Of a stretch of 64,000 nucleotides of DNA, positions 1 through 64,000 are shown piece after piece. Within the stretch, counting starts at the first letter, position 1; each line of letters starts with the position of its first letter. The position numbers were made by a program, and so were the translations under genes. The DNA is from Thermodesulfovibrio yellowstonii DSM 11347 (lineage in GTDB: Bacteria; Nitrospirota; Thermodesulfovibrionia; Thermodesulfovibrionales; Thermodesulfovibrionaceae): the NCBI RefSeq assembly GCF_000020985.1, contig NC_011296.1, forward strand, positions 1,912,001 through 1,976,000, in the 5' to 3' direction. The notes below the pieces were generated by a model. It was not told where the DNA came from, did not search any database, and saw only the letters and a program-made list of their open reading frames with translations.

Positions 1-12
1 TTAAAGCTTTGC

Positions 13-18
13 TATAAT
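13..18 (+). promoter_or_regulatory. -10 box of a probable leaderless pncC transcript
   Basis: TATAAT lies at 13-18 and the pncC ATG at 24, leaving 5 bases between them. Transcription would start at about the ATG itself, and there is no Shine-Dalgarno sequence. The matching -35 box would fall outside the window, so only half of the promoter can be seen. Confidence 0.45.
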
Positions 19-23
19 TAACA

Positions 24-494
24 ATGCATTTTTTAAATTCTATCGCATTCAGCATTATTAAAAAACTCATCCAGACTGGTAAAACTCTTTCAACCGCAGA
101 GTCTTGCACAGGTGGGCTAATAGCCTCTTCAATCACTGATATTCCTGGTGCAAGTAAAGTTTTCCTTGGAGGAATGGTAGTCTATGCAACGGAAATGAAG
201 CTTAGACTTCTTGGAGTTGCAAAGGAAGTCTTAGATTATGGCGTAATCTCTTCGCAGATGGCTGAGGCAATGGCATTAAAAATAAAGCTTCTTACTGGCT
301 CCGATTACTCAATTGCTACAACGGGAAATCTTGGTCCTGATGTGATGGAGGGAAAAGCAAAAGGCTTAATTTATATTGCCGTTGCAACGCCTGAAAAAGT
401 CCATATCAAAGAATTGAATTTACAGGGAGATAGACTATCAAATAAAACAGAGGCAACTGAGGAAGCATTGAAACTTTTTCTTGAACTGTTATAA
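24..494 (+). CDS. pncC: Nicotinamide-nucleotide amidohydrolase PncC (CinA C-terminal family)
   Basis: Predicted to deamidate nicotinamide mononucleotide to nicotinate mononucleotide in NAD recycling. The 156-residue protein matches the stand-alone CinA C-terminal domain in length. It carries the family signature STAESCTGGLIAS near residues 23-35 (nucleophile region), a GGMVVYATEMK segment, and GNLGPD about two thirds along, where most relatives have SGIAGPxGG. The N-terminal molybdopterin-binding half of full CinA is absent, as is usual for PncC. It heads a same-strand run with two small genes, ligA and rlmH; LigA is NAD-dependent and releases NMN, so the linkage makes metabolic sense. No ribosome site precedes the ATG; a -10 box lies just upstream. 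Family assignment is firm; the exact activity is from the family. Confidence 0.88.
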   Translation: MHFLNSIAFSIIKKLIQTGKTLSTAESCTGGLIASSITDIPGASKVFLGGMVVYATEMKLRLLGVAKEVLDYGVISSQMAEAMALKIKLLTGSDYSIATTGNLGPDVMEGKAKGLIYIAVATPEKVHIKELNLQGDRLSNKTEATEEALKLFLELL

Positions 495-509
495 TAAAAA
501 AGGGGAAAG

Positions 510-779
510 ATGAAACTCACTGAACTGATTACAGAAAAGGAACTTAAAGAAATGGCATTAAATGAATACAGAAGAAGAATAGTTCTTTATAGATTAATAG
601 ACGAAAAAATGAAAAAAAAATACGGCATGAGCTTTGAAGAGTTTGAGAAGAAAAATATCGTAAAGGAGAAAGGATTTTCTTGGGATGTGGAGAAAGATGC
701 AATGGAGTGGGAGCATGCCTTAGAATCTTTAAGGACTCTTACCGAAAAGCTCAGAAAAATTGAAAAAATAGATGATTAA
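510..779 (+). CDS. Small charged protein, possible antitoxin partner
   Basis: Not recognised as a named family. It is an 89-residue, highly charged, probably all-helical protein with many Lys and Glu residues, containing KKKYGMSFEEFEKK near the middle and a Trp-containing acidic stretch (DAMEWEHALESL) after it. There is no signal peptide or membrane segment. A purine-rich site (aaaaggggaaag) precedes the ATG. Its stop codon shares one base with the ATG of the next gene, indicating translational coupling. A small helical acidic protein coupled to a second small gene is the usual layout of an antitoxin-toxin pair, but this is inference from layout. Confidence 0.6.
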   Translation: MKLTELITEKELKEMALNEYRRRIVLYRLIDEKMKKKYGMSFEEFEKKNIVKEKGFSWDVEKDAMEWEHALESLRTLTEKLRKIEKIDD

Positions 780-1108
780 TGGAAGAATATATAAGTTTAA
801 TAGACAATCTTGCAGAAAAATACAATTTAAAAATTTTTCATTTAGATTTTTCTAATTTTTCCTTAATTGCAAGAGTAGGGCTTTCATTAGAAATTTTCAT
901 CCAAATATATATAAACACCCGAAAACAAAAAACAAATCTTGCATTAGTTATCTCTGACAGCAGAGTTTATGGTATAGACAAAGAAGGAGGATTTTATCAC
1001 GAACATCCTTTTGAAAATCCGGAGTTGCATTTGCCCGCAGAACCCATGGAAATAGAAGATTTTATTGTAAAGAGTTTAGAATACTTAGAAAAAATGGGAT
1101 TAATTTAA
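779..1108 (+). CDS. Small protein of unknown function, possible toxin of a two-gene module
   Basis: 109 residues, coupled by a one-base overlap (taATG) to the preceding gene. The predicted fold mixes strands (FSLIARVGLSLEIFIQIYINT, then LALVISDSRVYGID) with a conserved-looking GGFYHEHPFENPELH segment. A strand-rich core ending in a His- and Pro-rich motif recalls the DUF6516 (TumE-type) toxins, but the similarity is only by eye and may be wrong. It lies inside the pncC-ligA run with 20 bases before ligA, so it is probably co-transcribed with housekeeping genes. Confidence 0.6.
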   Translation: MEEYISLIDNLAEKYNLKIFHLDFSNFSLIARVGLSLEIFIQIYINTRKQKTNLALVISDSRVYGIDKEGGFYHEHPFENPELHLPAEPMEIEDFIVKSLEYLEKMGLI

Positions 1109-1128
1109 GATTTTTCTGGAGGTTTTGA

Positions 1129-3577
<2,449 letters not shown>

Positions 3578-3584
<7 letters not shown>

Positions 3585-3754
3585 GTTTCAAGCTTTTTAG
3601 CTTCTTCAATGAGAAGAATGGGTATATCCTCTCTTATTGGATAATAAACAGAGCAGTTTTTGCAAACAAGCCTTTCTTTTTCTTCTTCGTAAATCAAATC
3701 TCCCTTGCATTTTGGGCAAACTATAATTTCAAGCAACTCTTTATCAAGAGGCAT
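3578..3754 (-). CDS. Trm112-family zinc-ribbon protein (UPF0434, YcaR-like)
   Basis: A 58-residue gene that is easy to miss. It has CPKC near residues 13-16 and CKNC at 31-34, spaced as in the single zinc ribbon of the Trm112/UPF0434 family, followed by the family's YPIREDIPILL segment. In bacteria the role of these proteins is not settled; in eukaryotes Trm112 activates several methyltransferases. The ATG lies inside the last codons of gltX (11-base overlap, other frame), with AAGGAGG inside gltX eight bases upstream. The 3' end overlaps rlmH on the opposite strand. Very compact packing on both sides supports a real, co-translated gene. Confidence 0.9.
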
Positions 3755-5141
3755 CTATGACCCTCCTTAATCTCTTTAGTGTTTTTTCCTTACCCGCAAT
3801 CTCCAAAACCTCATATATTCCAGGGCTCACAGTGCTACCTGTCATAACAACTCTTACAGGCTGTGCAACTTGTCCAAGCTTTAATCCCTTTTCATTCACA
3901 ATGTCCATAAATATCTTTTCAATTCTTTCCTGAGTGAATTCTTCAAGAGCTGCAAGTTTTTCTGTTACCTCTCTGAGAACAGGAACTGTCTCAGCGTTTA
4001 TATATTTTTCCTTTGCCTTTGGCTCTATTTCAACATAATCAAGAAGATAGTATCTCATTGCGTGGGCAAGCTCTTTAAGGGTTCTGCATCTTTCTTTAAG
4101 TGATTTTATAGCCCTACATGCCCAGTCTTTATCCAGTGTTTCTCCTTCTTTTAAATATCCCTCTTTAATTAAAAAAGGTTTTACAAGCTCAAAAAGCTTT
4201 TCTTCAGGAGTAAGCTTTATGTATTCACTGTTAAGCCACAGAAGTTTTTCAGCATTGAAAACAGCATTTGCCTTACCAACTTGTTCAAGATTGAAATATT
4301 TTATTAACTCTTCCCTTGTAAATATCTCTTTGTCTCCGTAAGACCACCCAAGACGGGCAAGAAAGTTAACTAAAGCATCGGAAAGATATCCCTCGTCCCT
4401 GTAAGAAAGAACAGATGTTGCACCATGACGCTTGCTTAAACGAGCTCTGTCAGTGCCAAGTATCATGGGAATATGAGCAAACTCGGGTGGATTCATGCCA
4501 AGAGCATGATAAATGTGAATCTGCTTTGGAGTATTATTTAGATGGTCTTCACCTCTTATTACATGGGTAATACCCATTTCAAAGTCATCAACAACCACGC
4601 AGAAATTATAGGTTGGTGTGCCATCGCTTCTTAGAATTACAAGGTCTTCAATTTCGCTGTTTTTAAAAGTAACTTTACCTTTTACAAGGTCATCAACAAC
4701 TGTTTCACCCTCAAGGGGCATTTTAAATCTTATGGCAAAGGGCTTATTGAGAGTTTCTTTTATCTCTCTACAACGTCTGTCATATCTTGGAGGTTTCCCT
4801 TCTTTCATTGCCTGTTGCCTTCTTTCCTCAAGTTCTTCCGGAGTGCAATAGCAACGATAGGCTTTACCTTCTTCAAGAAGCTTGTAAGCATAGGCTTTGT
4901 AGACCTCCATTCTATCAGTTTGTCTGAAAGGACCTTCATCCCAGTCAAGCCCAAGCCATTTCATTGCCTCAATTATAGATTCAATGTATTCTTCCGTAGA
5001 ACGAGACCTGTCAGTATCTTCAATCCTTAGAATAAACTTTCCATTGTGATGCCTTGCAAAGAGCCAGTTAAAAAGCGCTGTTCTTGCTCCTCCAATATGT
5101 AAATGTCCTGTAGGACTTGGTGCAAATCTAACCCTTACCAC
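3744..5141 (-). CDS. gltX: Glutamyl-tRNA synthetase
   Basis: Charges tRNA-Glu (and, in non-discriminating forms, tRNA-Gln) with glutamate. It is a 465-residue class I synthetase: HLHIGG at residues 13-18 (HIGH motif), RLSKR at 234-238 (KMSKS-type motif), and Cys97, Cys99 and Cys124 in the region that binds zinc in some GluRS. The C-terminal anticodon-binding part ends with QPVRVVMTGSTVSPGIYEVL, typical of bacterial GluRS. It starts with GTG behind a strong AAAGGAGGG site. A hairpin plus T-run lies in its upstream region (5174-5213). Confidence 0.96.
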   Translation of the reverse strand: MVRVRFAPSPTGHLHIGGARTALFNWLFARHHNGKFILRIEDTDRSRSTEEYIESIIEAMKWLGLDWDEGPFRQTDRMEVYKAYAYKLLEEGKAYRCYCTPEELEERRQQAMKEGKPPRYDRRCREIKETLNKPFAIRFKMPLEGETVVDDLVKGKVTFKNSEIEDLVILRSDGTPTYNFCVVVDDFEMGITHVIRGEDHLNNTPKQIHIYHALGMNPPEFAHIPMILGTDRARLSKRHGATSVLSYRDEGYLSDALVNFLARLGWSYGDKEIFTREELIKYFNLEQVGKANAVFNAEKLLWLNSEYIKLTPEEKLFELVKPFLIKEGYLKEGETLDKDWACRAIKSLKERCRTLKELAHAMRYYLLDYVEIEPKAKEKYINAETVPVLREVTEKLAALEEFTQERIEKIFMDIVNEKGLKLGQVAQPVRVVMTGSTVSPGIYEVLEIAGKEKTLKRLRRVIDAS

Positions 5142-5173
5142 TTTCCCTCCTTTGTTGTAGTTAAAAGACTGTT

Positions 5174-5213
5174 CAAAAACTTGTAATTTATTGAAAATTA
5201 ATAAACTACAAGT
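5174..5213 (-). terminator. Hairpin plus T-run in the gltX leader, possible attenuator
   Basis: Arms 5179-5192 and 5200-5213 (ACTTGTAATTTATT and AATAAACTACAAGT) pair over 14 positions with one mismatch around a 7-base loop. Read on the minus strand, the stem is followed directly by TTTTT. It lies about 35 bases upstream of the gltX GTG. This could be an intrinsic terminator that attenuates gltX or ends read-through from the repeat region. The stem is AT-rich, and no T-box features were seen. Confidence 0.35.
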
Positions 5214-5240
5214 CCTGATATTTTTCGTTTATGTCCATCT

Positions 5241-5350
5241 GTCATTCCAATACTTTTTGTCATTCCGAACGAAGTGAGGAATCTCCTCCATTTTTTCCTA
5301 CCTAACCAAAGAAAGATTCCTCTGAGTCATTTACACCCCTCAGAATGACA
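5241..5350. repeat. Dispersed repeat element, fold-back copy
   Basis: Contains GTCATTCCGAACGAAGTGAG..GAATCTCC and, about 35 bases later, an inverted partner beginning AGATTCCTCTGAG and ending CTCAGAATGAC. The two halves form an imperfect long inverted repeat. The same core recurs at 14264-14350, 25440-25560, 26005-26060, 42765-43080 and 48795-48925. It resembles the small non-coding repeats that are often mis-translated as short proteins in many genomes. Confidence 0.75.
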
Positions 5351-5416
5351 CCTATAAATTGAACAGCCTCTGTACCTAATAAAAATAGTATAACATAGCA
5401 GACTCTTTAATTAGCT

Positions 5417-5445
5417 TTGACACAACTTCTATACTGTGCTATATT
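5417..5445 (+). promoter_or_regulatory. Sigma-70 promoter of the pilB operon, probably leaderless
   Basis: A consensus TTGACA (5417-5422), a 17-base spacer and TATATT (5440-5445). The pilB ATG is at 5453, only seven bases after the -10 box, so the transcript would begin at or next to the start codon. No ribosome-binding site lies between. Confidence 0.75.
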
Positions 5446-5452
5446 ACTTAAA

Positions 5453-7171
5453 ATGTCAACAAAATTAACATCTGAAAGACTAACAATAGGAGTATTTCTC
5501 TTAAAAAAAGGTAAAATTTCTGAAAAACAGCTTATTGATGCACAAGCAGTTCAAAAAATTGAAGGGATAAAAATTGGAGCCGCCCTTATAAAATTGGGCT
5601 ACATAACAGAGGATGAATTGGTAGAGTCTATGAGCGAACTTTATGGCTATCCTGTATTTAAAATTGACTCTTATAAAATTGACCCCTTGGTAGTTAAACT
5701 TCTTCCAGAGGATGTAATAAGAAAATACAAAGTATTGCCATTCTTAAGAGAAGGAAATATAATCAGGGTTTTAATTACAGACCCAGCAAATGAAATAGCT
5801 TTAGAACAACTTAAGTTTTTTTTAAGCGGTTTTAAAATTCTTTTTTACATAGGAAAGGACTCAGATTTCAAAAATTTAATAAATAAATTTTTTGGAGAAG
5901 AAGGAGCCGAAATTTATAGCAAAGAAACTGTTCATGAACTTGTTGAAAGCGCTGTTCAGGAACCGTCTATAACACAACCCGAAGAAGAACAAGCTATTCT
6001 TGAAGTAGATGCTCCTTTAATAAGGCTCGTCAATCAGATAATTGTGAATGCAATTTCAAAAAGGGCAAGTGATATTCATATAGAACCTTTTGAAGACAAT
6101 ATATATATCAGATATAGAATAGATGGAGTGTTGCATGATATTTTAACTTTGCCACCAAAACTTAAGAGTGCTCTTATCACGAGAATTAAGATCATGGCAA
6201 ACATGGATATCTCAGAGAGAAGACTTCCTCAGGATGGAAGAATAAAGATGAAAATAGGCAAAAAAGAGGTTGATTTTAGAGTTTCAACACTTCCATCAAT
6301 ATTTGGTGAGAAAATTGTTTTAAGAATTCTTGAAAAAGGCTCGCTCCAGCTTGACCTTACAAAGCTTGGTTTTGAAGAAGAATCTCTGAATTTTTTTATT
6401 GAAGCTCTCAGTAAACCTTATGGAATGATACTTGTTACAGGACCAACTGGCTCTGGTAAAACAACCACACTGTATTCTTCTCTCATGAAACTTAGAAAAC
6501 CTGAGGTAAACATTGTTACTGTTGAAGACCCTGTTGAGTATACCCTTCCAAGAATTACACAGGTTCAGGTCCAGGAAGACATTGGACGAACCTTTGCTCA
6601 GGTATTGAGGTCATTTTTAAGACAGGATCCAGATATAATTCTTGTCGGAGAGATAAGAGATTTTGAAACAGCAGAAATAGCAATAAAGGCAGCTCTCACA
6701 GGACATCTTGTCCTGAGCACGCTTCATACAAATGATGCACCAAGTACTATTACAAGACTGGTAAATATGGGAATAGAACCTTTTTTAATTGCCTCATCGG
6801 TCATATTAATTGTTGCCCAAAGGCTTGTAAGAAAATTGTGTGAAAGCTGTAAAAAAGAGCAAAAAATATCAAAAGAAACCTTTCTTAAACTCGGTTTTCC
6901 TGAAGAATCGTTTGATAGTTTAAAAATTTATGAAGCCCAGGGATGTGCTGAATGCAATCAAACAGGATATCGTGGAAGAGTGGCTCTTTATGAAGTTATG
7001 CCTATAAAGGATGAGATTAGAGAACTTATTTTAACAGGTGCATCTACAAATGAAATAAAAAAAGAAGCAATAAAACTTGGAATGCTTACACTGAGACATT
7101 CTGGAATTAGAAAAATAATGGCAGGAATAACAAGTATAGAAGAAGTTTTAAGGGTTACGGTGGAAGACTGA
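5453..7171 (+). CDS. pilB: Type IV pilus assembly ATPase PilB / GspE family
   Basis: Secretion-superfamily ATPase that drives pilus extension or type II secretion from the cytoplasmic face of the inner membrane. 572 residues from ATG 5453; a longer frame from 5417 would begin inside the -35 box, so the inner ATG is preferred. Order: N-terminal MshEN domain (roughly 1-150; this domain binds c-di-GMP in several relatives), a second N-terminal domain, Walker A GPTGSGKTTT, the Asp box, Walker B ILVGEIRD, a His box (TLHTNDA), and a zinc-binding tetracysteine (CESCKK ... GCAECNQTG). No pilC or pilT lies nearby. The following genes, all coupled by overlaps, encode second-messenger enzymes, which suggests nucleotide-controlled pilus activity. 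PilB versus GspE cannot be settled here. Confidence 0.9.
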   Translation: MSTKLTSERLTIGVFLLKKGKISEKQLIDAQAVQKIEGIKIGAALIKLGYITEDELVESMSELYGYPVFKIDSYKIDPLVVKLLPEDVIRKYKVLPFLREGNIIRVLITDPANEIALEQLKFFLSGFKILFYIGKDSDFKNLINKFFGEEGAEIYSKETVHELVESAVQEPSITQPEEEQAILEVDAPLIRLVNQIIVNAISKRASDIHIEPFEDNIYIRYRIDGVLHDILTLPPKLKSALITRIKIMANMDISERRLPQDGRIKMKIGKKEVDFRVSTLPSIFGEKIVLRILEKGSLQLDLTKLGFEEESLNFFIEALSKPYGMILVTGPTGSGKTTTLYSSLMKLRKPEVNIVTVEDPVEYTLPRITQVQVQEDIGRTFAQVLRSFLRQDPDIILVGEIRDFETAEIAIKAALTGHLVLSTLHTNDAPSTITRLVNMGIEPFLIASSVILIVAQRLVRKLCESCKKEQKISKETFLKLGFPEESFDSLKIYEAQGCAECNQTGYRGRVALYEVMPIKDEIRELILTGASTNEIKKEAIKLGMLTLRHSGIRKIMAGITSIEEVLRVTVED

Positions 7172-8247
7172 TGAACAAGCTTGAAATTTTGCTTAAAGCC
7201 GCAGGTAAGATATCAAGGGAGAAAAATTTAAATAATCTAATAAGTATCCTTTCAAATCTTGCAAAGGATATAATTGAAGTTGACCGTTGTAGCCTTTTTC
7301 TTATAGATGAACAAAAAAAGGAGCTATATACAATATTTGCACATGGTGTAAAGGAAATTAGAATTCCTATAACTTCAGGGATAGCAGGATATGTTGTTAA
7401 AACCGGGAAAACCTATGTCACATCAGATGCTTATAAAAGTAAATTTTTCAATCCCGAAGTTGATAAAATTTCGGGTTACACAACAAGAAACATTCTTGCG
7501 GTACCAATTTTTGATTCCAGAGGAAGAATAATTGGAGTGTATCAGGCAATAAACAAATTGGATGATTTTAACAGTGTGGACATTAAATTAATGAAGCTTA
7601 TTGCAGAATTTGCTGCAGCAGCAATTGAAACCCAGATGCTTTATGAAAAAATCAAATCTGTGCATAAAAAAGCACTTATAAAACTTTCAAAAGCTGCAGA
7701 ATACAAGGATCCAGAAAGTCCTAATCACTTTTTAAGAGTCGGACTTATTTCAAGTCTGCTTGCAGAAAAACTCGGATTAGATGAAGAAAAATGTGAACTG
7801 CTTATGTTAGCTTCAACAATGCATGACATTGGCAAGATTGGAATTCCAGACAGTATTCTTCAAAAATCAGGCAGACTTGAGCCTGATGAATGGGAAGTTA
7901 TGAAAAAACATCCAATAATTGGATATGAACTTCTTTTTGATGAAGAAAGTGAACTTCTTCAAATGGCTGCAATAATAGCTCTTGAACATCATGAAAGATG
8001 GGATGGTAAAGGATATCCTTTTGGAAAAAGAGAGACAGAAATATCTCTCTGGGCAAGAATAGTAAGTGTTGTTGATAACTTTGATACACTTACAACAGAT
8101 AAAGGGAATAGAGAGTCATGGAGCATTGATGCCGCTATAAATTATATGGAAATTATGAAAGAAAAAGCTTTTGATCCTCAAATTGTTGACACTTTTCTTA
8201 GTAATATTGAAAAAATTATTGAAATAAAAGAAAAATATAAAGACTAA
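7171..8247 (+). CDS. GAF-HD-GYP domain protein (putative c-di-GMP phosphodiesterase)
   Basis: 358 residues. A GAF sensor domain covers about residues 15-155 (VDRCSLFLIDEQKKELYT ... SGIAGYVVKTG), followed by an HD-GYP domain with HDIGKIGIPDSIL and HHERWDGKGYPFG. It would hydrolyse c-di-GMP if active. The later region that usually reads DxMTxxRPYR is altered here to DTLTTDKGNRESW, so activity or specificity may differ from its neighbour. It starts on TGATG shared with the pilB stop. No membrane segments, so a cytoplasmic sensor. Confidence 0.85.
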   Translation: MNKLEILLKAAGKISREKNLNNLISILSNLAKDIIEVDRCSLFLIDEQKKELYTIFAHGVKEIRIPITSGIAGYVVKTGKTYVTSDAYKSKFFNPEVDKISGYTTRNILAVPIFDSRGRIIGVYQAINKLDDFNSVDIKLMKLIAEFAAAAIETQMLYEKIKSVHKKALIKLSKAAEYKDPESPNHFLRVGLISSLLAEKLGLDEEKCELLMLASTMHDIGKIGIPDSILQKSGRLEPDEWEVMKKHPIIGYELLFDEESELLQMAAIIALEHHERWDGKGYPFGKRETEISLWARIVSVVDNFDTLTTDKGNRESWSIDAAINYMEIMKEKAFDPQIVDTFLSNIEKIIEIKEKYKD

Positions 8248-9332
8248 TGGAAAAAGAAATTCTGTTAGAACATCTTAAAGAACTCCTTGAATTCTCTAAA
8301 ATAATTAATTCCTCCCTTGAAATTGAAGAAATAAGAAAAAAAGCAGCATTGGCAGCAGTAAAACTTGTCAATTGTGAGGCAGGAAGTCTTCTTCTTTTTG
8401 ATGAAGAATTAGAAGAGCTTTATTTTGATGTTGCTCTTGGAGAAAAAGCTGAAAAAGTGAAAATGATAAAACTCAAAAAGGGTCAGGGTATTGCTGGATG
8501 GGTTGCAAAACACAAAGAGGCAGTCATAATAAATGATGTCCAGAAGGACCCCCGATTCTACAAAGGTGCAGATGAAAAATCAGGATTTAAAACAAAAACA
8601 ATGATTTGTTTACCTGTAATGATTAAAGATAAAGTTCTTGGTGTAATTCAGGCTATAAATAAAAAAAACTCACTTTTTAATGAATATGATCTTGAGCTAC
8701 TCAGGGCACTTGCAAGTCAGGTTGCTGTAGCAATAGAAAATGCAAGACTTTATGAAGAGCTTAAAGAGACTTTTTATTCAATTGTTTTTGCACTTGCAGA
8801 TACAATTGAAAAAAGAGATCCTTATACAGGAGGTCATACTAAAAGAGTCATGGATTATAGTGTTGCAATAGGGATTGAGATGGAACTCAGCAAAAAAGAA
8901 ATTGAAAAATTAAGACTCGCAGCTATCCTTCATGATATAGGCAAAATTGGGATAAGAGATGAAATTTTGCTAAAAAAAGAAGAACTTTCTGATGAGGAGT
9001 TTAAGATTATACAAAATCACACAATTTATGGTGCAGAAATTCTTAATTATGTTAAACAACTTAAAGATATTATTCCCGGTGTGAAACATCATCATGAAGA
9101 ATTTAGTGGTTCAGGGTATCCTGACCAGCTAAAAGGCTATGAAATCCCTCTAATTGCAAGAATTATCGCAGTAGCTGATACCTTTGATGCAATGACCACC
9201 GACAGACCTTACAGAAAAGCTCTTTCAGTTAATGAAGCGATGAAGGAATTACAGAATAAAGCAGGGACACAGTTTGATCCTCATGTTATTGATGCATTCC
9301 AGAAAGCATTCACTAAAATGAAAAAGCTATGA
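8247..9332 (+). CDS. GAF-HD-GYP domain c-di-GMP phosphodiesterase
   Basis: 361 residues with the same architecture as the preceding gene, probably an old duplication. The GAF domain spans about 10-165 (CEAGSLLLFD ... GQGIAGWVAKHKEAVIINDV). The HD-GYP domain has GGHTKRV, HDIGKIGIRDEILLKK, HHHEEFSGSGYPDQLKG and the complete ADTFDAMTTDRPYRKAL motif. All metal-ligand positions appear present, so this is the more canonical enzyme of the two. The start overlaps the upstream stop (taATG) and the stop overlaps the next start by four bases. Confidence 0.9.
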   Translation: MEKEILLEHLKELLEFSKIINSSLEIEEIRKKAALAAVKLVNCEAGSLLLFDEELEELYFDVALGEKAEKVKMIKLKKGQGIAGWVAKHKEAVIINDVQKDPRFYKGADEKSGFKTKTMICLPVMIKDKVLGVIQAINKKNSLFNEYDLELLRALASQVAVAIENARLYEELKETFYSIVFALADTIEKRDPYTGGHTKRVMDYSVAIGIEMELSKKEIEKLRLAAILHDIGKIGIRDEILLKKEELSDEEFKIIQNHTIYGAEILNYVKQLKDIIPGVKHHHEEFSGSGYPDQLKGYEIPLIARIIAVADTFDAMTTDRPYRKALSVNEAMKELQNKAGTQFDPHVIDAFQKAFTKMKKL

Positions 9333-10093
9333 AAATAAGAGTTCTTGGAGCTTCAGGCTCTGATATCCCTGGTCATCATCTTTCTTCTTTTCTTTTAAAC
9401 AATAAAATACTTTTTGATGCAGGGGGTGTTACAAGTTCTCTAAGTTTTACTGCTCAACAGAAAATAGAGCACATATTCATAACCCATGCTCATTTAGACC
9501 ATATAAGGGACATTCCTTTTCTTGCTGATAATATAATTTTAAGTGGTAAATCTAAAAGGATAAATATCTATTCAATAAAGGAAGTTATTGATGATATAAA
9601 AAAACATTTACTTAATTACAGGCTATGGCCTGATTTTACAGTTATTCCAGATGTTAAAAACTCTATTTTAGATTTGAAAATCATTCATGAAGAAAAATCT
9701 ATCTTATTAGATGGATATAAAATAACTGCTTATAGAATGAATCACACTGTTCCAGCAGTTGGCTTTCTTGTTGAGAAGGAAGGAAGGAGTTTTTTTTATA
9801 CAGGAGATACGGGACCTGCAATCAATACATGGAAAAAGTTTTTAAATAAAAAATTGAATGCCTTAATTATAGAAGTTTCTCTACCTGATAAAATGAAAGA
9901 CCTTGCTACTAAAACTGGGCATTTAACGCCAAGACTTCTTTTCGAGGACCTGAAGCTATTCAATCAGAAACCTGAAAAAATTTTTATAACTCATATAAAG
10001 CCTCTTTACAAAAAAGCTATTGAAAGAGAATTGAAAAAATATTCGGATTACAAAATAGAGATTCTTCAGGGTAGAGAATCAATAAAAATTTGA
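9329..10093 (+). CDS. Metallo-beta-lactamase fold hydrolase, class II cyclic-nucleotide phosphodiesterase-like
   Basis: 254 residues. It has the metal-binding THAHLDHIRDIPFL motif near residue 50, a later YRMNHTVPAVGF (His ligand), FFYTGDTGP (bridging Asp) and FITHIKP. The arrangement HAHLDHIRDIPF ... NHTVPAVGF ... TGDTGP ... LIIEVSLP follows class II 3',5'-cAMP phosphodiesterases (PDE1/CpdP family) more closely than RNase Z or glyoxalase II. It lies directly before an adenylate cyclase, sharing a TGATG junction, which makes a cAMP-degrading role likely. Substrate is inferred. Confidence 0.75.
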   Translation: MKIRVLGASGSDIPGHHLSSFLLNNKILFDAGGVTSSLSFTAQQKIEHIFITHAHLDHIRDIPFLADNIILSGKSKRINIYSIKEVIDDIKKHLLNYRLWPDFTVIPDVKNSILDLKIIHEEKSILLDGYKITAYRMNHTVPAVGFLVEKEGRSFFYTGDTGPAINTWKKFLNKKLNALIIEVSLPDKMKDLATKTGHLTPRLLFEDLKLFNQKPEKIFITHIKPLYKKAIERELKKYSDYKIEILQGRESIKI

Positions 10094-12003
10094 TGGATAT
10101 TAACAAGCTGATACAACTACTCAGAGCACAAAAAAATAAAGAAACTATAGTCAGTGTTTTTATTGTGATTATTTTCTTGGTGCTTTTTTATATAAAACCC
10201 TATCCATTTGAACTTGTTGATATGAAAATATATGATTTATTTTTTCATCTTCGCGGTCAGGAAACTCCTCCAAAAAGTGTAGTTATTGCCGCAATAGATG
10301 AGGCTTCTCTTGAAAAATTTGGGAGATGGCCCTGGAGCAGAGATAAAATAGCCAAAGTTATTGATAAACTCTCAGAGCTTGAAGCTGCAGTTATTACCTT
10401 TGATATCATACTAAGTGAACATGAACAGAATGATAGAGTTTTGGCAGATAGCATATCAAAAGCAGGAAATGTCATTTTGCCTGTTGTTTTCTTTTTTAAT
10501 GAAAATGCCCCAGAAGAGTTAACAATAATTTCTTCAGCCTTTCCTGTTTTAAATACTCAAAACCTTAAAAGGTATCATCCTATTTCTTCCAAAAATGTTC
10601 TTGTCTGTCAAAAAATTCTTGCTGAAAATGCAGCAGGATTTGGACATATTAATATGTTTCCTGATCCTGATGGAACAATAAGATGGGAAGTTTTATTCAT
10701 TGAGTATTATGGATATATGATTCCCTCACTTTCACTTAAAACAGTCTCTATGTATCTTGGCATCCCTCCTGAAAAACAGGCAATTGATGCTAACAGAGGA
10801 GTCTATCTTGGCAAAAGATATATACCTACTGACCCATGGGGGAGATTTTTAATTCCCTATTATGGAGGAAATGAAACATTTAAACATATTTCAATTGTTG
10901 ATATCCTTGAAGATAAAGTTAAAAAAGAAGATATTGAGAATAAAATTGTAATAGTTGGTGCAACTGCTGTTGGAATTTATGATTTAAGGGTTACTCCACT
11001 AAGCTCCGTGCTTCCCGGTGTTGAAAAACATGCTAATGTTGTCGCAGCAATCATTGATGGGAAAACTCTTTTGCCAGCCTCTTCATTTTTAGTTTCGCTA
11101 TTAATCTTTTTATCAGGAATAATAAGCATTCTGTTTTACAAAAAATTAAAAGCAGGTTACTCCATGATTGTTTTGATGTCTCTGCTTGTAATAGTTTTTT
11201 CAATCTCATTTGTTTTCTTTAAAAACGGAATATGGCTTTCTATTGTTTATATTTCAGGAAATTTAGTCACTCAATTTCTAACAACAATCACAATAAAGTA
11301 TGCTTACTCTGAAAAGGAGGCAAGACAAATAAAAAAAATATTTTCAAGTTATGTTACTGAAAAGATTGTGAATGAACTTATTAAAAATCCTTCAATGGCT
11401 AAACTTGGAGGAGCACGAAGAGAAGTAACAGTATTATTCTCTGACATTAGAGACTTTACAACACTGTCTGAAAAACTCCCTCCGGAAAAAGTTGTTGAAA
11501 TTCTTAATGAGTATTTCAGTACGATGGCAGAAATTATTTTTAAATGGGAGGGAACTCTTGATAAATTTATGGGTGATGCAATAATGGTTTTCTGGGGTGC
11601 TCCTCTTCCGCAGAATGATCATCCAGAGAAAGCATTAAAATGCGCTATTGAAATGATTAGCAAACTTAGATATCTACACAGTAAATGGAAGGCAGAAAAT
11701 AAACCTTTATTAAAAATAGGAATTGGTATAAGCACAGGGGAGGTTCTTGTTGGCAATATTGGAGCAGAAGGGAAAAAAATGGATTATACAGTAATTGGTG
11801 ACCATGTAAACTTAGCATGTCGTCTTGAGAAATTAAATAAACAGTTTGATTCCGAAATATTGATTTCTGAGTTTACCTATGAAAGAATGAAAGAAACAAT
11901 TGACTCCGAATATCTGGATTCAATATATGTTGAAGAACTGGGGACTATTTTAGTAAAAGGCAAGGAAACTCCAGTTAAAATTTTTAAAGTTTCTCTCAGA
12001 TAG
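10093..12003 (+). CDS. CHASE2-domain class III adenylate cyclase
   Basis: 636 residues from ATG 10093 (a TTG three bases earlier is less likely). An N-terminal membrane anchor (about residues 17-35), an extracytoplasmic CHASE2 sensor domain (PPKSVVIAAIDEASLEKFGRWPW; VIVGATAVGIYDLRVTPL), three membrane segments at about 330-400, and a cytoplasmic catalytic domain. Metal-binding Asp residues are in LFSDIRDFT and the substrate Lys is in TLDKFMGD. The second substrate-selecting residue appears as Thr in MDYTVIGDHVNLACRLE, the class IIIb pattern, a subclass known for bicarbonate response. Last gene of the pilB run; predicted to make cAMP in response to an external signal. Confidence 0.9.
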   Translation: MDINKLIQLLRAQKNKETIVSVFIVIIFLVLFYIKPYPFELVDMKIYDLFFHLRGQETPPKSVVIAAIDEASLEKFGRWPWSRDKIAKVIDKLSELEAAVITFDIILSEHEQNDRVLADSISKAGNVILPVVFFFNENAPEELTIISSAFPVLNTQNLKRYHPISSKNVLVCQKILAENAAGFGHINMFPDPDGTIRWEVLFIEYYGYMIPSLSLKTVSMYLGIPPEKQAIDANRGVYLGKRYIPTDPWGRFLIPYYGGNETFKHISIVDILEDKVKKEDIENKIVIVGATAVGIYDLRVTPLSSVLPGVEKHANVVAAIIDGKTLLPASSFLVSLLIFLSGIISILFYKKLKAGYSMIVLMSLLVIVFSISFVFFKNGIWLSIVYISGNLVTQFLTTITIKYAYSEKEARQIKKIFSSYVTEKIVNELIKNPSMAKLGGARREVTVLFSDIRDFTTLSEKLPPEKVVEILNEYFSTMAEIIFKWEGTLDKFMGDAIMVFWGAPLPQNDHPEKALKCAIEMISKLRYLHSKWKAENKPLLKIGIGISTGEVLVGNIGAEGKKMDYTVIGDHVNLACRLEKLNKQFDSEILISEFTYERMKETIDSEYLDSIYVEELGTILVKGKETPVKIFKVSLR

Positions 12004-12071
12004 TTCATAATGCAATGATTTTCCTTAATTTCTTGACAAATTCTTAAATATTATAGTAGTTTAAAAAATAC

Positions 12072-12144
12072 GGGCGGATAGCTCAGATGGGAGAGCGCAG
12101 CCCTTACAAGGCTGAGGCCACAGGTTCGAAACCTGTTCCGCCCA
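12072..12144 (+). tRNA. tRNA-Val (anticodon TAC)
   Basis: 73 nt cloverleaf: acceptor GGGCGGA pairs with TCCGCCC plus discriminator A, anticodon stem CAGCC/GGCTG around loop CTTACAA, T arm ACAGG-TTCGAAA-CCTGT. No CCA is encoded. A TTGACA and an AT-rich -10-like region lie about 20-40 bases upstream. Confidence 0.96.
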
Positions 12145-12153
12145 TGTGACCGT

Positions 12154-12228
12154 GGGGTGGTAGTTCAGCACGGTTAGAACGCTTGCCTGTCACGCAAGAG
12201 GCCGCGGGTTCAAGTCCCGTCCACCCCG
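12154..12228 (+). tRNA. tRNA-Asp (anticodon GTC)
   Basis: 75 nt cloverleaf: acceptor GGGGTGG with CCACCCC plus discriminator G, anticodon stem-loop TTGCCTGTCACGCAA with GTC, T arm CGGG-TTCAAGT-CCCG. It lies nine bases after tRNA-Val and is probably co-transcribed. No CCA is encoded. A decayed integrase lies just downstream. Confidence 0.96.
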
Positions 12229-12262
12229 TAAATATTTTCAAGGGTTTTCAGAGTATCTCCAT

Positions 12263-12430
12263 CTACTGTGATAAACCACTGTGATAAAACTTTTTATCAA
12301 GTAGTTTTACTGCTTTTTTATGGTGAGAATATCTTAGAATCATTGCTAAGGTTATGTGCCCCAATAGTTCTTGAACTGTCTTTAAATCTGCTCCCTATAC
12401 TAAACCTCATAGAAAGTGGACACAGTCAAT
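12263..12430 (-). pseudogene. C-terminal remnant of a tyrosine recombinase / phage integrase
   Basis: Read on the minus strand from 12394 to the stop at 12263-12265, an open stretch of 43 codons gives GADLKTVQELLGH, then ITLAMILRYSHH and a short tail. This is the box III and catalytic Tyr region of tyrosine recombinases (LGH..; RYSH with the nucleophile Tyr). Upstream, the same frame continues as VHFL-stop-GLV-stop, which still resembles the 'RHTFAS.LV..GAD' segment but carries two stop codons. It lies 35 bases after tRNA-Asp, the usual position for an integrase beside its attachment site. No full-length gene remains. Confidence 0.75.
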
Positions 12431-12529
12431 TAGTAGAGGTTAAACTTTTTGCATAAGCAGAAGAGAGGCATGAATGAAAATAAGGAACAGCTAAGACATG
12501 TTGCATAAGGCTGCACAAATTGGAATGCT

Positions 12530-12555
12530 AAAAAGCATCCTCAAAAATGAGGTGC
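12530..12555 (-). terminator. Intrinsic terminator of the small membrane-protein gene
   Basis: On the minus strand, GCACCTCA-TTTT-TGAGGATGC (one bulge) is followed by TTTTT. It lies ten bases past the stop of the 76-residue gene at 12566-12796 and supports that gene being transcribed. Confidence 0.6.
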
Positions 12556-12565
12556 AGTGCAATCA

Positions 12566-12796
12566 TTATTTTTCTATCCAATTTATCAATACATAGACGA
12601 TAAAGAATCCCACAACAATAAAGAAAACAAAAGTAAAAATTGCCGTTTCAAGGGCTATCTTTCTTGGCTCTTTTTTTGTTGTGTAGTGGTGCATATACTC
12701 GTTATAGGTAATAAGATACACCATAACAGCGGCAATGATAGAAAAAGGAAGAAGAAGAATAAAATAAATTGTATTAGTTAAGACTTGGTCTGGCAT
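12566..12796 (-). CDS. Small membrane protein, function unknown
   Basis: 76 residues with two clear hydrophobic segments (about 8-29 and 49-70) joined by a charged loop rich in His, Thr and Lys (NEYMHHYTTKKEPRK). Not recognised as a named family. A gaagaacggaa sequence precedes the ATG and an intrinsic terminator follows the stop. The overlapping plus-strand frame is lysine/asparagine-rich and lacks such signals, so the minus strand is preferred. Confidence 0.6.
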   Translation of the reverse strand: MPDQVLTNTIYFILLLPFSIIAAVMVYLITYNEYMHHYTTKKEPRKIALETAIFTFVFFIVVGFFIVYVLINWIEK

Positions 12797-13175
12797 TTCC
12801 GTTCTTCATATCTCTGTTTTTGGATTATACCCTATTATCTTTTCCTTTGCAAATAGAAGGTAACTATGTATAAATTATAAGGAAGATGGGTATCCAACGC
12901 ATCATAGAATACTCCGCCAATTAAATAAAATAGATAAATGGAAGAAAAGTTTTCTCCCTTGTTGCTCAGCATCAGAATGACATGCTTTTTATTGTTTCAA
13001 GCACTCGCAAGGAATGCGAGGAATCTCTCCTGTTGTTCAAAAAGGAAAAAACGAGAAGGCTTTTCTCCTAAATCGCAGGGAGTACTCTGACTCGGAATTA
13101 TAGAAAATAGATTTTTCTGAACAAGAAGGGTATTTTTACCTTGATGAATAAAAAAAGTTTTTATATACTTTGAAT
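12797..13175. other. Intergenic region with a degenerate dispersed repeat and a promoter
   Basis: 379 bases. The first 150 bases are AT-rich with nothing recognisable. About 12961-13030 holds a decayed copy of the dispersed repeat (CATCAGAATGACATG ... AATGCGAGGAATCTCTCC), and 13031-13100 looks like further decayed repeat sequence. The promoter of the next gene lies at 13141-13169. Confidence 0.6.
13141..13169 (+). promoter_or_regulatory. Sigma-70 promoter, probably leaderless
   Basis: TTGATG (13141-13146), 17-base spacer, TATACT (13164-13169); the ATG follows at 13176. The six-base gap and the lack of a ribosome site again point to a leaderless mRNA. Confidence 0.65.
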
Positions 13176-13430
13176 ATGAAGACACGATTGATTATAATTA
13201 TGTTTATTTTTATCTTCATCTCAGTCTCCTTTGAGGCTTACGCAGTTAACTTCAAAGGAGAGGCTATTAAAAAACTCTGTGCAGCAGAGCCAGTTAAGGA
13301 AGGAAAGAGATATATCTGCCCTTACTGTGCTGAAGTTACAGAGTTTGCTGGAGAGAGTTGGGAAAAGTTTGTGATAACAGATGTAATTGAGGAAATTTTC
13401 ATTACTGGAAAGAAAGTAAAGTATGTGTAA
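13176..13430 (+). CDS. Small secreted protein with a CxxC motif
   Basis: 84 residues from ATG 13176 (a TTG six bases earlier is in the same frame but overlaps the -10 region). An N-terminal signal peptide (MKTRLIIIMFIFIFISVSFEAYA) ends at an AYA|V site. The mature part is about 60 residues and contains ICPYCAEV and one further Cys (KLCAAE). No family recognised. The CPYC motif could bind metal or be redox-active in the periplasm. It opens a cluster of secreted proteins of unknown role. Confidence 0.6.
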   Translation: MKTRLIIIMFIFIFISVSFEAYAVNFKGEAIKKLCAAEPVKEGKRYICPYCAEVTEFAGESWEKFVITDVIEEIFITGKKVKYV

Positions 13431-13560
13431 TACTTTGGCTGTAAACTTCGAGCATAGGTTATGGTGGGTATGTGATAATCGTGACAGAGATTGTAAAATA
13501 TTGTAAAATTTTATTGAGAAAATGCTGATATATTATCAATTTAAAGAAAGGAGAAAAACC

Positions 13561-14259
13561 ATGACAAAACAACTCTCAGTATTAACACTCACATTGACGG
13601 TTTTTATTTTTCTATGGGTTGCCGTGTTTGATGCACATGCTCAAGGGAATCAACAACAGTCTCAGGCATTCCAGATGAAGGATTTTTCAAAATCTCCCTC
13701 TCAGAAACCTTCTACAAGCGTAAGTGATATGATTAAGTGTATATATGACAAATGCCCTGCAAATCTCAAAAAGAATACTACTTCCAGTCAAAATCCGAAT
13801 TTACCTCAACAAAAAACTAATCCACAAGCTCAAACTACTCCAGAAAACAAATCCGTTACAATTCAAAACACTCCCACCAAACCAGATGTTATCAAAACAA
13901 AAACAGACCCAAAGAAGATGAATTCTATATTTGTTTCAAAACCTCGCTCTGAGGAAGAAAAGGCAAATAGTCAAAATCAACCTAAAATGGTATCTCCAGA
14001 AGAAATGAGAGACATTCTCACAGGGAAAAAACCTGTACCTCAGAGCAGCAATCAACAGCAGCCTCAGCAACAAAAACAGACAGAAAAAATCGCTCCTAAT
14101 CTGGTGATTCAGGATATGGGAGGAAATCCAGCACAGCAAAACCAGAATAGACAGATGACACAGACACAAAATCAGAATCAGAATAAAACCATTCAGCAAA
14201 ATTGTGTTAAAGACCCTAAAAAACCCTTTGCTTCATGTGATCTGGGCGGAAAAAAATAA
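13561..14259 (+). CDS. Secreted Gln/Asn/Pro-rich low-complexity protein
   Basis: 232 residues. ATG 13561 is chosen because AAAGAAAGGAG sits just before it; a frame from 13522 has no ribosome site. The N-terminus is a signal peptide (VLTLTLTVFIFLWVAVFDAHAQ). The remainder is almost entirely Gln-, Asn-, Pro-, Lys- and Thr-rich, with runs such as QSSNQQQPQQQKQ and NQNRQMTQTQNQNQN, and two Cys pairs (CIYDKC near the start; C..DPKKPFASC near the end). It looks like a disordered extracellular or envelope protein. No family recognised. Confidence 0.65.
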   Translation: MTKQLSVLTLTLTVFIFLWVAVFDAHAQGNQQQSQAFQMKDFSKSPSQKPSTSVSDMIKCIYDKCPANLKKNTTSSQNPNLPQQKTNPQAQTTPENKSVTIQNTPTKPDVIKTKTDPKKMNSIFVSKPRSEEEKANSQNQPKMVSPEEMRDILTGKKPVPQSSNQQQPQQQKQTEKIAPNLVIQDMGGNPAQQNQNRQMTQTQNQNQNKTIQQNCVKDPKKPFASCDLGGKK

Positions 14260-14263
14260 TGAA

Positions 14264-14360
14264 CATGGAGGAGATTCTTCGCAAACCCTTCGCCTATAGC
14301 TCAGGATGACATTTCCCTTTTCTTTCATTATGAGGCTTTAGCCGAAGAGTCTCCTTATTT
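14264..14360. repeat. Dispersed repeat element copy
   Basis: GGAGGAGATTCTTCGCAAACC ... GCTCAGGATGACATTTC followed by a second, inverted-looking half TCATTATGAGGCTTTAGCCGAAGAGTCTCC. Same family as 5241-5350. It fills the gap between two genes of the secreted-protein cluster. Confidence 0.6.
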
Positions 14361-14407
14361 TTTACAAAATCAAACAGCCAAATACTTTAACTTCAGGGGG
14401 AGGAAAA

Positions 14408-14839
14408 ATGCTTATTGATGAAATAAAAAAATTATTACAGAATTATGATGGCAGTTTGGAAGAAAAGAAGGATACATATAAATTTGAGACAGTTATAGCA
14501 GAAAGAAAATCTTTTCTTTCAAGGAAAAAACTCATGTATATAATCAAATTCAAAATTGATGATATCTATAGAAAGTTTATTTTTTCCGAGATGCTTAAAG
14601 AAACAGGGTTTGGGCTTTCCTCTTCCGCAGGTGATGATGAGATGAGCTCAGGGTTTACTTTCAAGAAATACAAAACCAAACAGGGCTTTGGCACACCAAT
14701 AGAGGAGACCATTGAGGAACAGTCAAATCTTTTTGGGCAGAAATACAATTACAAGTTTGATTTTAAGGTAATTAGGGAAAAGATAAAGCAGATATCGCAA
14801 CAGAATGGCTATGAATTTGAATACAAAATATGGTTTTAA
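14408..14839 (+). CDS. Protein of unknown function
   Basis: 143 residues behind a strong GGGGGAGGAAAA ribosome site. No signal peptide or membrane segment. Predicted alternating strands and helices, with a Gly/Ser-rich central loop (GFGLSSSAGDDEMSSGF) and a Lys- and Tyr-rich C-terminus ending in YEFEYKIWF. No family recognised. 21 bases separate it from the next gene, so the two are probably co-transcribed. Confidence 0.65.
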   Translation: MLIDEIKKLLQNYDGSLEEKKDTYKFETVIAERKSFLSRKKLMYIIKFKIDDIYRKFIFSEMLKETGFGLSSSAGDDEMSSGFTFKKYKTKQGFGTPIEETIEEQSNLFGQKYNYKFDFKVIREKIKQISQQNGYEFEYKIWF

Positions 14840-14860
14840 ATTGACGAAGAAGGAGAAAAA

Positions 14861-17077
14861 ATGCGAACGTATTTTTATTTTCTTTCAATCTTTTTAATTT
14901 TAATTCCTCAATTACTTACTGCTCAGTCGCAAACTCCTTATTTTGAAAAGTCTCTTGATGAGTACAATCCTCCTCTTGTTTCTGATATGGTGCCAAGAGA
15001 ACTTCTTAATTTTAAACCTGTATCCTTTAAATTTTATGGAGGGACTATCACAGAATTAAAGGCTACAACTAAAGGGGGGCTATCAAGAAAGAGCGATGAA
15101 CAAGAGTATGGCAAAAAACTTCACTTTGAATGGCAAATAAAAGGAAAATTAGTAACGCTTGATTATTATATAGTTTCGTGGGAGAATGCTCAGAAATATT
15201 TTGGTGGGAAAAAAGTTCATCCCAATACCTATACATATTTAAAAATTATTGACAAAAAAATAAGAAATGTTTGCTCAGGTGGTAACTGTCCTCATTTGTT
15301 TGTAGAATCTAATCTGCCAGACGAACACAATAAATGTGATTTTTATGCAAATCCAGATAAAATATCTCCCATTCCTTTTAAGTCAAACTATTACATATAT
15401 AAACAATGTGCTATGGCTGGTGGACAAAAGTTTTACAATATTTATGTAGGTCTTTGGAGTTATGCTAATGTTTTTATAGAAGTTACTGCATATGATATTG
15501 ATACACTAAAAAAACTTGGTGAATCAGCAGTTGCTAAATTGATGGGTAAAAGTGTTCCTGTTGAACAACCCGTAGAAAAACCAAAAGAAGTCCAAAAAGA
15601 ACAACTAAAACAGGAATCACCAGAAGTAAGAGTAATCGCAATGCCTTCTGCTGCAGGTGATGACCTGTGGAGCATTGCCTATCTACCTGCAACTAACAAA
15701 CTTCCTGCAAAAATAATAGCAGAGACAAAGCCAAATACACCTGTAACATTTCACATAGTTAAGAGTCCTAAAGACGCTTATTTAGTTATAGGCGATAAAA
15801 AAGGGGTTACTATAGAGACTAAATCAGACAGTAAAGGCATTGCAGAGGCACTTTTTTATTACAATGGTGGTAAAGTTACACAACCGAAGAAGTATGAAAT
15901 AAAAGTAAGCACAGGGGAGGAAAGAGACATTGCAACAGTCAATGTTGGTTTAGGTCTTGCCTTTGATAAAATTAAAGCAGTGCAGGGTGCATACGGAGAC
16001 AGACACCCCTTTACACTTTCTTTGGTAAGCAAGTATTTTCCTAAGTTAAATCTTGGGCTTTACTTTAGCAGTGCCTCACGTAAAGTATGGAATGGTCAGA
16101 CTGTTGGAGTAAGGCTTAAACCTCAATGGGTAAATAAAACGCCTGATTTACCAGCAGATATGGTCTTTAATGGAATAACAAAAATAACACCTGTAATGGC
16201 ATCTTCAGGTGGAAACAATGTTCTTACAGTGTTGTCTTACAGTTCAGGTGAGGAGACAGTTTACAACATAACCAAATATGCCTATCCTGCAGTAAAAATG
16301 ATGAGTGATGGCATTCACAATTACAGAATAGTGGGAGAGTTAGTTTTAACAGATGAAGAAGGCAGAGATTTAGGAGGAATTGATGAAAGTTTAGTCCAAT
16401 CAGATGCCCTTGCAGTTGTCTCAAAGGATACGCCTGAGCATTTTATGGTGAGCCTTGTTTGTGCCTTAGAGGCACAAAATGCTGATCAGTTTGTAATGCT
16501 TGATTATATAAAGAGATTTCCTGTTTATGGAAAGTATGCCGATGAATTTTTAAATGTAACTGGAATACTTTGTAAATTAGGGAAAGAAGACTACGAAGGA
16601 CTGTTTTATGATTTAAACAACTATCTTGGTGGTAAGTGGTTAGACCATCTCACAAGTAAAGAAGTTTTCCCAAAACTTACACCAAGACAGCAAAAGGCAG
16701 CGAAATGGGCAAAGGCAGCCTTTGATGCAACCCAGAAAATAAAAACAAAGAGAGAATATGATGAATGGGAAGTTAAAGATCCTGCAAGAAGGTCAGCACA
16801 ATCATTAAATCCAGACCATGATGCTAAAAAACTTGAGTACAATCGTGAATTAATTGCACCTGCTCTGATAGATTTCAAAGAAGCAGAAGAAGCATTACAG
16901 AAAATGGAAGAAAAACAGCCGAAAAATAAACCCATAGAGGCGAATTTTAACAACGAAAATTTGAAAAAAATAGATGAGCAGAAAACTCAGGGTCAGGGTT
17001 CTGAAAACACAGAGGGAAACGTCTTTGAAAAGGCAGTAAATGAACTTAAAGACACTTTCAAGAAAATTTTTAAATAA
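14861..17077 (+). CDS. Large secreted protein of unknown function
   Basis: 738 residues behind GAAGGAGAAAAA. A signal peptide (FYFLSIFLILIPQLLTAQS) is followed by a first domain with several Cys (CSGGNCPH; CDFYANP), a low-complexity Pro/Glu/Lys linker near residues 235-255 (PVEQPVEKPKEVQKEQ), a strand-rich segment resembling an Ig-like/invasin-type repeat (KPNTPVTFHIVKSPKDAYLVI ... SDSKGIAEALFYY), and a mostly helical C-terminal third ending in a charged tail. It may be an envelope or surface component. I do not recognise a family. Confidence 0.7.
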   Translation: MRTYFYFLSIFLILIPQLLTAQSQTPYFEKSLDEYNPPLVSDMVPRELLNFKPVSFKFYGGTITELKATTKGGLSRKSDEQEYGKKLHFEWQIKGKLVTLDYYIVSWENAQKYFGGKKVHPNTYTYLKIIDKKIRNVCSGGNCPHLFVESNLPDEHNKCDFYANPDKISPIPFKSNYYIYKQCAMAGGQKFYNIYVGLWSYANVFIEVTAYDIDTLKKLGESAVAKLMGKSVPVEQPVEKPKEVQKEQLKQESPEVRVIAMPSAAGDDLWSIAYLPATNKLPAKIIAETKPNTPVTFHIVKSPKDAYLVIGDKKGVTIETKSDSKGIAEALFYYNGGKVTQPKKYEIKVSTGEERDIATVNVGLGLAFDKIKAVQGAYGDRHPFTLSLVSKYFPKLNLGLYFSSASRKVWNGQTVGVRLKPQWVNKTPDLPADMVFNGITKITPVMASSGGNNVLTVLSYSSGEETVYNITKYAYPAVKMMSDGIHNYRIVGELVLTDEEGRDLGGIDESLVQSDALAVVSKDTPEHFMVSLVCALEAQNADQFVMLDYIKRFPVYGKYADEFLNVTGILCKLGKEDYEGLFYDLNNYLGGKWLDHLTSKEVFPKLTPRQQKAAKWAKAAFDATQKIKTKREYDEWEVKDPARRSAQSLNPDHDAKKLEYNRELIAPALIDFKEAEEALQKMEEKQPKNKPIEANFNNENLKKIDEQKTQGQGSENTEGNVFEKAVNELKDTFKKIFK

Positions 17078-17304
17078 AACAAAATGGTTCGCAATTGATA
17101 GTTGTTGTTCCGAAGGAGGCTTATAATATCAAGGAATCTTAATTGCAAGGGTCACCCCGAGGGCTTTCCTTGATGAAACTGACTTGCAAGAGTCCCCTAA
17201 CAGAGGAGGAGATTCTTCGTCTAAATCGCAGTCAAAGAAGTCCCTAACATGTCTCAGATAAGAAATTATAATGAGTTTACAAATACTGTAAAATTGCTCA
17301 CCCC
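17078..17304. other. Left flank of the CRISPR array (probable trailer side)
   Basis: 227 bases between the secreted-protein gene and the first repeat. Positions about 17140-17245 are a decayed dispersed-repeat copy (GGTCACCCCGAGGG ... GGAGGAGATTCTTCGTC). The last 60 bases are AT-rich with a TATAAT at about 17265. No gene seen. If the array were transcribed on the plus strand this would have to be the leader, but it lacks the long AT-rich character of the right flank. Confidence 0.5.
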
Positions 17305-20300
17305 CTTTATATCCCACATGGTTCAGATGAAACAGGATTTAATCTTTTCAAAAATCTGTCTAACCCACTGCTTTATATCCCACATGGTTCAGATGAAACA
17401 AGTGTATCCTCATCTTTTCACAATCTGCCTTTATCACTTTATATCCCACATGGTTCAGATGAAACTTCCATCTTCTGTTTGAACCTCTTCCATCTGATAA
17501 CTTTTATATCCCACATGGTTCAGATGAAACTAAGAACGGTGCTGACTTCACTTACTTCATCTGTCACCTTTATATCCCACATGGTTCAGATGAAACAGAA
17601 TACAGAGTAATCAATTGCAGATTTCTCCAGACTTTATATCCCACATGGTTCAGATGAAACTTCAGATTCATCAAAGAAAATTTTTGGTGTCATTGCCTTT
17701 ATATCCCACATGGTTCAGATGAAACATTGAGAAGAAAAGCAGAAAGAGAATTATTTTTAGACTTTATATCCCACATGGTTCAGATGAAACTGGATATTTT
17801 TCGCTGGCGTAGGTAATGGCAAGTGCACTTTATATCCCACATGGTTCAGATGAAACGAAAAATACTTTTGGAATTAGCAACTAAATATAACTCTTTATAT
17901 CCCACATGGTTCAGATGAAACTGAGCGGATATAACTTCATTGAGCTTGCGTGGGGAAGCTTTATATCCCACATGGTTCAGATGAAACTGCTTCTTGCTTA
18001 GCTTTCCTTTCTAATTCTAAATCGTCTTTATATCCCACATGGTTCAGATGAAACTATTCTACCCCAAAGATATTCCATTGCGAGGTCTTGCTTTATATCC
18101 CACATGGTTCAGATGAAACAAAATATATTTTATAAGTTTATTCCTACCTCCAGTAAACTTTATATCCCACATGGTTCAGATGAAACTTAACCGTGCAATA
18201 AACATACTTGTGAACTATACAGTCTTTATATCCCACATGGTTCAGATGAAACCATACCTTTCGTGAGGTGGTAGATGCTAAGGATTATTGCTTTATATCC
18301 CACATGGTTCAGATGAAACTCGCAATCCCTCCTGCTATGGTAGTCCCTCCTCTGACTTTATATCCCACATGGTTCAGATGAAACTTTTTTAGCTCTTGTT
18401 TGCTCTGTTTTCTTGCTAAGCTTTATATCCCACATGGTTCAGATGAAACACAATATAAATAAGGCAGTTTCTCTTCAGGAAAAAACTTTATATCCCACAT
18501 GGTTCAGATGAAACACGCATTAATGTTGCTGAACTTGCAAGGGTAATTGGACTTTATATCCCACATGGTTCAGATGAAACTTGAGGATGTCCGTTGGCAT
18601 GACCTGCGGCGAACATTCTTTATATCCCACATGGTTCAGATGAAACGGGGATTGTGGATTACAGATATGACAGATTCAATCCTTTATATCCCACATGGTT
18701 CAGATGAAACAGGGACTAAATCCTCTGGCGGGGTTGTTAAGAAAAACTTTATATCCCACATGGTTCAGATGAAACACAATTAACAAAGAGTACCCCGCCG
18801 AACCGAAAACGTCTTTATATCCCACATGGTTCAGATGAAACAGGAAGAAATAGTAAAGATACTGCAGCATACTCCCGGTCTTTATATCCCACATGGTTCA
18901 GATGAAACGGTTCTAAAAACAGACAGAAAATTATAGGGCTTATACTTTATATCCCACATGGTTCAGATGAAACTTTTTATAATTTATCAGAACATTACTG
19001 CAGGGTATACTTTATATCCCACATGGTTCAGATGAAACATTGAAGGAGTAATAAAAAGATTCTCTGCATCAGGCCTTTATATCCCACATGGTTCAGATGA
19101 AACTTTACATAAGTGAATCAAGGGTAATTATTAAAACTGTCTTTATATCCCACATGGTTCAGATGAAACTAGAAAGAAATCAGAAAAAGAAGCTCTATAC
19201 ATACTTTCTTTATATCCCACATGGTTCAGATGAAACGATGAAGAAAAAATTAGACATAGGACAGCTTGACCTGCTTTATATCCCACATGGTTCAGATGAA
19301 ACGAGGGGAATGTGTTTAAGGGAGCAATTGAAAATACCTGCCTTTATATCCCACATGGTTCAGATGAAACCTTGAGGCTGCCTGTCAGAGGCTTGGCTTG
19401 TCTATGCAAGCTTTATATCCCACATGGTTCAGATGAAACTTTAATAAATAATGCTAATATTTCATTAAAAGCAAACTTTATATCCCACATGGTTCAGATG
19501 AAACGATGTTAAGAGTAAAAACTCCTATAATTAATCCTGCCTTTATATCCCACATGGTTCAGATGAAACTTCTCTTTGAAGTTCCTATAGAGAGAATTAA
19601 ATTAACTTTATATCCCACATGGTTCAGATGAAACGCATTATATAGAGAAATTCAGTACCACCGCCTTTGGCTTTATATCCCACATGGTTCAGATGAAACG
19701 GAGTTGATGGATTTATATAATTATCAGGACTCGACTTTATATCCCACATGGTTCAGATGAAACAGCATGTATTTGCAAGAAGTGAACAAGAGCTTGAACC
19801 TTTATATCCCACATGGTTCAGATGAAACGAATTTGAAGTTGAAATTTCTAATGATGATTTCTTTACTTTATATCCCACATGGTTCAGATGAAACGGCAAC
19901 CACTGCTGTAAAAGACAAAAAAGTAATCTCTGCTTTATATCCCACATGGTTCAGATGAAACTACTGCTTCTATTGTTATGTAAGCAATTTCTCCAACCTT
20001 TATATCCCACATGGTTCAGATGAAACGGCAACCACTGCTGTAAAAGACAAAAAAGTAATCTCTGCTTTATATCCCACATGGTTCAGATGAAACTACTGCT
20101 TCTATTGTTATGTAAGCAATTTCTCCAACCTTTATATCCCACATGGTTCAGATGAAACATACTTGTTTTACAGAACACTAAAAAACACAACCGAACTTTA
20201 TATCCCACATGGTTCAGATGAAACAACATGTCAGTTTTCTCATTGGCTTGAGTATCTTCTACTTTATATCCCACATGGTTCAGATGAAACAGATGTGCTG

Positions 20301-23300
20301 ATGAGCGAGAAAGAGTTTTCAGAGAAGACTTTATATCCCACATGGTTCAGATGAAACGAAGCTAAGAAGGTTGAAGAAAAACCTGCTCAGAAGACTTTAT
20401 ATCCCACATGGTTCAGATGAAACTGTAAAGTAAACTACGTAACGTAGTTTACTTAAAACCTTTATATCCCACATGGTTCAGATGAAACGTTGTTGCCTTG
20501 CCTTCGTGCTTTTCAATTTGCACTTCTTTATATCCCACATGGTTCAGATGAAACCAACTGTAACTGTTAAAGATGGTGAAACCACTGCTATTGTCTTTAT
20601 ATCCCACATGGTTCAGATGAAACTCTTTTTTAGAATGAATTCTATAATTCATCATTATATTCTTTATATCCCACATGGTTCAGATGAAACTTAACATCTC
20701 CCTTGTCAATCGCAGATACAGGCAACTTTATATCCCACATGGTTCAGATGAAACATGGAAATTTATATGTAATTTTGAAAGTAGTTGCTCTTTATATCCC
20801 ACATGGTTCAGATGAAACCGTTGATTGCATGTTCTTAAGCACTATCTGCATTGCTTTATATCCCACATGGTTCAGATGAAACATCTATCCCTTTTTCCGC
20901 ACAGATGCGGGTTCTTGCTTTATATCCCACATGGTTCAGATGAAACATGCCATAAGGGCTGTGGCAATAGTAGATGCACCAATCTTTATATCCCACATGG
21001 TTCAGATGAAACTTATACTTATTTTTGGGTTCTTGAAAAACAATCAAGCTTTATATCCCACATGGTTCAGATGAAACATATTTGCCAGAAAAGTTAAAGC
21101 AATACCTTATCTCACTTTATATCCCACATGGTTCAGATGAAACTATTACTCTCAACCCAATCACGAATTTGTTCTGTTGTCTTTATATCCCACATGGTTC
21201 AGATGAAACTGCTTGAAGAACTGAAAGAACCGGAACCATACTGCACTTTATATCCCACATGGTTCAGATGAAACTGAACCCGTAATTATTCAAGATGCCG
21301 CAATATTCTTTCTTTATATCCCACATGGTTCAGATGAAACTGCTTGTTGACCATAACAGAAACTTTTTAGCTCCACACTTTATATCCCACATGGTTCAGA
21401 TGAAACGAGGGTGAGGACATTTGTATTATTTGATAGAATAAGTCTTTATATCCCACATGGTTCAGATGAAACTTTTTGCATCTATATATGCTGTTTATAT
21501 AATTTTTAAACTTTATATCCCACATGGTTCAGATGAAACATTCTCATACTCAAAAAGAAAAGCCCTTTCTGGCTCACCATCTCTTTATATCCCACATGGT
21601 TCAGATGAAACAATTTTATACTTTGCAAATTCTGTTTTTTATGTTTGCTTTATATCCCACATGGTTCAGATGAAACGAATTCATGAAAAAATGCCAGAAA
21701 GCTAAATCTTTGATCTTTATATCCCACATGGTTCAGATGAAACGAGTCCATACTGTGTTGGGCAGTATAAAGAGCTCCGCTTTATATCCCACATGGTTCA
21801 GATGAAACGCCATTTTTTTGTTTAGATTTCAACTTCAAAGTCTTCCTTTATATCCCACATGGTTCAGATGAAACTAATATTGACAAACTTGAAAATGCAA
21901 GATGTATGATGCCTTTATATCCCACATGGTTCAGATGAAACTATGATGCTGGACCTGATAAAACATTTAGAAAGCACTTTATATCCCACATGGTTCAGAT
22001 GAAACGTTCAACAAACTCTTTGTGTTTGATTTTATTGACAACTTTATATCCCACATGGTTCAGATGAAACGAGACCAGATACAAGAGCATTAGGAATAGC
22101 ATTAAGACTTTATATCCCACATGGTTCAGATGAAACGAAAACCACGTTTTGACAATAGAAGGTCTTACAAAACTTTATATCCCACATGGTTCAGATGAAA
22201 CAAATCATCATAACCTTCTGAAGCACTTCTGGAACTGTCTTTATATCCCACATGGTTCAGATGAAACAAGTTTCTTAACTTAGTATAAAAATTATCACAA
22301 ATAAATTCCTTTATATCCCACATGGTTCAGATGAAACCCGTTGGTAGTGGAGACAGGCTTTGTTGGAAGTTTGACTTTATATCCCACATGGTTCAGATGA
22401 AACATCACATATGCAAAAAGATACGCATTGTCTTTAGCTCTCTTTATATCCCACATGGTTCAGATGAAACGATGCAAAAGGATGTTACAGAAAATATGTT
22501 AAAAAACTTTATATCCCACATGGTTCAGATGAAACCAACGGGACAGAATGTTACTGTTGATGAAGTTGAGATCTTTATATCCCACATGGTTCAGATGAAA
22601 CATTTCAAGTTCTAAATCCTTAAAATACCTTGTATCTATCTTTATATCCCACATGGTTCAGATGAAACACAATAAAAGATCCAAGTTGCTGTTGCGTTAA
22701 AACACTTTATATCCCACATGGTTCAGATGAAACATAGTCTTTGCCAAAAAGTGTGGCTTTACCAATATCTTTATATCCCACATGGTTCAGATGAAACGTT
22801 ATAAAGCATATTGTTATGTCTCTGAACTTCTTTCTTTATATCCCACATGGTTCAGATGAAACTCACATATGCAAAAAGATACGCATTGTCTTTAGCTCTC
22901 TTTATATCCCACATGGTTCAGATGAAACAGTGAACTTTGTTAGACAAATCTAACTTAGTGAGTGACTTTATATCCCACATGGTTCAGATGAAACGTAGAC
23001 CCATCGCCACATATGTCTCCAATTCAACAATACTTTATATCCCACATGGTTCAGATGAAACTGAAATTCCTAAAGACAAAATCATCTATAACAAAGACTT
23101 TATATCCCACATGGTTCAGATGAAACGTATGTATCGGCTTTATTGCAATCAATATCTTACACTTTATATCCCACATGGTTCAGATGAAACGTTGCAAGAG
23201 CTTTTATCCCAACCAGAGCTAATCTCTTTATATCCCACATGGTTCAGATGAAACTGAATGCTTGAGATATTTAGTTTATAACCGAACAAGACTTTATATC

Positions 23301-25222
23301 CCACATGGTTCAGATGAAACTGTTGCGTTCAAAATCTCTACTTCTTTCTCTAAGCGTCTTTATATCCCACATGGTTCAGATGAAACCCTGAGTTAGTTGA
23401 GGCGGGGAGAGGGGTCCTTCCTACTTTATATCCCACATGGTTCAGATGAAACTTAAACGAATGGAATGAGACAATGATAAAGCGATACCTTTATATCCCA
23501 CATGGTTCAGATGAAACTGTGTATGCCAGAAGAAATTGTTTCGGCATTTTCTTCTTTATATCCCACATGGTTCAGATGAAACTATCAGCAGTTCGTCAAG
23601 TTTAATGTTTTTAACAGACTTTATATCCCACATGGTTCAGATGAAACAATATCAAATTTATTACTCAACCAGCAAGGACAATAATAACCTTTATATCCCA
23701 CATGGTTCAGATGAAACACTGTACTGACACAACAGCGGAAATAACAAACTACAACTTTATATCCCACATGGTTCAGATGAAACCTCTTCTATGTTTTTGT
23801 CTTTGACATTAACCCCTTCCTTTATATCCCACATGGTTCAGATGAAACTTTGTTTTTTGATAAGTTACTATTTTCGTTGTTATCTTTATATCCCACATGG
23901 TTCAGATGAAACTGCATCTGCAGGAATGCTTACAAGAGATATTTCAAGCTTTATATCCCACATGGTTCAGATGAAACTAACTTTCCCTGAAAGTGCTGAC
24001 ATTTGAACCCATACCTTTATATCCCACATGGTTCAGATGAAACTTATACTGCTCTACTGCATCGTAGGCAAGTCTAAATACTTTATATCCCACATGGTTC
24101 AGATGAAACTCCCATCCTGCCCTGGCAAATTCTCTATAACATAAACCTTTATATCCCACATGGTTCAGATGAAACTCCTGCAAAAATCAATCTTCTTAAA
24201 ATTACTGCTTTCTTTATATCCCACATGGTTCAGATGAAACCTTGTTTTTACATCGTGAACCTTCCCCTTGAAACACTTTATATCCCACATGGTTCAGATG
24301 AAACTGGTGCAGGTGGCTCTGGTGGAGCTGCGGGCTCTGCCTTTATATCCCACATGGTTCAGATGAAACTCGTCCGCCCACTCGCTTACCGTCTGCTTTG
24401 GTCTCTTTATATCCCACATGGTTCAGATGAAACAACTTCATCCCATGCAAGCCCTCCAGGATGGAATCTCTTTATATCCCACATGGTTCAGATGAAACTA
24501 AAAGCTATTCTGACATCTTTGGCAGTTTTTTCTGAACTTTATATCCCACATGGTTCAGATGAAACAACTTCAACTGGGCACATATTCCAGATGCAGACTT
24601 ACTTTATATCCCACATGGTTCAGATGAAACAAAATTTCCAAACTGCCAAAAACCTTTATTTTTTCACTTTATATCCCACATGGTTCAGATGAAACAGACA
24701 GGCTTTGTTGGAAGTTTGACGGGGAGAGTATTCTTTATATCCCACATGGTTCAGATGAAACGACCTTGATAGAAAAATCACTATTACCACAAGACCTCCT
24801 TTATATCCCACATGGTTCAGATGAAACTTTGCTCCCTTTTTCGCACAAATTGGGCAACTGGTAGGTACTTTATATCCCACATGGTTCAGATGAAACTTGG
24901 CACACATATCAGATATTCACCATCTTTGATTGTCTTTATATCCCACATGGTTCAGATGAAACAAGCTGGATGCTTGACTTCACAGTCACTGAACCATCCT
25001 TTATATCCCACATGGTTCAGATGAAACCTGGTGGATTATCACGCTTCTGGTTGGCAATTTAGTCCTTTATATCCCACATGGTTCAGATGAAACATGAAAT
25101 CCTCAGTAGGAACAAAGATGCCCCCACACCTTTATATCCCACATGGTTCAGATGAAACGATGCTGGACCTGCAAACATTGTTGAGGCTATTGGCTTTATA
25201 TCCCACATGGTTCAGATGAAAC
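17305..25222 (-). CRISPR. Type I-B CRISPR array, 121 full repeats and 120 spacers
   Basis: A 29-bp repeat recurs every 65-67 bases; spacers are mostly 35-40 bp. By hand count there are 121 full copies, all identical except the copy at 17502, whose first plus-strand base is T instead of C. In minus-strand (crRNA) orientation the repeat starts GTTTCATCTGAACC and ends GTGGGATATAAAG. That closely resembles the Haloferax I-B repeat and would give an 8-nt handle AUAUAAAG after a CC..GG stem. Duplicate spacers: a two-unit tandem duplication at 19866-20129, and a non-adjacent pair at 22404 and 22863. The cas operon lies to the right on the same strand. Confidence 0.98.
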
Positions 25223-25440
25223 CCAGCTTGTCAATGAACAATGAATTGCTCCCAAAATTCTTTATATTTCTAAATTTTACAAAAAAATTATCGCATCTGA
25301 GAACCCCCTCAAAAAACAAGTTATTTGCATCAGACCTTTAATCAATTTTTAAAAAATGTCCAAAATCACTTTTCAAATTATTGATAATATTATCTCTCGC
25401 CTAACCTCCGACTTAAAACAGGTTTGATGCAGACTTAATA
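25223..25440 (-). promoter_or_regulatory. Probable CRISPR leader
   Basis: About 220 AT-rich bases between the array and the repeat element before cas2, on the side expected for a minus-strand leader. They contain A/T runs, a TTTTGAGGGGG stretch (minus strand) and an inverted repeat (25326-25336 and 25421-25431, TGCATCAGACC against GGTTTGATGCA, 10 of 11 pairs). A sequence whose first eight bases match the repeat end lies at 25260-25281. No promoter could be assigned with confidence. Confidence 0.6.
25260..25281 (-). repeat. Degenerate repeat-like end beside the array
   Basis: Plus-strand CTTTATAT matches the first eight bases of the repeat exactly and sits 37 bases (one spacer length) beyond the last full repeat; the remaining bases match only at chance level for AT-rich DNA. 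Either a decayed repeat or a leader motif that mimics the repeat's handle end. Confidence 0.45.
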
Positions 25441-25610
25441 ATAGAAAGAGATTCCTCACTTCGTTCGGAATGACAGAAAAAATGACGGAATGACAAAAGA
25501 TAACGGAATGACAAAAAGATGACAGACAAATAATAAGAATGACAAAGAGAAAATCGGAATAATATAGGTAATTCCAATTCGGAATACCATATGTAAATTC
25601 CACTCATAAA
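25440..25610. repeat. Dispersed repeat element with degenerate tandem tail
   Basis: GAGATTCCTCACTTCGTTCGG..AATGACAGAAAA followed by irregular tandem copies of GGAATGACAAAA (25482-25560). Same family as 5241-5350; the tandem tail is like that seen in flgI. The short frames that can be translated here are not genes. Confidence 0.7.
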
Positions 25611-25714
25611 TAAAAAAATGGTTCGGCATAAGCAATGTGCTCATTCTAAATGTGAGAATTAATAAAAATAAATAGAGATTTCCGCTTAGTTCAAAATGTT
25701 TACTCACAATTTAT

Positions 25715-25981
25715 CTATAAAATATTACCCGTTATTTCTTTTTCGATGCCTAATACGGTTTTTCTGTAATTTAGCCTGTTTTCAAGGCTGTAGAAGTATA
25801 CTGAATCTACTTCTTTGTCTATGACCTTTTCCAGTTCAAGCTTACATTTTAAAAGCTTTCCCTCTGTTATCTCTCCCTCAAATACAGAGTTCTGCACCCA
25901 CATGAAATACTTCTTAAGTATTTTGCGAACCTTGTTTACTCTCTCTTCAGCAATGTCATATGTGACGATTAAATAAGGCAT
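25715..25981 (-). CDS. cas2: CRISPR-associated endoribonuclease-fold protein Cas2
   Basis: 88 residues with the Cas2 ferredoxin-like start MPYLIVTYDIAEERVNKVRKILKKYF and the second strand WVQNSVFEGEI. Forms the integration complex with Cas1, bridging two Cas1 dimers during spacer acquisition. Last cas gene before the leader and array. It is separated from cas1 by 132 bases that hold a dispersed-repeat copy. Confidence 0.95.
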   Translation of the reverse strand: MPYLIVTYDIAEERVNKVRKILKKYFMWVQNSVFEGEITEGKLLKCKLELEKVIDKEVDSVYFYSLENRLNYRKTVLGIEKEITGNIL

Positions 25982-26004
25982 TTTAATTTATTCCTAAATT
26001 AAAA

Positions 26005-26060
26005 TCTAAGATTCTTCGCTTCGCTCAGAATGACAGCAAAACCTTCAGAATGAAAATTTT
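26005..26060. repeat. Dispersed repeat element between cas1 and cas2
   Basis: AGATTCTTCGCTTCGCTCAG..AATGACAG followed by tandem-like AACCTTCAGAATGAAAATTTTCAG. It splits the otherwise compact adaptation genes, implying insertion after the operon was assembled. Confidence 0.7.
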
Positions 26061-26113
26061 CAGAATAATAAAAAATTTTACTGTAGCCTAAAATAGCAAG
26101 AACATTATCTAAC

Positions 26114-27091
26114 TCACCACCAAGCCTTAAAAGGAGCATACACTTCATCTCCAATGAAATGTTTTATGAGTTTGTAACATTCAATTCTGATTATCGTCCT
26201 GTAGGAGACATTTCTTTTAAGCTTCCTATGTTTTATTGTTGTGCTTAATTTCTGGTCAAACTCTCTGATAAATTTTTTTCTACCACTTTCGTTTAAATAA
26301 CAATAGTTAACATCTTCTTCAAAGTCATCCAGCTTTATCATGTTGTTGTTTATAAGTTTGAAAATGATTGCATCAGCTAAAAGAGGCTTAAAAATCTCGG
26401 CAATGTCAAGACTTAGAGAGTATCTTCTTTCGCTTGGTTCATGCAGGTAGCTCACTGTCGGATTAAGCTGGGTGTGATATATTTCATTAAGCACAGTGGT
26501 GTAAATCATGCTGTTTGCAAAAGAAATAAGAGCATTAATTGGATTCCTTGGAGGTCTTTTTTCTCTTTTTCCCATTGAGAAATCTGATTTTAAAAAGGTA
26601 TTAAATGCCTCGTAATAAAAATCCCTTGCTCTTCCTTCACATCCCATAAGCTCGCTTATCTTTGTTGTCTCAACTGCATTACTCAATTCTTTCTTGATTT
26701 TCTCCTGAAATTCATCAGTGTTTTTGTATTCTCTGAGATTCCTGACCATATGAAATATCGCACCCTCTACAAAGGAATAGGCAAGATAAAATCTTCGCTC
26801 AGGGTCAAGAAAATGCTCAACCTGTTTTACCACAATATGTCCTGAGACATTTCTTTCTCTTGGCATAAGGCTACCTGAGTAAAATCCGTAGTAGTTGTAA
26901 AAGTGAACAGTCTTTCCTTGTTGGCATATGAAATTAAGTAGCTTGGTATTTAGGTCAACTTCACCAAAAATATGTATTGTATCAACATCCTCAATAGGAA
27001 TGGCTTTCCTGTCTCCTTGTTCATTTTCTATGTATATTGTATTTTCCTTCCGCCTGATTCTTCCATTTGAGAATATGTAATAGTTTCTCAT
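26114..27091 (-). CDS. cas1: CRISPR-associated integrase Cas1
   Basis: 325 residues, the usual Cas1 length. N-terminal strand domain (YYIFSNGRIRRKENTIYI), then the helical catalytic domain with the expected acidic/His triad: Glu in MGCEGRARDFYYEAF, His in SYLHEPSERRYSLSL and the acidic position in LDIAEIFKPLLAD. Inserts new spacers at the leader end. It follows cas4 by three bases. Confidence 0.96.
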   Translation of the reverse strand: MRNYYIFSNGRIRRKENTIYIENEQGDRKAIPIEDVDTIHIFGEVDLNTKLLNFICQQGKTVHFYNYYGFYSGSLMPRERNVSGHIVVKQVEHFLDPERRFYLAYSFVEGAIFHMVRNLREYKNTDEFQEKIKKELSNAVETTKISELMGCEGRARDFYYEAFNTFLKSDFSMGKREKRPPRNPINALISFANSMIYTTVLNEIYHTQLNPTVSYLHEPSERRYSLSLDIAEIFKPLLADAIIFKLINNNMIKLDDFEEDVNYCYLNESGRKKFIREFDQKLSTTIKHRKLKRNVSYRTIIRIECYKLIKHFIGDEVYAPFKAWW

Positions 27092-27094
27092 CGT

Positions 27095-27616
27095 TCAACT
27101 CCAGCAAAACTCAAAATAAGCACACTTTGTGCAATAAGGTTTTTTCTTTAATTCAGGTGGTTTTTCCATGCTCACAATTTCCCTTACTCTAACTAAAGCC
27201 TCCTCAACCTCCCTCTCCGCTTCAGGTGTAAGAGTAATTTCCTCTCTTTTACGCATTTTTGGATAGTTTATGATACCCTTTTTTTCAATTCCAATCTGCT
27301 TTAGATAGTAAAGATAATACAAAAGTTGAATTCTATCTGCATGGGCAAGGCGATTACTGTATTTCACTTCTCTTATCTGGTCATCGCCTACGATATCAAT
27401 GTTTATCAGGTTATCAATGAGTAATTCCCGTTTTTCTTCTGCAGGATAGGAATACTCTGAAAGAAGCTTTCCCATAAGGACTTTATCAGATTTTGACTCC
27501 ATTTGAATTCCTCTGTCAAAAAACCAGAGCTTCCGCTCGCAGACATAGAGGTAGTTGACCTTTATCCCGTTTGTCCTGAGAGTCTGAAAGTCAAATTCCT
27601 GTCTTAATGTTTCCAT
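27095..27616 (-). CDS. cas4: CRISPR-associated exonuclease Cas4
   Basis: 173 residues. RecB-type nuclease core with REVKYSNRLAHADRIQLLYYL (motif III and the Q..Y helix), and a four-cysteine iron-sulfur cluster: one Cys early (YVCERKLWFF) and three at the end (YCTKCAYFEFCWS). Trims prespacers and selects the PAM during acquisition. Only three bases separate it from cas1. The gene upstream is a non-cas ATPase. Confidence 0.94.
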   Translation of the reverse strand: METLRQEFDFQTLRTNGIKVNYLYVCERKLWFFDRGIQMESKSDKVLMGKLLSEYSYPAEEKRELLIDNLINIDIVGDDQIREVKYSNRLAHADRIQLLYYLYYLKQIGIEKKGIINYPKMRKREEITLTPEAEREVEEALVRVREIVSMEKPPELKKKPYCTKCAYFEFCWS

Positions 27617-27622
27617 TTTAAA

Positions 27623-28834
27623 TTAAAAAAGTATACTAACTGGTAAAGCAAAAAACTTCTCTCCAAAAGGAAGAATCCTTTCTCCCATGTATAAAACATA
27701 TCCCGCTTTAAGATTACGGACGGCTTTATCTAAAGAAGCAATATATTTAAAGTCATCCCGCGTTACAGTTTTTGAAAATTTTACCTCAATGGCAATAATG
27801 CTTCTGCCCTGCTCAATAACAAAATCAATTTCCTGCCTGTCATGGGTTCTGTAAAAGAAAAGCTCAGCAGGTTTATCTGAATACTTTGTGGCCTTAAGAA
27901 TTTCAGAAAATACAAATGTCTCAAAAATTAAGCCTTTGTAGGGAGACTGCATGAGGTCTTCTTTTGTTGATACTCCAAGCAAATGAGATAATATGCCACT
28001 GTCTGTGAAAAATAGTTTCCCTGTCTTGATTATTCGTTTGCTTATGTTTCTGCTGTAAGGTGCTAAAATGTAAATTTGATAGACCATTTTCAATAAATTA
28101 AGATAGTTCTCAAGGGTTTTAATTTCTAATTGAGCATCACGAGCAATATCTGATTTATTAAGCAAATTGGCAGACCTTGGCGCAAGCAAATTAAACATTT
28201 TTATAAACTTATCAAGATTTCTCAACTCTCCCAAGTCTCTAACATCTCTTTCAATGTATGTCCGTATATATGAACTAAACCATAAATATCTTCCAGTTAC
28301 TGTGTCTATCTTTTGAATCTCGGGATATCCACCCTTGATGACCTGTTCAATAATTAAATCAGTCTCTATTAATGGTAAAGTGAAATCTTTAAAATTGGCA
28401 TTAAAGAGTATTTCAATCACATTTTCCGTCTTTTTAGAAATCTCCTTACAACTTAAAGGAAAAAGCTCAATAATTGCCATTCTTCCTGCAAGCGTGTCCG
28501 ATATGTCTTTAAATGCCAATATATTAGCAGAACCTGTTAACAGGTAACTCCCATTAATTCTGTTTTTATCTATGTCAAGCTTTATTGAATTTAAAAGTCT
28601 TGGCAATTTTTGTATTTCGTCAATGACAACAGGTTTTTTTAGATTACTGACGAAAAGCGGAGGGTCTGCTAAAGCGGATTCATACACGGTTGTATCATCA
28701 AGGGTTACATAGTTTTTAAACATAGACAGTGCAAGAGTTGATTTGCCAACCTGCCTTGCACCTGTAAGAAAAACAGCAGGAAAATACCTCATTGCAGTGG
28801 ATAGCTTTGATGAAATAATCCTATGAAAAAGCAT
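27623..28834 (-). CDS. AAA_14/DUF4143 family ATPase inserted in the cas operon
   Basis: 403 residues. N-terminal AAA domain with Walker A TGARQVGKSTLA (about residues 24-35), Walker B KPVVIDEIQKLP and sensor LLTGSANI; then the DUF4143 domain with a PD-(D/E)XK-like end (RQEIDFVIEQGRSIIAIEVKFSKTV). The family is common and mobile in bacteria and archaea, with no settled function; it is not a standard cas gene. It lies on the same strand between cas3 and cas4, preceded by its own 22-bp palindrome and a GGGAG site. Likely a later insertion, but a role in this defence locus cannot be excluded. Confidence 0.88.
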   Translation of the reverse strand: MLFHRIISSKLSTAMRYFPAVFLTGARQVGKSTLALSMFKNYVTLDDTTVYESALADPPLFVSNLKKPVVIDEIQKLPRLLNSIKLDIDKNRINGSYLLTGSANILAFKDISDTLAGRMAIIELFPLSCKEISKKTENVIEILFNANFKDFTLPLIETDLIIEQVIKGGYPEIQKIDTVTGRYLWFSSYIRTYIERDVRDLGELRNLDKFIKMFNLLAPRSANLLNKSDIARDAQLEIKTLENYLNLLKMVYQIYILAPYSRNISKRIIKTGKLFFTDSGILSHLLGVSTKEDLMQSPYKGLIFETFVFSEILKATKYSDKPAELFFYRTHDRQEIDFVIEQGRSIIAIEVKFSKTVTRDDFKYIASLDKAVRNLKAGYVLYMGERILPFGEKFFALPVSILF

Positions 28835-28849
28835 TCATACTCCCTAATA

Positions 28850-28871
28850 TTTTGGTAATATATTACCAAAA
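28850..28871. promoter_or_regulatory. 22-bp perfect palindrome before the ATPase gene, probable operator
   Basis: TTTTGGTAATA followed directly by its reverse complement, centred between 28860 and 28861, 16 bases upstream of the ATPase ATG. A perfect 11-bp arm is far beyond chance for a 75-base gap. It could bind a dimeric regulator or be a target-site relic of the inserted cassette. Confidence 0.6.
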
Positions 28872-28908
28872 ATTACAGATTTTTGCAAAACTGATTCAAT
28901 TCTAATAT

Positions 28909-31095
28909 TTAGTCTATAAGTACTCCTTCTCCAGCTGTATCCTTTAATTGTAAACCTTTCTCATAAGAGTAGGTAACTTCGTTCATTATCATTATATTGT
29001 TTCTTTTGCAATATTCAGAATCAGGCACAGGGGTTAAATTTTTGAAATTTCCAAATATCTGAAGAGGAATTATAAAATCTTTTATCTTAGCTTTAGCCTT
29101 AATACGTTGCATTTTTTCTGTATCTTTATTGTCTATAAGTTCTATCAAATTCCTTATTTCCTTCTCATTTTCTTCATAAACAAGACGAGGAATAACGCAA
29201 TAATTGAAAGCTATGTTTCTAAAAAAGGCTTCAGCTTCGGTCTTTGATTGAGCCTTAAAACCTAATTCAAGCAATTCTTTATTTCGCTTGTATTTTTCAT
29301 AATATTTTGTCTTCTCAATATCTTTAAAAATTGTGAATATCGCATCTTGCTTATCTCTCTCATCCATGATTTTATTCTTGTAATTATTAAAAATTAGAGA
29401 ATAAGTTCTGTCAAGAAGTTCTTTATCATAAATCCTATTGTCTTCAGCTTTAAAAATGTGAATATTGGGCTTATTATCTGTATATTCTCTTTTTCTCCAG
29501 CATCTTCCAAATCTCTGTAAAAGACTATCTATGGGGGAGCATTCTGTAAACAATGCATCAAAATCTAAATCAAGGCTCGCTTCTACCACCTGAGTAGCTA
29601 TCCAGATTACAGGTGGATGTTTAGGGTTATTGACAGCCATTATTCCGTGGTCTCTGCTTTCTTTATTTTTTCTATCTTTCAGTATGTATCTTGAGTGTAG
29701 CAGTGATGGATTAAAATTTTTTAGCATATCATACATTTGCTGTGCTTTTTTTACAGTGTTACAGACAATCAGTATTTTTTTGCCTGATTTGAAGTTTTTA
29801 TCAATCATCTTCAATGACCGTTCGCTGTCAATTGGTTCATCATAAACGGTAATAAAATGTCGCTTATTTGGCAACAATACAGGCTCAGGAAATTCCACAT
29901 TCTGCAACTCCTTTAATTCTTCTTTAATAAAAGGTGGGAGTGTTGCTGTCATAATAAGAAATTTACTACCAAGCCTATGAACTTCCTTTAGAAAAACCAT
30001 TATTGCCGCAATAGAGTCTGGAGAAAAGCTCTGTATCTCATCAAGCACAATCTTTGAATAGGAAGCAGTAAGATATGTCATTTCAAATCCATTATATTTG
30101 AAAACTGATGTTACAAGTTGGTCAGCAGTTGCTACAGTCAGGGGAGTAGAAAGTTTTCTTGCAGTTTCAATTCTTTCAACATATCTTTCCTCTGTATCAT
30201 CATCCTCAATTATATTACTAATTTCACCATGTAATAGAGATACATTCTCACCGAATATATCTTTAAATCTTCTATACATTTCATTAACCGCAGTTCTAAT
30301 GCCCAAAAGATAAAATGCCTTTTGTCCATTTATCCAGTTCATTGAATATTCGGTTTTTCCCGTACCTGTGGAAGCTACAAGAACTACGCTCTTATCTGAT
30401 AGTCTTTTTGCCTCATTTTGAAAAGGTTTAAGATGCCATCCTTTTTTAGATAACCAATTATTGAAATCTTTTTCATAATTGCCTGAATAGTGACTTTCAG
30501 GCTCAATATTAGCAGAAGCAGTATAATCACATTTATGCAGTATGCCTTTAAGAAAAACAAGCAGTTCAAAATAATTCTTAAAATTTTTTTGTGAATCAAT
30601 TTTCTGTTTTATATCTTTAAATATGTCATAGTCAAAATTTAAAGAATGGTTTATCCCTAATAATCCTTTATTTTTTTCAAGATCATGACAAATAGTTTTC
30701 TCTAAGGCTTTCTTATCAAAAGGCTTTGTCCTTGTATGATGAAATGCGATGCAGTATTGAACAAGGTCAGCAAAATGGATGGTATCAGTACTCAAAGTAT
30801 GAAAATATCTTTTGTCTTCTCTTGAGAGGAAGGCTAAGGATAACCATTCATGAGGTATTTCATCAATATCTTTTAGTTCTGGTATTATTACTTTTTTAGA
30901 TAATCCAAGCTTATTCTGAAATTTATGATTTAACTTGCCAAGGTCATGATAATAAATAATTTTTTTGATTACTTCATCATATTTTTTGATTTTTTCTGGA
31001 TCAAGAAATGGTTTTATTCTCTCATAATTTTCAAATATTTTTTTGTTGTGTTCTTCAATAGTTTCAGGAGGATTTGATTTAGCAAATACAGGCAT
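28909..31095 (-). CDS. cas3: CRISPR-associated helicase-nuclease Cas3
   Basis: 728 residues. N-terminal HD nuclease domain (IIYYHDLGKLNHKFQNKLG near residue 50; CIAFHHTRTKPF later), then an SF2 helicase: Walker A STGTGKTEYSM, box II VLDEIQSF, box III MTATLPP, and box VI LQRFGRCWRK. Unwinds and degrades the DNA bound by Cascade. HD and helicase are in one polypeptide, as in most I-B systems. It abuts cas5 with two bases between. The cas genes after it are separated by the inserted ATPase. Confidence 0.95.
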   Translation of the reverse strand: MPVFAKSNPPETIEEHNKKIFENYERIKPFLDPEKIKKYDEVIKKIIYYHDLGKLNHKFQNKLGLSKKVIIPELKDIDEIPHEWLSLAFLSREDKRYFHTLSTDTIHFADLVQYCIAFHHTRTKPFDKKALEKTICHDLEKNKGLLGINHSLNFDYDIFKDIKQKIDSQKNFKNYFELLVFLKGILHKCDYTASANIEPESHYSGNYEKDFNNWLSKKGWHLKPFQNEAKRLSDKSVVLVASTGTGKTEYSMNWINGQKAFYLLGIRTAVNEMYRRFKDIFGENVSLLHGEISNIIEDDDTEERYVERIETARKLSTPLTVATADQLVTSVFKYNGFEMTYLTASYSKIVLDEIQSFSPDSIAAIMVFLKEVHRLGSKFLIMTATLPPFIKEELKELQNVEFPEPVLLPNKRHFITVYDEPIDSERSLKMIDKNFKSGKKILIVCNTVKKAQQMYDMLKNFNPSLLHSRYILKDRKNKESRDHGIMAVNNPKHPPVIWIATQVVEASLDLDFDALFTECSPIDSLLQRFGRCWRKREYTDNKPNIHIFKAEDNRIYDKELLDRTYSLIFNNYKNKIMDERDKQDAIFTIFKDIEKTKYYEKYKRNKELLELGFKAQSKTEAEAFFRNIAFNYCVIPRLVYEENEKEIRNLIELIDNKDTEKMQRIKAKAKIKDFIIPLQIFGNFKNLTPVPDSEYCKRNNIMIMNEVTYSYEKGLQLKDTAGEGVLID

Positions 31096-31097
31096 TT

Positions 31098-31817
31098 TTA
31101 TATTGACAAAAAACTTACTATATACCTATCACTGTCAACATTAATTTCTGAATATTGAATTTTATTGCCCTTTGCAATGTAGATTGCGTTAACATACCTA
31201 AAAATTCTTTTATCTGTGAATGAATTTACAGGCTCATAATAAAAAGGCAATCTATAACATGTCCCCTCCAATTGCTCTTTTTTACAAAGCTCAGGTGCAA
31301 GATATATATTGTATGGAAGCCTGTATTCATCACTGAATGATAAAATGTCAACAAGACTTGTATCTTCAAAATCCACTCTTGCAATATCTTCATTTCTGCC
31401 GAGAATAACAGTTTTCTGCTTTAATGCCTCAAGAAGTTTGTCATTCAACCCTTCATCATCAAAGGATATATGAAGAATAAGTTCCATATCAACTATTTCG
31501 TCAACAAACATTATGCCTTGGTTTAATACCCTTTGCCCGCCAGCATAAATCCGTGGGCGAGGGTCTATAAATTCCCTTTTTTTATCATCTCTGACTCTAT
31601 CAAATTTGTATACCTTCTGCATATTTGTTACTACAGAGGCATAGTTACCCTGTATGGATATTTTTAGATTGTGGTATTTGTTTAGGTTTAAAAGACTATG
31701 AGCCATACCTTTTACCATTGAAGGAGTTGGAAGTGGATAAGTCTGCACATAGCCATAGCTCAACTCCTTTCTGTAATTAACCATATTCTGATAGAGTTTG
31801 ATTCTAACAGCTTTCAT
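31098..31817 (-). CDS. cas5: Cascade subunit Cas5 (Cas5t type)
   Basis: 239 residues, RAMP fold. The N-terminus KAVRIKLYQNMVNYRKELSY..YPLPTPSMVKGMAHSLL is typical of the Cas5t group found with Cst1/Cst2. Caps the crRNA 5' handle in the effector complex. Four-base overlap with cas7. Confidence 0.9.
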   Translation of the reverse strand: MKAVRIKLYQNMVNYRKELSYGYVQTYPLPTPSMVKGMAHSLLNLNKYHNLKISIQGNYASVVTNMQKVYKFDRVRDDKKREFIDPRPRIYAGGQRVLNQGIMFVDEIVDMELILHISFDDEGLNDKLLEALKQKTVILGRNEDIARVDFEDTSLVDILSFSDEYRLPYNIYLAPELCKKEQLEGTCYRLPFYYEPVNSFTDKRIFRYVNAIYIAKGNKIQYSEINVDSDRYIVSFLSI

Positions 31818-32713
31818 TTCAAGCCATTATAAAAATTATCAATTTTTTCATTAAGTTTAGTGAAAAAATCTTCTATTGGAAACTTATCTTTAATGTCTAT
31901 GTCATCTATATTTGAAAATTCTCCATCAATATAACCTAACATACTCTGTTGTCCAACAGTATTTTCAAAGGTTTTAATAGCAAGAGTGCTGTTTATTAAT
32001 TTTTCATTAAGCATAATCTTATCTTTGGTAAAAGAAAGCTTTATTCTGTTGTAAAAGAATGGATTACCAACATCATATAATCCACCTATTACAAATAAAG
32101 GAGAAAGGTTTTCTCTTTTACCTCTTATGTCTCTGTTAAGTAGCTTAATAACATTCAACAGACATTTTACTCTATTTGATCTCTCTGTATTATCAAGAAC
32201 AATTTCATATATAGGATCAACACCTATCTCCTCAAGATTGCAGGTTAAAGTGTAACAATAATATGAACGATGAATTTCAGCCTGAAAAATGTCATTACCT
32301 ACATTGTTTGGAATTCTATCTGCAAGTCCTTTATTGGTTGCAAATTCAAGTTCATTATAGAATGGTTCAAGGCTTACAGCATCGGTGAGTCTCACTACAG
32401 CTTTTCTAATCTTGTTAGAAGTTGTAGTTTTCATATAACCAAAGAAATCTATCTCGGGAAAATCTTTGATAGTAGCATGTTCGGCAAATTGGATAACACC
32501 AGCTTGCCTATCAACATCAGTAAGTCTATAACCGCAAAGCTCATTAAGCATTCTCACAACGTCATATCTCAGCGCCTGCCTGCTTATGTAAGAATAGTTT
32601 TTCCCCTCAGTAGTAACTTTTTTTAGTGTAAGAATATTCCCAACACCCTCGCCATAGTTTAAATTTGATGCTTTAAAGATTACTGCCAGATGTAAATATT
32701 TTTGGGCTATCAT
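31814..32713 (-). CDS. cas7: Cascade backbone subunit Cas7 (Cst2/DevR type)
   Basis: 299 residues. N-terminal LAVIFKASNLNYGEGVGNILTLKK and SYISRQALRYDVVRML match the Cst2/DevR Cas7 family, which polymerises along the crRNA spacer. Lies between cas8 (two bases) and cas5 (overlap), so stoichiometric expression from one mRNA is likely. Confidence 0.9.
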   Translation of the reverse strand: MIAQKYLHLAVIFKASNLNYGEGVGNILTLKKVTTEGKNYSYISRQALRYDVVRMLNELCGYRLTDVDRQAGVIQFAEHATIKDFPEIDFFGYMKTTTSNKIRKAVVRLTDAVSLEPFYNELEFATNKGLADRIPNNVGNDIFQAEIHRSYYCYTLTCNLEEIGVDPIYEIVLDNTERSNRVKCLLNVIKLLNRDIRGKRENLSPLFVIGGLYDVGNPFFYNRIKLSFTKDKIMLNEKLINSTLAIKTFENTVGQQSMLGYIDGEFSNIDDIDIKDKFPIEDFFTKLNEKIDNFYNGLK

Positions 32714-32715
32714 AA

Positions 32716-34380
32716 TTACTCCTCCTCTATATCATTTGTTCCAGTATTATTCTCTATGCCACTTTTACTAATTAAACCACTAACAAATGAGTAACCAAAC
32801 TGCAAGAAATAATCATCATCAAGCATTTCATCCTTACCAAAACGATTTGGTTGATTATGAGACATTACTATCCTCAGATACTTGTCAAGAAATTTTTCTC
32901 TGTCACCTATTTTTAAGTCATTCAAAAAACCATAAACTAATCCGTTAATCTGATTTTCTTTACCCTTTTTTATAAGTTCATTGCGAAGGCTAAGTCCACT
33001 AAGGTAGCCTTTGTTAATTATTTTTTGACTTTTCTCCATGCTTTCACCTCTTACCCATTGGATATATTTAATTACAAAATTCATAACTTTATTCAAGTTA
33101 TATTTAGTTGAGTAATTATCAGTGTCTAAATAGTATGCAAAATATCTGTAGAGAGTTGAGTAATCAATCTGATAACTAATGGCAAGTTTCAAAAGTTCCT
33201 CTTCAATACTACAGTAATTTTTATTTAGGACATAATAACCTTTCGGAACACTTTCATTTTTAAACTGCAAATCAAGAAACATAGCTATATCAGGGCTAAT
33301 ATTGTAGTTGTAAATATTGTATCCTTTAGTCCCTTGACCTGCAAGAATGGGATTGTCAGCAATTTCAATAAAATTAATATTTTCTGAGATACGATTTATC
33401 TGTTTCTTTGTTATATAATCCACTATTTGCTTTATCATTACATAGAGAAGATTGCTGTTTTCTTCAATGTTGTCAATTAAAAGATTAAATGTTTTAACTA
33501 TTTCATAAAGTGTTTTTAAATTTGTGTTCTCATTGGGGAAATAAAAATAATTCAGATATTCTCCTTCGGCTATTTTTAAAACATAAGCAAAGGAGGCAAA
33601 AGCGCAACTGTAAATAATAGCACATAAAGGACATATTTGAAGTTTTGAAACCTTAAATCCCCATATCCAGTTTGAGTTATCTTTGTTGAATCCAATGATA
33701 TTAGATACAGCATTGTTAAATTCGTATTCTGCCTTTTTTTCTTGACAGGATGGACATAGTTCATTATTCTTTAATTTCTTTGAGTATTTCATAGCTTTTA
33801 TCCTGCTTACATATTCTGAAACATTTTCATGAGAACATACACCTTTCAATTTCTGATTGATAAAAATTTGTATTGACTCCTTGCCTTCAGGGGTTTTGTT
33901 TAGAATCTCAAAAATTTGATTTTTAGAGAGATTTTTTAACTTAGACTGAGCTTTTTCAAGATTGTCTATAAAATCTTCAGCGGACTTATACTCCCAAACC
34001 GGTATATTCAATAATTTCAAAAAATCCTTATATGGGGGTTTTTCAATCTCTTCAAGTTTTTTTCTTATCTGTTCAGGTTTGATTTTTGTCTTTTTTTCAG
34101 TTAAATCTTTTTGAGCTTTTTGTAAACGCTGAAGATAAGCATTAACATTAAAAAATTTCAAAAAAGCATATTTGCTAAATTTCTCCTCAAAACCTTCAAA
34201 AATTTCATCACTAAATTCAATATAATTCTCACCAATTGTTAGATATGGAATACTATCTAATTCCTTCCCATCTGTGATTATATTAAGAAATCCTACTATC
34301 CCAGCATTGAAATACCAATCTCTCATGTAGATTTTATGTTTAACTGTTGATGGATAGAGTTTTATACTATCATTCACCAT
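32716..34380 (-). CDS. cas8b: Cascade large subunit Cas8b1 (Cst1, CXXC-CXXC family)
   Basis: 554 residues. Two CxxC pairs (ELCPSCQEKKAEY near residue 205 and LQICPLCAIIY near 245) identify the Cst1 'CXXC-CXXC' group of type I-B large subunits, which recognise the PAM. The N-terminal part contains a Lys/Gln-rich helical region (QKAQKDLTEKKTKIKPEQIRKK). No separate Cas11 gene is present; in I-B systems it can be made from an internal start within cas8. The gap to cas6 upstream is 156 bases. Confidence 0.88.
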   Translation of the reverse strand: MVNDSIKLYPSTVKHKIYMRDWYFNAGIVGFLNIITDGKELDSIPYLTIGENYIEFSDEIFEGFEEKFSKYAFLKFFNVNAYLQRLQKAQKDLTEKKTKIKPEQIRKKLEEIEKPPYKDFLKLLNIPVWEYKSAEDFIDNLEKAQSKLKNLSKNQIFEILNKTPEGKESIQIFINQKLKGVCSHENVSEYVSRIKAMKYSKKLKNNELCPSCQEKKAEYEFNNAVSNIIGFNKDNSNWIWGFKVSKLQICPLCAIIYSCAFASFAYVLKIAEGEYLNYFYFPNENTNLKTLYEIVKTFNLLIDNIEENSNLLYVMIKQIVDYITKKQINRISENINFIEIADNPILAGQGTKGYNIYNYNISPDIAMFLDLQFKNESVPKGYYVLNKNYCSIEEELLKLAISYQIDYSTLYRYFAYYLDTDNYSTKYNLNKVMNFVIKYIQWVRGESMEKSQKIINKGYLSGLSLRNELIKKGKENQINGLVYGFLNDLKIGDREKFLDKYLRIVMSHNQPNRFGKDEMLDDDYFLQFGYSFVSGLISKSGIENNTGTNDIEEE

Positions 34381-34388
34381 GCCTACAC

Positions 34389-34511
34389 CTAATAAATTAA
34401 TCTGTTAATAATTCTTTTAATGTTATTAACATAGACACTTCTATATAAATTCTCTTTAGCTTTCTTGTATAGTATATTCTCCAAAATTTTAATGACAGCC
34501 TTATAGGGCAT
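34389..34511 (-). CDS. Possible 40-residue basic protein between cas6 and cas8
   Basis: An ATG at 34511 opens 40 codons rich in Lys, Arg, Asn, Ile and Tyr (MPYKAVIKILENILYKKAKE, then NLYRSVYVNN and IKRIINRLIY) ending nine bases before the cas8 ATG. It begins 25 bases after the cas6 stop. The upstream site is weak (GGAC). In AT-rich DNA an ORF this short can occur by chance, so this is only a candidate; it would fill nearly the whole cas6-cas8 gap. Confidence 0.3.
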   Translation of the reverse strand: MPYKAVIKILENILYKKAKENLYRSVYVNNIKRIINRLIY

Positions 34512-34536
34512 CGTTTGTCCGTTTTTTTCTAACACC

Positions 34537-35325
34537 TTAACACACCTCTACCATGCCAAAGCCCTGTCCTGTCCTTAAGCCAATCCCTATCTGATAAAGC
34601 AATCTTAAATCCTCAGGGTCTCCGCTCAGTCTGAAAGAGCCTTCAAAACAGGTTAGCGTCATGTAGGGTTTACCAGTCTTTTCTCTAAAGCCTTTCAATG
34701 TATGTTTAACCACCTGTTTTTTAAGACTCAAAGGCTCAAATTCAAGTGCTCTCTTCAGTCCGTATCCTCTTATGTCCTTGAAAATTCTATCATGTATTGC
34801 ATTAAACTCAATATTAAAGTCCTCCACATTATCAGAGGGCAAAATTGGTTTTCCATCTTTGGTTTCAATCAAAGCTGGACAGAGTGTTTTAAAAGTAACG
34901 CTATCATTTTCAATTTTTTTCTCATTAAGCATAAATATCCTTTTTAGCATGAATGTTAGCTCATCACTAAATTGAAAGGATTTATTCTCAAGAAGTCCAT
35001 TATAAAGATTAACCATAAACTCATAATCAGAAGAACTAACTATGAGAGATACATAGCCTGTGTCTAAAAAATAAAAAACCGTATCTTCTATCTCAAAATC
35101 TTTGTCTATGATTATTTTTTCTTTTTTAGTCTGTCTTGATGCAGGTATGGTTACACAGAAGCAAAATGGCTTTACCACTTTAGTTATTTCTTGGCTTTTA
35201 TCTGGATAAAGTTTTTCTTTATAAGCACTATCAGATTTTTCCAGAGAATCTTTTATCAGAGACATAAATCTGTTTCTATAAAGTATGGGAAGTTTGGGGG
35301 CATAAAAAATAACTTTAATTCTCAT
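34537..35325 (-). CDS. cas6: CRISPR endoribonuclease Cas6
   Basis: 262 residues. N-terminal RAMP strand MRIKVIFYAPKLPILYRNRFMSL and the C-terminal Gly-rich loop GIGLRTGQGFGMVEVC typical of Cas6. Cleaves the array transcript in the repeat to leave an 8-nt 5' handle. First gene of the cas operon, with GAGG nine bases before the ATG and a promoter at 35343-35371. Confidence 0.92.
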   Translation of the reverse strand: MRIKVIFYAPKLPILYRNRFMSLIKDSLEKSDSAYKEKLYPDKSQEITKVVKPFCFCVTIPASRQTKKEKIIIDKDFEIEDTVFYFLDTGYVSLIVSSSDYEFMVNLYNGLLENKSFQFSDELTFMLKRIFMLNEKKIENDSVTFKTLCPALIETKDGKPILPSDNVEDFNIEFNAIHDRIFKDIRGYGLKRALEFEPLSLKKQVVKHTLKGFREKTGKPYMTLTCFEGSFRLSGDPEDLRLLYQIGIGLRTGQGFGMVEVC

Positions 35326-35342
35326 CTCAAAACCTCACACTC

Positions 35343-35371
35343 ATTATATCAAAAAATTTTATCTGATACAA
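35343..35371 (-). promoter_or_regulatory. Promoter of the cas operon
   Basis: On the minus strand TTGTAT (35366-35371), a 17-base spacer and TATAAT (35343-35348), about 18 bases upstream of the cas6 ATG. The region is shared back-to-back with the trkA promoter. Confidence 0.7.
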
Positions 35372-35479
35372 TCATACGCCTTTCATCAAAAATAATCTAT
35401 CTGAAACAGGATTGTTTCTTAAATTGCTCATTTTTAATCTTTAATGATATAATTTTTTCACAATTTCAAAGGAGTAACG

Positions 35480-36820
35480 ATGAGAGTAATAATTGTTGGT
35501 GCTGGTGAGGTCGGATATCAAATTGCAAAGTTTCTTACCTATGAAGGGGTTGATGTTGTAATTATTGATAGAGATGGGAGCAAGCTTAGAAGAATTTCAG
35601 AAGAGCTTGATATTGCTACAATAGAGGCAGAAGGAAGCGACCCTTCCGCTTTTAAAGAAGCAGGTGCAGATAACGCCGACCTTTTACTTGCAGTAACAAA
35701 CAGTGATGAAACGAATATGATTGCCTGCCTTCTTGGCAAGGCAATGTTCAATATAAAGCGAAAAATTGCAAGGATACGAAATCCCGACTACTTTTTTAAT
35801 AAAGAACTGCTTGGTAAAGCCAATCTTGATATTGACCCTGCTATTAATCCTGAACTTGAAGCTGCAGAAGCGGTATCAAGGCTTATTGAAAGCCCTTTTG
35901 CGAGTGAAATAATAGAATTTGAAAAGGGAAAGATAAAGGTTATAGGGTTTAAAATTCCTCAAGATAGTCCAATTACAGGAAAAAAATTAAAATCTATCAA
36001 AACATTTTTAAAAAAGGATTTTATCATAGGAATAATAGAAAGGGATGAAAATGTTATAGTGCCTTCTGGAGAAGATATTTTAAATGAAGGGAATATAGTT
36101 TACATACCTGTAAGAAAAGAAGAAGTTGAGGAGGTTGCTCAAAGTCTTGGAGTACCTGCGAAACCTGCAAAAAAGATTATGATTCTTGGTGGAGGAAGAA
36201 TTGGATACTATATAGCAAGCAAAATGGAAAACAGGGCAGATATTAAAATAATAGAAAAGGACCCTGAAAGATGTAAATTTTTAAGCAAACATCTTGGTAA
36301 ATCATTGGTTCTTCATGGAGATGGAGCAGATAAGCAGCTTCTGTTAGAAGAAAATATAAGCAATATGGATACATATATTGCATGTTCTAACAATGATGAA
36401 CTAAATATCATGGCATCTTTACTTGCAAAAAAACTCGGAGCAAAAAAAGTTATAGCTCTTGTAAATAGAACAGACTACGTGCCTCTTGCACACAACCTGG
36501 GAATTCAATCTGTTTTAAGTCCAAGATTAATTACAGCAGGCATTATTCTCAGATATGTAAGAAAGGGAGAAGTATTATCTCTTACAGCTATTGCCGAAAA
36601 TAAGGCTGAAATAATAGAAGTGGTTGTTAATAAAACTTCATCTCTAATAGGAAAAACATTGAAAGAAGGAATTTTTCCAAAAAATTCTATACTTGGAGCA
36701 ATCATCAGAGATGACCGTATCATAATCCCTTCAGGTGAAGATTTTATAAAAGAAAAAGATAAATTAATTATCTTTGCCCTTAAAGATTCAATAAAGGAAG
36801 TTGAAAAACTTCTCACATGA
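35480..36820 (+). CDS. trkA: Trk potassium uptake regulatory subunit TrkA
   Basis: 446 residues with two RCK units: NAD-binding GAGEVGYQIAKFL at the N-terminus and GGGRIGYYIASKM at about residue 236, each followed by an RCK_C domain. It gates the TrkH channel in response to nucleotides. Behind AAAGGAG and with a likely -10 (TATAAT) about 35 bases upstream. Four-base overlap with trkH. Confidence 0.95.
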   Translation: MRVIIVGAGEVGYQIAKFLTYEGVDVVIIDRDGSKLRRISEELDIATIEAEGSDPSAFKEAGADNADLLLAVTNSDETNMIACLLGKAMFNIKRKIARIRNPDYFFNKELLGKANLDIDPAINPELEAAEAVSRLIESPFASEIIEFEKGKIKVIGFKIPQDSPITGKKLKSIKTFLKKDFIIGIIERDENVIVPSGEDILNEGNIVYIPVRKEEVEEVAQSLGVPAKPAKKIMILGGGRIGYYIASKMENRADIKIIEKDPERCKFLSKHLGKSLVLHGDGADKQLLLEENISNMDTYIACSNNDELNIMASLLAKKLGAKKVIALVNRTDYVPLAHNLGIQSVLSPRLITAGIILRYVRKGEVLSLTAIAENKAEIIEVVVNKTSSLIGKTLKEGIFPKNSILGAIIRDDRIIIPSGEDFIKEKDKLIIFALKDSIKEVEKLLT

Positions 36821-38262
36821 ACTATAAAACTGTAATAAACATTATTGGCATAATTCTTATTATTCTTTCAATTTTTATGATTATTCCCATACTGGTCTCA
36901 ATTATTAATCATTCTTCGGACATACCAGCATTAGGGTTATCGTGTTTTTTAACGTTCTTCTGTGGTACTGTTATGCTCGCTTTAACTAAACAATACAGAC
37001 ATGAAGAATTGATGTATAGAGAAGCTTTTATGACAGTAACGCTTACATGGATAGCTGTTGCCTTTTTTGGTTGTCTTCCTTATATTTTTACAGGCTCTGT
37101 GAGTTCCTTTACAGACGCCTTTTTTGAGGCAATGTCTGGCTTTACAACAACAGGCGCAAGCATTTTTGCTGATGTGGAAAGCCTGCCTGCAGGACTTCTT
37201 TTCTGGAGAAGCATGACCCAGTGGATAGGTGGAATGGGAATTATAGTTTTTGTCCTTGCTGTTTTGCCTCTTATGGGTATTGGAGGGATGCAACTTTTTA
37301 AGGCTGAAGTTCCTGAGATAAGTGTTGATAAACTGAGGCCAAGAATTATTGATACAGCTAAATCATTGTGGTTTATCTATATTGGAATTACAGCTATTAT
37401 AATCATTCTTTATTTTATTGCTGGAATGGATATTTATGATGCAGTTTGTCATGCTTTTACAACAATTTCAACTGGTGGATTTTCAACAAAAAATGCAAGC
37501 ATTGCTCATTTCAAAAGTCCGATGCTTGAATATATATCAAGTTTTGGAATGTTTCTTGGAGGAATAAACTTTGCTTTGTATTTTTATCTTCTGAAAGGTC
37601 GTGTAAGAAGATTTCTTAAGAATGCGGAGTTCAGATTTTATTTTTGTATCATTTCTATTACTGTCGTTTTATTGACTGTTGACTTATTGTTTTATTATCA
37701 TTCTTTTTCTGAAGCGTTTAGGTACGCACTTTTTCAGGTTATCTCAATAATGACAACTACAGGTTATGCTACAGCTGATTATTTAAAATGGAGTTCTTTT
37801 TCGCAGTTGGTTCTATTGATAATTATGTTTTTTGGAGGAATGATAGGTTCTACAGGAGGTGGAATTAAACAGGTTAGGGTTTATTTAATGATTAAGCAAA
37901 TATACAGAGAATTTTATCAGCTTATTCATCCCCGTGCAGTGTTAGCTTTAAAGTTAGATGATAAATTTCTCACAAAAGAAATTCTTGGAAGTATATGGGG
38001 ATTTGTTTTCCTTGCAATATTTGTCTGTGCTCTGGCAAGTATTGGCATGACTGCAACAGGACTGGATATGGTAACTTCAGTTTCCACTGTAGTCTCATCA
38101 ATGAACAATGTAGGTCCTGCACTTGGCGAAGCAGGACCCGCTGGCAACTACTTTTCAATTCCTCCCTTAGGTAAATGGATACTCATTTTATGTATGCTTG
38201 CTGGCAGACTTGAGTATTATACAGTGCTAATACTTCTTACTCCTGCTTTCTGGAAAAGATAG
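36817..38262 (+). CDS. trkH: Trk potassium uptake channel TrkH
   Basis: 481-residue integral membrane protein with about ten or more hydrophobic segments and four selectivity-type loops (SGFTTTGASIF, ISTGGFSTKN, TTTGYATADYLKW region, MNNVGPALG). It moves K+ across the inner membrane with TrkA. Its 3' end overlaps the convergent protease gene by 26 bases. Confidence 0.95.
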   Translation: MNYKTVINIIGIILIILSIFMIIPILVSIINHSSDIPALGLSCFLTFFCGTVMLALTKQYRHEELMYREAFMTVTLTWIAVAFFGCLPYIFTGSVSSFTDAFFEAMSGFTTTGASIFADVESLPAGLLFWRSMTQWIGGMGIIVFVLAVLPLMGIGGMQLFKAEVPEISVDKLRPRIIDTAKSLWFIYIGITAIIIILYFIAGMDIYDAVCHAFTTISTGGFSTKNASIAHFKSPMLEYISSFGMFLGGINFALYFYLLKGRVRRFLKNAEFRFYFCIISITVVLLTVDLLFYYHSFSEAFRYALFQVISIMTTTGYATADYLKWSSFSQLVLLIIMFFGGMIGSTGGGIKQVRVYLMIKQIYREFYQLIHPRAVLALKLDDKFLTKEILGSIWGFVFLAIFVCALASIGMTATGLDMVTSVSTVVSSMNNVGPALGEAGPAGNYFSIPPLGKWILILCMLAGRLEYYTVLILLTPAFWKR

Positions 38263-39079
38263 CCTTAACCTTACTTTTTCTAACAGGGATATATTCAACT
38301 GACTGCCTCACAGGCTGTGGATAGAGATTCATAAGTAGCATTATTTCTTTGGGCATCTCAGTTGAAACAGGCAGTCCCAGTTCTTTTGCTTCCTCCGCAC
38401 TTATTGGGTAATCATGAGTCCATTTTCCTGAGACAAGCTTTTCAGCGATTTCCTCAGCTTTTTCAGAGGATTGGTTGTGCGATAGAATTTCTATTATTGT
38501 TTGTTTCATTTGTCTTATGGCTTTTTCAGCCTGATCTGCTAAGATTAAAGTATTATCATCAATATCACTTAAAGGTTTTTTCTGAAGCACGCTCAACACT
38601 GAAACAGCTGGTTGTTGCCCTATCTGTGGATCAAGTGGTCCCAATACAGCATGTTCACACATTACAATTTCATCTGCTGAAAGGGCTATCAGTGTCCCTC
38701 CTGACATTGCATAATGGGGAACAAACACTGTAACTTTAGCTTTCTGCCTTGAAAGGGCTCTTGCAATCTGTGTTGCTGCAATGGCAAGTCCTCCAGGGGT
38801 ATGAACAACAAGATCAATTGGAGTATCATCATCAGTTAAATGGATTGCCCTTAGTACTTCTTCTGAGTCATGAATATCAATGTATCTCATAATTGGAAAA
38901 CCAAGAAAGCTCATTGTTTCCTGCCTATGAACAAGAAGTATCACTCGGCTTCCGCGTTGTTTTTCAATTTCTCCAATAAGTTTCATCCTTGCATTCTCAA
39001 GCAGTCTCTGTCTGATTATAGGTTGTATAGCAATAATCATAAGAAAAATCCAGAAAAATATCATCGGATCAAAATGCAT
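38237..39079 (-). CDS. SDH-family Clp-fold serine protease, membrane-anchored
   Basis: 280 residues. An N-terminal membrane segment (IFFWIFLMIIAIQPII) and a ClpP/crotonase-type fold: TPIDLVVHTPGGLAIAATQIA, the nucleophile Ser in HYAMSGGTLIAL and the ..HAVLGPLDPQIGQ segment. This is the 'serine dehydrogenase proteinase' (PF01972) family, a membrane-associated protease probably acting on membrane proteins; its substrates are not known. AGGAGG precedes the ATG. Confidence 0.87.
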   Translation of the reverse strand: MHFDPMIFFWIFLMIIAIQPIIRQRLLENARMKLIGEIEKQRGSRVILLVHRQETMSFLGFPIMRYIDIHDSEEVLRAIHLTDDDTPIDLVVHTPGGLAIAATQIARALSRQKAKVTVFVPHYAMSGGTLIALSADEIVMCEHAVLGPLDPQIGQQPAVSVLSVLQKKPLSDIDDNTLILADQAEKAIRQMKQTIIEILSHNQSSEKAEEIAEKLVSGKWTHDYPISAEEAKELGLPVSTEMPKEIMLLMNLYPQPVRQSVEYIPVRKSKVKAIFSRKQE

Positions 39080-39100
39080 CTTAGCCTCCTACTATTTTTA

Positions 39101-41245
39101 TTAAGCTTTATCACCTCTTCCCCAAATTATCTCTATTGCAGAGTATTTAATAGCTTTTTTAATAATTTCTTCAAAATTAATTAAACTTCTTCCCTTTACA
39201 GCAATGGCATACTGGAAATTACCAAGGAGACGGGAATTAAGATAAAGAGGCTTCAAGGTTTCAGCAACTATTCCCCTTGTTGTATTTGCATCAATGTTTA
39301 TAATTTTTTCATCAGGCAACTTTAACTGAAAACTCAGTGGCACAACTCCCTCAAAAACAGTTCCTGGCAACAGAGGTTCTGTGAAAATGTGAACTTCACT
39401 GAAGCCAACCTTCTTGAGGGCATAATGAAGTGTCCAAGGCTTCCAGCGGGTTACATGATGGGGTGGGTAGTCATTATACCACCATTTGTATTTTCTGTAA
39501 CCCTTTGCTGTATTTTCAAACTTATAAAATGGTGGGCAACTTAAAATTAAAATGCCTCTGTCTGCAAGCAATGAATATATATCCTCTAAAAACTCTGATG
39601 GCGCATGGACATGTTCAAGAACTTCAAAAGCTGTTATTACATCATAAGACAATTTGTATTCTTCAGGAAGTTCATCAAAAGACATAGCCTTGACAACATT
39701 TAGTTTGAATTTATCTGTTGCTATATTCACAGCTTTCTCAGAGGCTTCCATTCCATAAACTTCAAATCCAATTTTTTTTGCAATCAGCATAAAAAAGCCT
39801 GTAGAACAGCCTATATCAAGAAGTTTGCCCTTTGAAACTTGAGAAAGAATAGGAAGCAAAACATTAAATCTGGGAACCCTACTCCATTTTTCTACTTCAA
39901 TTTTCTCATCTTCAATATTTTGATAGGATTCATAAGCTAAACCAGAGCCAAAATTAAGGAGATCGCCATACTTTTTTTCATAGGTTTTCTCATAGTCCAT
40001 AACTTTCATAGGATGTGTAAACTGCAACCCACAGGATGGACATTCAAAGACTCTTGAACTATTTATTAGCTCAAATAGAGGAATCTCTCCTTCAAAATCA
40101 CAAACTATGCACTTATTTGGTTTTTCATAATCTTTTTCAGTCAGTAACTTAGCATCATTAAGAGCAAAATAAATTATCTTAGGTGGAATGCTTTCTATAC
40201 AAGGGCTATAAAACTGTCTTTTTACCTGTGCTTCAATGCATGGCTCTGTTGTTGCATGTTTCATACAGGGTGCAACACAGGTCTGCCCAATATAGTTTGG
40301 CGATACAGGTATTACAGTTGGATAGTTTGATGTTCTTAATTCTGCATCAACCGGACCTGTAATCAAAACTGTTGGCTTTTCAAGCCCTGCAGCTATATGC
40401 AAAGTTGCTGTATCTGCTGTGATTACAGCATCGGAAAGAGCTACAGAGGCAATCAGATATCTTATATCTTTCATGAAAACTGAAAGATTTGCAGCTCTTA
40501 TTCCATAAGCATCAAGGGCTGTCTCAACAGTTATATCTTCTTCGGGCATTGAACATATGACAGGGACATATTCATTCCATATGAGGTCTTCAATTTCTTT
40601 AAGCAGTCTCGGTGGAAGAGTTCTATGAACAGAAGAGGCAAGATAATGGAAAAGAAGCACCTTTTTACCGCCTGAAGCTTCCCTGATTTTATCAAATGCT
40701 TCTTTCATTTCAGCTAAAACAGCTTGATTAATTAATACATCCGGGGTTTCCTTATCAGTCTTATATATATAAAGTTTCCAAAGATAGTAATCAACCAAAG
40801 ATAGATTATCAAACTGAGGAGCATTAACCATTTCAATAACCTTAACAATATAGTCAGCCTTTGCAACTTCTTTAAATAGTATAGGCATTGGAAAAAGATT
40901 ATCAATATAGGGCAATCCCTCCAAAACTGGCTTTGCCTTTCCTGAGATGGTTACATTAAGCGTCATTTCTGGATATCTTTTTTTTACCTCCCTTAGGGCA
41001 GGCGTCATACAGAGAGCATCACCTATTGCAGCCTGGGCTATGACAAGAAGGGTTTTCCCATTTAGATTTTCACCTCTATAAAAAGGAGGTAGCACACTGT
41101 GAGCTTGTTCAAAGGCTGATTTTATTGGTTCTGGAAGAAGATTGAAAACATCATCGGCAAAGAGAAACTTGTCTCCAGGCTTAATTTTAAAATCATAACC
41201 ATTAAAGTTTAGCTCAATTTTGCCTTTTGCTTTCCATACTTTCAT
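39101..41245 (-). CDS. Glycosyltransferase family 9 / SAM methyltransferase fusion
   Basis: 714 residues. The N-terminal half is a heptosyltransferase-like GT9 domain (TLLVIAQAAIGDALCMTPALREVKKRYP; DAVITADTATLHIAAGLEKPTVLITGP). A Cys-rich region follows (CVAPCMKHATTEPC; CIVCDFEG ... FECPSCGLQFTHP, a likely zinc ribbon). The C-terminal half is a class I SAM methyltransferase (LLDIGCSTGFFMLIAKKIG; DVITAFEVLEHV). Probably decorates a surface glycan. Its start overlaps the HEPN gene by four bases. The ring of motility genes nearby hints at flagellin or cell-surface glycosylation, but that is speculative. Confidence 0.85.
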   Translation of the reverse strand: MKVWKAKGKIELNFNGYDFKIKPGDKFLFADDVFNLLPEPIKSAFEQAHSVLPPFYRGENLNGKTLLVIAQAAIGDALCMTPALREVKKRYPEMTLNVTISGKAKPVLEGLPYIDNLFPMPILFKEVAKADYIVKVIEMVNAPQFDNLSLVDYYLWKLYIYKTDKETPDVLINQAVLAEMKEAFDKIREASGGKKVLLFHYLASSVHRTLPPRLLKEIEDLIWNEYVPVICSMPEEDITVETALDAYGIRAANLSVFMKDIRYLIASVALSDAVITADTATLHIAAGLEKPTVLITGPVDAELRTSNYPTVIPVSPNYIGQTCVAPCMKHATTEPCIEAQVKRQFYSPCIESIPPKIIYFALNDAKLLTEKDYEKPNKCIVCDFEGEIPLFELINSSRVFECPSCGLQFTHPMKVMDYEKTYEKKYGDLLNFGSGLAYESYQNIEDEKIEVEKWSRVPRFNVLLPILSQVSKGKLLDIGCSTGFFMLIAKKIGFEVYGMEASEKAVNIATDKFKLNVVKAMSFDELPEEYKLSYDVITAFEVLEHVHAPSEFLEDIYSLLADRGILILSCPPFYKFENTAKGYRKYKWWYNDYPPHHVTRWKPWTLHYALKKVGFSEVHIFTEPLLPGTVFEGVVPLSFQLKLPDEKIINIDANTTRGIVAETLKPLYLNSRLLGNFQYAIAVKGRSLINFEEIIKKAIKYSAIEIIWGRGDKA

Positions 41246-41631
41246 AAATCACCATAAATTGAATTCTCCACAAAGGTTTTGAATTTCTCAACTTTTTCAA
41301 AGTAATTCTCAATATCTATAGATTCTTCCATGATTAGTCCATATCGGAATTCTACGGCAAAAGGGGTTAAATCTATAAGATCGTCAATAAAATCAGGAAC
41401 TTTTATATTGTTTTCCTCGCAAAGCTCTATTAATTTTTCAATATCATGTATTTTGGGAAAATTGACATTTTTTTTAGCCAAGAGAGCTTTTAAAAACTTC
41501 TCTGTTGCCTGTTGAAGATGAAAAAATAAAAGTTGCCTGCTGATTTCTTGATCAGATAAGTTCTTCTCCACCAATTTGAGATCATCACAGGCAATCTTGA
41601 AAAAATTCTCAAATTCACTGATTTTTTTCAT
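41242..41631 (-). CDS. HEPN-domain protein of a MNT/HEPN pair
   Basis: 129-residue helical protein with the HEPN-type core (DQEISRQLLFFHLQQATEKFLKALLAKK; KIHDIEKLIELCEE). In MntA-HepT modules the HEPN partner is an RNase toxin, neutralised by the nucleotidyltransferase through AMPylation. It overlaps the upstream MNT gene by 17 bases and the next gene by four. A classic R-x4-6-H motif was not clearly seen, so RNase activity is uncertain. Confidence 0.85.
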   Translation of the reverse strand: MKKISEFENFFKIACDDLKLVEKNLSDQEISRQLLFFHLQQATEKFLKALLAKKNVNFPKIHDIEKLIELCEENNIKVPDFIDDLIDLTPFAVEFRYGLIMEESIDIENYFEKVEKFKTFVENSIYGDL

Positions 41632-41956
41632 ATACTAATTTACCCCTTTGATTTGCCTCAGCTATAACACTGTTTTTCCAGCTTTTAGAATAAAAATCAA
41701 ACTCCTCCAGAGATAGAACAATTATATCAAAAGGATATTTTAATCCCTTAAGACTTTTTCTAATCTTTCTATATTCATCAATTTTTGACCCTCTAACTGA
41801 AGTTACCACGATTATATCAATATCACTATCTAAACGAGGAGTTCCGTAGGCATATGAACCAAAAAAAATAATCTTGTCTGGTGAGGTTACAGAGATGATT
41901 CTTTTAATAATCTCTTGAATTGGAAGACTTTCTATTGTCTGATTTTCATTTTTCAT
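41615..41956 (-). CDS. Minimal nucleotidyltransferase (MNT) of a MNT/HEPN pair
   Basis: 113 residues with the nucleotidyltransferase signature IIFFGSYAYGTPRLDSDIDIIVV (GS..G..DSDID) and a later Asp in PFDIIVLSLEEFD. Predicted antitoxin that AMPylates the HEPN partner. It follows fliW by 18 bases on the same strand. Confidence 0.88.
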   Translation of the reverse strand: MKNENQTIESLPIQEIIKRIISVTSPDKIIFFGSYAYGTPRLDSDIDIIVVTSVRGSKIDEYRKIRKSLKGLKYPFDIIVLSLEEFDFYSKSWKNSVIAEANQRGKLVYEKNQ

Positions 41957-41974
41957 ACTCTATTATATCAAACC

Positions 41975-42385
41975 TTACTTCTTAATTGGCTCTTTGAAAC
42001 TGTAACGGTCATCTTCAAGAAGAATCTGTACACCAATTTTTTTATTTTTGTTTATCACAAAGGGTGATTTAAGATTTGCAGCAACCCCATCATTGTATTT
42101 AAGTAGAGATACGTATATTTCAAGCTCCTCTTCGCTTTTTGCATCAAGAACAGAGACAATTTCATCACTAAGTTCAAAGCCATAATCAGGAAAATATTTA
42201 AAGGGCTGTATAATAAGCATAGCAACATCTGTATCATCAATGGCTATTAGCCATTTCACAGGCTCAATAAGGTCTTTTATAATAAATCTATCAAAGGGCA
42301 CGCCAGGTATGCCAAGGGGAAAGTAGATTATCTCATTTTCGTCAATGTTAAGTTCGCCAAAACGCTCTGATTTAAGAATTATCAT
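41975..42385 (-). CDS. fliW: Flagellar assembly factor FliW
   Basis: 136 residues with the FliW pattern (YFPLGIPGVPFDRFIIKDL; WLIAIDDTDVAMLIIQPF). Binds CsrA and relieves repression of flagellin translation until flagellin is secreted. Overlaps csrA by 14 bases, the standard csrA-fliW arrangement. Confidence 0.95.
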   Translation of the reverse strand: MIILKSERFGELNIDENEIIYFPLGIPGVPFDRFIIKDLIEPVKWLIAIDDTDVAMLIIQPFKYFPDYGFELSDEIVSVLDAKSEEELEIYVSLLKYNDGVAANLKSPFVINKNKKIGVQILLEDDRYSFKEPIKK

Positions 42386-42656
42386 CTTTTTGCTCCTTGT
42401 TTTGAGATGCTCCGACCTTATTCATTGAATTTTCAGCCTTAAGAAGCAATTCATCAAGTTTCAATTCCTTTGCTGTATTTAATGCCTCAATATTACTCTC
42501 TTTAAGCTTCTCATAAAGTTCCTCTCTGAAGATAGCCATACCCTTTGGTGCTTCTATACCAATTTTTACTTGTGAGCCATCAACATTGACTATTTTGATA
42601 ACTATGTTGTCTCCTATTCTGATTGACTGACCAATCTTCCTTGTTAGAACTAACAA
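42372..42656 (-). CDS. csrA: Carbon storage regulator CsrA
   Basis: 94 residues. The core MLVLTRKIGQSIRIGDNIVI ... VKIGIEAPKGMAIFREELYEKL is canonical. It carries a C-terminal extension of about 30 residues (KLDELLLKAENSMNKVGASQNKEQ) compared with the usual 61-70 residue proteins. RNA-binding translational repressor of flagellin in the CsrA-FliW system. A 15-bp palindrome lies 60 bases upstream. Confidence 0.95.
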   Translation of the reverse strand: MLVLTRKIGQSIRIGDNIVIKIVNVDGSQVKIGIEAPKGMAIFREELYEKLKESNIEALNTAKELKLDELLLKAENSMNKVGASQNKEQKDDNS

Positions 42657-42716
42657 TTAATGCATCCCCTTTCGGATTTCTCCATATAATTTATATGACT
42701 GCGCAAAAAATTGCAA

Positions 42717-42731
42717 CTGTTAGACTAACAG
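42717..42731. promoter_or_regulatory. Palindrome upstream of csrA
   Basis: CTGTTAG-A-CTAACAG, perfect 7-bp arms around one base, about 60 bases before the csrA ATG. Possible operator. Weak evidence on its own. Confidence 0.35.
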
Positions 42732-42764
42732 GTAATTAGGATAGCAGAGAGAAAAGTGTTATTC

Positions 42765-43080
42765 TGTCCCTCTTTCTGTCTTCCGATCACCTGTCCTCTA
42801 TCATTCTGAGGAGCGTTAGCGATGAAGAATCTCCTCCCTTTCTAAAAGGAAGAGACCCCTCGGCTTCGTCTCAGGGTGACAAAGCGGAGATTCCTCGCAT
42901 CCATTGAGGGTACTCGGGATGGCAAAAGAAAAAGATGACCCTTTCGGGGCAGATTCTTCGGGGTCATTGAAACCCCCTCTGAATGACAATAAAAAGAGAG
43001 ACCCCTCGCTAAAGCTCGGGGTGACAAAGAAAATGTCATTCCGAACGGAGCAAAGCGGAGTGAGGAATCTCCTCATCTTT
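42765..43080. repeat. Composite of dispersed repeat elements
   Basis: At least five recognisable half-elements in both orientations: TCATTCTGAGGAGCG..GAAGAATCTCC, GAGACCCCTCGGCTTCGTCTC..GGGTGAC, GCAGATTCTTCGGGGTCATT, GAGACCCCTCGC..CTCGGGGTGAC, GTCATTCCGAACGGAGC..GAGGAATCTCC. The GC content is higher than in the flanking genes. Both strands can be translated into short frames that are not genes. Confidence 0.75.
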
Positions 43081-43098
43081 GATTAATAAATAAAATTG

Positions 43099-44526
43099 CT
43101 ATCTGAGGAAATCAAAAAGATTGTTTCTAAAAAAGTCTGTAAGAGTAACTCTCATCGCTTGAAGTACTGTCATTCTCTGATTGAGTTCTGAAATAACCTG
43201 AAGAGCATCGGCATCTTGGTCATTGGAAAGATTTTGATTTGTATTTGTTTTGACTTCCAGATTATAATCAGTAATACTTTCTATTTTATTGAGCCTTGCT
43301 CCAATAATTGATTGCTGTTTATATAGTTTATCTGCAATCTTATCAAAGTAGTCTACTGCTTTCTGAATCCTTCCCTGATCATTATTTTCAAGGGCAACTT
43401 TAAGAAAATAAAGAGCTCTGAGGTAGTAGTTTTCATTAAGATAGTTATTGTTGAAACTGTAATAGTTAGGGTCTGTGGGATCTGTAATGTAGTTGTATCC
43501 GTTAATGTTTCCCTCAAGGCTCATATTTGATGAGCCAGAATCAGGATTATAGGATAAAAGATTAAGCCCTGTATTAGCAGCGTCTGTGGTGCTCACCTGA
43601 ATTCTTATTTTATCAGACTTTCCGTTAGGCACACTATTTATAACAAGCCTGTAATCAGGAGAACCAGAGGTTCCTACATTCACAACCCATGCCTTTACAT
43701 AATCACCTGCTTGAGAGTTTATAGCGTCTCTTACATCATTAAGAGACGCCCCTGAAGAAATTGTAACTGATACTGATTCATTATCACCAAGTTGAATCGT
43801 AAGAGTTCCTCCATTAGTTGTGAATCCTGCTGTTGGATCAGTTATTGCTCCTCCTGAAGGCTGAGGCATAAGCAAAGCAGAAAGAGGGTCAGCATCATGT
43901 AATTGTGTTCCTGAGGTTGTAACTGTCTGATTATAGGGGGTAAAAACCTTTATATTTCCATAAGGATCAGTTGGATCAACTTGATAAGTAAAAAACTCTG
44001 TTGCTGGCAAATTCACTGCCACGTCAAGGAAAAAGCTTATATCAAGATACTGAAGATTTGTATCAGATTGATAAAGACCTGTTGTTGAATTAACAGGGGG
44101 AGTATCAGCTTTATAACCTCCAAATATATACCTGCCTGATACTTTTGTATTTATTGTTTCAATACTGCGTTGAATTAGAGTATCTACTTCCTGTGCCAGG
44201 GCAAGTCTATCTGTAGCAGAAAGTGTATCAGTTGAGCCATTAACTGCATACTGTTTTGCCTTTATTGCCATGTTTTTCAGATCATTTATTGCTGTCTCAA
44301 GCGAAGAATTATAAATTTTAGCAGTATCAATTACTCTTGAATATTCGTCAAGAGCAGAAAGTTCTGTTTTGTATTTAACAATTCTTGAAATAGCAACAGG
44401 GTCATCACTGGGAGAAAGAACTCTTTTGCCTGTAGTAAGCTGTTTTTGAGCTTTATACATTGCTTCTATCTGCGTATTCATATCATTTATAAATGTCTTA
44501 TAAAAGAAACCTGTTGTAACCTTCAT
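43099..44526 (-). CDS. flgL: Flagellar hook-filament junction protein FlgL (HAP3)
   Basis: 475 residues, longer than the usual 300-400 because of a variable middle domain. N-terminal flagellin-like coiled coil (TQIEAMYKAQKQLTTGKRVLSPSDDPVAISRI) and C-terminal helix (DALQVISELNQRMTVLQAMRVTLTDFF). Joins the hook to the filament with FlgK. It follows flgK after 41 bases that contain a stem-loop. Confidence 0.92.
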   Translation of the reverse strand: MKVTTGFFYKTFINDMNTQIEAMYKAQKQLTTGKRVLSPSDDPVAISRIVKYKTELSALDEYSRVIDTAKIYNSSLETAINDLKNMAIKAKQYAVNGSTDTLSATDRLALAQEVDTLIQRSIETINTKVSGRYIFGGYKADTPPVNSTTGLYQSDTNLQYLDISFFLDVAVNLPATEFFTYQVDPTDPYGNIKVFTPYNQTVTTSGTQLHDADPLSALLMPQPSGGAITDPTAGFTTNGGTLTIQLGDNESVSVTISSGASLNDVRDAINSQAGDYVKAWVVNVGTSGSPDYRLVINSVPNGKSDKIRIQVSTTDAANTGLNLLSYNPDSGSSNMSLEGNINGYNYITDPTDPNYYSFNNNYLNENYYLRALYFLKVALENNDQGRIQKAVDYFDKIADKLYKQQSIIGARLNKIESITDYNLEVKTNTNQNLSNDQDADALQVISELNQRMTVLQAMRVTLTDFFRNNLFDFLR

Positions 44527-44545
44527 CTTTTACCCCCTTTCACTT

Positions 44546-44567
44546 AGAGAGGACTAAAACCCTCTCT
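44546..44567 (-). other. Stem-loop between flgK and flgL
   Basis: AGAGAGG (44546-44552) pairs perfectly with CCTCTCT (44561-44567) around an 8-base loop, just after the flgK stop. No T-run follows on the minus strand, so it is more likely an RNA processing or stability element than a terminator. Confidence 0.4.
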
Positions 44568-46232
44568 TTAGCTCACCATATCAAAAAGTGTTGCAAGTAT
44601 TTCATCAGCAACTTTTATTACTCTTGCCGAAGCTTCATACATTTTTTGATACTTTATGAGATTAACTGCCTCTTCATCAAGGCTTACACCAGATACATCC
44701 TGTCTTCTTTTTTCAATTTCCTCAACAAGAGACTGTTGAAAACTTTTCTGTGTTTGTGCACTTGAGGAATAAACTCCAACTTCAGAAACAATTGCCCTGT
44801 AAAAATCTATTGGAGTTGAATTACCAATGATTTCACTGTCTAAAAGAGAATATATTGCCCTTGCATTCTCATTATCCATTTCTCCACTGGTCGTGGTAGG
44901 ATTAGCTGCTGCGGCTGCAATCTTTTGAGTATCTGTTATTTCAACATTAAATAATAAACCTGAATGTTGCTTTATTTGAAAGGTAAAATCAAGAGTATTA
45001 TCTGGATTTTTTATTGTCACTTCTATGTCATTAAAACTTAATTTATAGTAAGTATCTGTTCCTTTTGTCCATGAAGTTACTGTAGGAGTTATAGATGAAG
45101 AAGTTGTATTATCTGTAACAGTCCACGCCGGAGGTACAGCACTCCCATCAAACTCAACTTGATACTCATCATAGGTATTTGTATTTACATTATTTATTTT
45201 AAAAGATATGTCTGAATATGGAGATGTTGGAGAAGAAGGAGATGACACAGTTAAATCATAAAGCTGACTGAAAAAATTATTTCCCGTTGTTCCATCAAGC
45301 CCGTAACCCTGTCTGTGCTGAGCATTTATTGCCTCGGTGAGGTCAAAAACAAGCATATTAAGCTTCTCCATATATTCAGGGATTGTCTCATCTCTCAAGT
45401 CTATCTCTGCTTTGAGTTTTCCTCCCTGAATTAATCGTGTAACATCTATGCTTCCTGAAACAGTTTCAAGGCTAAACTGCATGTTTTGTTTACTGTCAAG
45501 GGCTGTACTCAAATGGTAAACCTTGCCTCCATCAACAAGAGGCATTCCACCAAGCAGAATAGAGTATCTACCTGAATTGTCTTCAAAGTAAGTGATTTGA
45601 ACAATGTCATTGAGCTGCTTTACAAGATTGTCTCTCTGGTCTTTGGCATCAAGCGAACCAGGGCTTGCAGCAATCTTTTCATTCAGTTCATTGATTTGAT
45701 CAAGATAGTTGTTTACCTGATTAACAAGACTTTGTGTATCTTTATAAATTTCCTGTCTTTCATCAATGAGAGATTTATAGGAAAGATTTAATCTTTTAGT
45801 AAGATAATTTGCCTTATCAAGAAGAAGTGTTCTCTCTGCTGTTCCAGAAGGATTTTGGCTTAATTCCTGCCAGGCATTAAAAAAATCATTTATTGAATTA
45901 CTAAAAGCAGTTTCAGAGGCATCATTAAAGATATTCTCCAATCTGAGCATTCCATTGTATACTACATCCCAGTAAGCAAGATTAGAACTCTCTGTTTTAA
46001 GCTGAAGGTCTATGAAGGAGTCATACATTCGGCGGATATCTTCAAGCTTTACTCCTCTTCCAGTAACTCCTGAGAGACTCAAAATACCTGAGCTCATATT
46101 TTGAAAAATTACATCCTGCCTTGTATATCCTTCTGTAGCTGCATTTGATATATTATGTGATACAACCTCAAGGGCTTTCTGATAAGTAAGCACTCCTGTT
46201 TTTCCAATATCAAAGAGAGCAGTAAGGCTCAT
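44568..46232 (-). CDS. flgK: Flagellar hook-associated protein FlgK (HAP1)
   Basis: 554 residues. N-terminal rod/hook motif (YQKALEVVSHNISNAATEGYTRQDV) and C-terminal motif (VSLDEEAVNLIKYQKMYEASARVIKVADEILATLFDMVS) are those of FlgK. First junction protein on the hook. Directly follows flgN, its export chaperone, on the same strand. Confidence 0.95.
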   Translation of the reverse strand: MSLTALFDIGKTGVLTYQKALEVVSHNISNAATEGYTRQDVIFQNMSSGILSLSGVTGRGVKLEDIRRMYDSFIDLQLKTESSNLAYWDVVYNGMLRLENIFNDASETAFSNSINDFFNAWQELSQNPSGTAERTLLLDKANYLTKRLNLSYKSLIDERQEIYKDTQSLVNQVNNYLDQINELNEKIAASPGSLDAKDQRDNLVKQLNDIVQITYFEDNSGRYSILLGGMPLVDGGKVYHLSTALDSKQNMQFSLETVSGSIDVTRLIQGGKLKAEIDLRDETIPEYMEKLNMLVFDLTEAINAQHRQGYGLDGTTGNNFFSQLYDLTVSSPSSPTSPYSDISFKINNVNTNTYDEYQVEFDGSAVPPAWTVTDNTTSSSITPTVTSWTKGTDTYYKLSFNDIEVTIKNPDNTLDFTFQIKQHSGLLFNVEITDTQKIAAAAANPTTTSGEMDNENARAIYSLLDSEIIGNSTPIDFYRAIVSEVGVYSSSAQTQKSFQQSLVEEIEKRRQDVSGVSLDEEAVNLIKYQKMYEASARVIKVADEILATLFDMVS

Positions 46233-46673
46233 CTATGCCTCCTTTGAAAGGCTTTGTTTTGCATTTATACCGAAAGTTTCAAGAAATTTTATTGCTGTTC
46301 CAATGTGCATAATAGAACGGTCAATAAGTTGCTCATTTATTCTTTGAATCTCAGAAATTGCATTAAGTAAAGTTTTCATGCTATAGTAAAGCTCCTTTAA
46401 CTGTATCAATTCAGGGGAGTCATTGTTCATATTCAAAATTTCAGAAAGTGTAGTATTTTCTAAACCGTTTTTTGCAAGAAGTTTTGCTCTTTCTTCTTCC
46501 CACAAAGAAAGTTTAATAAGAGTCTGTTCCTTTTCCCTTAAAATTTTTTCAAGCTCTACAGAATTAAGTCCAACAATAGCGTCTCTTTCTTCAGATACTA
46601 TTTTGAATAGGATTTCAAGGAGAGCCTTCTCTTCATTGAGAATTTTTGTAAGCTCTTTATGCAAGCTTATCAA
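46233..46673 (-). CDS. flgN: FlgN family export chaperone
   Basis: 146-residue all-helical protein, Glu- and Leu-rich, with the FlgN-type N-terminus (LTKILNEEKALLEILFKIVSEERDAIV) and ending near the flgK start. Keeps FlgK and FlgL soluble for export. Assigned by size, helical pattern and position; sequence conservation in the family is low. Overlaps flgM by 17 bases. Confidence 0.8.
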   Translation of the reverse strand: MISLHKELTKILNEEKALLEILFKIVSEERDAIVGLNSVELEKILREKEQTLIKLSLWEEERAKLLAKNGLENTTLSEILNMNNDSPELIQLKELYYSMKTLLNAISEIQRINEQLIDRSIMHIGTAIKFLETFGINAKQSLSKEA

Positions 46674-46956
46674 TTAAAGCCTCCTTAATTATTTTCCCAG
46701 CAATTTCATTTCCTTTAACTTCGTATGTACCTGAATTTATAGCATTTTTCAATTCTTCTACTTTATCTGCCCTTATATCTGGGATATTGCTTACTTCTAC
46801 CATAAGTCTTGCGATATTTTTAGCTGCCTCAGATACTGTAACCTGATCTTTTGTAAGCACTTCTTCGCTTCTTTCAGAAGCTTTGCTATGAGATTTCTCT
46901 GGAGCTATCTGCGTATTTGGTGCTACACCATCTATTTTTATCGGTCCTCCTATCAT
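46657..46956 (-). CDS. flgM: Anti-sigma-28 factor FlgM
   Basis: 99 residues. The C-terminal half has the FliA-binding pattern VSEAAKNIARLMVEVSN ... IRADKVEELKNAINSGTYEVKGNEIAGKII. Holds FliA inactive until exported through the finished hook. The cognate fliA lies 14 kb away in the same block. AAAGGAGGTG precedes the ATG. Confidence 0.92.
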   Translation of the reverse strand: MIGGPIKIDGVAPNTQIAPEKSHSKASERSEEVLTKDQVTVSEAAKNIARLMVEVSNIPDIRADKVEELKNAINSGTYEVKGNEIAGKIIKEALIDKLA

Positions 46957-46982
46957 TTAAAACACCTCCTTTGTATTTTTAC

Positions 46983-47711
46983 TTATGAAATCGGCGATTT
47001 TTCTAAACTATTTAACATAGCTACAGGGTTTACAGGTTTGCCATCTTTTCGCACCTCAAAATGCAAATGCGGGCCTGTTGTTCGTCCTGTAGAACCGGAT
47101 AGAGCTATAACTGTATCTGCTGTAACAGTATCGCCAACTTTTACAAGATTTTTTGAATTATGAGCATAAATTGTTTGTATTCCATTTTCATGCTCAACTA
47201 TAACACAATTTCCATATCCATTACTGTAACCAGAATAAACAACCTTTCCAGATAAAGCAGGTTTAATTTCTGTTCCTTCAGGAACTGCTATATCTATTCC
47301 ATTATGGTGTCTGAGTTTTCCATCTATTGGGTCAGTTCTTAAACCAAAAGGTGAAGTTATTTTGCCTGATGCAGGTAAAGAGATTTTATTGGGCAGATTA
47401 AATTTTCTCTGTTCTTCCTGATTGTCTAAAGAAGGCTTCAGTTCAATTTTTTGATTTTTTGAAATGCTATTTAAAAAATTAGCATTTTCAGTTAAAAATC
47501 TTCCAATTCCTATATCTCTTTCAGACATCATTTCTGCTATTTGAGGGAGAATAGCTGTCATGTAAGTGGATGTTGTTTTGCCTTCAGAAAAAGATGTATT
47601 CGCAAACATAACTTTTAATAATTCAGTAAGGAAAATCGTCTCTATCTTTTTTGAAAGCTCCTTTGTATCTGTAGAAGTATTAAGTGTCTGTGTGTTAACT
47701 TTGTTTATCAC
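46983..47711 (-). CDS. flgJ: FlgJ rod-binding domain fused to M23 metallopeptidase
   Basis: 242 residues. The N-terminal ~100 residues are the rod-binding domain of FlgJ (TIFLTELLKVMFANTSFSEGK ... YMTAILPQIAEMMSERDIGIG). The C-terminal part is an M23 (LysM-less) endopeptidase: SPFGLRTDPIDGKLRHHNGIDI with the first His/Asp pair, and GRTTGPHLHFEVR with HxH. In E. coli-type FlgJ the second domain is a glucosaminidase, so here a peptide-cleaving enzyme replaces a glycan-cleaving one. Presumed to open peptidoglycan for the rod. No signal peptide; exported through the flagellar machine as for FlgJ. It sits between flgI and flgM, FlgJ's normal place. Confidence 0.9.
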   Translation of the reverse strand: MINKVNTQTLNTSTDTKELSKKIETIFLTELLKVMFANTSFSEGKTTSTYMTAILPQIAEMMSERDIGIGRFLTENANFLNSISKNQKIELKPSLDNQEEQRKFNLPNKISLPASGKITSPFGLRTDPIDGKLRHHNGIDIAVPEGTEIKPALSGKVVYSGYSNGYGNCVIVEHENGIQTIYAHNSKNLVKVGDTVTADTVIALSGSTGRTTGPHLHFEVRKDGKPVNPVAMLNSLEKSPIS

Positions 47712-47718
47712 TGTTGCC

Positions 47719-48930
47719 TCACATTATCACCAGATCAGCTTTTAAAGCGCCTGATGTTTTAAGTGCCTGAAGTATAGAGATTAAATCCTTCGGAGTTACT
47801 CCCAATGTATTTAATGCTCTGACAAGTTCTCCAACTGTTGAACCCTGTACTTCAACAAGAGATGCCTGTTTTTCCTCTACTTTAAGCTCAGTTCTGGGAA
47901 CAGTCTCTGTTACAGATCCTCTTGGAGACAGAGGAGGTGGTTGAATCACTTCAGGGGTTTCTTTTATTGTAATTGTCAAACCACCATGAGCAAGTGCTGC
48001 AGGTGATATTTTTACATGAGAGCCTATAACAACCGTGCCTGTTCTTTCATTTATAACTACACGGGCAGGTAAATCAGTAGAAACTTCAATTTTTTCAACT
48101 TCAGCCATAAAATCAAGCACATTTCCTCTATAAGTTGATGGGATATTAATTGAAATTGTTGTTGGGTCCAAAGCTTTTGCAATTCCTGCTTTATAAATCT
48201 CGTTTATTTTTTCAGCTATATTTTTGGCGGTAGTTATATCTGGAAACTGTAGAAGAAGCTGAAGCTCACTCTTTGCATTCAGATTAACAGGAACTGCTTT
48301 TTCTACAATAGCTCCTTCAGGAATAGAGCCGACATTTTGATGATTTTTTATAGCCTGAGCTGCTCTTCCAGCAGCTATAAACCCTCCAATTGAAATAGGT
48401 CCCTGCGCTAAAGCATATACTTCTCCATCAGGTCCTGTAAGAGGTGTAAGCAGCAAAGTTCCTCCCTGAAGAGATTTGGCATCACCTATTGATGAAACCT
48501 GTACATCTATTTTTGTCCCCGGTTTCACATTGGTTGGCAGTTTAGCAGTAACCATAACTGCTGCAACATTCTTAACTTTGCCCTTCAAATCTTTCACATT
48601 CACTGTAATTCCCATTCTGCTCAACATATTTGCAATTGGCTGATAAAGATATGTTCCATCCTTATCGCCTGTTCCGTTTAATCCAACAACAAGACCATAA
48701 CCTACAAGTTGGTTTTCTCTAATTCCTGACCAGCTGGCAATATCCTTTATTCTCTCTGCATGAGAGGTAGTTGCAAAAGATAGTATCAAGAAAAATATAA
48801 AGAGGAGATTCTTCGCTACGCTCAGAATGACATTGTATTTAGTCAGAATAACATGATAATCGCTCAAAATGACTTTATAATTGCTCAGAATAACTTTATA
48901 ATTACCCAGAATGATTTTATTGTTTCTCAT
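47719..48930 (-). CDS. flgI: Flagellar P-ring protein FlgI, with repeat-derived signal-peptide extension
   Basis: 403 residues from ATG 48930, chosen because GGAGG lies seven bases upstream. From residue ~50 onward it is a canonical FlgI (ERIKDIASWSGIRENQLVGYGLVVGLNGTGDKDGT). The hydrophobic signal core (LLFIFFLILSFATTSHA) is unusual: before it come about 35 residues of near-repeats of NYKVILS, encoded by 21-bp tandem units joined to a dispersed repeat. See the separate finding. Forms the periplasmic P ring. Coupled closely to flgH upstream and flgJ downstream. Confidence 0.93.
   Translation of the reverse strand: MRNNKIILGNYKVILSNYKVILSDYHVILTKYNVILSVAKNLLFIFFLILSFATTSHAERIKDIASWSGIRENQLVGYGLVVGLNGTGDKDGTYLYQPIANMLSRMGITVNVKDLKGKVKNVAAVMVTAKLPTNVKPGTKIDVQVSSIGDAKSLQGGTLLLTPLTGPDGEVYALAQGPISIGGFIAAGRAAQAIKNHQNVGSIPEGAIVEKAVPVNLNAKSELQLLLQFPDITTAKNIAEKINEIYKAGIAKALDPTTISINIPSTYRGNVLDFMAEVEKIEVSTDLPARVVINERTGTVVIGSHVKISPAALAHGGLTITIKETPEVIQPPPLSPRGSVTETVPRTELKVEEKQASLVEVQGSTVGELVRALNTLGVTPKDLISILQALKTSGALKADLVIM
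48795..48925. repeat. Dispersed repeat with 21-bp tandem units inside flgI
   Basis: GAGGAGATTCTTCGCTACGC..TCAGAATGACATT is a full core of the dispersed family, followed by four degenerate 21-base units of the type CTCAGAATGACTTTATAATTG. In the flgI frame each unit is seven codons, so length changes keep the frame. Confidence 0.8.
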
Positions 48931-48942
48931 ATCCAACCTCCT

Positions 48943-49659
48943 CTAAAAGGGCCATATTTTGTCAAGAAATCTCACAAGCCAACCCTGAGACTGTTTATCT
49001 CCAAGTGTGCCTTCTCCCACAAGATATATCTGCGCATCTGCAACATACTGACTCAATATAGTATTGCTCTGACTTATATCATCAGGTCTTATTATGCCTC
49101 TGAGAACAAGTATTTCCTTTTCATTATTAACAATTACCTCTTTTCTGGATTCAATAACAAGATTTCCATTTGGTAAAACTTCAACCACCTTGGCTGTGAT
49201 TGTTCCAGTAATTTTGCCTGTTCTTGCAGTATCACCATCTCCTTTAAAATCACTTGTTGCCGAACCTTTAACTGATGGAGAAAAAACATTTCCTGCTTTA
49301 TAAAAACCATTTATCAGTGGAAGATTGTGAATATTAAAATCTGTATTCATGCCAAAAAATGTATCAAGACCATAGTTTGTTGATGAATCCCTTGATGCAG
49401 TGGTTGATGCAGTTTTCTGAGCTGAAGTTGATTCGTTTATTAAAATTGTTACAAGGTCATTTACTCTGCGGGCTTTTTTATCTTCATAAAGAGAAGCCTT
49501 GTTCCTCCATAAAGAACCCTCACTTGCTACCTGAGTTTGAGGAGGCTCAGGATAGTATTTTGGTGGCATTCCTGCATTTTTAATGTCTCTTACTTCCTGA
49601 AGTTCTGAACAGGATGCAAGAAAAAATATACAAAGGCTTATTAAAATTAATTTTCTCAT
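48943..49659 (-). CDS. flgH: Flagellar L-ring lipoprotein FlgH
   Basis: 238 residues. Lipoprotein signal peptide with lipobox LASC (residues 14-17, Cys17), the SLWRNKASLYEDKKARRVNDLVTILINE motif and the C-terminal IVRPDDIS-like segment (RGIIRPDDISQSNTILSQYVADAQIYLVGEG). Forms the outer-membrane L ring, which implies a diderm cell. Overlaps flgA by four bases. Confidence 0.95.
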   Translation of the reverse strand: MRKLILISLCIFFLASCSELQEVRDIKNAGMPPKYYPEPPQTQVASEGSLWRNKASLYEDKKARRVNDLVTILINESTSAQKTASTTASRDSSTNYGLDTFFGMNTDFNIHNLPLINGFYKAGNVFSPSVKGSATSDFKGDGDTARTGKITGTITAKVVEVLPNGNLVIESRKEVIVNNEKEILVLRGIIRPDDISQSNTILSQYVADAQIYLVGEGTLGDKQSQGWLVRFLDKIWPF

Positions 49660-50351
49660 AATGATACCCTCACTTTGTCTTTACCTACTAATTTACCAAC
49701 AATTTCCTTGCCAGTTTGAAAACATTGTACACGAGCATTTCCTCCAACTACTGCGTCAGATTTCAAAACACCTTCTGTCATTATCATGACCTGACCTGTA
49801 TTTATTATTACATCTACTTTACTTCCTTTTTTTACAGGCATGCCAGAATAAAGATAATCTTCTTTAATGATTAAACCTCTGGTAAGACTCCTTTTTACAA
49901 CTTTTCCTATTAGTAAATTTTTATCTGTAATTGCTCCTACAGGAAGTCTACTTAAAGGTTGTTTTATTTCCATTATTTTTTCTTCAGTAATTACTTCTCC
50001 TCTTTTTAGAGGTATTTGAGTAATATAAACTCTTGTTAAAACTTCGTAGTTTGCAATTGCTCTGTATTGTCTGTTTCCACATTTAAAAGTGAATTCTGCT
50101 GCATTTGGTCTTTTAATTTCCCTGATTTTTAGATTCTCGGGATTACAATTTTCATGGGGTTCGTATCCTATAAATTTTATCTGCCCAACCTGCACTTCTG
50201 TAGCAATAGGTGATTTCTTTATCTCATTTGAAAGAAGATTTGCTAAAAAAGCCGTATCAAAAGCAAAACTTGAGGAAATAAAAAGAAATGTTAAACAAAA
50301 GACAATCAGAAGCACAAAATTATTAAAAATTTTTGCCTTTATCTGTTTCAT
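49656..50351 (-). CDS. flgA: Flagellar P-ring assembly chaperone FlgA
   Basis: 231 residues with a signal peptide (FVLLIVFCLTFLFISSSFAF) and a C-terminal SAF domain (TQIPLKRGEVITEEKIMEIKQP; GKVVKRSLTRGLIIKEDYL; VKKGSKVDVIINTG). Periplasmic helper for FlgI. It lies between flgG and flgH. Confidence 0.92.
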   Translation of the reverse strand: MKQIKAKIFNNFVLLIVFCLTFLFISSSFAFDTAFLANLLSNEIKKSPIATEVQVGQIKFIGYEPHENCNPENLKIREIKRPNAAEFTFKCGNRQYRAIANYEVLTRVYITQIPLKRGEVITEEKIMEIKQPLSRLPVGAITDKNLLIGKVVKRSLTRGLIIKEDYLYSGMPVKKGSKVDVIINTGQVMIMTEGVLKSDAVVGGNARVQCFQTGKEIVGKLVGKDKVRVSL

Positions 50352-50373
50352 ATAATTCTCCTATGACTTCTAA

Positions 50374-51162
50374 TTACCTCTTAAGTGCTGCTACTGTTTG
50401 CAACATTTCATCAGATGTTTGCACCGCCTTAGAGTTAATATCAAAAGCTCTTTGAGCAATTATCATATTAGCAAGCTCTTCAACAATGTTTACATTGGAC
50501 ATTTCCAAAAAACCCTGTACAATTTTTCCTCTTCCCTCAGTTCCAGGAGTTCCTGTTGTTGGAGTGCCCGATGCATCTGTTTCAAGAAAAAGATTTCTTC
50601 CGATTGCCTGTAACCCACCTGGATTTATAAATCTTGCAAGTTCAACTGTTCCGATCTGAACAGGTGCAACTGTTCCTGGTTGAAGCACTGTAACAGTTCC
50701 ATCAGCACCAAATGTTATTTTCGTTGCATCAGCAGGAACTGTAATTCCGGGTTCTATCGGATATCCGTCATTTGTTACAATCCTTCCATCTTTATCAATT
50801 CTAAAGTTTCCTGCTCTTGTATAAGCAATTGTCCCATCAGGAAGAGTTACCTGGAAAAATCCATCTCCATCAATCGCCAAATCCAGATCATTCCCTGTAT
50901 TTATAAGATCACCTGGAGTAAAAAACTTTGCAACAGCAACAGGTCTTACACCAAGTCCAACCTGAATTCCTGAAGGATACTGAGTTCCATCATCAGAGGG
51001 AGCTCCCGGATTAATAACATTCTGATAAAGCAAATCCTGAAACTCTGCTCTTCCTTTTTTGAATCCTGTGGTATTAACATTTGCAAGATTATGTGAAATA
51101 ACATCTAAATTTAGCTGCTGAGCATACATGCCAGTTGATGCTGTAAAAAGTGATCTTAACAT
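50374..51162 (-). CDS. flgG: Flagellar distal rod protein FlgG
   Basis: 262 residues, the normal length. N-terminal LRSLFTASTGMYAQQLNLDV..SHNLANVNTTGFKKGRAEFQDL and C-terminal GFLEMSNVNIVEELANMI..QRAFDINSKAVQTSDEML are diagnostic. Builds the distal rod through the P and L rings. Confidence 0.96.
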   Translation of the reverse strand: MLRSLFTASTGMYAQQLNLDVISHNLANVNTTGFKKGRAEFQDLLYQNVINPGAPSDDGTQYPSGIQVGLGVRPVAVAKFFTPGDLINTGNDLDLAIDGDGFFQVTLPDGTIAYTRAGNFRIDKDGRIVTNDGYPIEPGITVPADATKITFGADGTVTVLQPGTVAPVQIGTVELARFINPGGLQAIGRNLFLETDASGTPTTGTPGTEGRGKIVQGFLEMSNVNIVEELANMIIAQRAFDINSKAVQTSDEMLQTVAALKR

Positions 51163-51174
51163 GCGTTGCCTCCT

Positions 51175-51894
51175 TTATATTCTTGCAATTTCGCTTACAG
51201 CTCTTTGTGCAAGCTCAGAAAAATTGGTTGTTACCCTCTGGGTGAAATCAAAATTTCTTATAGCCTGAATCATTTGAACCATTTCACTCATTGGATTTAC
51301 ATTTGAATTTTCTATCCAGCCCTGTAAAATCTGCCCATTTGCTTGCCCTGCTTCTACTCCTTCATAAAGAGACTGTCCAACATGTCTGAGATTATTCAGT
51401 TTTACAAGTTTAATTCGTCCAATAGGATTTCCATCAACTAATATAGTTCCATCTTTACCGTACTCTATTTTTGTTCCATCTATTATTATTGGATTATTAT
51501 TTTCATCAAGAACTCTTAACCCTGTCTGCGTCACAAGATAATTATCTTTGTCTCTTGTAAATGAACCTTCTCTGGTATATAAAATTTTATTCCCCTGTCT
51601 TACTACAAAAAATCCTTCTCCCTGAATACCAAGGTCAAATGGATTATGAGTTTGTTTTAAAGCACCCTGAGATGTGTCAATGTATTGAGTGCCGAAATAG
51701 GTTTGAGCTCTTGCATCCTGATATATAACATTTGACTGAGAAGGTTTTCCTGAAAGAAGAGGATAAAGCCTGCTTGCAAAGCTCTGCTTTTTATAACCCG
51801 TTGTATTAATATTGGCAAGATTGTTGGAAATGGCAGAAAGTTCATTCTCTCTCATGCTCATTCCAGTCATTGTTATGTAAATTCCTTTATACAT
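51175..51894 (-). CDS. flgF: Flagellar proximal rod protein FlgF
   Basis: 239 residues. N-terminal MYKGIYITMTGMSMRENELS..SNNLANINTTGYKKQ and C-terminal WIENSNVNPMSEMVQMIQAIRNFDF are those of FlgF. First gene of a flgFGAHIJMNKL run, preceded by TAGGAGGAGG and a sigma-54 type promoter at 51923-51940. Confidence 0.93.
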   Translation of the reverse strand: MYKGIYITMTGMSMRENELSAISNNLANINTTGYKKQSFASRLYPLLSGKPSQSNVIYQDARAQTYFGTQYIDTSQGALKQTHNPFDLGIQGEGFFVVRQGNKILYTREGSFTRDKDNYLVTQTGLRVLDENNNPIIIDGTKIEYGKDGTILVDGNPIGRIKLVKLNNLRHVGQSLYEGVEAGQANGQILQGWIENSNVNPMSEMVQMIQAIRNFDFTQRVTTNFSELAQRAVSEIARI

Positions 51895-51922
51895 CCTTAC
51901 CTCCTCCTAAAAACAAATATTA

Positions 51923-51940
51923 ATGCAATGGTTATGCCAA
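51923..51940 (-). promoter_or_regulatory. Sigma-54 (-24/-12) promoter of the flgF operon
   Basis: Minus strand: TTGGCA-TAACCA-TTGCA, with GG and GC exactly ten bases apart as required for RpoN. The -12 GC is about 30 bases upstream of the flgF ATG, leaving a short leader with a strong ribosome site. Confidence 0.75.
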
Positions 51941-52017
51941 TACAAAATTGTTGAGATTTCTTGTTTTTCTTTAAAGCAAATCTTGCTGTAGTAGGAAATT
52001 TTTTCCTGAATGGAATT

Positions 52018-52203
52018 TTATGCTTCTATATCTATTTTGTGTTCTGAGGACTCTTTTTCTGAAGATAAGGTTTCTTTTTCAGATTTTTCTTCGGTTTTTT
52101 TAAATTTTTTTCTAACTTTGTACTTTGCAAAAACAGAACCTTCTTTTACAGGTCTAATCCCTCTGTAAGGACCTAATGGGTCTATTCTTTCTTCTGCAGC
52201 CAT
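52018..52203 (-). CDS. Small charged protein of unknown function
   Basis: 61 residues starting directly after the HDOD stop. The first third (MAAEERIDPLGPYRGIRPVKEGSVFAKY) is more hydrophobic and patterned; the rest is Lys/Glu/Ser-rich and probably disordered. I do not recognise it. Its position between HDOD and flgF suggests a motility-linked role. It is followed by the sigma-54 promoter, so it ends the upstream transcription unit. Confidence 0.6.
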   Translation of the reverse strand: MAAEERIDPLGPYRGIRPVKEGSVFAKYKVRKKFKKTEEKSEKETLSSEKESSEHKIDIEA

Positions 52204-53043
52204 TTAACTCAATAAAAATTCTTTCTGTTTTTCAAATTTTATTTTAAATAGTCCTACAAGCTCATTTAGTGCATCTTCTGTCATACCAAGAGATTCATAG
52301 TCTATTTTAGTTATAAAAGACTCTTTTAAACCTATTCCAAGATTGAGACATATCTGGTCTGCAACTCTTACAATATTACATATGTCAGCAAATGCCTGGT
52401 CTTCATAGTCTGGATATGGATATGTATGATGATATGTTATTACCATTTCCAATTTTTCAGGAAGTTTCCATTTCTTCGCAATAAGATTACCTATGATTGT
52501 ATGATTAAATCCCAGTGTTTCATCCTCAAGCTCTATTAGTAGTCGTCCTTCTTTGTATATTCTTTCGTATATTTGAATATACAGTTCTGGCATGGCATTG
52601 TTTATAACTGTTTTACCAACATCATGAATTAACCCGCAGACTAAAGCCTCATCTGTGGTTGCCATATGAGTTACCATAGCCAGTAAACTTGAACAAAGAG
52701 CTACTCCGAGACTGTGTTCCCAGAGTCTCTGCTCAAATATTCCAAAACGTCTGTGTAAATCTCTTAATGAAGTTGCAATAACCAGTGATTTAAGAGTTTC
52801 AAAACCTATAAGGAGTAATGCCTGAGGGATATCTTCAATTTTTCTATCACGACCATAATAAGGAGAGTTTGCTATTCTTAAAAGTCTTGTTGCAAATCCT
52901 TGATCACGGGAGATTATTTCCTCAAGGGCTTTTAAAGATGCATAATTATCTTGAATAAGGTTCATAACTTTCATGGCAATAGGAGGCAATGAAGGGATAT
53001 CAACAGTTCTAAAAACTATTCTTTCTATTATTTCTTCCTGCAA
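52204..53043 (-). CDS. HDOD-domain signalling protein
   Basis: 279 residues with the HDOD pattern: LPSLPPIAMKVMNLI, ISRDQGFATRLLRIANSPYYG, IPQALLLIGFETLKSLV, and a degenerate HD-like GLIHDVGKTV and TYHHTYPYP. HDOD proteins are regulatory HD relatives that mostly lack catalysis, often tied to chemotaxis and c-di-GMP pathways. It lies nine bases after cheB. Confidence 0.88.
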   Translation of the reverse strand: MQEEIIERIVFRTVDIPSLPPIAMKVMNLIQDNYASLKALEEIISRDQGFATRLLRIANSPYYGRDRKIEDIPQALLLIGFETLKSLVIATSLRDLHRRFGIFEQRLWEHSLGVALCSSLLAMVTHMATTDEALVCGLIHDVGKTVINNAMPELYIQIYERIYKEGRLLIELEDETLGFNHTIIGNLIAKKWKLPEKLEMVITYHHTYPYPDYEDQAFADICNIVRVADQICLNLGIGLKESFITKIDYESLGMTEDALNELVGLFKIKFEKQKEFLLS

Positions 53044-53052
53044 AAATGTCTC

Positions 53053-54108
53053 CTATACAGCGTTTATTATTTCTCCTGCCATTTCTTCAAGAGGAATAAC
53101 TTTATCAGCTATTCCTGCTTCAACAACAGCACGAGGCATACCATATACTACACAAGTTTCTTCATTTTGAGCAAATATTCTTCCACCTGTTTCCTTTATT
53201 TTTTTACATCCTTTTGCTCCATCATTACCCATTCCCGTGAGTATTACTCCGAGACTCCTGCCTGGATAACATTCTGCTACAGATGCCATCAAAACATCAA
53301 CACTTGGACGATATATAAACTCTTCTTTATCCTCTGAAACAGAAATAAAAGTCTCAATCCCTCTTCTTTTAAGTCTCATATGTCCTCTCCCAGGAGCTAC
53401 GTATACAATACCAGGTTTTACAGTTTCACCCTCTTCAGCCTCTTTTACTGAAAGTTGACTCAACTGGTCAAGCCTTTCAGCAAAAGGTTTTGTAAAATTA
53501 GGTGGCATATGCTGGGCAATTACAATAGGAACTGGAAAGTCTTTTGGCAGTTTTGGAATAATTTCCTGAAGAGCCTTAGGTCCTCCTGTAGACGTGCCTA
53601 TAGAAATAATTCCTACTTTTCTTTCTGTTGTTACCCTTGTCTTTGGTATTTCAACCTTAGGAACTTCTATTTTTGTTTCAGCAGTTTTAACTGGAGGCTT
53701 TCTTTTTACAATTCCTCTTCTGCCAATTGTTTTAATTTTATCAATTAGCATTCCTTTAATCTTGATAATATTCACTGAAAGCTCAGCAAGATTTTTAGGT
53801 ATAAAATCAACTGCACCAAGTTCAAGTGCTTCAAGAGTTACCTTCGCACCTTCAGTTGTAAGAGAACTTACCATGATTACAGGAACAGGACATTTATTCA
53901 TTATCTCTTTTAATGCGGTTATGCCATCCATTCTTGGCATTTCAACATCCATTGTTACAATATCTGGTCTAAATTCCTGAACCATCTGGACAGCCTCAAC
54001 TCCGTCCCTTGCTGTACCGATTACTTTTATTTCAGGGTCTTCCTGAAGCATTGAAGTAATAGCTTTTCTCATAAAGGCTGAATCATCTACAACTAAAACT
54101 TTAATCAT
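53053..54108 (-). CDS. cheB: Chemotaxis response regulator / methylesterase CheB
   Basis: 351 residues. Receiver domain (VLVVDDSAFMRKAI; phospho-Asp in DIVTMDVEMPRMDG), linker, and CheB catalytic domain with Ser in SIGTSTGGPKAL, His in AQHMPPNFT and Asp in GMGNDGAKG. Removes methyl groups from chemoreceptors. It pairs with cheR in the same block. Confidence 0.96.
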   Translation of the reverse strand: MIKVLVVDDSAFMRKAITSMLQEDPEIKVIGTARDGVEAVQMVQEFRPDIVTMDVEMPRMDGITALKEIMNKCPVPVIMVSSLTTEGAKVTLEALELGAVDFIPKNLAELSVNIIKIKGMLIDKIKTIGRRGIVKRKPPVKTAETKIEVPKVEIPKTRVTTERKVGIISIGTSTGGPKALQEIIPKLPKDFPVPIVIAQHMPPNFTKPFAERLDQLSQLSVKEAEEGETVKPGIVYVAPGRGHMRLKRRGIETFISVSEDKEEFIYRPSVDVLMASVAECYPGRSLGVILTGMGNDGAKGCKKIKETGGRIFAQNEETCVVYGMPRAVVEAGIADKVIPLEEMAGEIINAV

Positions 54109-54117
54109 ATATGCCCC

Positions 54118-55302
54118 TTAAAAACCAAATTCTTTAAGTAAGTCATCAACATCTTCCTGTGATACTTTTTCAACTTCTTTTTTCGCCATTTCTTTCTCCT
54201 CAATCTTCAATCCAAAAGTAGTTATAAGACGAACAAGTTCTACTTCAAGGTCACCTACAAGAGTAATCACCTTTTTAAGAACCTGTCCTGTTAAATCCTG
54301 AAATGATTGAGTTGTGAGTATCTCTGTCAAGTCATCTTCAAGAGAGTTTTTAAAATTCCTGAGAAATTCTATACTTTCAGAAGGTCCTTGTATCTGTCTT
54401 ATATGGTTTGCTACATCATCCATTTTTAAAATATATTTTTCAACAATTTCCATTGTTTTATTAGCTGCTTCTTCTGTTTTATCAATGACCATCTGTAACT
54501 GATCAACTGCTCTTGGCATTCTTTCAGTAGCTATTTCCTTTAATTTTGGATCAAGTGCTTCTCTGAAACTTTTTAAAGAGTCATGTAGTTTCCTCGCTAC
54601 TTTTCCCACTTCTTTAAATAAATCACTCTGACTTTTCTGAATTATGTTATTCATTACTTTATTTGCCTGCTCATAATCTCCCTGCGCAACCATATTCATA
54701 AAATTGGTTATTTCTTCAAGAAGAATATATCTTGGATCATCTTTAGAAACACCTTTTTCTTCATAAAACTTTACAGGGTCAATGACCTCTCTGACAGTCA
54801 TTTCTCCACCTATTCCACTCAGTTTTTTAACGACCTCAACTTTATCACCTTCATCATGAAACTCTACTATTTCTTCTTCAAAAAGGCTCTGGTCTTCAGA
54901 AGGAATTAGCTTTTTTGTATCCAGTAAAACAAGTAATCTATCATCTAATCGGGCAACTCCTTCTACCTGGGTCTGCCCATGCTGCATAAACTCTTCAGCA
55001 GGCTCAACATTTGTTTCATCTATATTTACCACACCCGTAATGTCATCAACTAATGCACCAAATGTTATCTTGCCTGATGAAACAACTATTACTTTGCTAC
55101 CATTGTTTTCTTCAGGAATACCGAGAATTCTTTTTAAATTCACAATGGGAATTACTCTACCGCGGAGATTTGTGACTCCTTCAACATAATAGGGCACACC
55201 TGGCATCTTTGTAATTTGAGGTAGTTTAATGATTTCCTGCACCTTAAGAATGGGAACAGTATATTCATTTTTTTCAAGAATAAAACCAATGTACTGTTTC
55301 AT
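54118..55302 (-). CDS. CheW-CheZ fusion protein
   Basis: 394 residues from ATG 55302 (AGGAG seven bases upstream; a GTG six bases earlier is too close to it). Residues ~1-140 are a CheW domain (QYIGFILEKNEYTVPILKVQEII; VEGVTNLRGRVIPIVNLKRILG; DRLLVLLDTKKL). After an acidic linker, residues ~180-394 are CheZ-like: long helices, the catalytic-loop motif TTQSFQDLTGQVLKKV (E. coli CheZ has AQDFQDLTGQVIKRM), and a C-terminal peptide SQEDVDDLLKEFGF that matches CheZ's CheY-binding tail (SQ..VDDLLDSLGF). It would couple CheA to receptors and also dephosphorylate CheY-P. No separate cheW or cheZ was found in the window. Confidence 0.9.
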   Translation of the reverse strand: MKQYIGFILEKNEYTVPILKVQEIIKLPQITKMPGVPYYVEGVTNLRGRVIPIVNLKRILGIPEENNGSKVIVVSSGKITFGALVDDITGVVNIDETNVEPAEEFMQHGQTQVEGVARLDDRLLVLLDTKKLIPSEDQSLFEEEIVEFHDEGDKVEVVKKLSGIGGEMTVREVIDPVKFYEEKGVSKDDPRYILLEEITNFMNMVAQGDYEQANKVMNNIIQKSQSDLFKEVGKVARKLHDSLKSFREALDPKLKEIATERMPRAVDQLQMVIDKTEEAANKTMEIVEKYILKMDDVANHIRQIQGPSESIEFLRNFKNSLEDDLTEILTTQSFQDLTGQVLKKVITLVGDLEVELVRLITTFGLKIEEKEMAKKEVEKVSQEDVDDLLKEFGF

Positions 55303-55320
55303 TTTCACACTCCTAAGAAT

Positions 55321-57018
55321 TTATTTTACAGTTAAAACTTTTCTTGAAAGAACTGCAAGGTCAAGAATTAAAACAACCTTTCCATCGCCTGTAATTGTAG
55401 CTCCCATTATACCGCATTCTTCAGAGTCTATGCCGTTTATAGTCTTTATAACAATTTCTTCCTGACCGATTACAGAATCTACAGATATACAAAATCTCCT
55501 ATCTCCTACACTGGCAACAAGAATATACTTTCTGTCATTGTCAACTCCACCAGATGTTGAAAGAATTTCATTAAGCAAGAAAAGTGGTAAAACTCTGTCT
55601 CTTATTGTAAGAACCCTTTGTCCTGTTACTTCTTTAATTTCATCAATACCTATCCTTAATGTTTCTTCAATCATTGACTGAGGTATGGCATAAATCTCCT
55701 CTCCTACCTGAACCATCATAGCCTGAATTATTGCTAATGTGAGAGGTAAGCTTATTCTAAAAGTAGTACCTTTATCTTTTTCTGTAAAAATTTCTACATA
55801 TCCATTGAGTTTCGCAACATTGGACTTAACAACATCCATTCCAACTCCTCTGCCACTCAATTCTGTTGACACATCCTTTGTGGAAAATCCTGGTAAAAAA
55901 ATTAAGTTTATTATTGCTTCTTCAGACATCTTTTCAGCTTCTTCAAGAGTAATAAGCCCTTTTGTAATTGCTTTTGCCTTAACAGCTTCATAATCTATAC
56001 CTTTCCCATCATCAGATATATCTATCACAATTTGAGTTCCTTTCTGATATGCATTTATGACAATTTTACCTTTTGATGGCTTTCCCTTAGAAATTCTTTC
56101 TTCTGGAGACTCTATTCCATGATCTATTGAATTTCTTATTATGTGAACAAGAGGGTCTCCAATATGTTCAATAACTGATTTATCAACCTCTGTATCCTCA
56201 CCAATAATCTCAAGATCAACTTCTTTGCCAAGTGTTCTTGCAAGGTCTCTCACCATTCTGGGAAACTTTACAAAAACTTTCTGAAGAGGTTGCATTCTCA
56301 TTTTCATTACAGCAAGCTGCAAATCTGAAGTAACTCTATCAAGAAATGCAGTGGTTTCCACAAGCCCTTCTACATGTTCATCTCCTGCATATTTTGCTTC
56401 AAGTTTGTTTGAGAGATTAAGCAACCTATTACGAGCAAGAACTATCTCTCCTGCAAGATCCATTACTTTATCTATTCTTTCAACATCAACCCTCAATGTG
56501 GCAACTTCTTTTTCTTTTGGAGCTTGTGTCACAACTTCTTCAGGCTTTGAAGAAGGTTTAGACTCAATTTCCTCAGTTTCAGCTTTTTCAATTTTTTGTT
56601 CTATCTCTTCAGTTTTTTCAGGTTCTTGAAGAGAAGCTTTTTCAAGAGCTTTATCAAGTAAATCCAAAATTGGTTGAATATTTTCAGTTATTTCTTCTTT
56701 TGCTTTAATGTGTGAAATTAGAATTCTTAGTGTATCTACAGCTTTCAAAATAGCATCAGTTATTTCAGCAGAGATTGGAATCTCTCCCTCTCTTACCTTT
56801 TTTAAAATTGTCTCTGCTCTGTGAGCAACATCTACAACATTTTGAAATCCAAGAAATCCAGCTGCTCCTTTGAGGGTATGCATTCCTCTAAATATCTCAT
56901 TGATAATTTCAGCATCCTGTTTTTGTTCAAGTTCAACAAAAAGAGGATCAAGCTGTTCAAGAATTTCTTCTGCTTCAACAATAAATTCGTTTATTATTTC
57001 ATCCATCTCATCAGCCAT
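55321..57018 (-). CDS. cheA: Chemotaxis histidine kinase CheA
   Basis: 565 residues. Hpt domain with phospho-His in GMHTLKGAAGFLGF (about residue 45-50), a Glu/Lys-rich linker near 130-175 in place of an obvious P2 domain, dimerisation domain (VDVERIDKVMDLAGEIVLARNRL), HATPase domain (IIRNSIDHGIESPEERISKGKP; DDGKGIDYEAV; GRGVGMDVVKSNV) and a CheW-like domain to the end. Phosphorylates CheY and CheB. The apparently missing CheY-binding P2 domain makes it shorter than the usual ~650 residues. One-base overlap with the upstream cheY. Confidence 0.95.
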   Translation of the reverse strand: MADEMDEIINEFIVEAEEILEQLDPLFVELEQKQDAEIINEIFRGMHTLKGAAGFLGFQNVVDVAHRAETILKKVREGEIPISAEITDAILKAVDTLRILISHIKAKEEITENIQPILDLLDKALEKASLQEPEKTEEIEQKIEKAETEEIESKPSSKPEEVVTQAPKEKEVATLRVDVERIDKVMDLAGEIVLARNRLLNLSNKLEAKYAGDEHVEGLVETTAFLDRVTSDLQLAVMKMRMQPLQKVFVKFPRMVRDLARTLGKEVDLEIIGEDTEVDKSVIEHIGDPLVHIIRNSIDHGIESPEERISKGKPSKGKIVINAYQKGTQIVIDISDDGKGIDYEAVKAKAITKGLITLEEAEKMSEEAIINLIFLPGFSTKDVSTELSGRGVGMDVVKSNVAKLNGYVEIFTEKDKGTTFRISLPLTLAIIQAMMVQVGEEIYAIPQSMIEETLRIGIDEIKEVTGQRVLTIRDRVLPLFLLNEILSTSGGVDNDRKYILVASVGDRRFCISVDSVIGQEEIVIKTINGIDSEECGIMGATITGDGKVVLILDLAVLSRKVLTVK

Positions 57019-57422
57019 TACTGTCCTCCTTTAAGAGATGGTCTTTTCTGAGCAATTTTTTCAAGTTTTTCCTTCAAAACCTCTCCTGTAAAAGGCTTTA
57101 CTATATAGTTGTCAACTCCTGCTTTTATTGCTTCAATAACTTTTTCCTTTTCAGCCTCAGCTGTTACCATTAAAAAGGGTATATCTTTTAAAGCTGGGTC
57201 ATTCCTTATATTCTTTAAAAGTTCTATACCCTCCATAACAGGCATGTTCCAGTCTGAAACTACAAGACCGTATTCTGTATTACGTAACTTTCTTAAAGCA
57301 TCCTCTCCGTTTTCTGCTTCATCAATATTTTCAAAGCCAAGTTGTTTAAGAAGATTTTTTACAATTCTACGCATTGTTGGAAAATCGTCAACTACCAGAA
57401 CTTTTATTTTATAATTAAACAT
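57018..57422 (-). CDS. cheY: CheY-like response regulator
   Basis: 134 residues. Receiver domain with acidic pair VDD, phospho-Asp in [12 protein letters not shown], Thr in [12 protein letters not shown] and Lys in YIVKPFTGE. Sequence close to classical CheY (DWNMP, KPF). The likely switch protein acting on FliM. TAGGAGG precedes the ATG; it is coupled to cheA. Confidence 0.93.
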
Positions 57423-57431
57423 ATTATCCTC

Positions 57432-57806
57432 CTATTTATTAAAAATTTTTTTAACTATTTTTTTCATACTTTCGCTAATCTGTTCAGCATTTGTAGGTTT
57501 TACAAGATAGTCATCAACTCCTGCTTCAAAGGCTCTTCTTTTCTCATCTTCATCAGCCTCTGTTGTTATCATAACAATAGGAATGTTGGCTATATCAGGG
57601 TTTGCCCTTACCTGTTTTATAAACTCTATTCCGTCCATATAGGGCATATTCATATCTGTAAGAATCAAATTTATTCGTTCAAGCCCAAGTTTTTGAAGCG
57701 CCTCTATACCATTTTCAGCTGTTACAACCTCATATCCTTTGCTTTTAAGTATCAGAGATATCATCTTTCTTGTTGTTTTATCATCATCCACTATAAGAAC
57801 TTTCAT
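57432..57806 (-). CDS. Second CheY-like response regulator
   Basis: 124 residues from ATG 57806, chosen because GAGGAGG lies just before it. Receiver domain with phospho-Asp in LILTDMNMPYMDG, ITTEAD and YLVKPTNAEQ. It diverges from the next gene at the Lys-Pro region (KPT rather than KPF). Two adjacent CheY proteins often divide labour (one switches the motor, the other acts as phosphate sink or serves another output); which is which is not certain. It follows cheR closely. Confidence 0.9.
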   Translation of the reverse strand: MKVLIVDDDKTTRKMISLILKSKGYEVVTAENGIEALQKLGLERINLILTDMNMPYMDGIEFIKQVRANPDIANIPIVMITTEADEDEKRRAFEAGVDDYLVKPTNAEQISESMKKIVKKIFNK

Positions 57807-57819
57807 AATATCCTCCTCA

Positions 57820-58671
57820 CTAAACTTTTTGATATACAACAACTTTATTTATAACTATAGGACGAAATGCTCTTGTAATATTATGAAGACTTTCAGAAGT
57901 TCCTACAAAAAGATAACCCTTTGGTCTTAATACATCATAAATAAGCGAAACAGCTTTTTTCTTTGCTTTGTCATCAAAATAAATTAAAACATTCCTGCAA
58001 AACACAACATCCAGTCCTTTAAGCTGTTTGACTTCTCTTTCATCTATCAAATTTATGCTCAGAAATTTTACCATTGATTTTATGGCATCAGAAAGAACAT
58101 ACATTCCTCCGCTGTCTTTAAAATATTTTGCCATATACTGAGGTGGAATATTTCTTACAGAATAAGAGCCGTAAATGGCTCTTCTTGCTGACATAAGAAC
58201 ACCTTCACTTATATCAGAAGCGTATATTTCCTTTCTAAATGAGACTAATTCTGGTAAATCATATAAAATCATCGCAATTGTGTAGGGCTCTTCTCCTGTT
58301 GAACAGGCAGCAGACCATATCTTTATATCTTTTCTACCCATCTGAGTATTTTCTTTTATAATTTGCGGGATAAGATTTTGAGCAAATACTTCAAACTGCT
58401 GGGGTTCTCTGAAAAAAAATGTTTCATTTGTTGTAATAGCATCAAAAAGTCTTGCTATATCATGTTTATTTGCACTGTATCTTAGAAAATAAAGATAGTC
58501 TTCAAAATTACGTAGATTTTTTTCCCTTAAAATTCTGCTAAGTCTATTTTCAAGAAAATATTTTTTATTATCAGGCACATAGATACCTGTTTTTTCATAT
58601 ATAAAATCCCTCAACTGTTTAAAAACTTCTTCATTTATTGCTGCGGAAGAGGAAGCAGACATTATGGTCAT
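57820..58671 (-). CDS. cheR: Chemotaxis protein methyltransferase CheR
   Basis: 283 residues. N-terminal helical domain (EEVFKQLRDFIYEKTGIYVPDNKKYFLENRLSRIL region), then the SAM-binding domain (IKIWSAACSTGEEPYTIAMIL; DAITTNETFFFREPQQF; DVVFCRNVLIYFD; GYLFVGTSESL). Methylates chemoreceptors. Four-base overlap with the HEAT-repeat gene upstream. Confidence 0.95.
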   Translation of the reverse strand: MTIMSASSSAAINEEVFKQLRDFIYEKTGIYVPDNKKYFLENRLSRILREKNLRNFEDYLYFLRYSANKHDIARLFDAITTNETFFFREPQQFEVFAQNLIPQIIKENTQMGRKDIKIWSAACSTGEEPYTIAMILYDLPELVSFRKEIYASDISEGVLMSARRAIYGSYSVRNIPPQYMAKYFKDSGGMYVLSDAIKSMVKFLSINLIDEREVKQLKGLDVVFCRNVLIYFDDKAKKKAVSLIYDVLRPKGYLFVGTSESLHNITRAFRPIVINKVVVYQKV

Positions 58672-60551
58672 ATTTTCTGTAAAACCTCCTCTATTTTTTC
58701 TCTGACTTCTTTATCAGGATGCTGTTTTTTAGATGCCAGAATATCATAAACCTGAGGCATAGAAATCTCTGATAAAGCTTCTACAGCAGCAATTACAACA
58801 GGAGGGAAGGGATCGTCTAAGAGAGGAGTAAGTTTTTCAAGAAGAACCTCTGGATCACATGCTTTAGAAATTGATTTTATAGTGTAGTATCTTATCCATG
58901 CGTCTTCATCTTTAAGGCATTTAAATAGTTCATCAGAACAGAAATTAGCTTCTCCCAATGCCAGAATAGCTACTTTTTTCAATTCTTTATCGTCAGACTT
59001 AATAAATTCAAGAATTTTAGATATAGCTTGCTCTGTTGCAAGTCTTCCAAGTGCATATAAAGCTGTTTTTCGCACTTCTTTGTCTTCGCACTGAACAAGC
59101 ATATTTAAAATATCAAATGAATATATCACTCCTGCTAAAGCTTGCTTTACTTCTCTTTTATAAGATTTTAGGTTCTCTAAAAACTTTTCCTGGTTAATTG
59201 ATATAAGAGCTGATACAATAACTTCAATAATATCTGAATATATTTCTCTGTCAAGTAAATTTAAAAGAGGCTCATAAGCCTCAGAAGCTCTTATCATTCC
59301 TAAAGCTTCTATCGCAGCTTTTCTCACATTTGCATCCTGATCCTCTATAGATTTTTTTATAAGAGGCTGTATAACTTCTGTGCTACCAATCTCACCAAGT
59401 GCCTTTGCAGAGGCAATTCTTATATCCCTCTTTAGATCTTCAAGAAGTTTTATAAGAATTGGAACCGCTTTTTTACTTCTTAATTTACCGAGCACTTTTA
59501 TAACAAAAGCTTTAGCCCGATATTTAAGTTTATTCTTTTCAATCATTGAAAGGAGTTCATCTTCTGAGTTTATAGAAAGCAATGTTTCTTCTAAAGCCTG
59601 TATTTTTTCATCATAATCAAAACAGCTTGGATCAAGACCTCCAGCTTCTTCTACAATAAACGGAACCGCCTCTATGAGATTGGTTAATTTTATACCTTTC
59701 AAAGCTATTAGCTTTTCATCCCACTCTTGTTCTTTAAAAATAGAGAGAATCTCTTCTTTCAAATCCTGTCCGTCTGGAATTATGCCTATTCTTATAAGTG
59801 CTTTAACGATTTGTTGCTTTTCATCCTTCGTCGCAACAGGAAAATATTTCAAAAGAGGTTCTGCAACTTTTTCAGTTCCTATTTTACCCAGTGTTTCTAT
59901 TGCTTCTGCTTTAATTAAAATTGATTCTGTGTTTAAAAGAAGTTCACCTATTTTATCTGCAGCTTCTTCTGCCTTTAGTTGGGCAAGTGCCTGTAAAACA
60001 TAAAAAACCACCCATTCCTCATCTTTCAAACTTTCTATAAGCGCAGGAATTGCCTGTCTATATCCGAGTTCTCCTAAGGCATGAGCAGTAGCAGCTCTGA
60101 CATTGCCATTTGGGTCTTTAAGTAAAGGGATTAGTTTTGAAGCATCAAAGCCTTTTTTAATATTTGCTATTAAATCAAGTGAAAACTTTCTGATATCAGG
60201 GTCTTTATCCTTAAGAAGTTTGTAGAGAAGTTCAGGAGCTTTATGTCCCACTTCTTTAATTATCAAAATTGCTATATTTCTCAAATAAACATCTTCCTCT
60301 CTTAAAAGAGGAACAACCATGTATGTAACAACTTCACCTGGATTTATTAGAAAAAAATTATCTTTGCTACCAATAGATATAAGAGCCTGTGCTGCTGCCT
60401 CTTGAACAGCGGTATTTTCATCTCTTAGTGCCTTTATCAATGGATAAATCGCTCTTTCATCAGTCAAAGCAAGTTCTTCTGCTGCTTGTCTGCGAACTGA
60501 GGAGTCAGGATTATGAAGAAGTTTAAGCACTAATTGCTTTATATTTTTCAT
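58668..60551 (-). CDS. HEAT-repeat protein (PBS lyase HEAT-like)
   Basis: 627 residues made almost wholly of about 30-residue HEAT-like repeats such as NPDSSVRRQAAEELALTDER, DPNGNVRAATAHALGELGYR, KDEEWVVFYVLQALAQLKAE, DQDANVRKAAIEALGMIRAS, CEDKEVRKTALYALGRLATE. No enzymatic domain or signal peptide. Such solenoids act as protein-binding scaffolds. Its place between fliA and cheR, overlapping cheR, suggests a chemotaxis or motility adaptor, but this is inferred. Confidence 0.9.
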   Translation of the reverse strand: MKNIKQLVLKLLHNPDSSVRRQAAEELALTDERAIYPLIKALRDENTAVQEAAAQALISIGSKDNFFLINPGEVVTYMVVPLLREEDVYLRNIAILIIKEVGHKAPELLYKLLKDKDPDIRKFSLDLIANIKKGFDASKLIPLLKDPNGNVRAATAHALGELGYRQAIPALIESLKDEEWVVFYVLQALAQLKAEEAADKIGELLLNTESILIKAEAIETLGKIGTEKVAEPLLKYFPVATKDEKQQIVKALIRIGIIPDGQDLKEEILSIFKEQEWDEKLIALKGIKLTNLIEAVPFIVEEAGGLDPSCFDYDEKIQALEETLLSINSEDELLSMIEKNKLKYRAKAFVIKVLGKLRSKKAVPILIKLLEDLKRDIRIASAKALGEIGSTEVIQPLIKKSIEDQDANVRKAAIEALGMIRASEAYEPLLNLLDREIYSDIIEVIVSALISINQEKFLENLKSYKREVKQALAGVIYSFDILNMLVQCEDKEVRKTALYALGRLATEQAISKILEFIKSDDKELKKVAILALGEANFCSDELFKCLKDEDAWIRYYTIKSISKACDPEVLLEKLTPLLDDPFPPVVIAAVEALSEISMPQVYDILASKKQHPDKEVREKIEEVLQKI

Positions 60552-60598
60552 TTCTGAACCTCCAGAAGCAATTGATAATATTATACAAAATTTTTTAA

Positions 60599-61309
60599 TT
60601 AATCAACTTCTTTTGCAAGAAAATTTTTGAGCTTTAGCAAAGTCTTACCATGAATCTGACTTACTCTGGATAAAGAAATACCTAAAACCTGAGCAATTTC
60701 CTTCATGTTTAACTCTTCATAATAATAAAGGGATATGATAAGCTTTTCAGTTTCGGAAAGATTTTCTATTGCAGAAGTTAGTTTTTCCTTTAATTCACGA
60801 AATTTTATATCTTCAAAAATATTTTTTTCATCTGAAATAACTTCAAGAAGATTTAGTTTATCTCCATTTTCTCCAACTACAAAACTATCTAAACTTACTA
60901 TATCAGAAGCTGTTATACTCTGATAAACTTCTTGTAACTCCTCCTGAGTAATATTTAAATAATTAGCCAATTCTTCATCTGTTGGGTCTTTGCCAGACTG
61001 TTTTAAATTTTTGTAAGTTTTTTTTACATTTTCTACTTTTTTACGGAATTCTTTTGAAAAAACATCCACTGAACGAATTTCATCCAGTATAGCACCTCTT
61101 ATCCTGTAGTCTATAAAAGCAACAAGTGGGACATTTAATGAAGGATTATATTTATTTAATGCTTCAAGTAATCCCTTTATTCCAGCAGAAATTAAATCTT
61201 CTAACTCTAAAACAGATTGAACAATATGATGGTATCTTAAAGCATAATGCTTTATTTTTGGCAAAAACTGTTTAATGAGGCTCTCTTTATCATCTTCAGA
61301 ATAAAGCAT
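60599..61309 (-). CDS. fliA: Flagellar sigma factor FliA (sigma-28)
   Basis: 236 residues. Region 2 (LISAGIKGLLEALNKYNPSL; FIDYRIRGAILDEIRSVDVF), region 3 (DEELANYLNITQEEL) and region 4 (LIISLYYYEELNMKEIAQVLGISLSRVSQIH) are all present. Directs late flagellar genes; countered by FlgM in this window. It follows flhG by four bases, the typical flhF-flhG-fliA order. Confidence 0.96.
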   Translation of the reverse strand: MLYSEDDKESLIKQFLPKIKHYALRYHHIVQSVLELEDLISAGIKGLLEALNKYNPSLNVPLVAFIDYRIRGAILDEIRSVDVFSKEFRKKVENVKKTYKNLKQSGKDPTDEELANYLNITQEELQEVYQSITASDIVSLDSFVVGENGDKLNLLEVISDEKNIFEDIKFRELKEKLTSAIENLSETEKLIISLYYYEELNMKEIAQVLGISLSRVSQIHGKTLLKLKNFLAKEVD

Positions 61310-61313
61310 AAAA

Positions 61314-62132
61314 TTATTTACTTAGTGATTTTTTTAGAAAAAACTGCATTCCTCCTTTTAATAAATCCACATCTCTCTTAAGAAACTGTTTTGCAAGTTC
61401 AATAAGCTTTTTTGAAAAATCAGATGTTGGATAAAGAGTTATATAAGGTTTCTGAGCAATAACAGCTTCTTTTATTTTTTCATCGTATGGAAGAGCTCCC
61501 AGCCAATCAAGAGTTATCCCAAGAAATCTTTCAGCAACCATTGAAAGTTTCCTGAAGGTCTCCTTTGCTTCCTTATGATTTTTAGTATTGTTCACAACTA
61601 TACGAAAATTTGTCTCTCCATGTTCTTTATAAAGCACCTTAATCAGTGCATAGGCATCTGCAATTGAAGTTGGTTCAGGAGTAACAATTACAATATTGTC
61701 ATGGGCAGCAGAACAGAAAAAAGTTACATTATCTGAAATTCCTGCTCCTGTATCAATAAGAAATATATCGTAATCATTATCAATACTTTCAAGCTCTTCA
61801 ATAATTTTCATTTTATGGACAGATGTAAGTTGAGTTAATTCTCTTATTCCAGAACTCGCTGGAATAATATCAATTCCTTCAGAAGTCTTGACAATAATAT
61901 CTTTTATTGATTTCTCACCAGAAAGTAAATGTTTTATGTTATATTTCGGTGCTATTCCAAACATTATATCAATGTTACTTAAACCAACATCAGCATCCAT
62001 TAGAAGCACTCTTTTTTGCATGCTTCTCAATATAAGTGCAATATTTGTTACAAAGTTGGTTTTCCCAACACCTCCCTTCCCGCTTGAAACAGCTACAATT
62101 CTCGGGACATTAGTTTGAGCATTAGTTTGCAC
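61314..62132 (-). CDS. flhG: Flagellar number regulator FlhG (MinD-like ATPase)
   Basis: 272 residues. Deviant Walker A SSGKGGVGKTNFVTNIALIL, RVLLMDADVGLSNIDIMFG, and IFLIDTGAGISDNVTFF identify the FlhG/YlxH branch of MinD ATPases. Limits flagellar number and position together with FlhF. Overlaps flhF by 11 bases. Confidence 0.94.
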   Translation of the reverse strand: MQTNAQTNVPRIVAVSSGKGGVGKTNFVTNIALILRSMQKRVLLMDADVGLSNIDIMFGIAPKYNIKHLLSGEKSIKDIIVKTSEGIDIIPASSGIRELTQLTSVHKMKIIEELESIDNDYDIFLIDTGAGISDNVTFFCSAAHDNIVIVTPEPTSIADAYALIKVLYKEHGETNFRIVVNNTKNHKEAKETFRKLSMVAERFLGITLDWLGALPYDEKIKEAVIAQKPYITLYPTSDFSKKLIELAKQFLKRDVDLLKGGMQFFLKKSLSK

Positions 62133-63168
62133 ATACTCCTCCTACAATGAGATTCGTTATCGTATCAGGTGGCAATACTTTAACTTGAGGCTCTCCATAT
62201 GCCCCAGAAGTAATAAAGCTTACAGGTTTCCCTGATAAAACTGACAGATTATATAAATTCCCATAAGTTTGCGCTAAATCAATCTTACTAAAACCTATGC
62301 AATCAACTGAAGCAGTATCCATTGTTTTTAATATCTTGAAGCTTGATTGCATTGACATTGATGCATCCATAATAAGACATTTTTTTATAGGCATATCCTT
62401 CAACAGATTTTTAAGTTCTCCTGCAAGACTTATATTTACATCTCCGGGAGTATCAATAAGTAAATTTTTTTTATCAATTTCTTTATGCATTATTTTATAA
62501 AGTTCTTTTGGTTCATTTATAAATTTTGCCTCACATTTTAGCTTTAATGCTACTTCTTTTATATAAGCCACAGATGAAATTCTCTGGTCAAGAGAAATAA
62601 GCATTATCTTCTTGTTATTGTCTTTTAAACTTTGTCCTATTTTAAAAATTGTAGTTGTTTTTCCAACTCCAGGAAGTCCATAAAAAATGTATCCCTTTTC
62701 TTCATCAAAATTATTCCTACAGGTTTTTAATTCATTTTCAATAGCCATTCTTAATTCATTCATATCATTAGCTTTTTCCAGAAGCATTAATGCAAGATAT
62801 GGTTCAACATTGTTTTTTATCAGAAAATTATAAAGTCCTCTTTTAGAAATATCATCAAGCGAAGGAAATAGTTTTGTAATGCTCTCTCTCAAAAGACTTA
62901 CCTCAGCTTTAAGCTTTTCTATTTCTTTAAATACTCCGTGGTCAAATTTCCATGAATCTTCAGTCTGCAGTCTGTGCCCCAATGTCTCCTGAGCAGTAAA
63001 AGTTTCTTCTTCATCTATGGCAGCAGTAATTTCTATAAAAGAATTATTTGAAAGAGGCTCTTTTTTAGAGGAAGTTGATAAAATCACAGCATTTGGTCCC
63101 ATCTCTTTTTTAACTGTTTCTAAAACTTCTTTAAAAGTTCTACCCTGAAACTTTTTTATTTTCATCAT
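62122..63168 (-). CDS. flhF: Flagellar SRP-like GTPase FlhF
   Basis: 348 residues. N-terminal B domain (KIKKFQGRTFKEVLETVKKEMGPNAVILSTSSKK), N domain, then the SRP-GTPase G domain with GLPGVGKTTTIFKIG (G1), LLIDTPGDVN (G3) and CIGFSKIDLA (G4). Sets the cellular site of flagellar assembly. It follows flhA closely with TAGGAGG upstream. Confidence 0.93.
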   Translation of the reverse strand: MMKIKKFQGRTFKEVLETVKKEMGPNAVILSTSSKKEPLSNNSFIEITAAIDEEETFTAQETLGHRLQTEDSWKFDHGVFKEIEKLKAEVSLLRESITKLFPSLDDISKRGLYNFLIKNNVEPYLALMLLEKANDMNELRMAIENELKTCRNNFDEEKGYIFYGLPGVGKTTTIFKIGQSLKDNNKKIMLISLDQRISSVAYIKEVALKLKCEAKFINEPKELYKIMHKEIDKKNLLIDTPGDVNISLAGELKNLLKDMPIKKCLIMDASMSMQSSFKILKTMDTASVDCIGFSKIDLAQTYGNLYNLSVLSGKPVSFITSGAYGEPQVKVLPPDTITNLIVGGVCAN

Positions 63169-63175
63169 TTTCCTC

Positions 63176-64000
63176 CTAATTAAGTTTTACTGTGCCAAAC
63201 ATAAGTATTTTTACTCCAGGAGCTATTTCCTGTGGCGAAAGAACAGGTAAAGATGGTGCAATTCTTTCAATTGCTCTCTTTATAAATCTTCTTATTGACT
63301 GCGAACATATCAACACAGGCTGATAACCCTTTACAGTTGCCTCATCAGCCATCTTCTTTACATTTTCAATGGTTTTTTCCATTAACAAAGGATCTGTAGC
63401 AAAATTTATACCCTGTGGTGTTGTCTGGAGAGATTCAATAAATGTCCTCTCAAGAGATGGCTCAAAAAGAATTGCAGAAATAGAACCGTCAGGATTTTGG
63501 ACACTTTTTGTTATTCTTCTTGACAGTGCCTGTCTAACATGCTCTGTTAAAATGTCAGGGTCTTTAGTTACATTAGCATACTCCGAAAGGGTTTCAAGTA
63601 TTGTCTGTAAATCTTTTATTGATACCCTTTCCCTTAATAGATTCTGAAGCACTTTCTGCACCTGAGAGAGTGTTAAAAGATTTGGAATCAAATCATCAAC
63701 AACTCTTGGATGAGTTTTAGCAAGATTATCAAGTAATCTTTGAGTTTCTTGTTTTCCGAGTAATTCATAACCATAATTTTTAAGAACTTCTCTCAAATGG
63801 GTAACTATAACTGATGAAGCATCAACAACAGTAAATCCAAGCATCTGTGCTTTTGAAACATCTTTTTCTTCAATCCACAATGCATCTACTCCAAAAGCAG
63901 GGTCTTTTGTAGGAATTCCATCAATATCCTGTCCAGGGCGGGCACCTATTGCAAGAAATCTTCCAAGAATTATTTCAGAAGTTGCTATCTCAACTCCCTT
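63176..64000 (-). CDS. flhA: Flagellar export apparatus protein FlhA, C-terminal part (5' end off window)
   Basis: 275 in-frame codons run to the window edge; there is no start here. The fragment covers the cytoplasmic domain: the edge reads KGVEIATSEIILGRFLAIGA and IPTKDPAFGVDALWIE, and then MLGFTVVDASSVIVTHLREVLKNYGYELLGKQETQRLLD and QPVLICSQSIRRFIKRAIERIAPSLPVLSPQEI, all typical of FlhA. It forms the cytoplasmic docking ring for export substrates and chaperones. Frames starting near 63880 are internal, not real starts. Confidence 0.96.
   Translation of the reverse strand, partial: KGVEIATSEIILGRFLAIGARPGQDIDGIPTKDPAFGVDALWIEEKDVSKAQMLGFTVVDASSVIVTHLREVLKNYGYELLGKQETQRLLDNLAKTHPRVVDDLIPNLLTLSQVQKVLQNLLRERVSIKDLQTILETLSEYANVTKDPDILTEHVRQALSRRITKSVQNPDGSISAILFEPSLERTFIESLQTTPQGINFATDPLLMEKTIENVKKMADEATVKGYQPVLICSQSIRRFIKRAIERIAPSLPVLSPQEIAPGVKILMFGTVKLN

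Follow-up and report, generated by a model that had tools for sequence, protein, structure and literature searches.

Overlapping spacers support a 5' CCN PAM for a type I-B CRISPR-Cas locus of Thermodesulfovibrio yellowstonii

The PAMs of several type I-B CRISPR-Cas systems have been described. Clostridioides difficile takes new spacers from CCN sites and interferes most strongly when CC is at positions -3 and -2, with TCN also working; its repeat ends in AAT (PMC8406132). The archaeal system of Pyrococcus furiosus combines a CCN PAM with a repeat ending in AAG (PMC13199841 Table 1), and in the thermophile Thermotoga maritima the type I-B1 system has a broader PAM, YYD, defined with purified proteins, and a repeat ending in AAC (PMC13199841). 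A catalogue of PAMs built from mapped spacers includes CCN, CCA and CCT among its type I-B entries (PMC8482600).

We analysed a 64,000-nucleotide stretch of the Thermodesulfovibrio yellowstonii DSM 11347 genome (NC_011296.1, positions 1,912,001 to 1,976,000), referred to here as the window; the genome is a single contig of 2,003,803 bases. The window locus resembles that of P. furiosus in both its CCN PAM and its AAG repeat end, although by published listing the P. furiosus Cas8b is Cas8b2 whereas that of the window matches the NCBIfam Cas8b1/Cst1 model. It shares acquisition from CCN sites with C. difficile but not the final base of the repeat, and its CCG, CCA and CCT flanks fit the YYD motif of T. 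maritima, albeit with a different repeat end and a narrower motif. The window also follows the catalogue's rule pairing A at repeat positions -2 and -3 with a PAM that has C or T, although that catalogue uses mapped protospacers and its main table does not include Thermodesulfovibrio (PMC8482600). CCN is an already established type I-B PAM, and the window system is one more case.

The cas genes run on the minus strand from 35325 down to 25715 in the order cas6, cas8b, cas7, cas5, cas3, an ATPase gene, cas4, cas1 and cas2. Above-cut-off matches were obtained for cas6 (34537..35325; TIGR01877), cas7 (31814..32713; Cst2/DevR, TIGR02585), cas3 (28909..31095; TIGR01587), cas4 (27095..27616; TIGR00372), cas1 (26114..27091; the HMARI/type I-B model TIGR03641) and cas2 (25715..25981; TIGR01573). 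The cas8b gene (32716..34380) encodes a CXXC-CXXC protein of the Cas8b1/Cst1 family, scoring 77.5 bits with TIGR01908 (cut-off 19.4). The cas5 gene (31098..31817), listed as Cas5t, exceeds the cut-off of the general Cas5 model TIGR02593 and scores 79.3 with the Cas5t model, below its cut-off of 96.7. As judged by these family models, the locus is a type I-B CRISPR-Cas system (Cas8b1/Cst1). The gene between cas3 and cas4 (27623-28834, minus strand) encodes an AAA_14/DUF4143 ATPase; a copy with 68% identity lies at the same place in another genome of the same order, G029 (L180:2841-4031), but a search of the cas loci of G028, G089 and G090 yielded no copy.

The CRISPR array occupies 17305..25222 on the minus strand and contains 121 repeats of 29 bases, reading GTTTCATCTGAACCATGTGGGATATAAAG in the minus sense, and 120 spacers mostly of 35-38 bases. 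The leader region is on its cas2 side (25223..25714, minus strand; the interval is drawn as far as cas2). The leader end, ...TTCATTGACAAGCTGG, lies directly against the first repeat and has a form common to relatives, the junction reading TTGACAAGCTGG followed by GTTTCATC; in same-repeat arrays of other genomes TTTGACAACTGG or a similar leader end lies directly before RTTTCATCTGAACC. Because the corresponding leader end in the window is found at 25223, on the cas2 side, the window array is read on the minus strand, the orientation that the first-pass annotation had proposed. The segment 25223-25260 was considered as one further spacer with a degenerate repeat and was rejected, comparison with relatives identifying it as the end of the leader. 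Recombination within the array has left two repeat-spacer units duplicated in tandem at 19866-20129 (132 bases, 100% identical). Spacer 73 (20424-20459) is a near-perfect palindrome, AAGTAAACTACGTTACGTAGTTTACTT; a palindromic spacer also occurs in the G029 array, where it was taken up repeatedly with shifts of one or two bases.

Two of the window spacers, both on the minus strand and numbered from the leader, overlap with an offset: spacer 44 (22338..22374) and spacer 8 (24696..24732). On the plus strand they read CCGTTGGTAGTGG-AGACAGGCTTTGTTGGAAGTTTGA and AGACAGGCTTTGTTGGAAGTTTGA-CGGGGAGAGTATT, respectively. The array parse gives 24 identical bases of 24, the same orientation and an offset of 13, exactly the overlap first noticed, and the union of the two spacers is 50 bases long (AATACTCTCCCCGTCAAACTTCCAACAAAGCCTGTCTCCACTACCAACGG). 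In the minus sense spacer 8 begins with AATACTCTCCCCG and continues with the 24 bases that open spacer 44; the first 13 bases of spacer 8 are therefore the 5' flank of the spacer 44 protospacer and record the CCG (24720..24722, minus strand) beside it. This flank ends in ...CTCCCCG, with CCG at -3 to -1, as had been claimed. With about 7,000 spacer pairs, a probability of 4^-24 and the possible offsets, a 24-base overlap is expected by chance at the order of 1e-10 or less, which excludes a chance origin, and simple duplication of a repeat-spacer unit is excluded because the spacer boundaries differ. The overlap thus supports the suggestion that both spacers came from a common or near-identical target. 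It is the only offset overlap among the 120 spacers of the window array, where CC is found at 3.2% of spacer positions, and the CCG flank taken alone could be due to chance, this case having been chosen after it was seen.

We did not find the source of spacers 8 and 44 in the phages, plasmids, viral_contigs or congeners searched. Neither the exact 24-base overlap nor a degenerate translated pattern of it gave any match in viral_contigs, and there was likewise no match to degenerate patterns representing the G029 hot spot or spacers 6, 36/43 and 66. Apart from a CRISPR array on a Calditerrivibrio plasmid, the whole array compared with phages and plasmids at loose E-values yielded chance-level matches only. 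This plasmid, pCALNI01 of Calditerrivibrio nitroreducens (L127), carries a small array whose repeat is nearly identical, and no cas gene is annotated in the part of the plasmid examined. No spacer in the arrays of congeners overlapped with one of the window array. A match to the overlap with three mismatches in congener G005 falls within leuS and stops at the 24 bases, and was treated as chance. A Mu-type transposase from congener G004, used as a query, recovered only distant viral contigs, none of which was convincingly matched by a spacer.

The homologous array of G029 is rich in overlapping spacers. The Cas proteins of this genome are 67-84% identical to those of the window, with the same gene order, and its repeat differs only in the first base. 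A flank was read for each G029 spacer whose 5' end falls inside another spacer; the better overlap was taken when two sources disagreed, and flanks of one or two bases were left unscored. CC was found at -3 and -2 in seven of 12 such flanks (spacers 128, 28, 3, which is identical to 88, 38, 54, 6 and 8); the others are spacers 27 (TGT), 19 (CTG), 35 (ACG), 26 (GTA) and 91 (TCA or TTA), of which spacer 26 has a weak flank, its target being internally repeated, and is nonetheless counted as a negative. Together with window spacer 44 this amounts to CC in 8/13 against a background of ~3.7% (p = 4e-9), a count that pools exact and diverged overlaps; exact overlaps only give 4/5 (p = 9e-6). Scored position by position, C is over-represented at -2 (12/16) and -3 (9/14), and the 3' side shows no motif from +1 to +6.

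Repeated captures are informative about the side on which the PAM lies. Window spacers 36 (22863..22899) and 43 (22404..22441), both on the minus strand, represent one protospacer captured twice, with an identical minus-sense 5' end and a 3' end that is one base longer in spacer 43. Several repeated captures in G029 are fixed at the 5' end in the same way, while some slip by one or two bases there. With the 5' end mostly fixed, the PAM is placed on the 5' side.

The first-pass annotation had also proposed that flanks be compared through database matches, and the resulting set is small because almost none of the window spacers has a match in the collections searched. Spacer 40 (22602..22639, minus strand) has a 34/38 match, flanked by CCT, in congener G006, within a gene resembling those for restriction-modification methyltransferases. 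Spacer 38 (22734..22768, minus strand) matches chemoreceptor genes of six congeners at 28-32 of 35 positions, the flank being CCT in four and CAT in two. The orthologue in the window's own genome (G000:C1:989484-991229) matches at 28/35, with seven mismatches and a CTT flank, and so offers neither a full match to this spacer nor a CC; this suggests capture of sister-species chromosomal DNA or of a mobile copy. Spacer 91 of the window (19237..19273, minus strand) matches a Mu-like transposable phage contig of G004 (L080) at 31/37, with an AAA flank and a diverged PAM-proximal end.

Five G029 spacers match one large gene on a G026 contig, all on one strand, with flanks CCC, CCT, CCT, CCA and CTG. 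This contig also carries traC and traU, and is thus an F-type conjugative element (contigs and loci L227, L228 and L198). G029 spacer 77 matches elements dispersed in several genomes, mostly with CCA at the boundary or one base from it; the target, GCCTTCGCTCCTCCAAGCTTG, is repeat-like and recurs across several genomes of this order (L168, L169, L171-L174). One spacer of another genome (L137) has a CAG flank. Altogether CC is present at -3 and -2 in 7/10 located protospacers or close homologues (p = 1e-8), two of them from the window (spacers 40 and 38) and five from G029, of which four lie in the one conjugative-element gene; with five protospacers in a single gene, the counts are not fully independent.

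CC at -3 and -2 with no accompanying 3' motif was thus found mostly on the homologous system of G029, from which most of the CCN figures come. The window itself contributes three CC flanks, namely one exact overlap and two diverged homologues, next to the AAA of its spacer 91. The first-pass proposal of a CCN-type PAM, as in type I-B, is well supported by both the 8/13 overlap flanks and the 7/10 protospacers. We put at roughly 90% the probability that this is a type I-B (Cas8b1/Cst1) locus that takes spacers beside a 5' CCN PAM on the minus (crRNA-sense) strand, and that spacers 44 and 8 were acquired separately.

A possible refinement, which we consider somewhat less probable than its opposite, is that the working PAM is broader than CCN, for instance YCN or YYD, and that CCN is the preferred or acquisition-stage subset. 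Such breadth would accommodate the TCA or TTA flank of G029 spacer 91 and the CTG of G029 spacers 19 and 47, and there are precedents in C. difficile, where CCN serves for acquisition and YCN for interference (PMC8406132), and in T. maritima, where type I-B accepts YYD (PMC13199841). However, CC is strongly dominant. The 5/13 overlap flanks and 3/10 protospacers that lack it concern mostly targets that are diverged or repetitive, and there the observed flank is possibly not that of the true source, albeit G029 spacer 91 rests on exact overlaps. We see very little room for the view that the spacer 44 flank is not genuine, with the 44/8 overlap produced by rearrangement within the array or by two unrelated targets sharing 24 bases. 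The recombinational duplication at 19866-20129 does show that rearrangements happen in this array, but recombination between repeats keeps spacer boundaries intact, whereas both ends of spacers 44 and 8 differ by 13 bases; similar offset overlaps are moreover frequent in G029, with the same CC flank.

The first-pass annotation had hinted that the G closing the repeat could be derived from the PAM, an arrangement known from type I-E; this reading is rejected as highly improbable. It drew on the G at -1 of the spacer 44 flank, the same base as in the repeat. Such an origin calls for a constant -1 base equal to the repeat end, but -1 is G, A, T or C across the flanks (CCG, CCA, CCT, CCC), whereas G closes 120 of the 121 repeats. 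In relatives whose adaptation proteins are 75-93% identical, the repeats end in T or C. In the survey of mapped spacers, matches at -1 are described as common only in I-C and I-E (PMC8482600).

By analogy with known type I-B systems, Cas1, Cas2 and Cas4 would select a CC-flanked end (CCN) during adaptation, and Cas8b would read the CC on the target during interference. The repeat ends in AAG at the matching positions, so that CC as against AA at -3 and -2 can separate target from own array; the array would be spared by its AA. Spacers 44 and 8, which are 36 array positions apart, are separate captures, taken where the protospacers overlap in a single foreign element or in closely related ones.

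The window repeat recurs in Thermodesulfobacterium, Caldimicrobium, Omnitrophota and other Nitrospirota (L082, L086, L132, L135, L140, L149). At these same-repeat loci Cas1, Cas2 and Cas4 often share 65-93% identity with those of the window, and the adjoining cas3, cas5 and cas7 products are sometimes only 28-49% identical. Protein comparison therefore suggests an adaptation cassette common to different effector modules. More speculatively, and in our estimation unlikely as a whole, the cas4-cas1-cas2-repeat-leader end may be a portable CCN-selecting unit that crosses phyla and pairs with varied effector modules, with some spacers, such as spacer 38, derived from sister-species chromosomal genes and not from viruses.

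The PAM class itself was already known. Here a large type I-B array from a thermophile has its orientation, leader and PAM fixed without a known virus, which allows searches with its spacers to use the correct strand and flank. The endogenous type I-B system could serve for editing. Overlapping spacers in a long array can thus reveal the PAM of that array, which is useful where viruses are unsampled.

Follow-up and report, generated by a model that had tools for sequence, protein, structure and literature searches.

The ATPase gene of a type I-B cas locus

The window analyzed here is a stretch of 64,000 nucleotides (C1:1912001-1976000) of the source genome G000, which has 2,003,803 bases. Its minus strand carries the genes cas6-cas8b-cas7-cas5-cas3-ATPase-cas4-cas1-cas2, followed 3' of cas2 by repeat-rich open reading frames (ORFs) that resemble a CRISPR array. 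PADLOC reported Cas8b, Cas7b, Cas5b, Cas3b and Cas6b at the locus, and the presence of Cas8b with Cas7b, Cas5b and Cas3 assigns it to type I-B. The order is that of type I-B systems (cas6-cas8b-cas7-cas5-cas3-cas4-cas1-cas2) and differs from the standard one by an extra gene, of varying identity, between cas3 and cas4. In the window this is an AAA_14/DUF4143 gene, as the first-pass annotation had it. The features discussed below are the following:

25715 to 25981, minus strand: cas2 (ORF and domain matches)
26114 to 27091, minus strand: cas1 (ORF and domain matches)
27095 to 27616, minus strand: cas4, downstream border of the slot, 6 bp past the ATPase stop codon (ORF and domain matches)
27623 to 28834, minus strand: AAA_14 plus DUF4143 gene for a predicted ATPase-nuclease (PDC-S01), 403 amino acids (ORF, domain and PADLOC matches, motifs, model)
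28835 to 28908, minus strand: 74-bp spacer between cas3 and the ATPase gene, with the proposed promoter and the palindrome (sequence, alignment)
28840 to 28844, minus strand: GGGAG, resembling a ribosome-binding site (sequence; region kept in G026)
28850 to 28871, no strand assigned: perfect 22-bp palindrome TTTTGGTAATATATTACCAAAA, proposed operator (sequence, genome search, shuffles)
28860 to 28865, minus strand: proposed -10 TAATAT inside the palindrome (position common to relatives L013 and L014, TATTAT and TATCAT, in an ungapped alignment)
28883 to 28888, minus strand: proposed -35 TTGCAA, 17 bp from the -10 (weak; 8 of 12 positions together with the -10)
28909 to 31095, minus strand: cas3, upstream border of the slot (ORF plus domain and PADLOC matches)

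The product matches AAA_14 (E 1e-23) and DUF4143 (E 4e-50), and its best PADLOC match is PDC-S01 (E 6e-133), a full-length family match over residues 2-402 of 403. We take PDC-S01 to be COG1373. The Walker A and B motifs are intact, with G25, G30, K31, T33, D72 and E73, as well as R118, invariant in the 12 sequences aligned. The same 12 sequences share the PD-(D/E)XK residues E305, D337, E350 and K352 (E350-x-K352). A predicted model (mean pLDDT 89.9) contains a P-loop domain, a winged helix at about residues 207-257 and, over residues 300-382, a helix-strand-strand-strand-helix-strand succession of PD-(D/E)XK-like order. Motif and model together support the PD-(D/E)XK-like C-terminus that had been proposed from the sequence.

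Among the top-ranked Foldseek chains, residues 1-287 compared best with the archaeal ATPases 2qen (Z 15.4, rmsd 4.4, 249 residues aligned) and 2fna (Z 14.3, rmsd 4.3, 248 aligned), and next with NLR, CED-4/Apaf-1 and Avs5 proteins. These matches, which span mostly residues 1-310 and hardly cover the C-terminal nuclease domain, indicate that the N-terminal part has the layout of STAND switches. A sequence search of solved structures with the ATPase gave no convincing match. The fold of residues 1-287 is thus like that of the STAND NTPases and archaeal Walker ATPases (PAB2304, SSO1545), Avs5 and Apaf-1/CED-4, and the match to 2qen supports a P-loop domain with a winged helix after it, arranged as in STAND proteins. 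STAND NTPases typically end in C-terminal sensor repeats that form a superstructure. The ATPase differs from them here, as residues 300-382 are modelled as PD-(D/E)XK-like with no sensor-repeat superstructure and the chain ends at residue 403.

PDC-S01 is a PADLOC candidate, and the fusion of an ATPase to a PD-(D/E)XK domain predicted for our protein is as given for it in the accessible part of PMC12988326. In the same part of that source, PDC-S01 ranks fourth in frequency among the defences of prokaryotes but is given as unvalidated, with validation pending for most PDCs and no experimental proof for PDC-S01. Unlike PDC-S01 as described there, the gene in the window lies inside a cas operon and has a palindrome at its promoter. 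On these matches the ATPase is a candidate single-gene defence system of the PDC-S01 type, with putative antiphage activity.

A turnover slot between cas3 and cas4

Relatives of Cas4 at E<=1e-50 are present in 11 of 395 genomes of the phylum, G000 included. The survey of the cas3|cas4 junction covered 12 loci, these 11 and G006 from a genus search; G015, with a fragmentary cas4 of 51 residues, was left out. The junction holds the ATPase in two loci, another DUF4143 ATPase in one, an ERCC4 nuclease in three, a UPF0149/SEC-C protein in two and no gene in four (G021, G084, G091 and G006). The two ATPase loci are G000 and G026, which belongs to another family of the order and whose protein is 68% identical. 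The AAA_14/DUF4143 protein in G319 is a different one, PDC-S01 too and 23% identical. The ERCC4-domain nuclease was seen in G001, G007 and G128 (the G128 contig ends before cas3, leaving the cas4 side and a piece resembling the cas3 end), and the UPF0149/SEC-C protein in G064 and in G090, where it is accompanied by a MazE-like/PIN pair. The occupant is separated from cas4 by 6 bp in G000, 2 bp in G026, 0 in G064 and 23 bp in G090, overlaps it by 4 bp in G319 and 1 bp in G007, and in G128 the nuclease stop codon lies a few bases ahead of cas4. Occupants turn over at the cas3|cas4 junction, which is called the slot here.

The ERCC4-domain nuclease (about 355 amino acids; L068 7605-8669, L070 1170-2237 and L110 about 2381-3442) occurs in 6 of the 395 phylum genomes, three of them with the gene in the slot. 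A solo ERCC4 nuclease in G054 (L115) adjoins a stretch matching the 3' end of cas3. Genes were also seen between cas4 and cas1: several in G021 (L112 657-2460), which has none between cas3 and cas4 and where one resembles a WYL-type regulator, and a small HicB/UPF0150-like ORF in G064 (L108 7828-8031).

Pieces of other slot genes were found in two spacers:

L066 9231-9385 and 9148-9196: layered remnants in the cas3-ATPase spacer of G026, from a nucleotidyltransferase/HEPN-like locus and an ERCC4 nuclease
L109 4480-4840: remnants in the G319 spacer before the second, distant DUF4143 ATPase, an ERCC4 nuclease piece and UPF0149/SEC-C pieces

In G026, the start of the ERCC4 nuclease is recognized by 11 of 11 residues (blastn E 7e-8), and a 155-bp piece is 82.6% identical to the nucleotidyltransferase (MNT)/HEPN-like pair beside the solo nuclease of G054; the name of this pair is ours, PADLOC giving weak matches only. 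The remnants in G026 and G319 indicate that slot occupants replaced one another. Compared with positions 25715-32713 of the window, the loci of G319, G090 and G021 (L109, L111 and L112) encode Cas3, Cas5 and Cas7 proteins that are 23-47% identical, against 65-81% for Cas4 and 68-80% for Cas1 (in G021 over 191 residues). As judged from these identities, the effector modules are also swapped, with the joint at the slot.

The pN of the ATPase gene between G000 and G026 is 0.176 and that of the cas genes 0.099-0.202, with synonymous sites near saturation. By this measure the ATPase is under strong purifying selection, like the cas genes. In G026, codon 59 of the gene is an in-frame TGA, so this copy is probably dying. 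When the other ATPase loci were searched by tblastn with the window's Cas proteins, a search that misses distant Cas proteins, cas genes were found beside the ATPase in G000 and G026 only.

The palindrome and start-proximal inverted repeats

The perfect 22-bp palindrome before the ATG that was recorded in the first-pass annotation is present, at 28850-28871, with 15 bases rather than 16 between its end and the ATG. It is a single site in the genome, allowing up to 3 mismatches, and has arms of 11 bp, whereas no other perfect palindrome in the window has arms longer than 7 bp. When the 74-bp spacer was shuffled 20,000 times with its dinucleotides preserved, a fraction of 0.0001 reached arms of 11 bp; when the window as a whole was shuffled 60 times, an equally long palindrome arose in 3 cases. 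By itself the sequence is thus mildly surprising, and its position and comparative context carry the weight. A simple promoter scan gave 11 matches where 12.3 were expected. The proposed -10 and -35 hexamers, which score 8/12, are not among them, and a competing match in the same region scores 9/12.

The exact palindrome was absent from 100 relatives. The first-pass annotation had proposed a search before the other DUF4143 genes of the genome, and both of these lack it and have no such dyad. One DUF4143 gene of G000, the third (C1:143274-144236, L003), matches from residue 77 onwards and seems to be without a P-loop. An exact 18-bp core of the palindrome is present in 10 viral stretches; since a single-protein search of the viral collection found no relative of the ATPase, these matches were taken as chance.

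Starting at the palindrome and reaching the ribosome-binding site, the upstream regions of G000, G026, G014, L013 and L014 can be aligned without gaps, the G014 copy being decayed and at another genomic place. That the upstream region can be aligned in other genomic settings suggests that the gene moves with its promoter region. The number of palindrome pairs kept, out of 11, is 8 in G026, 6 in G014, 5 in L014 and 4 in L013, where the repeat includes the ribosome-binding site AAGGAG. Conservation of the full G000 palindrome in L013 and L014, which are 58-61% identical relatives, was rejected at 4-5 of 11 pairs. In G026 the half-sites are TGGTA-N6-TACCA. A 46% identical homologue on an Aliarcobacter plasmid, in a different neighbourhood, has TGGTA-N7-TACCA inside a repeat whose end lies 10 bp from the start codon, and the TGGTA/TACCA pair arises in 5 of 20,000 shuffles of that plasmid's upstream region. 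The half-sites TGGTA-N6/7-TACCA are common to G000, G026 and the Aliarcobacter homologue.

Inverted repeats were then scored across the family, a strong one being defined by a score of at least 8 within 80 bp before the start, a threshold that was fixed before the second set. In the first set (54 tested of 60 loci), 20 of 54 homologues and 6 of 222 control ORFs had a strong repeat. In the second set (43 tested of 50), for which another phylum, viral contigs and a plasmid were used, a strong repeat preceded 7 of 43 homologues and 3 of 110 controls; L130 and L131 of this set repeat genes of the first set, and one of them is among the 7 positives. Both sets exclude loci that lack an N-terminus or have less than 80 bp upstream, and the start codon was chosen by rule. 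One high-scoring control of the first set (L088) is a divergent neighbour that shares the ATPase's repeat, and such cases were excluded from a test against intergenic controls matched in G+C, for which 106 upstream regions reduced to 97 distinct ones. Strong repeats were found there before 26 of 97 homologues and 4 of 120 controls, and strong repeats ending at most 25 bp from the start before 24 of 97 and 0 of 120 (Fisher 7e-10, relatedness uncorrected). As 71 of the 97 homologues have no strong repeat, the repeats are common in the family, not universal. Clustering at 60% identity, which removes relatedness only in part, gives 53 clusters; 19 of them contain one or more strong repeats, and in 16 at least half of the members are positive. 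The arms vary between clusters and subfamilies while the symmetry is kept; in several repeats the arms are separated by a gap of 0-1, and many end 0-22 bp before the start codon. The start-proximal repeats before many homologues suggest that this gene family may control itself. Elsewhere in the window, an unrelated minus-strand ORF (3744-5141) has a long imperfect inverted repeat (score 9.1) that ends 37 bp upstream.

Proposed regulation of the ATPase gene and of the adaptation genes

The reading that we favour, with a probability of roughly 55%, is that a defence-type ATPase-nuclease gene was captured with its promoter region into the slot, is self-regulated via the palindrome and may control cas4-cas1-cas2. 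A PDC-S01 gene, bringing its promoter region along, would have entered a type I-B locus where the effector module meets the adaptation module. The palindrome, which overlaps the proposed -10, would be an operator limiting transcription of the ATPase gene, and its simplest reader would be the protein's own winged helix. No shared gene other than the ATPase was seen near the recurring half-sites, and the ATPase is favoured as their reader for that reason. With cas4 starting 6 bp past the ATPase stop codon, transcription from this promoter would run on into cas4-cas1-cas2; cas1 is presumably co-transcribed with the ATPase and cas4, and the palindrome would thus divide adaptation from interference control. 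The PD-(D/E)XK domain would presumably cut nucleic acid once an invader triggers the ATPase. Of the two origins considered in the first-pass annotation, an inserted accessory gene under its own control is the one supported, by the variable slot and by the travel of the promoter and palindrome region to other sites.

A related arrangement is known from RptR, the repressor of a phage-defence island, whose own promoter has palindromes overlapping the -10 box to which RptR binds (PMC12255303). The proposed site in the window likewise overlaps a -10 at a defence locus. RptR is described there as a separate small helical homodimer with 6-bp palindromes, whereas here no separate regulator gene was seen and the site has 22 bp.

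Against the favoured reading stand the 71 of 97 homologues without a strong dyad, the pairs mostly lost in L013 and L014, the two dyad-free DUF4143 genes of G000 and the promoter hexamers, which score lower than another match in their region. The lost pairs in L013 and L014, together with the 3 of 60 shuffled windows and the absence of the exact site from G000's other DUF4143 genes and from 100 relatives, would fit a view in which the slot and the gene are as described, the palindrome arose by chance in an AT-rich promoter and the ATPase is transcribed within the cas operon. We regard this as possible but doubtful, given the 0.0001 of spacer shuffles, the retention of 8 of the 11 pairs by G026, the recurrence of the half-sites in the Aliarcobacter homologue and the strong start-proximal repeats, which precede 24 of 97 homologues and none of the 120 controls.

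In STAND proteins, which the model resembles, the winged helix belongs to the nucleotide switch and is not known to read DNA, a further point against the favoured reading. A STAND-like winged helix need not bind DNA, and the palindrome could be read by a host regulator unrelated to the ATPase. This seems unlikely, as the half-sites recur on a plasmid from a distant phylum with no other common gene seen, and the arms differ by subfamily instead of following one host motif. We find it harder still to believe that the repeats act as RNA, in a 5'-leader hairpin that either hides the ribosome-binding site or is a target for cleavage or binding by the product. The many repeats ending 0-22 bp before the start codon and the AAGGAG inside the L013 repeat would suit such a hairpin, but arm gaps of 0-1 suit a DNA dimer site better than a hairpin loop, and the G000 palindrome would lie at and around the proposed -10, not downstream of it.

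A selfish mobile cassette inserted by its own mobility, the other origin first considered, is very improbable despite gene copies with a homologous upstream region in unrelated places (G014, L013 and L014) and homologues on 406 plasmid records, because no terminal repeats or target duplications were seen (in G000, G026 and L014 the 120 bp before and the 400 bp after the gene share no word of at least 10 bp; the 11-12 bp direct words flanking the gene in L013 and L129 were judged incidental), unrelated genes use the slot too, purifying selection resembles that of the cas genes and two families of the order carry the gene at this position.

Self-regulation of the captured ATPase gene through the palindrome could be extended one step further. 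If PDC-S01 ATPases in general repressed their own genes, and the state of their STAND-like switch (nucleotide, presence or absence of a bound trigger) decided whether the operator is held, release of the ATPase would turn on cas4-cas1-cas2 and couple spacer acquisition to invader sensing, an extension that we put forward as quite improbable.

Among the open-access papers listed by our searches, subscription papers and preprints aside, we found no text linking DUF4143 to palindromes and no report of either the slot turnover or the start-proximal repeats. The cas3|cas4 turnover slot and the family-wide start-proximal repeats are two results beyond the first-pass annotation. The slot survey names an ERCC4-family nuclease as a recurrent occupant, and the slot with its fossil layers shows a single defined joint where CRISPR loci trade accessory genes as well as entire effector modules. 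For the family, the start-proximal operator-like repeat offers a concrete handle on the regulation of PDC-S01.
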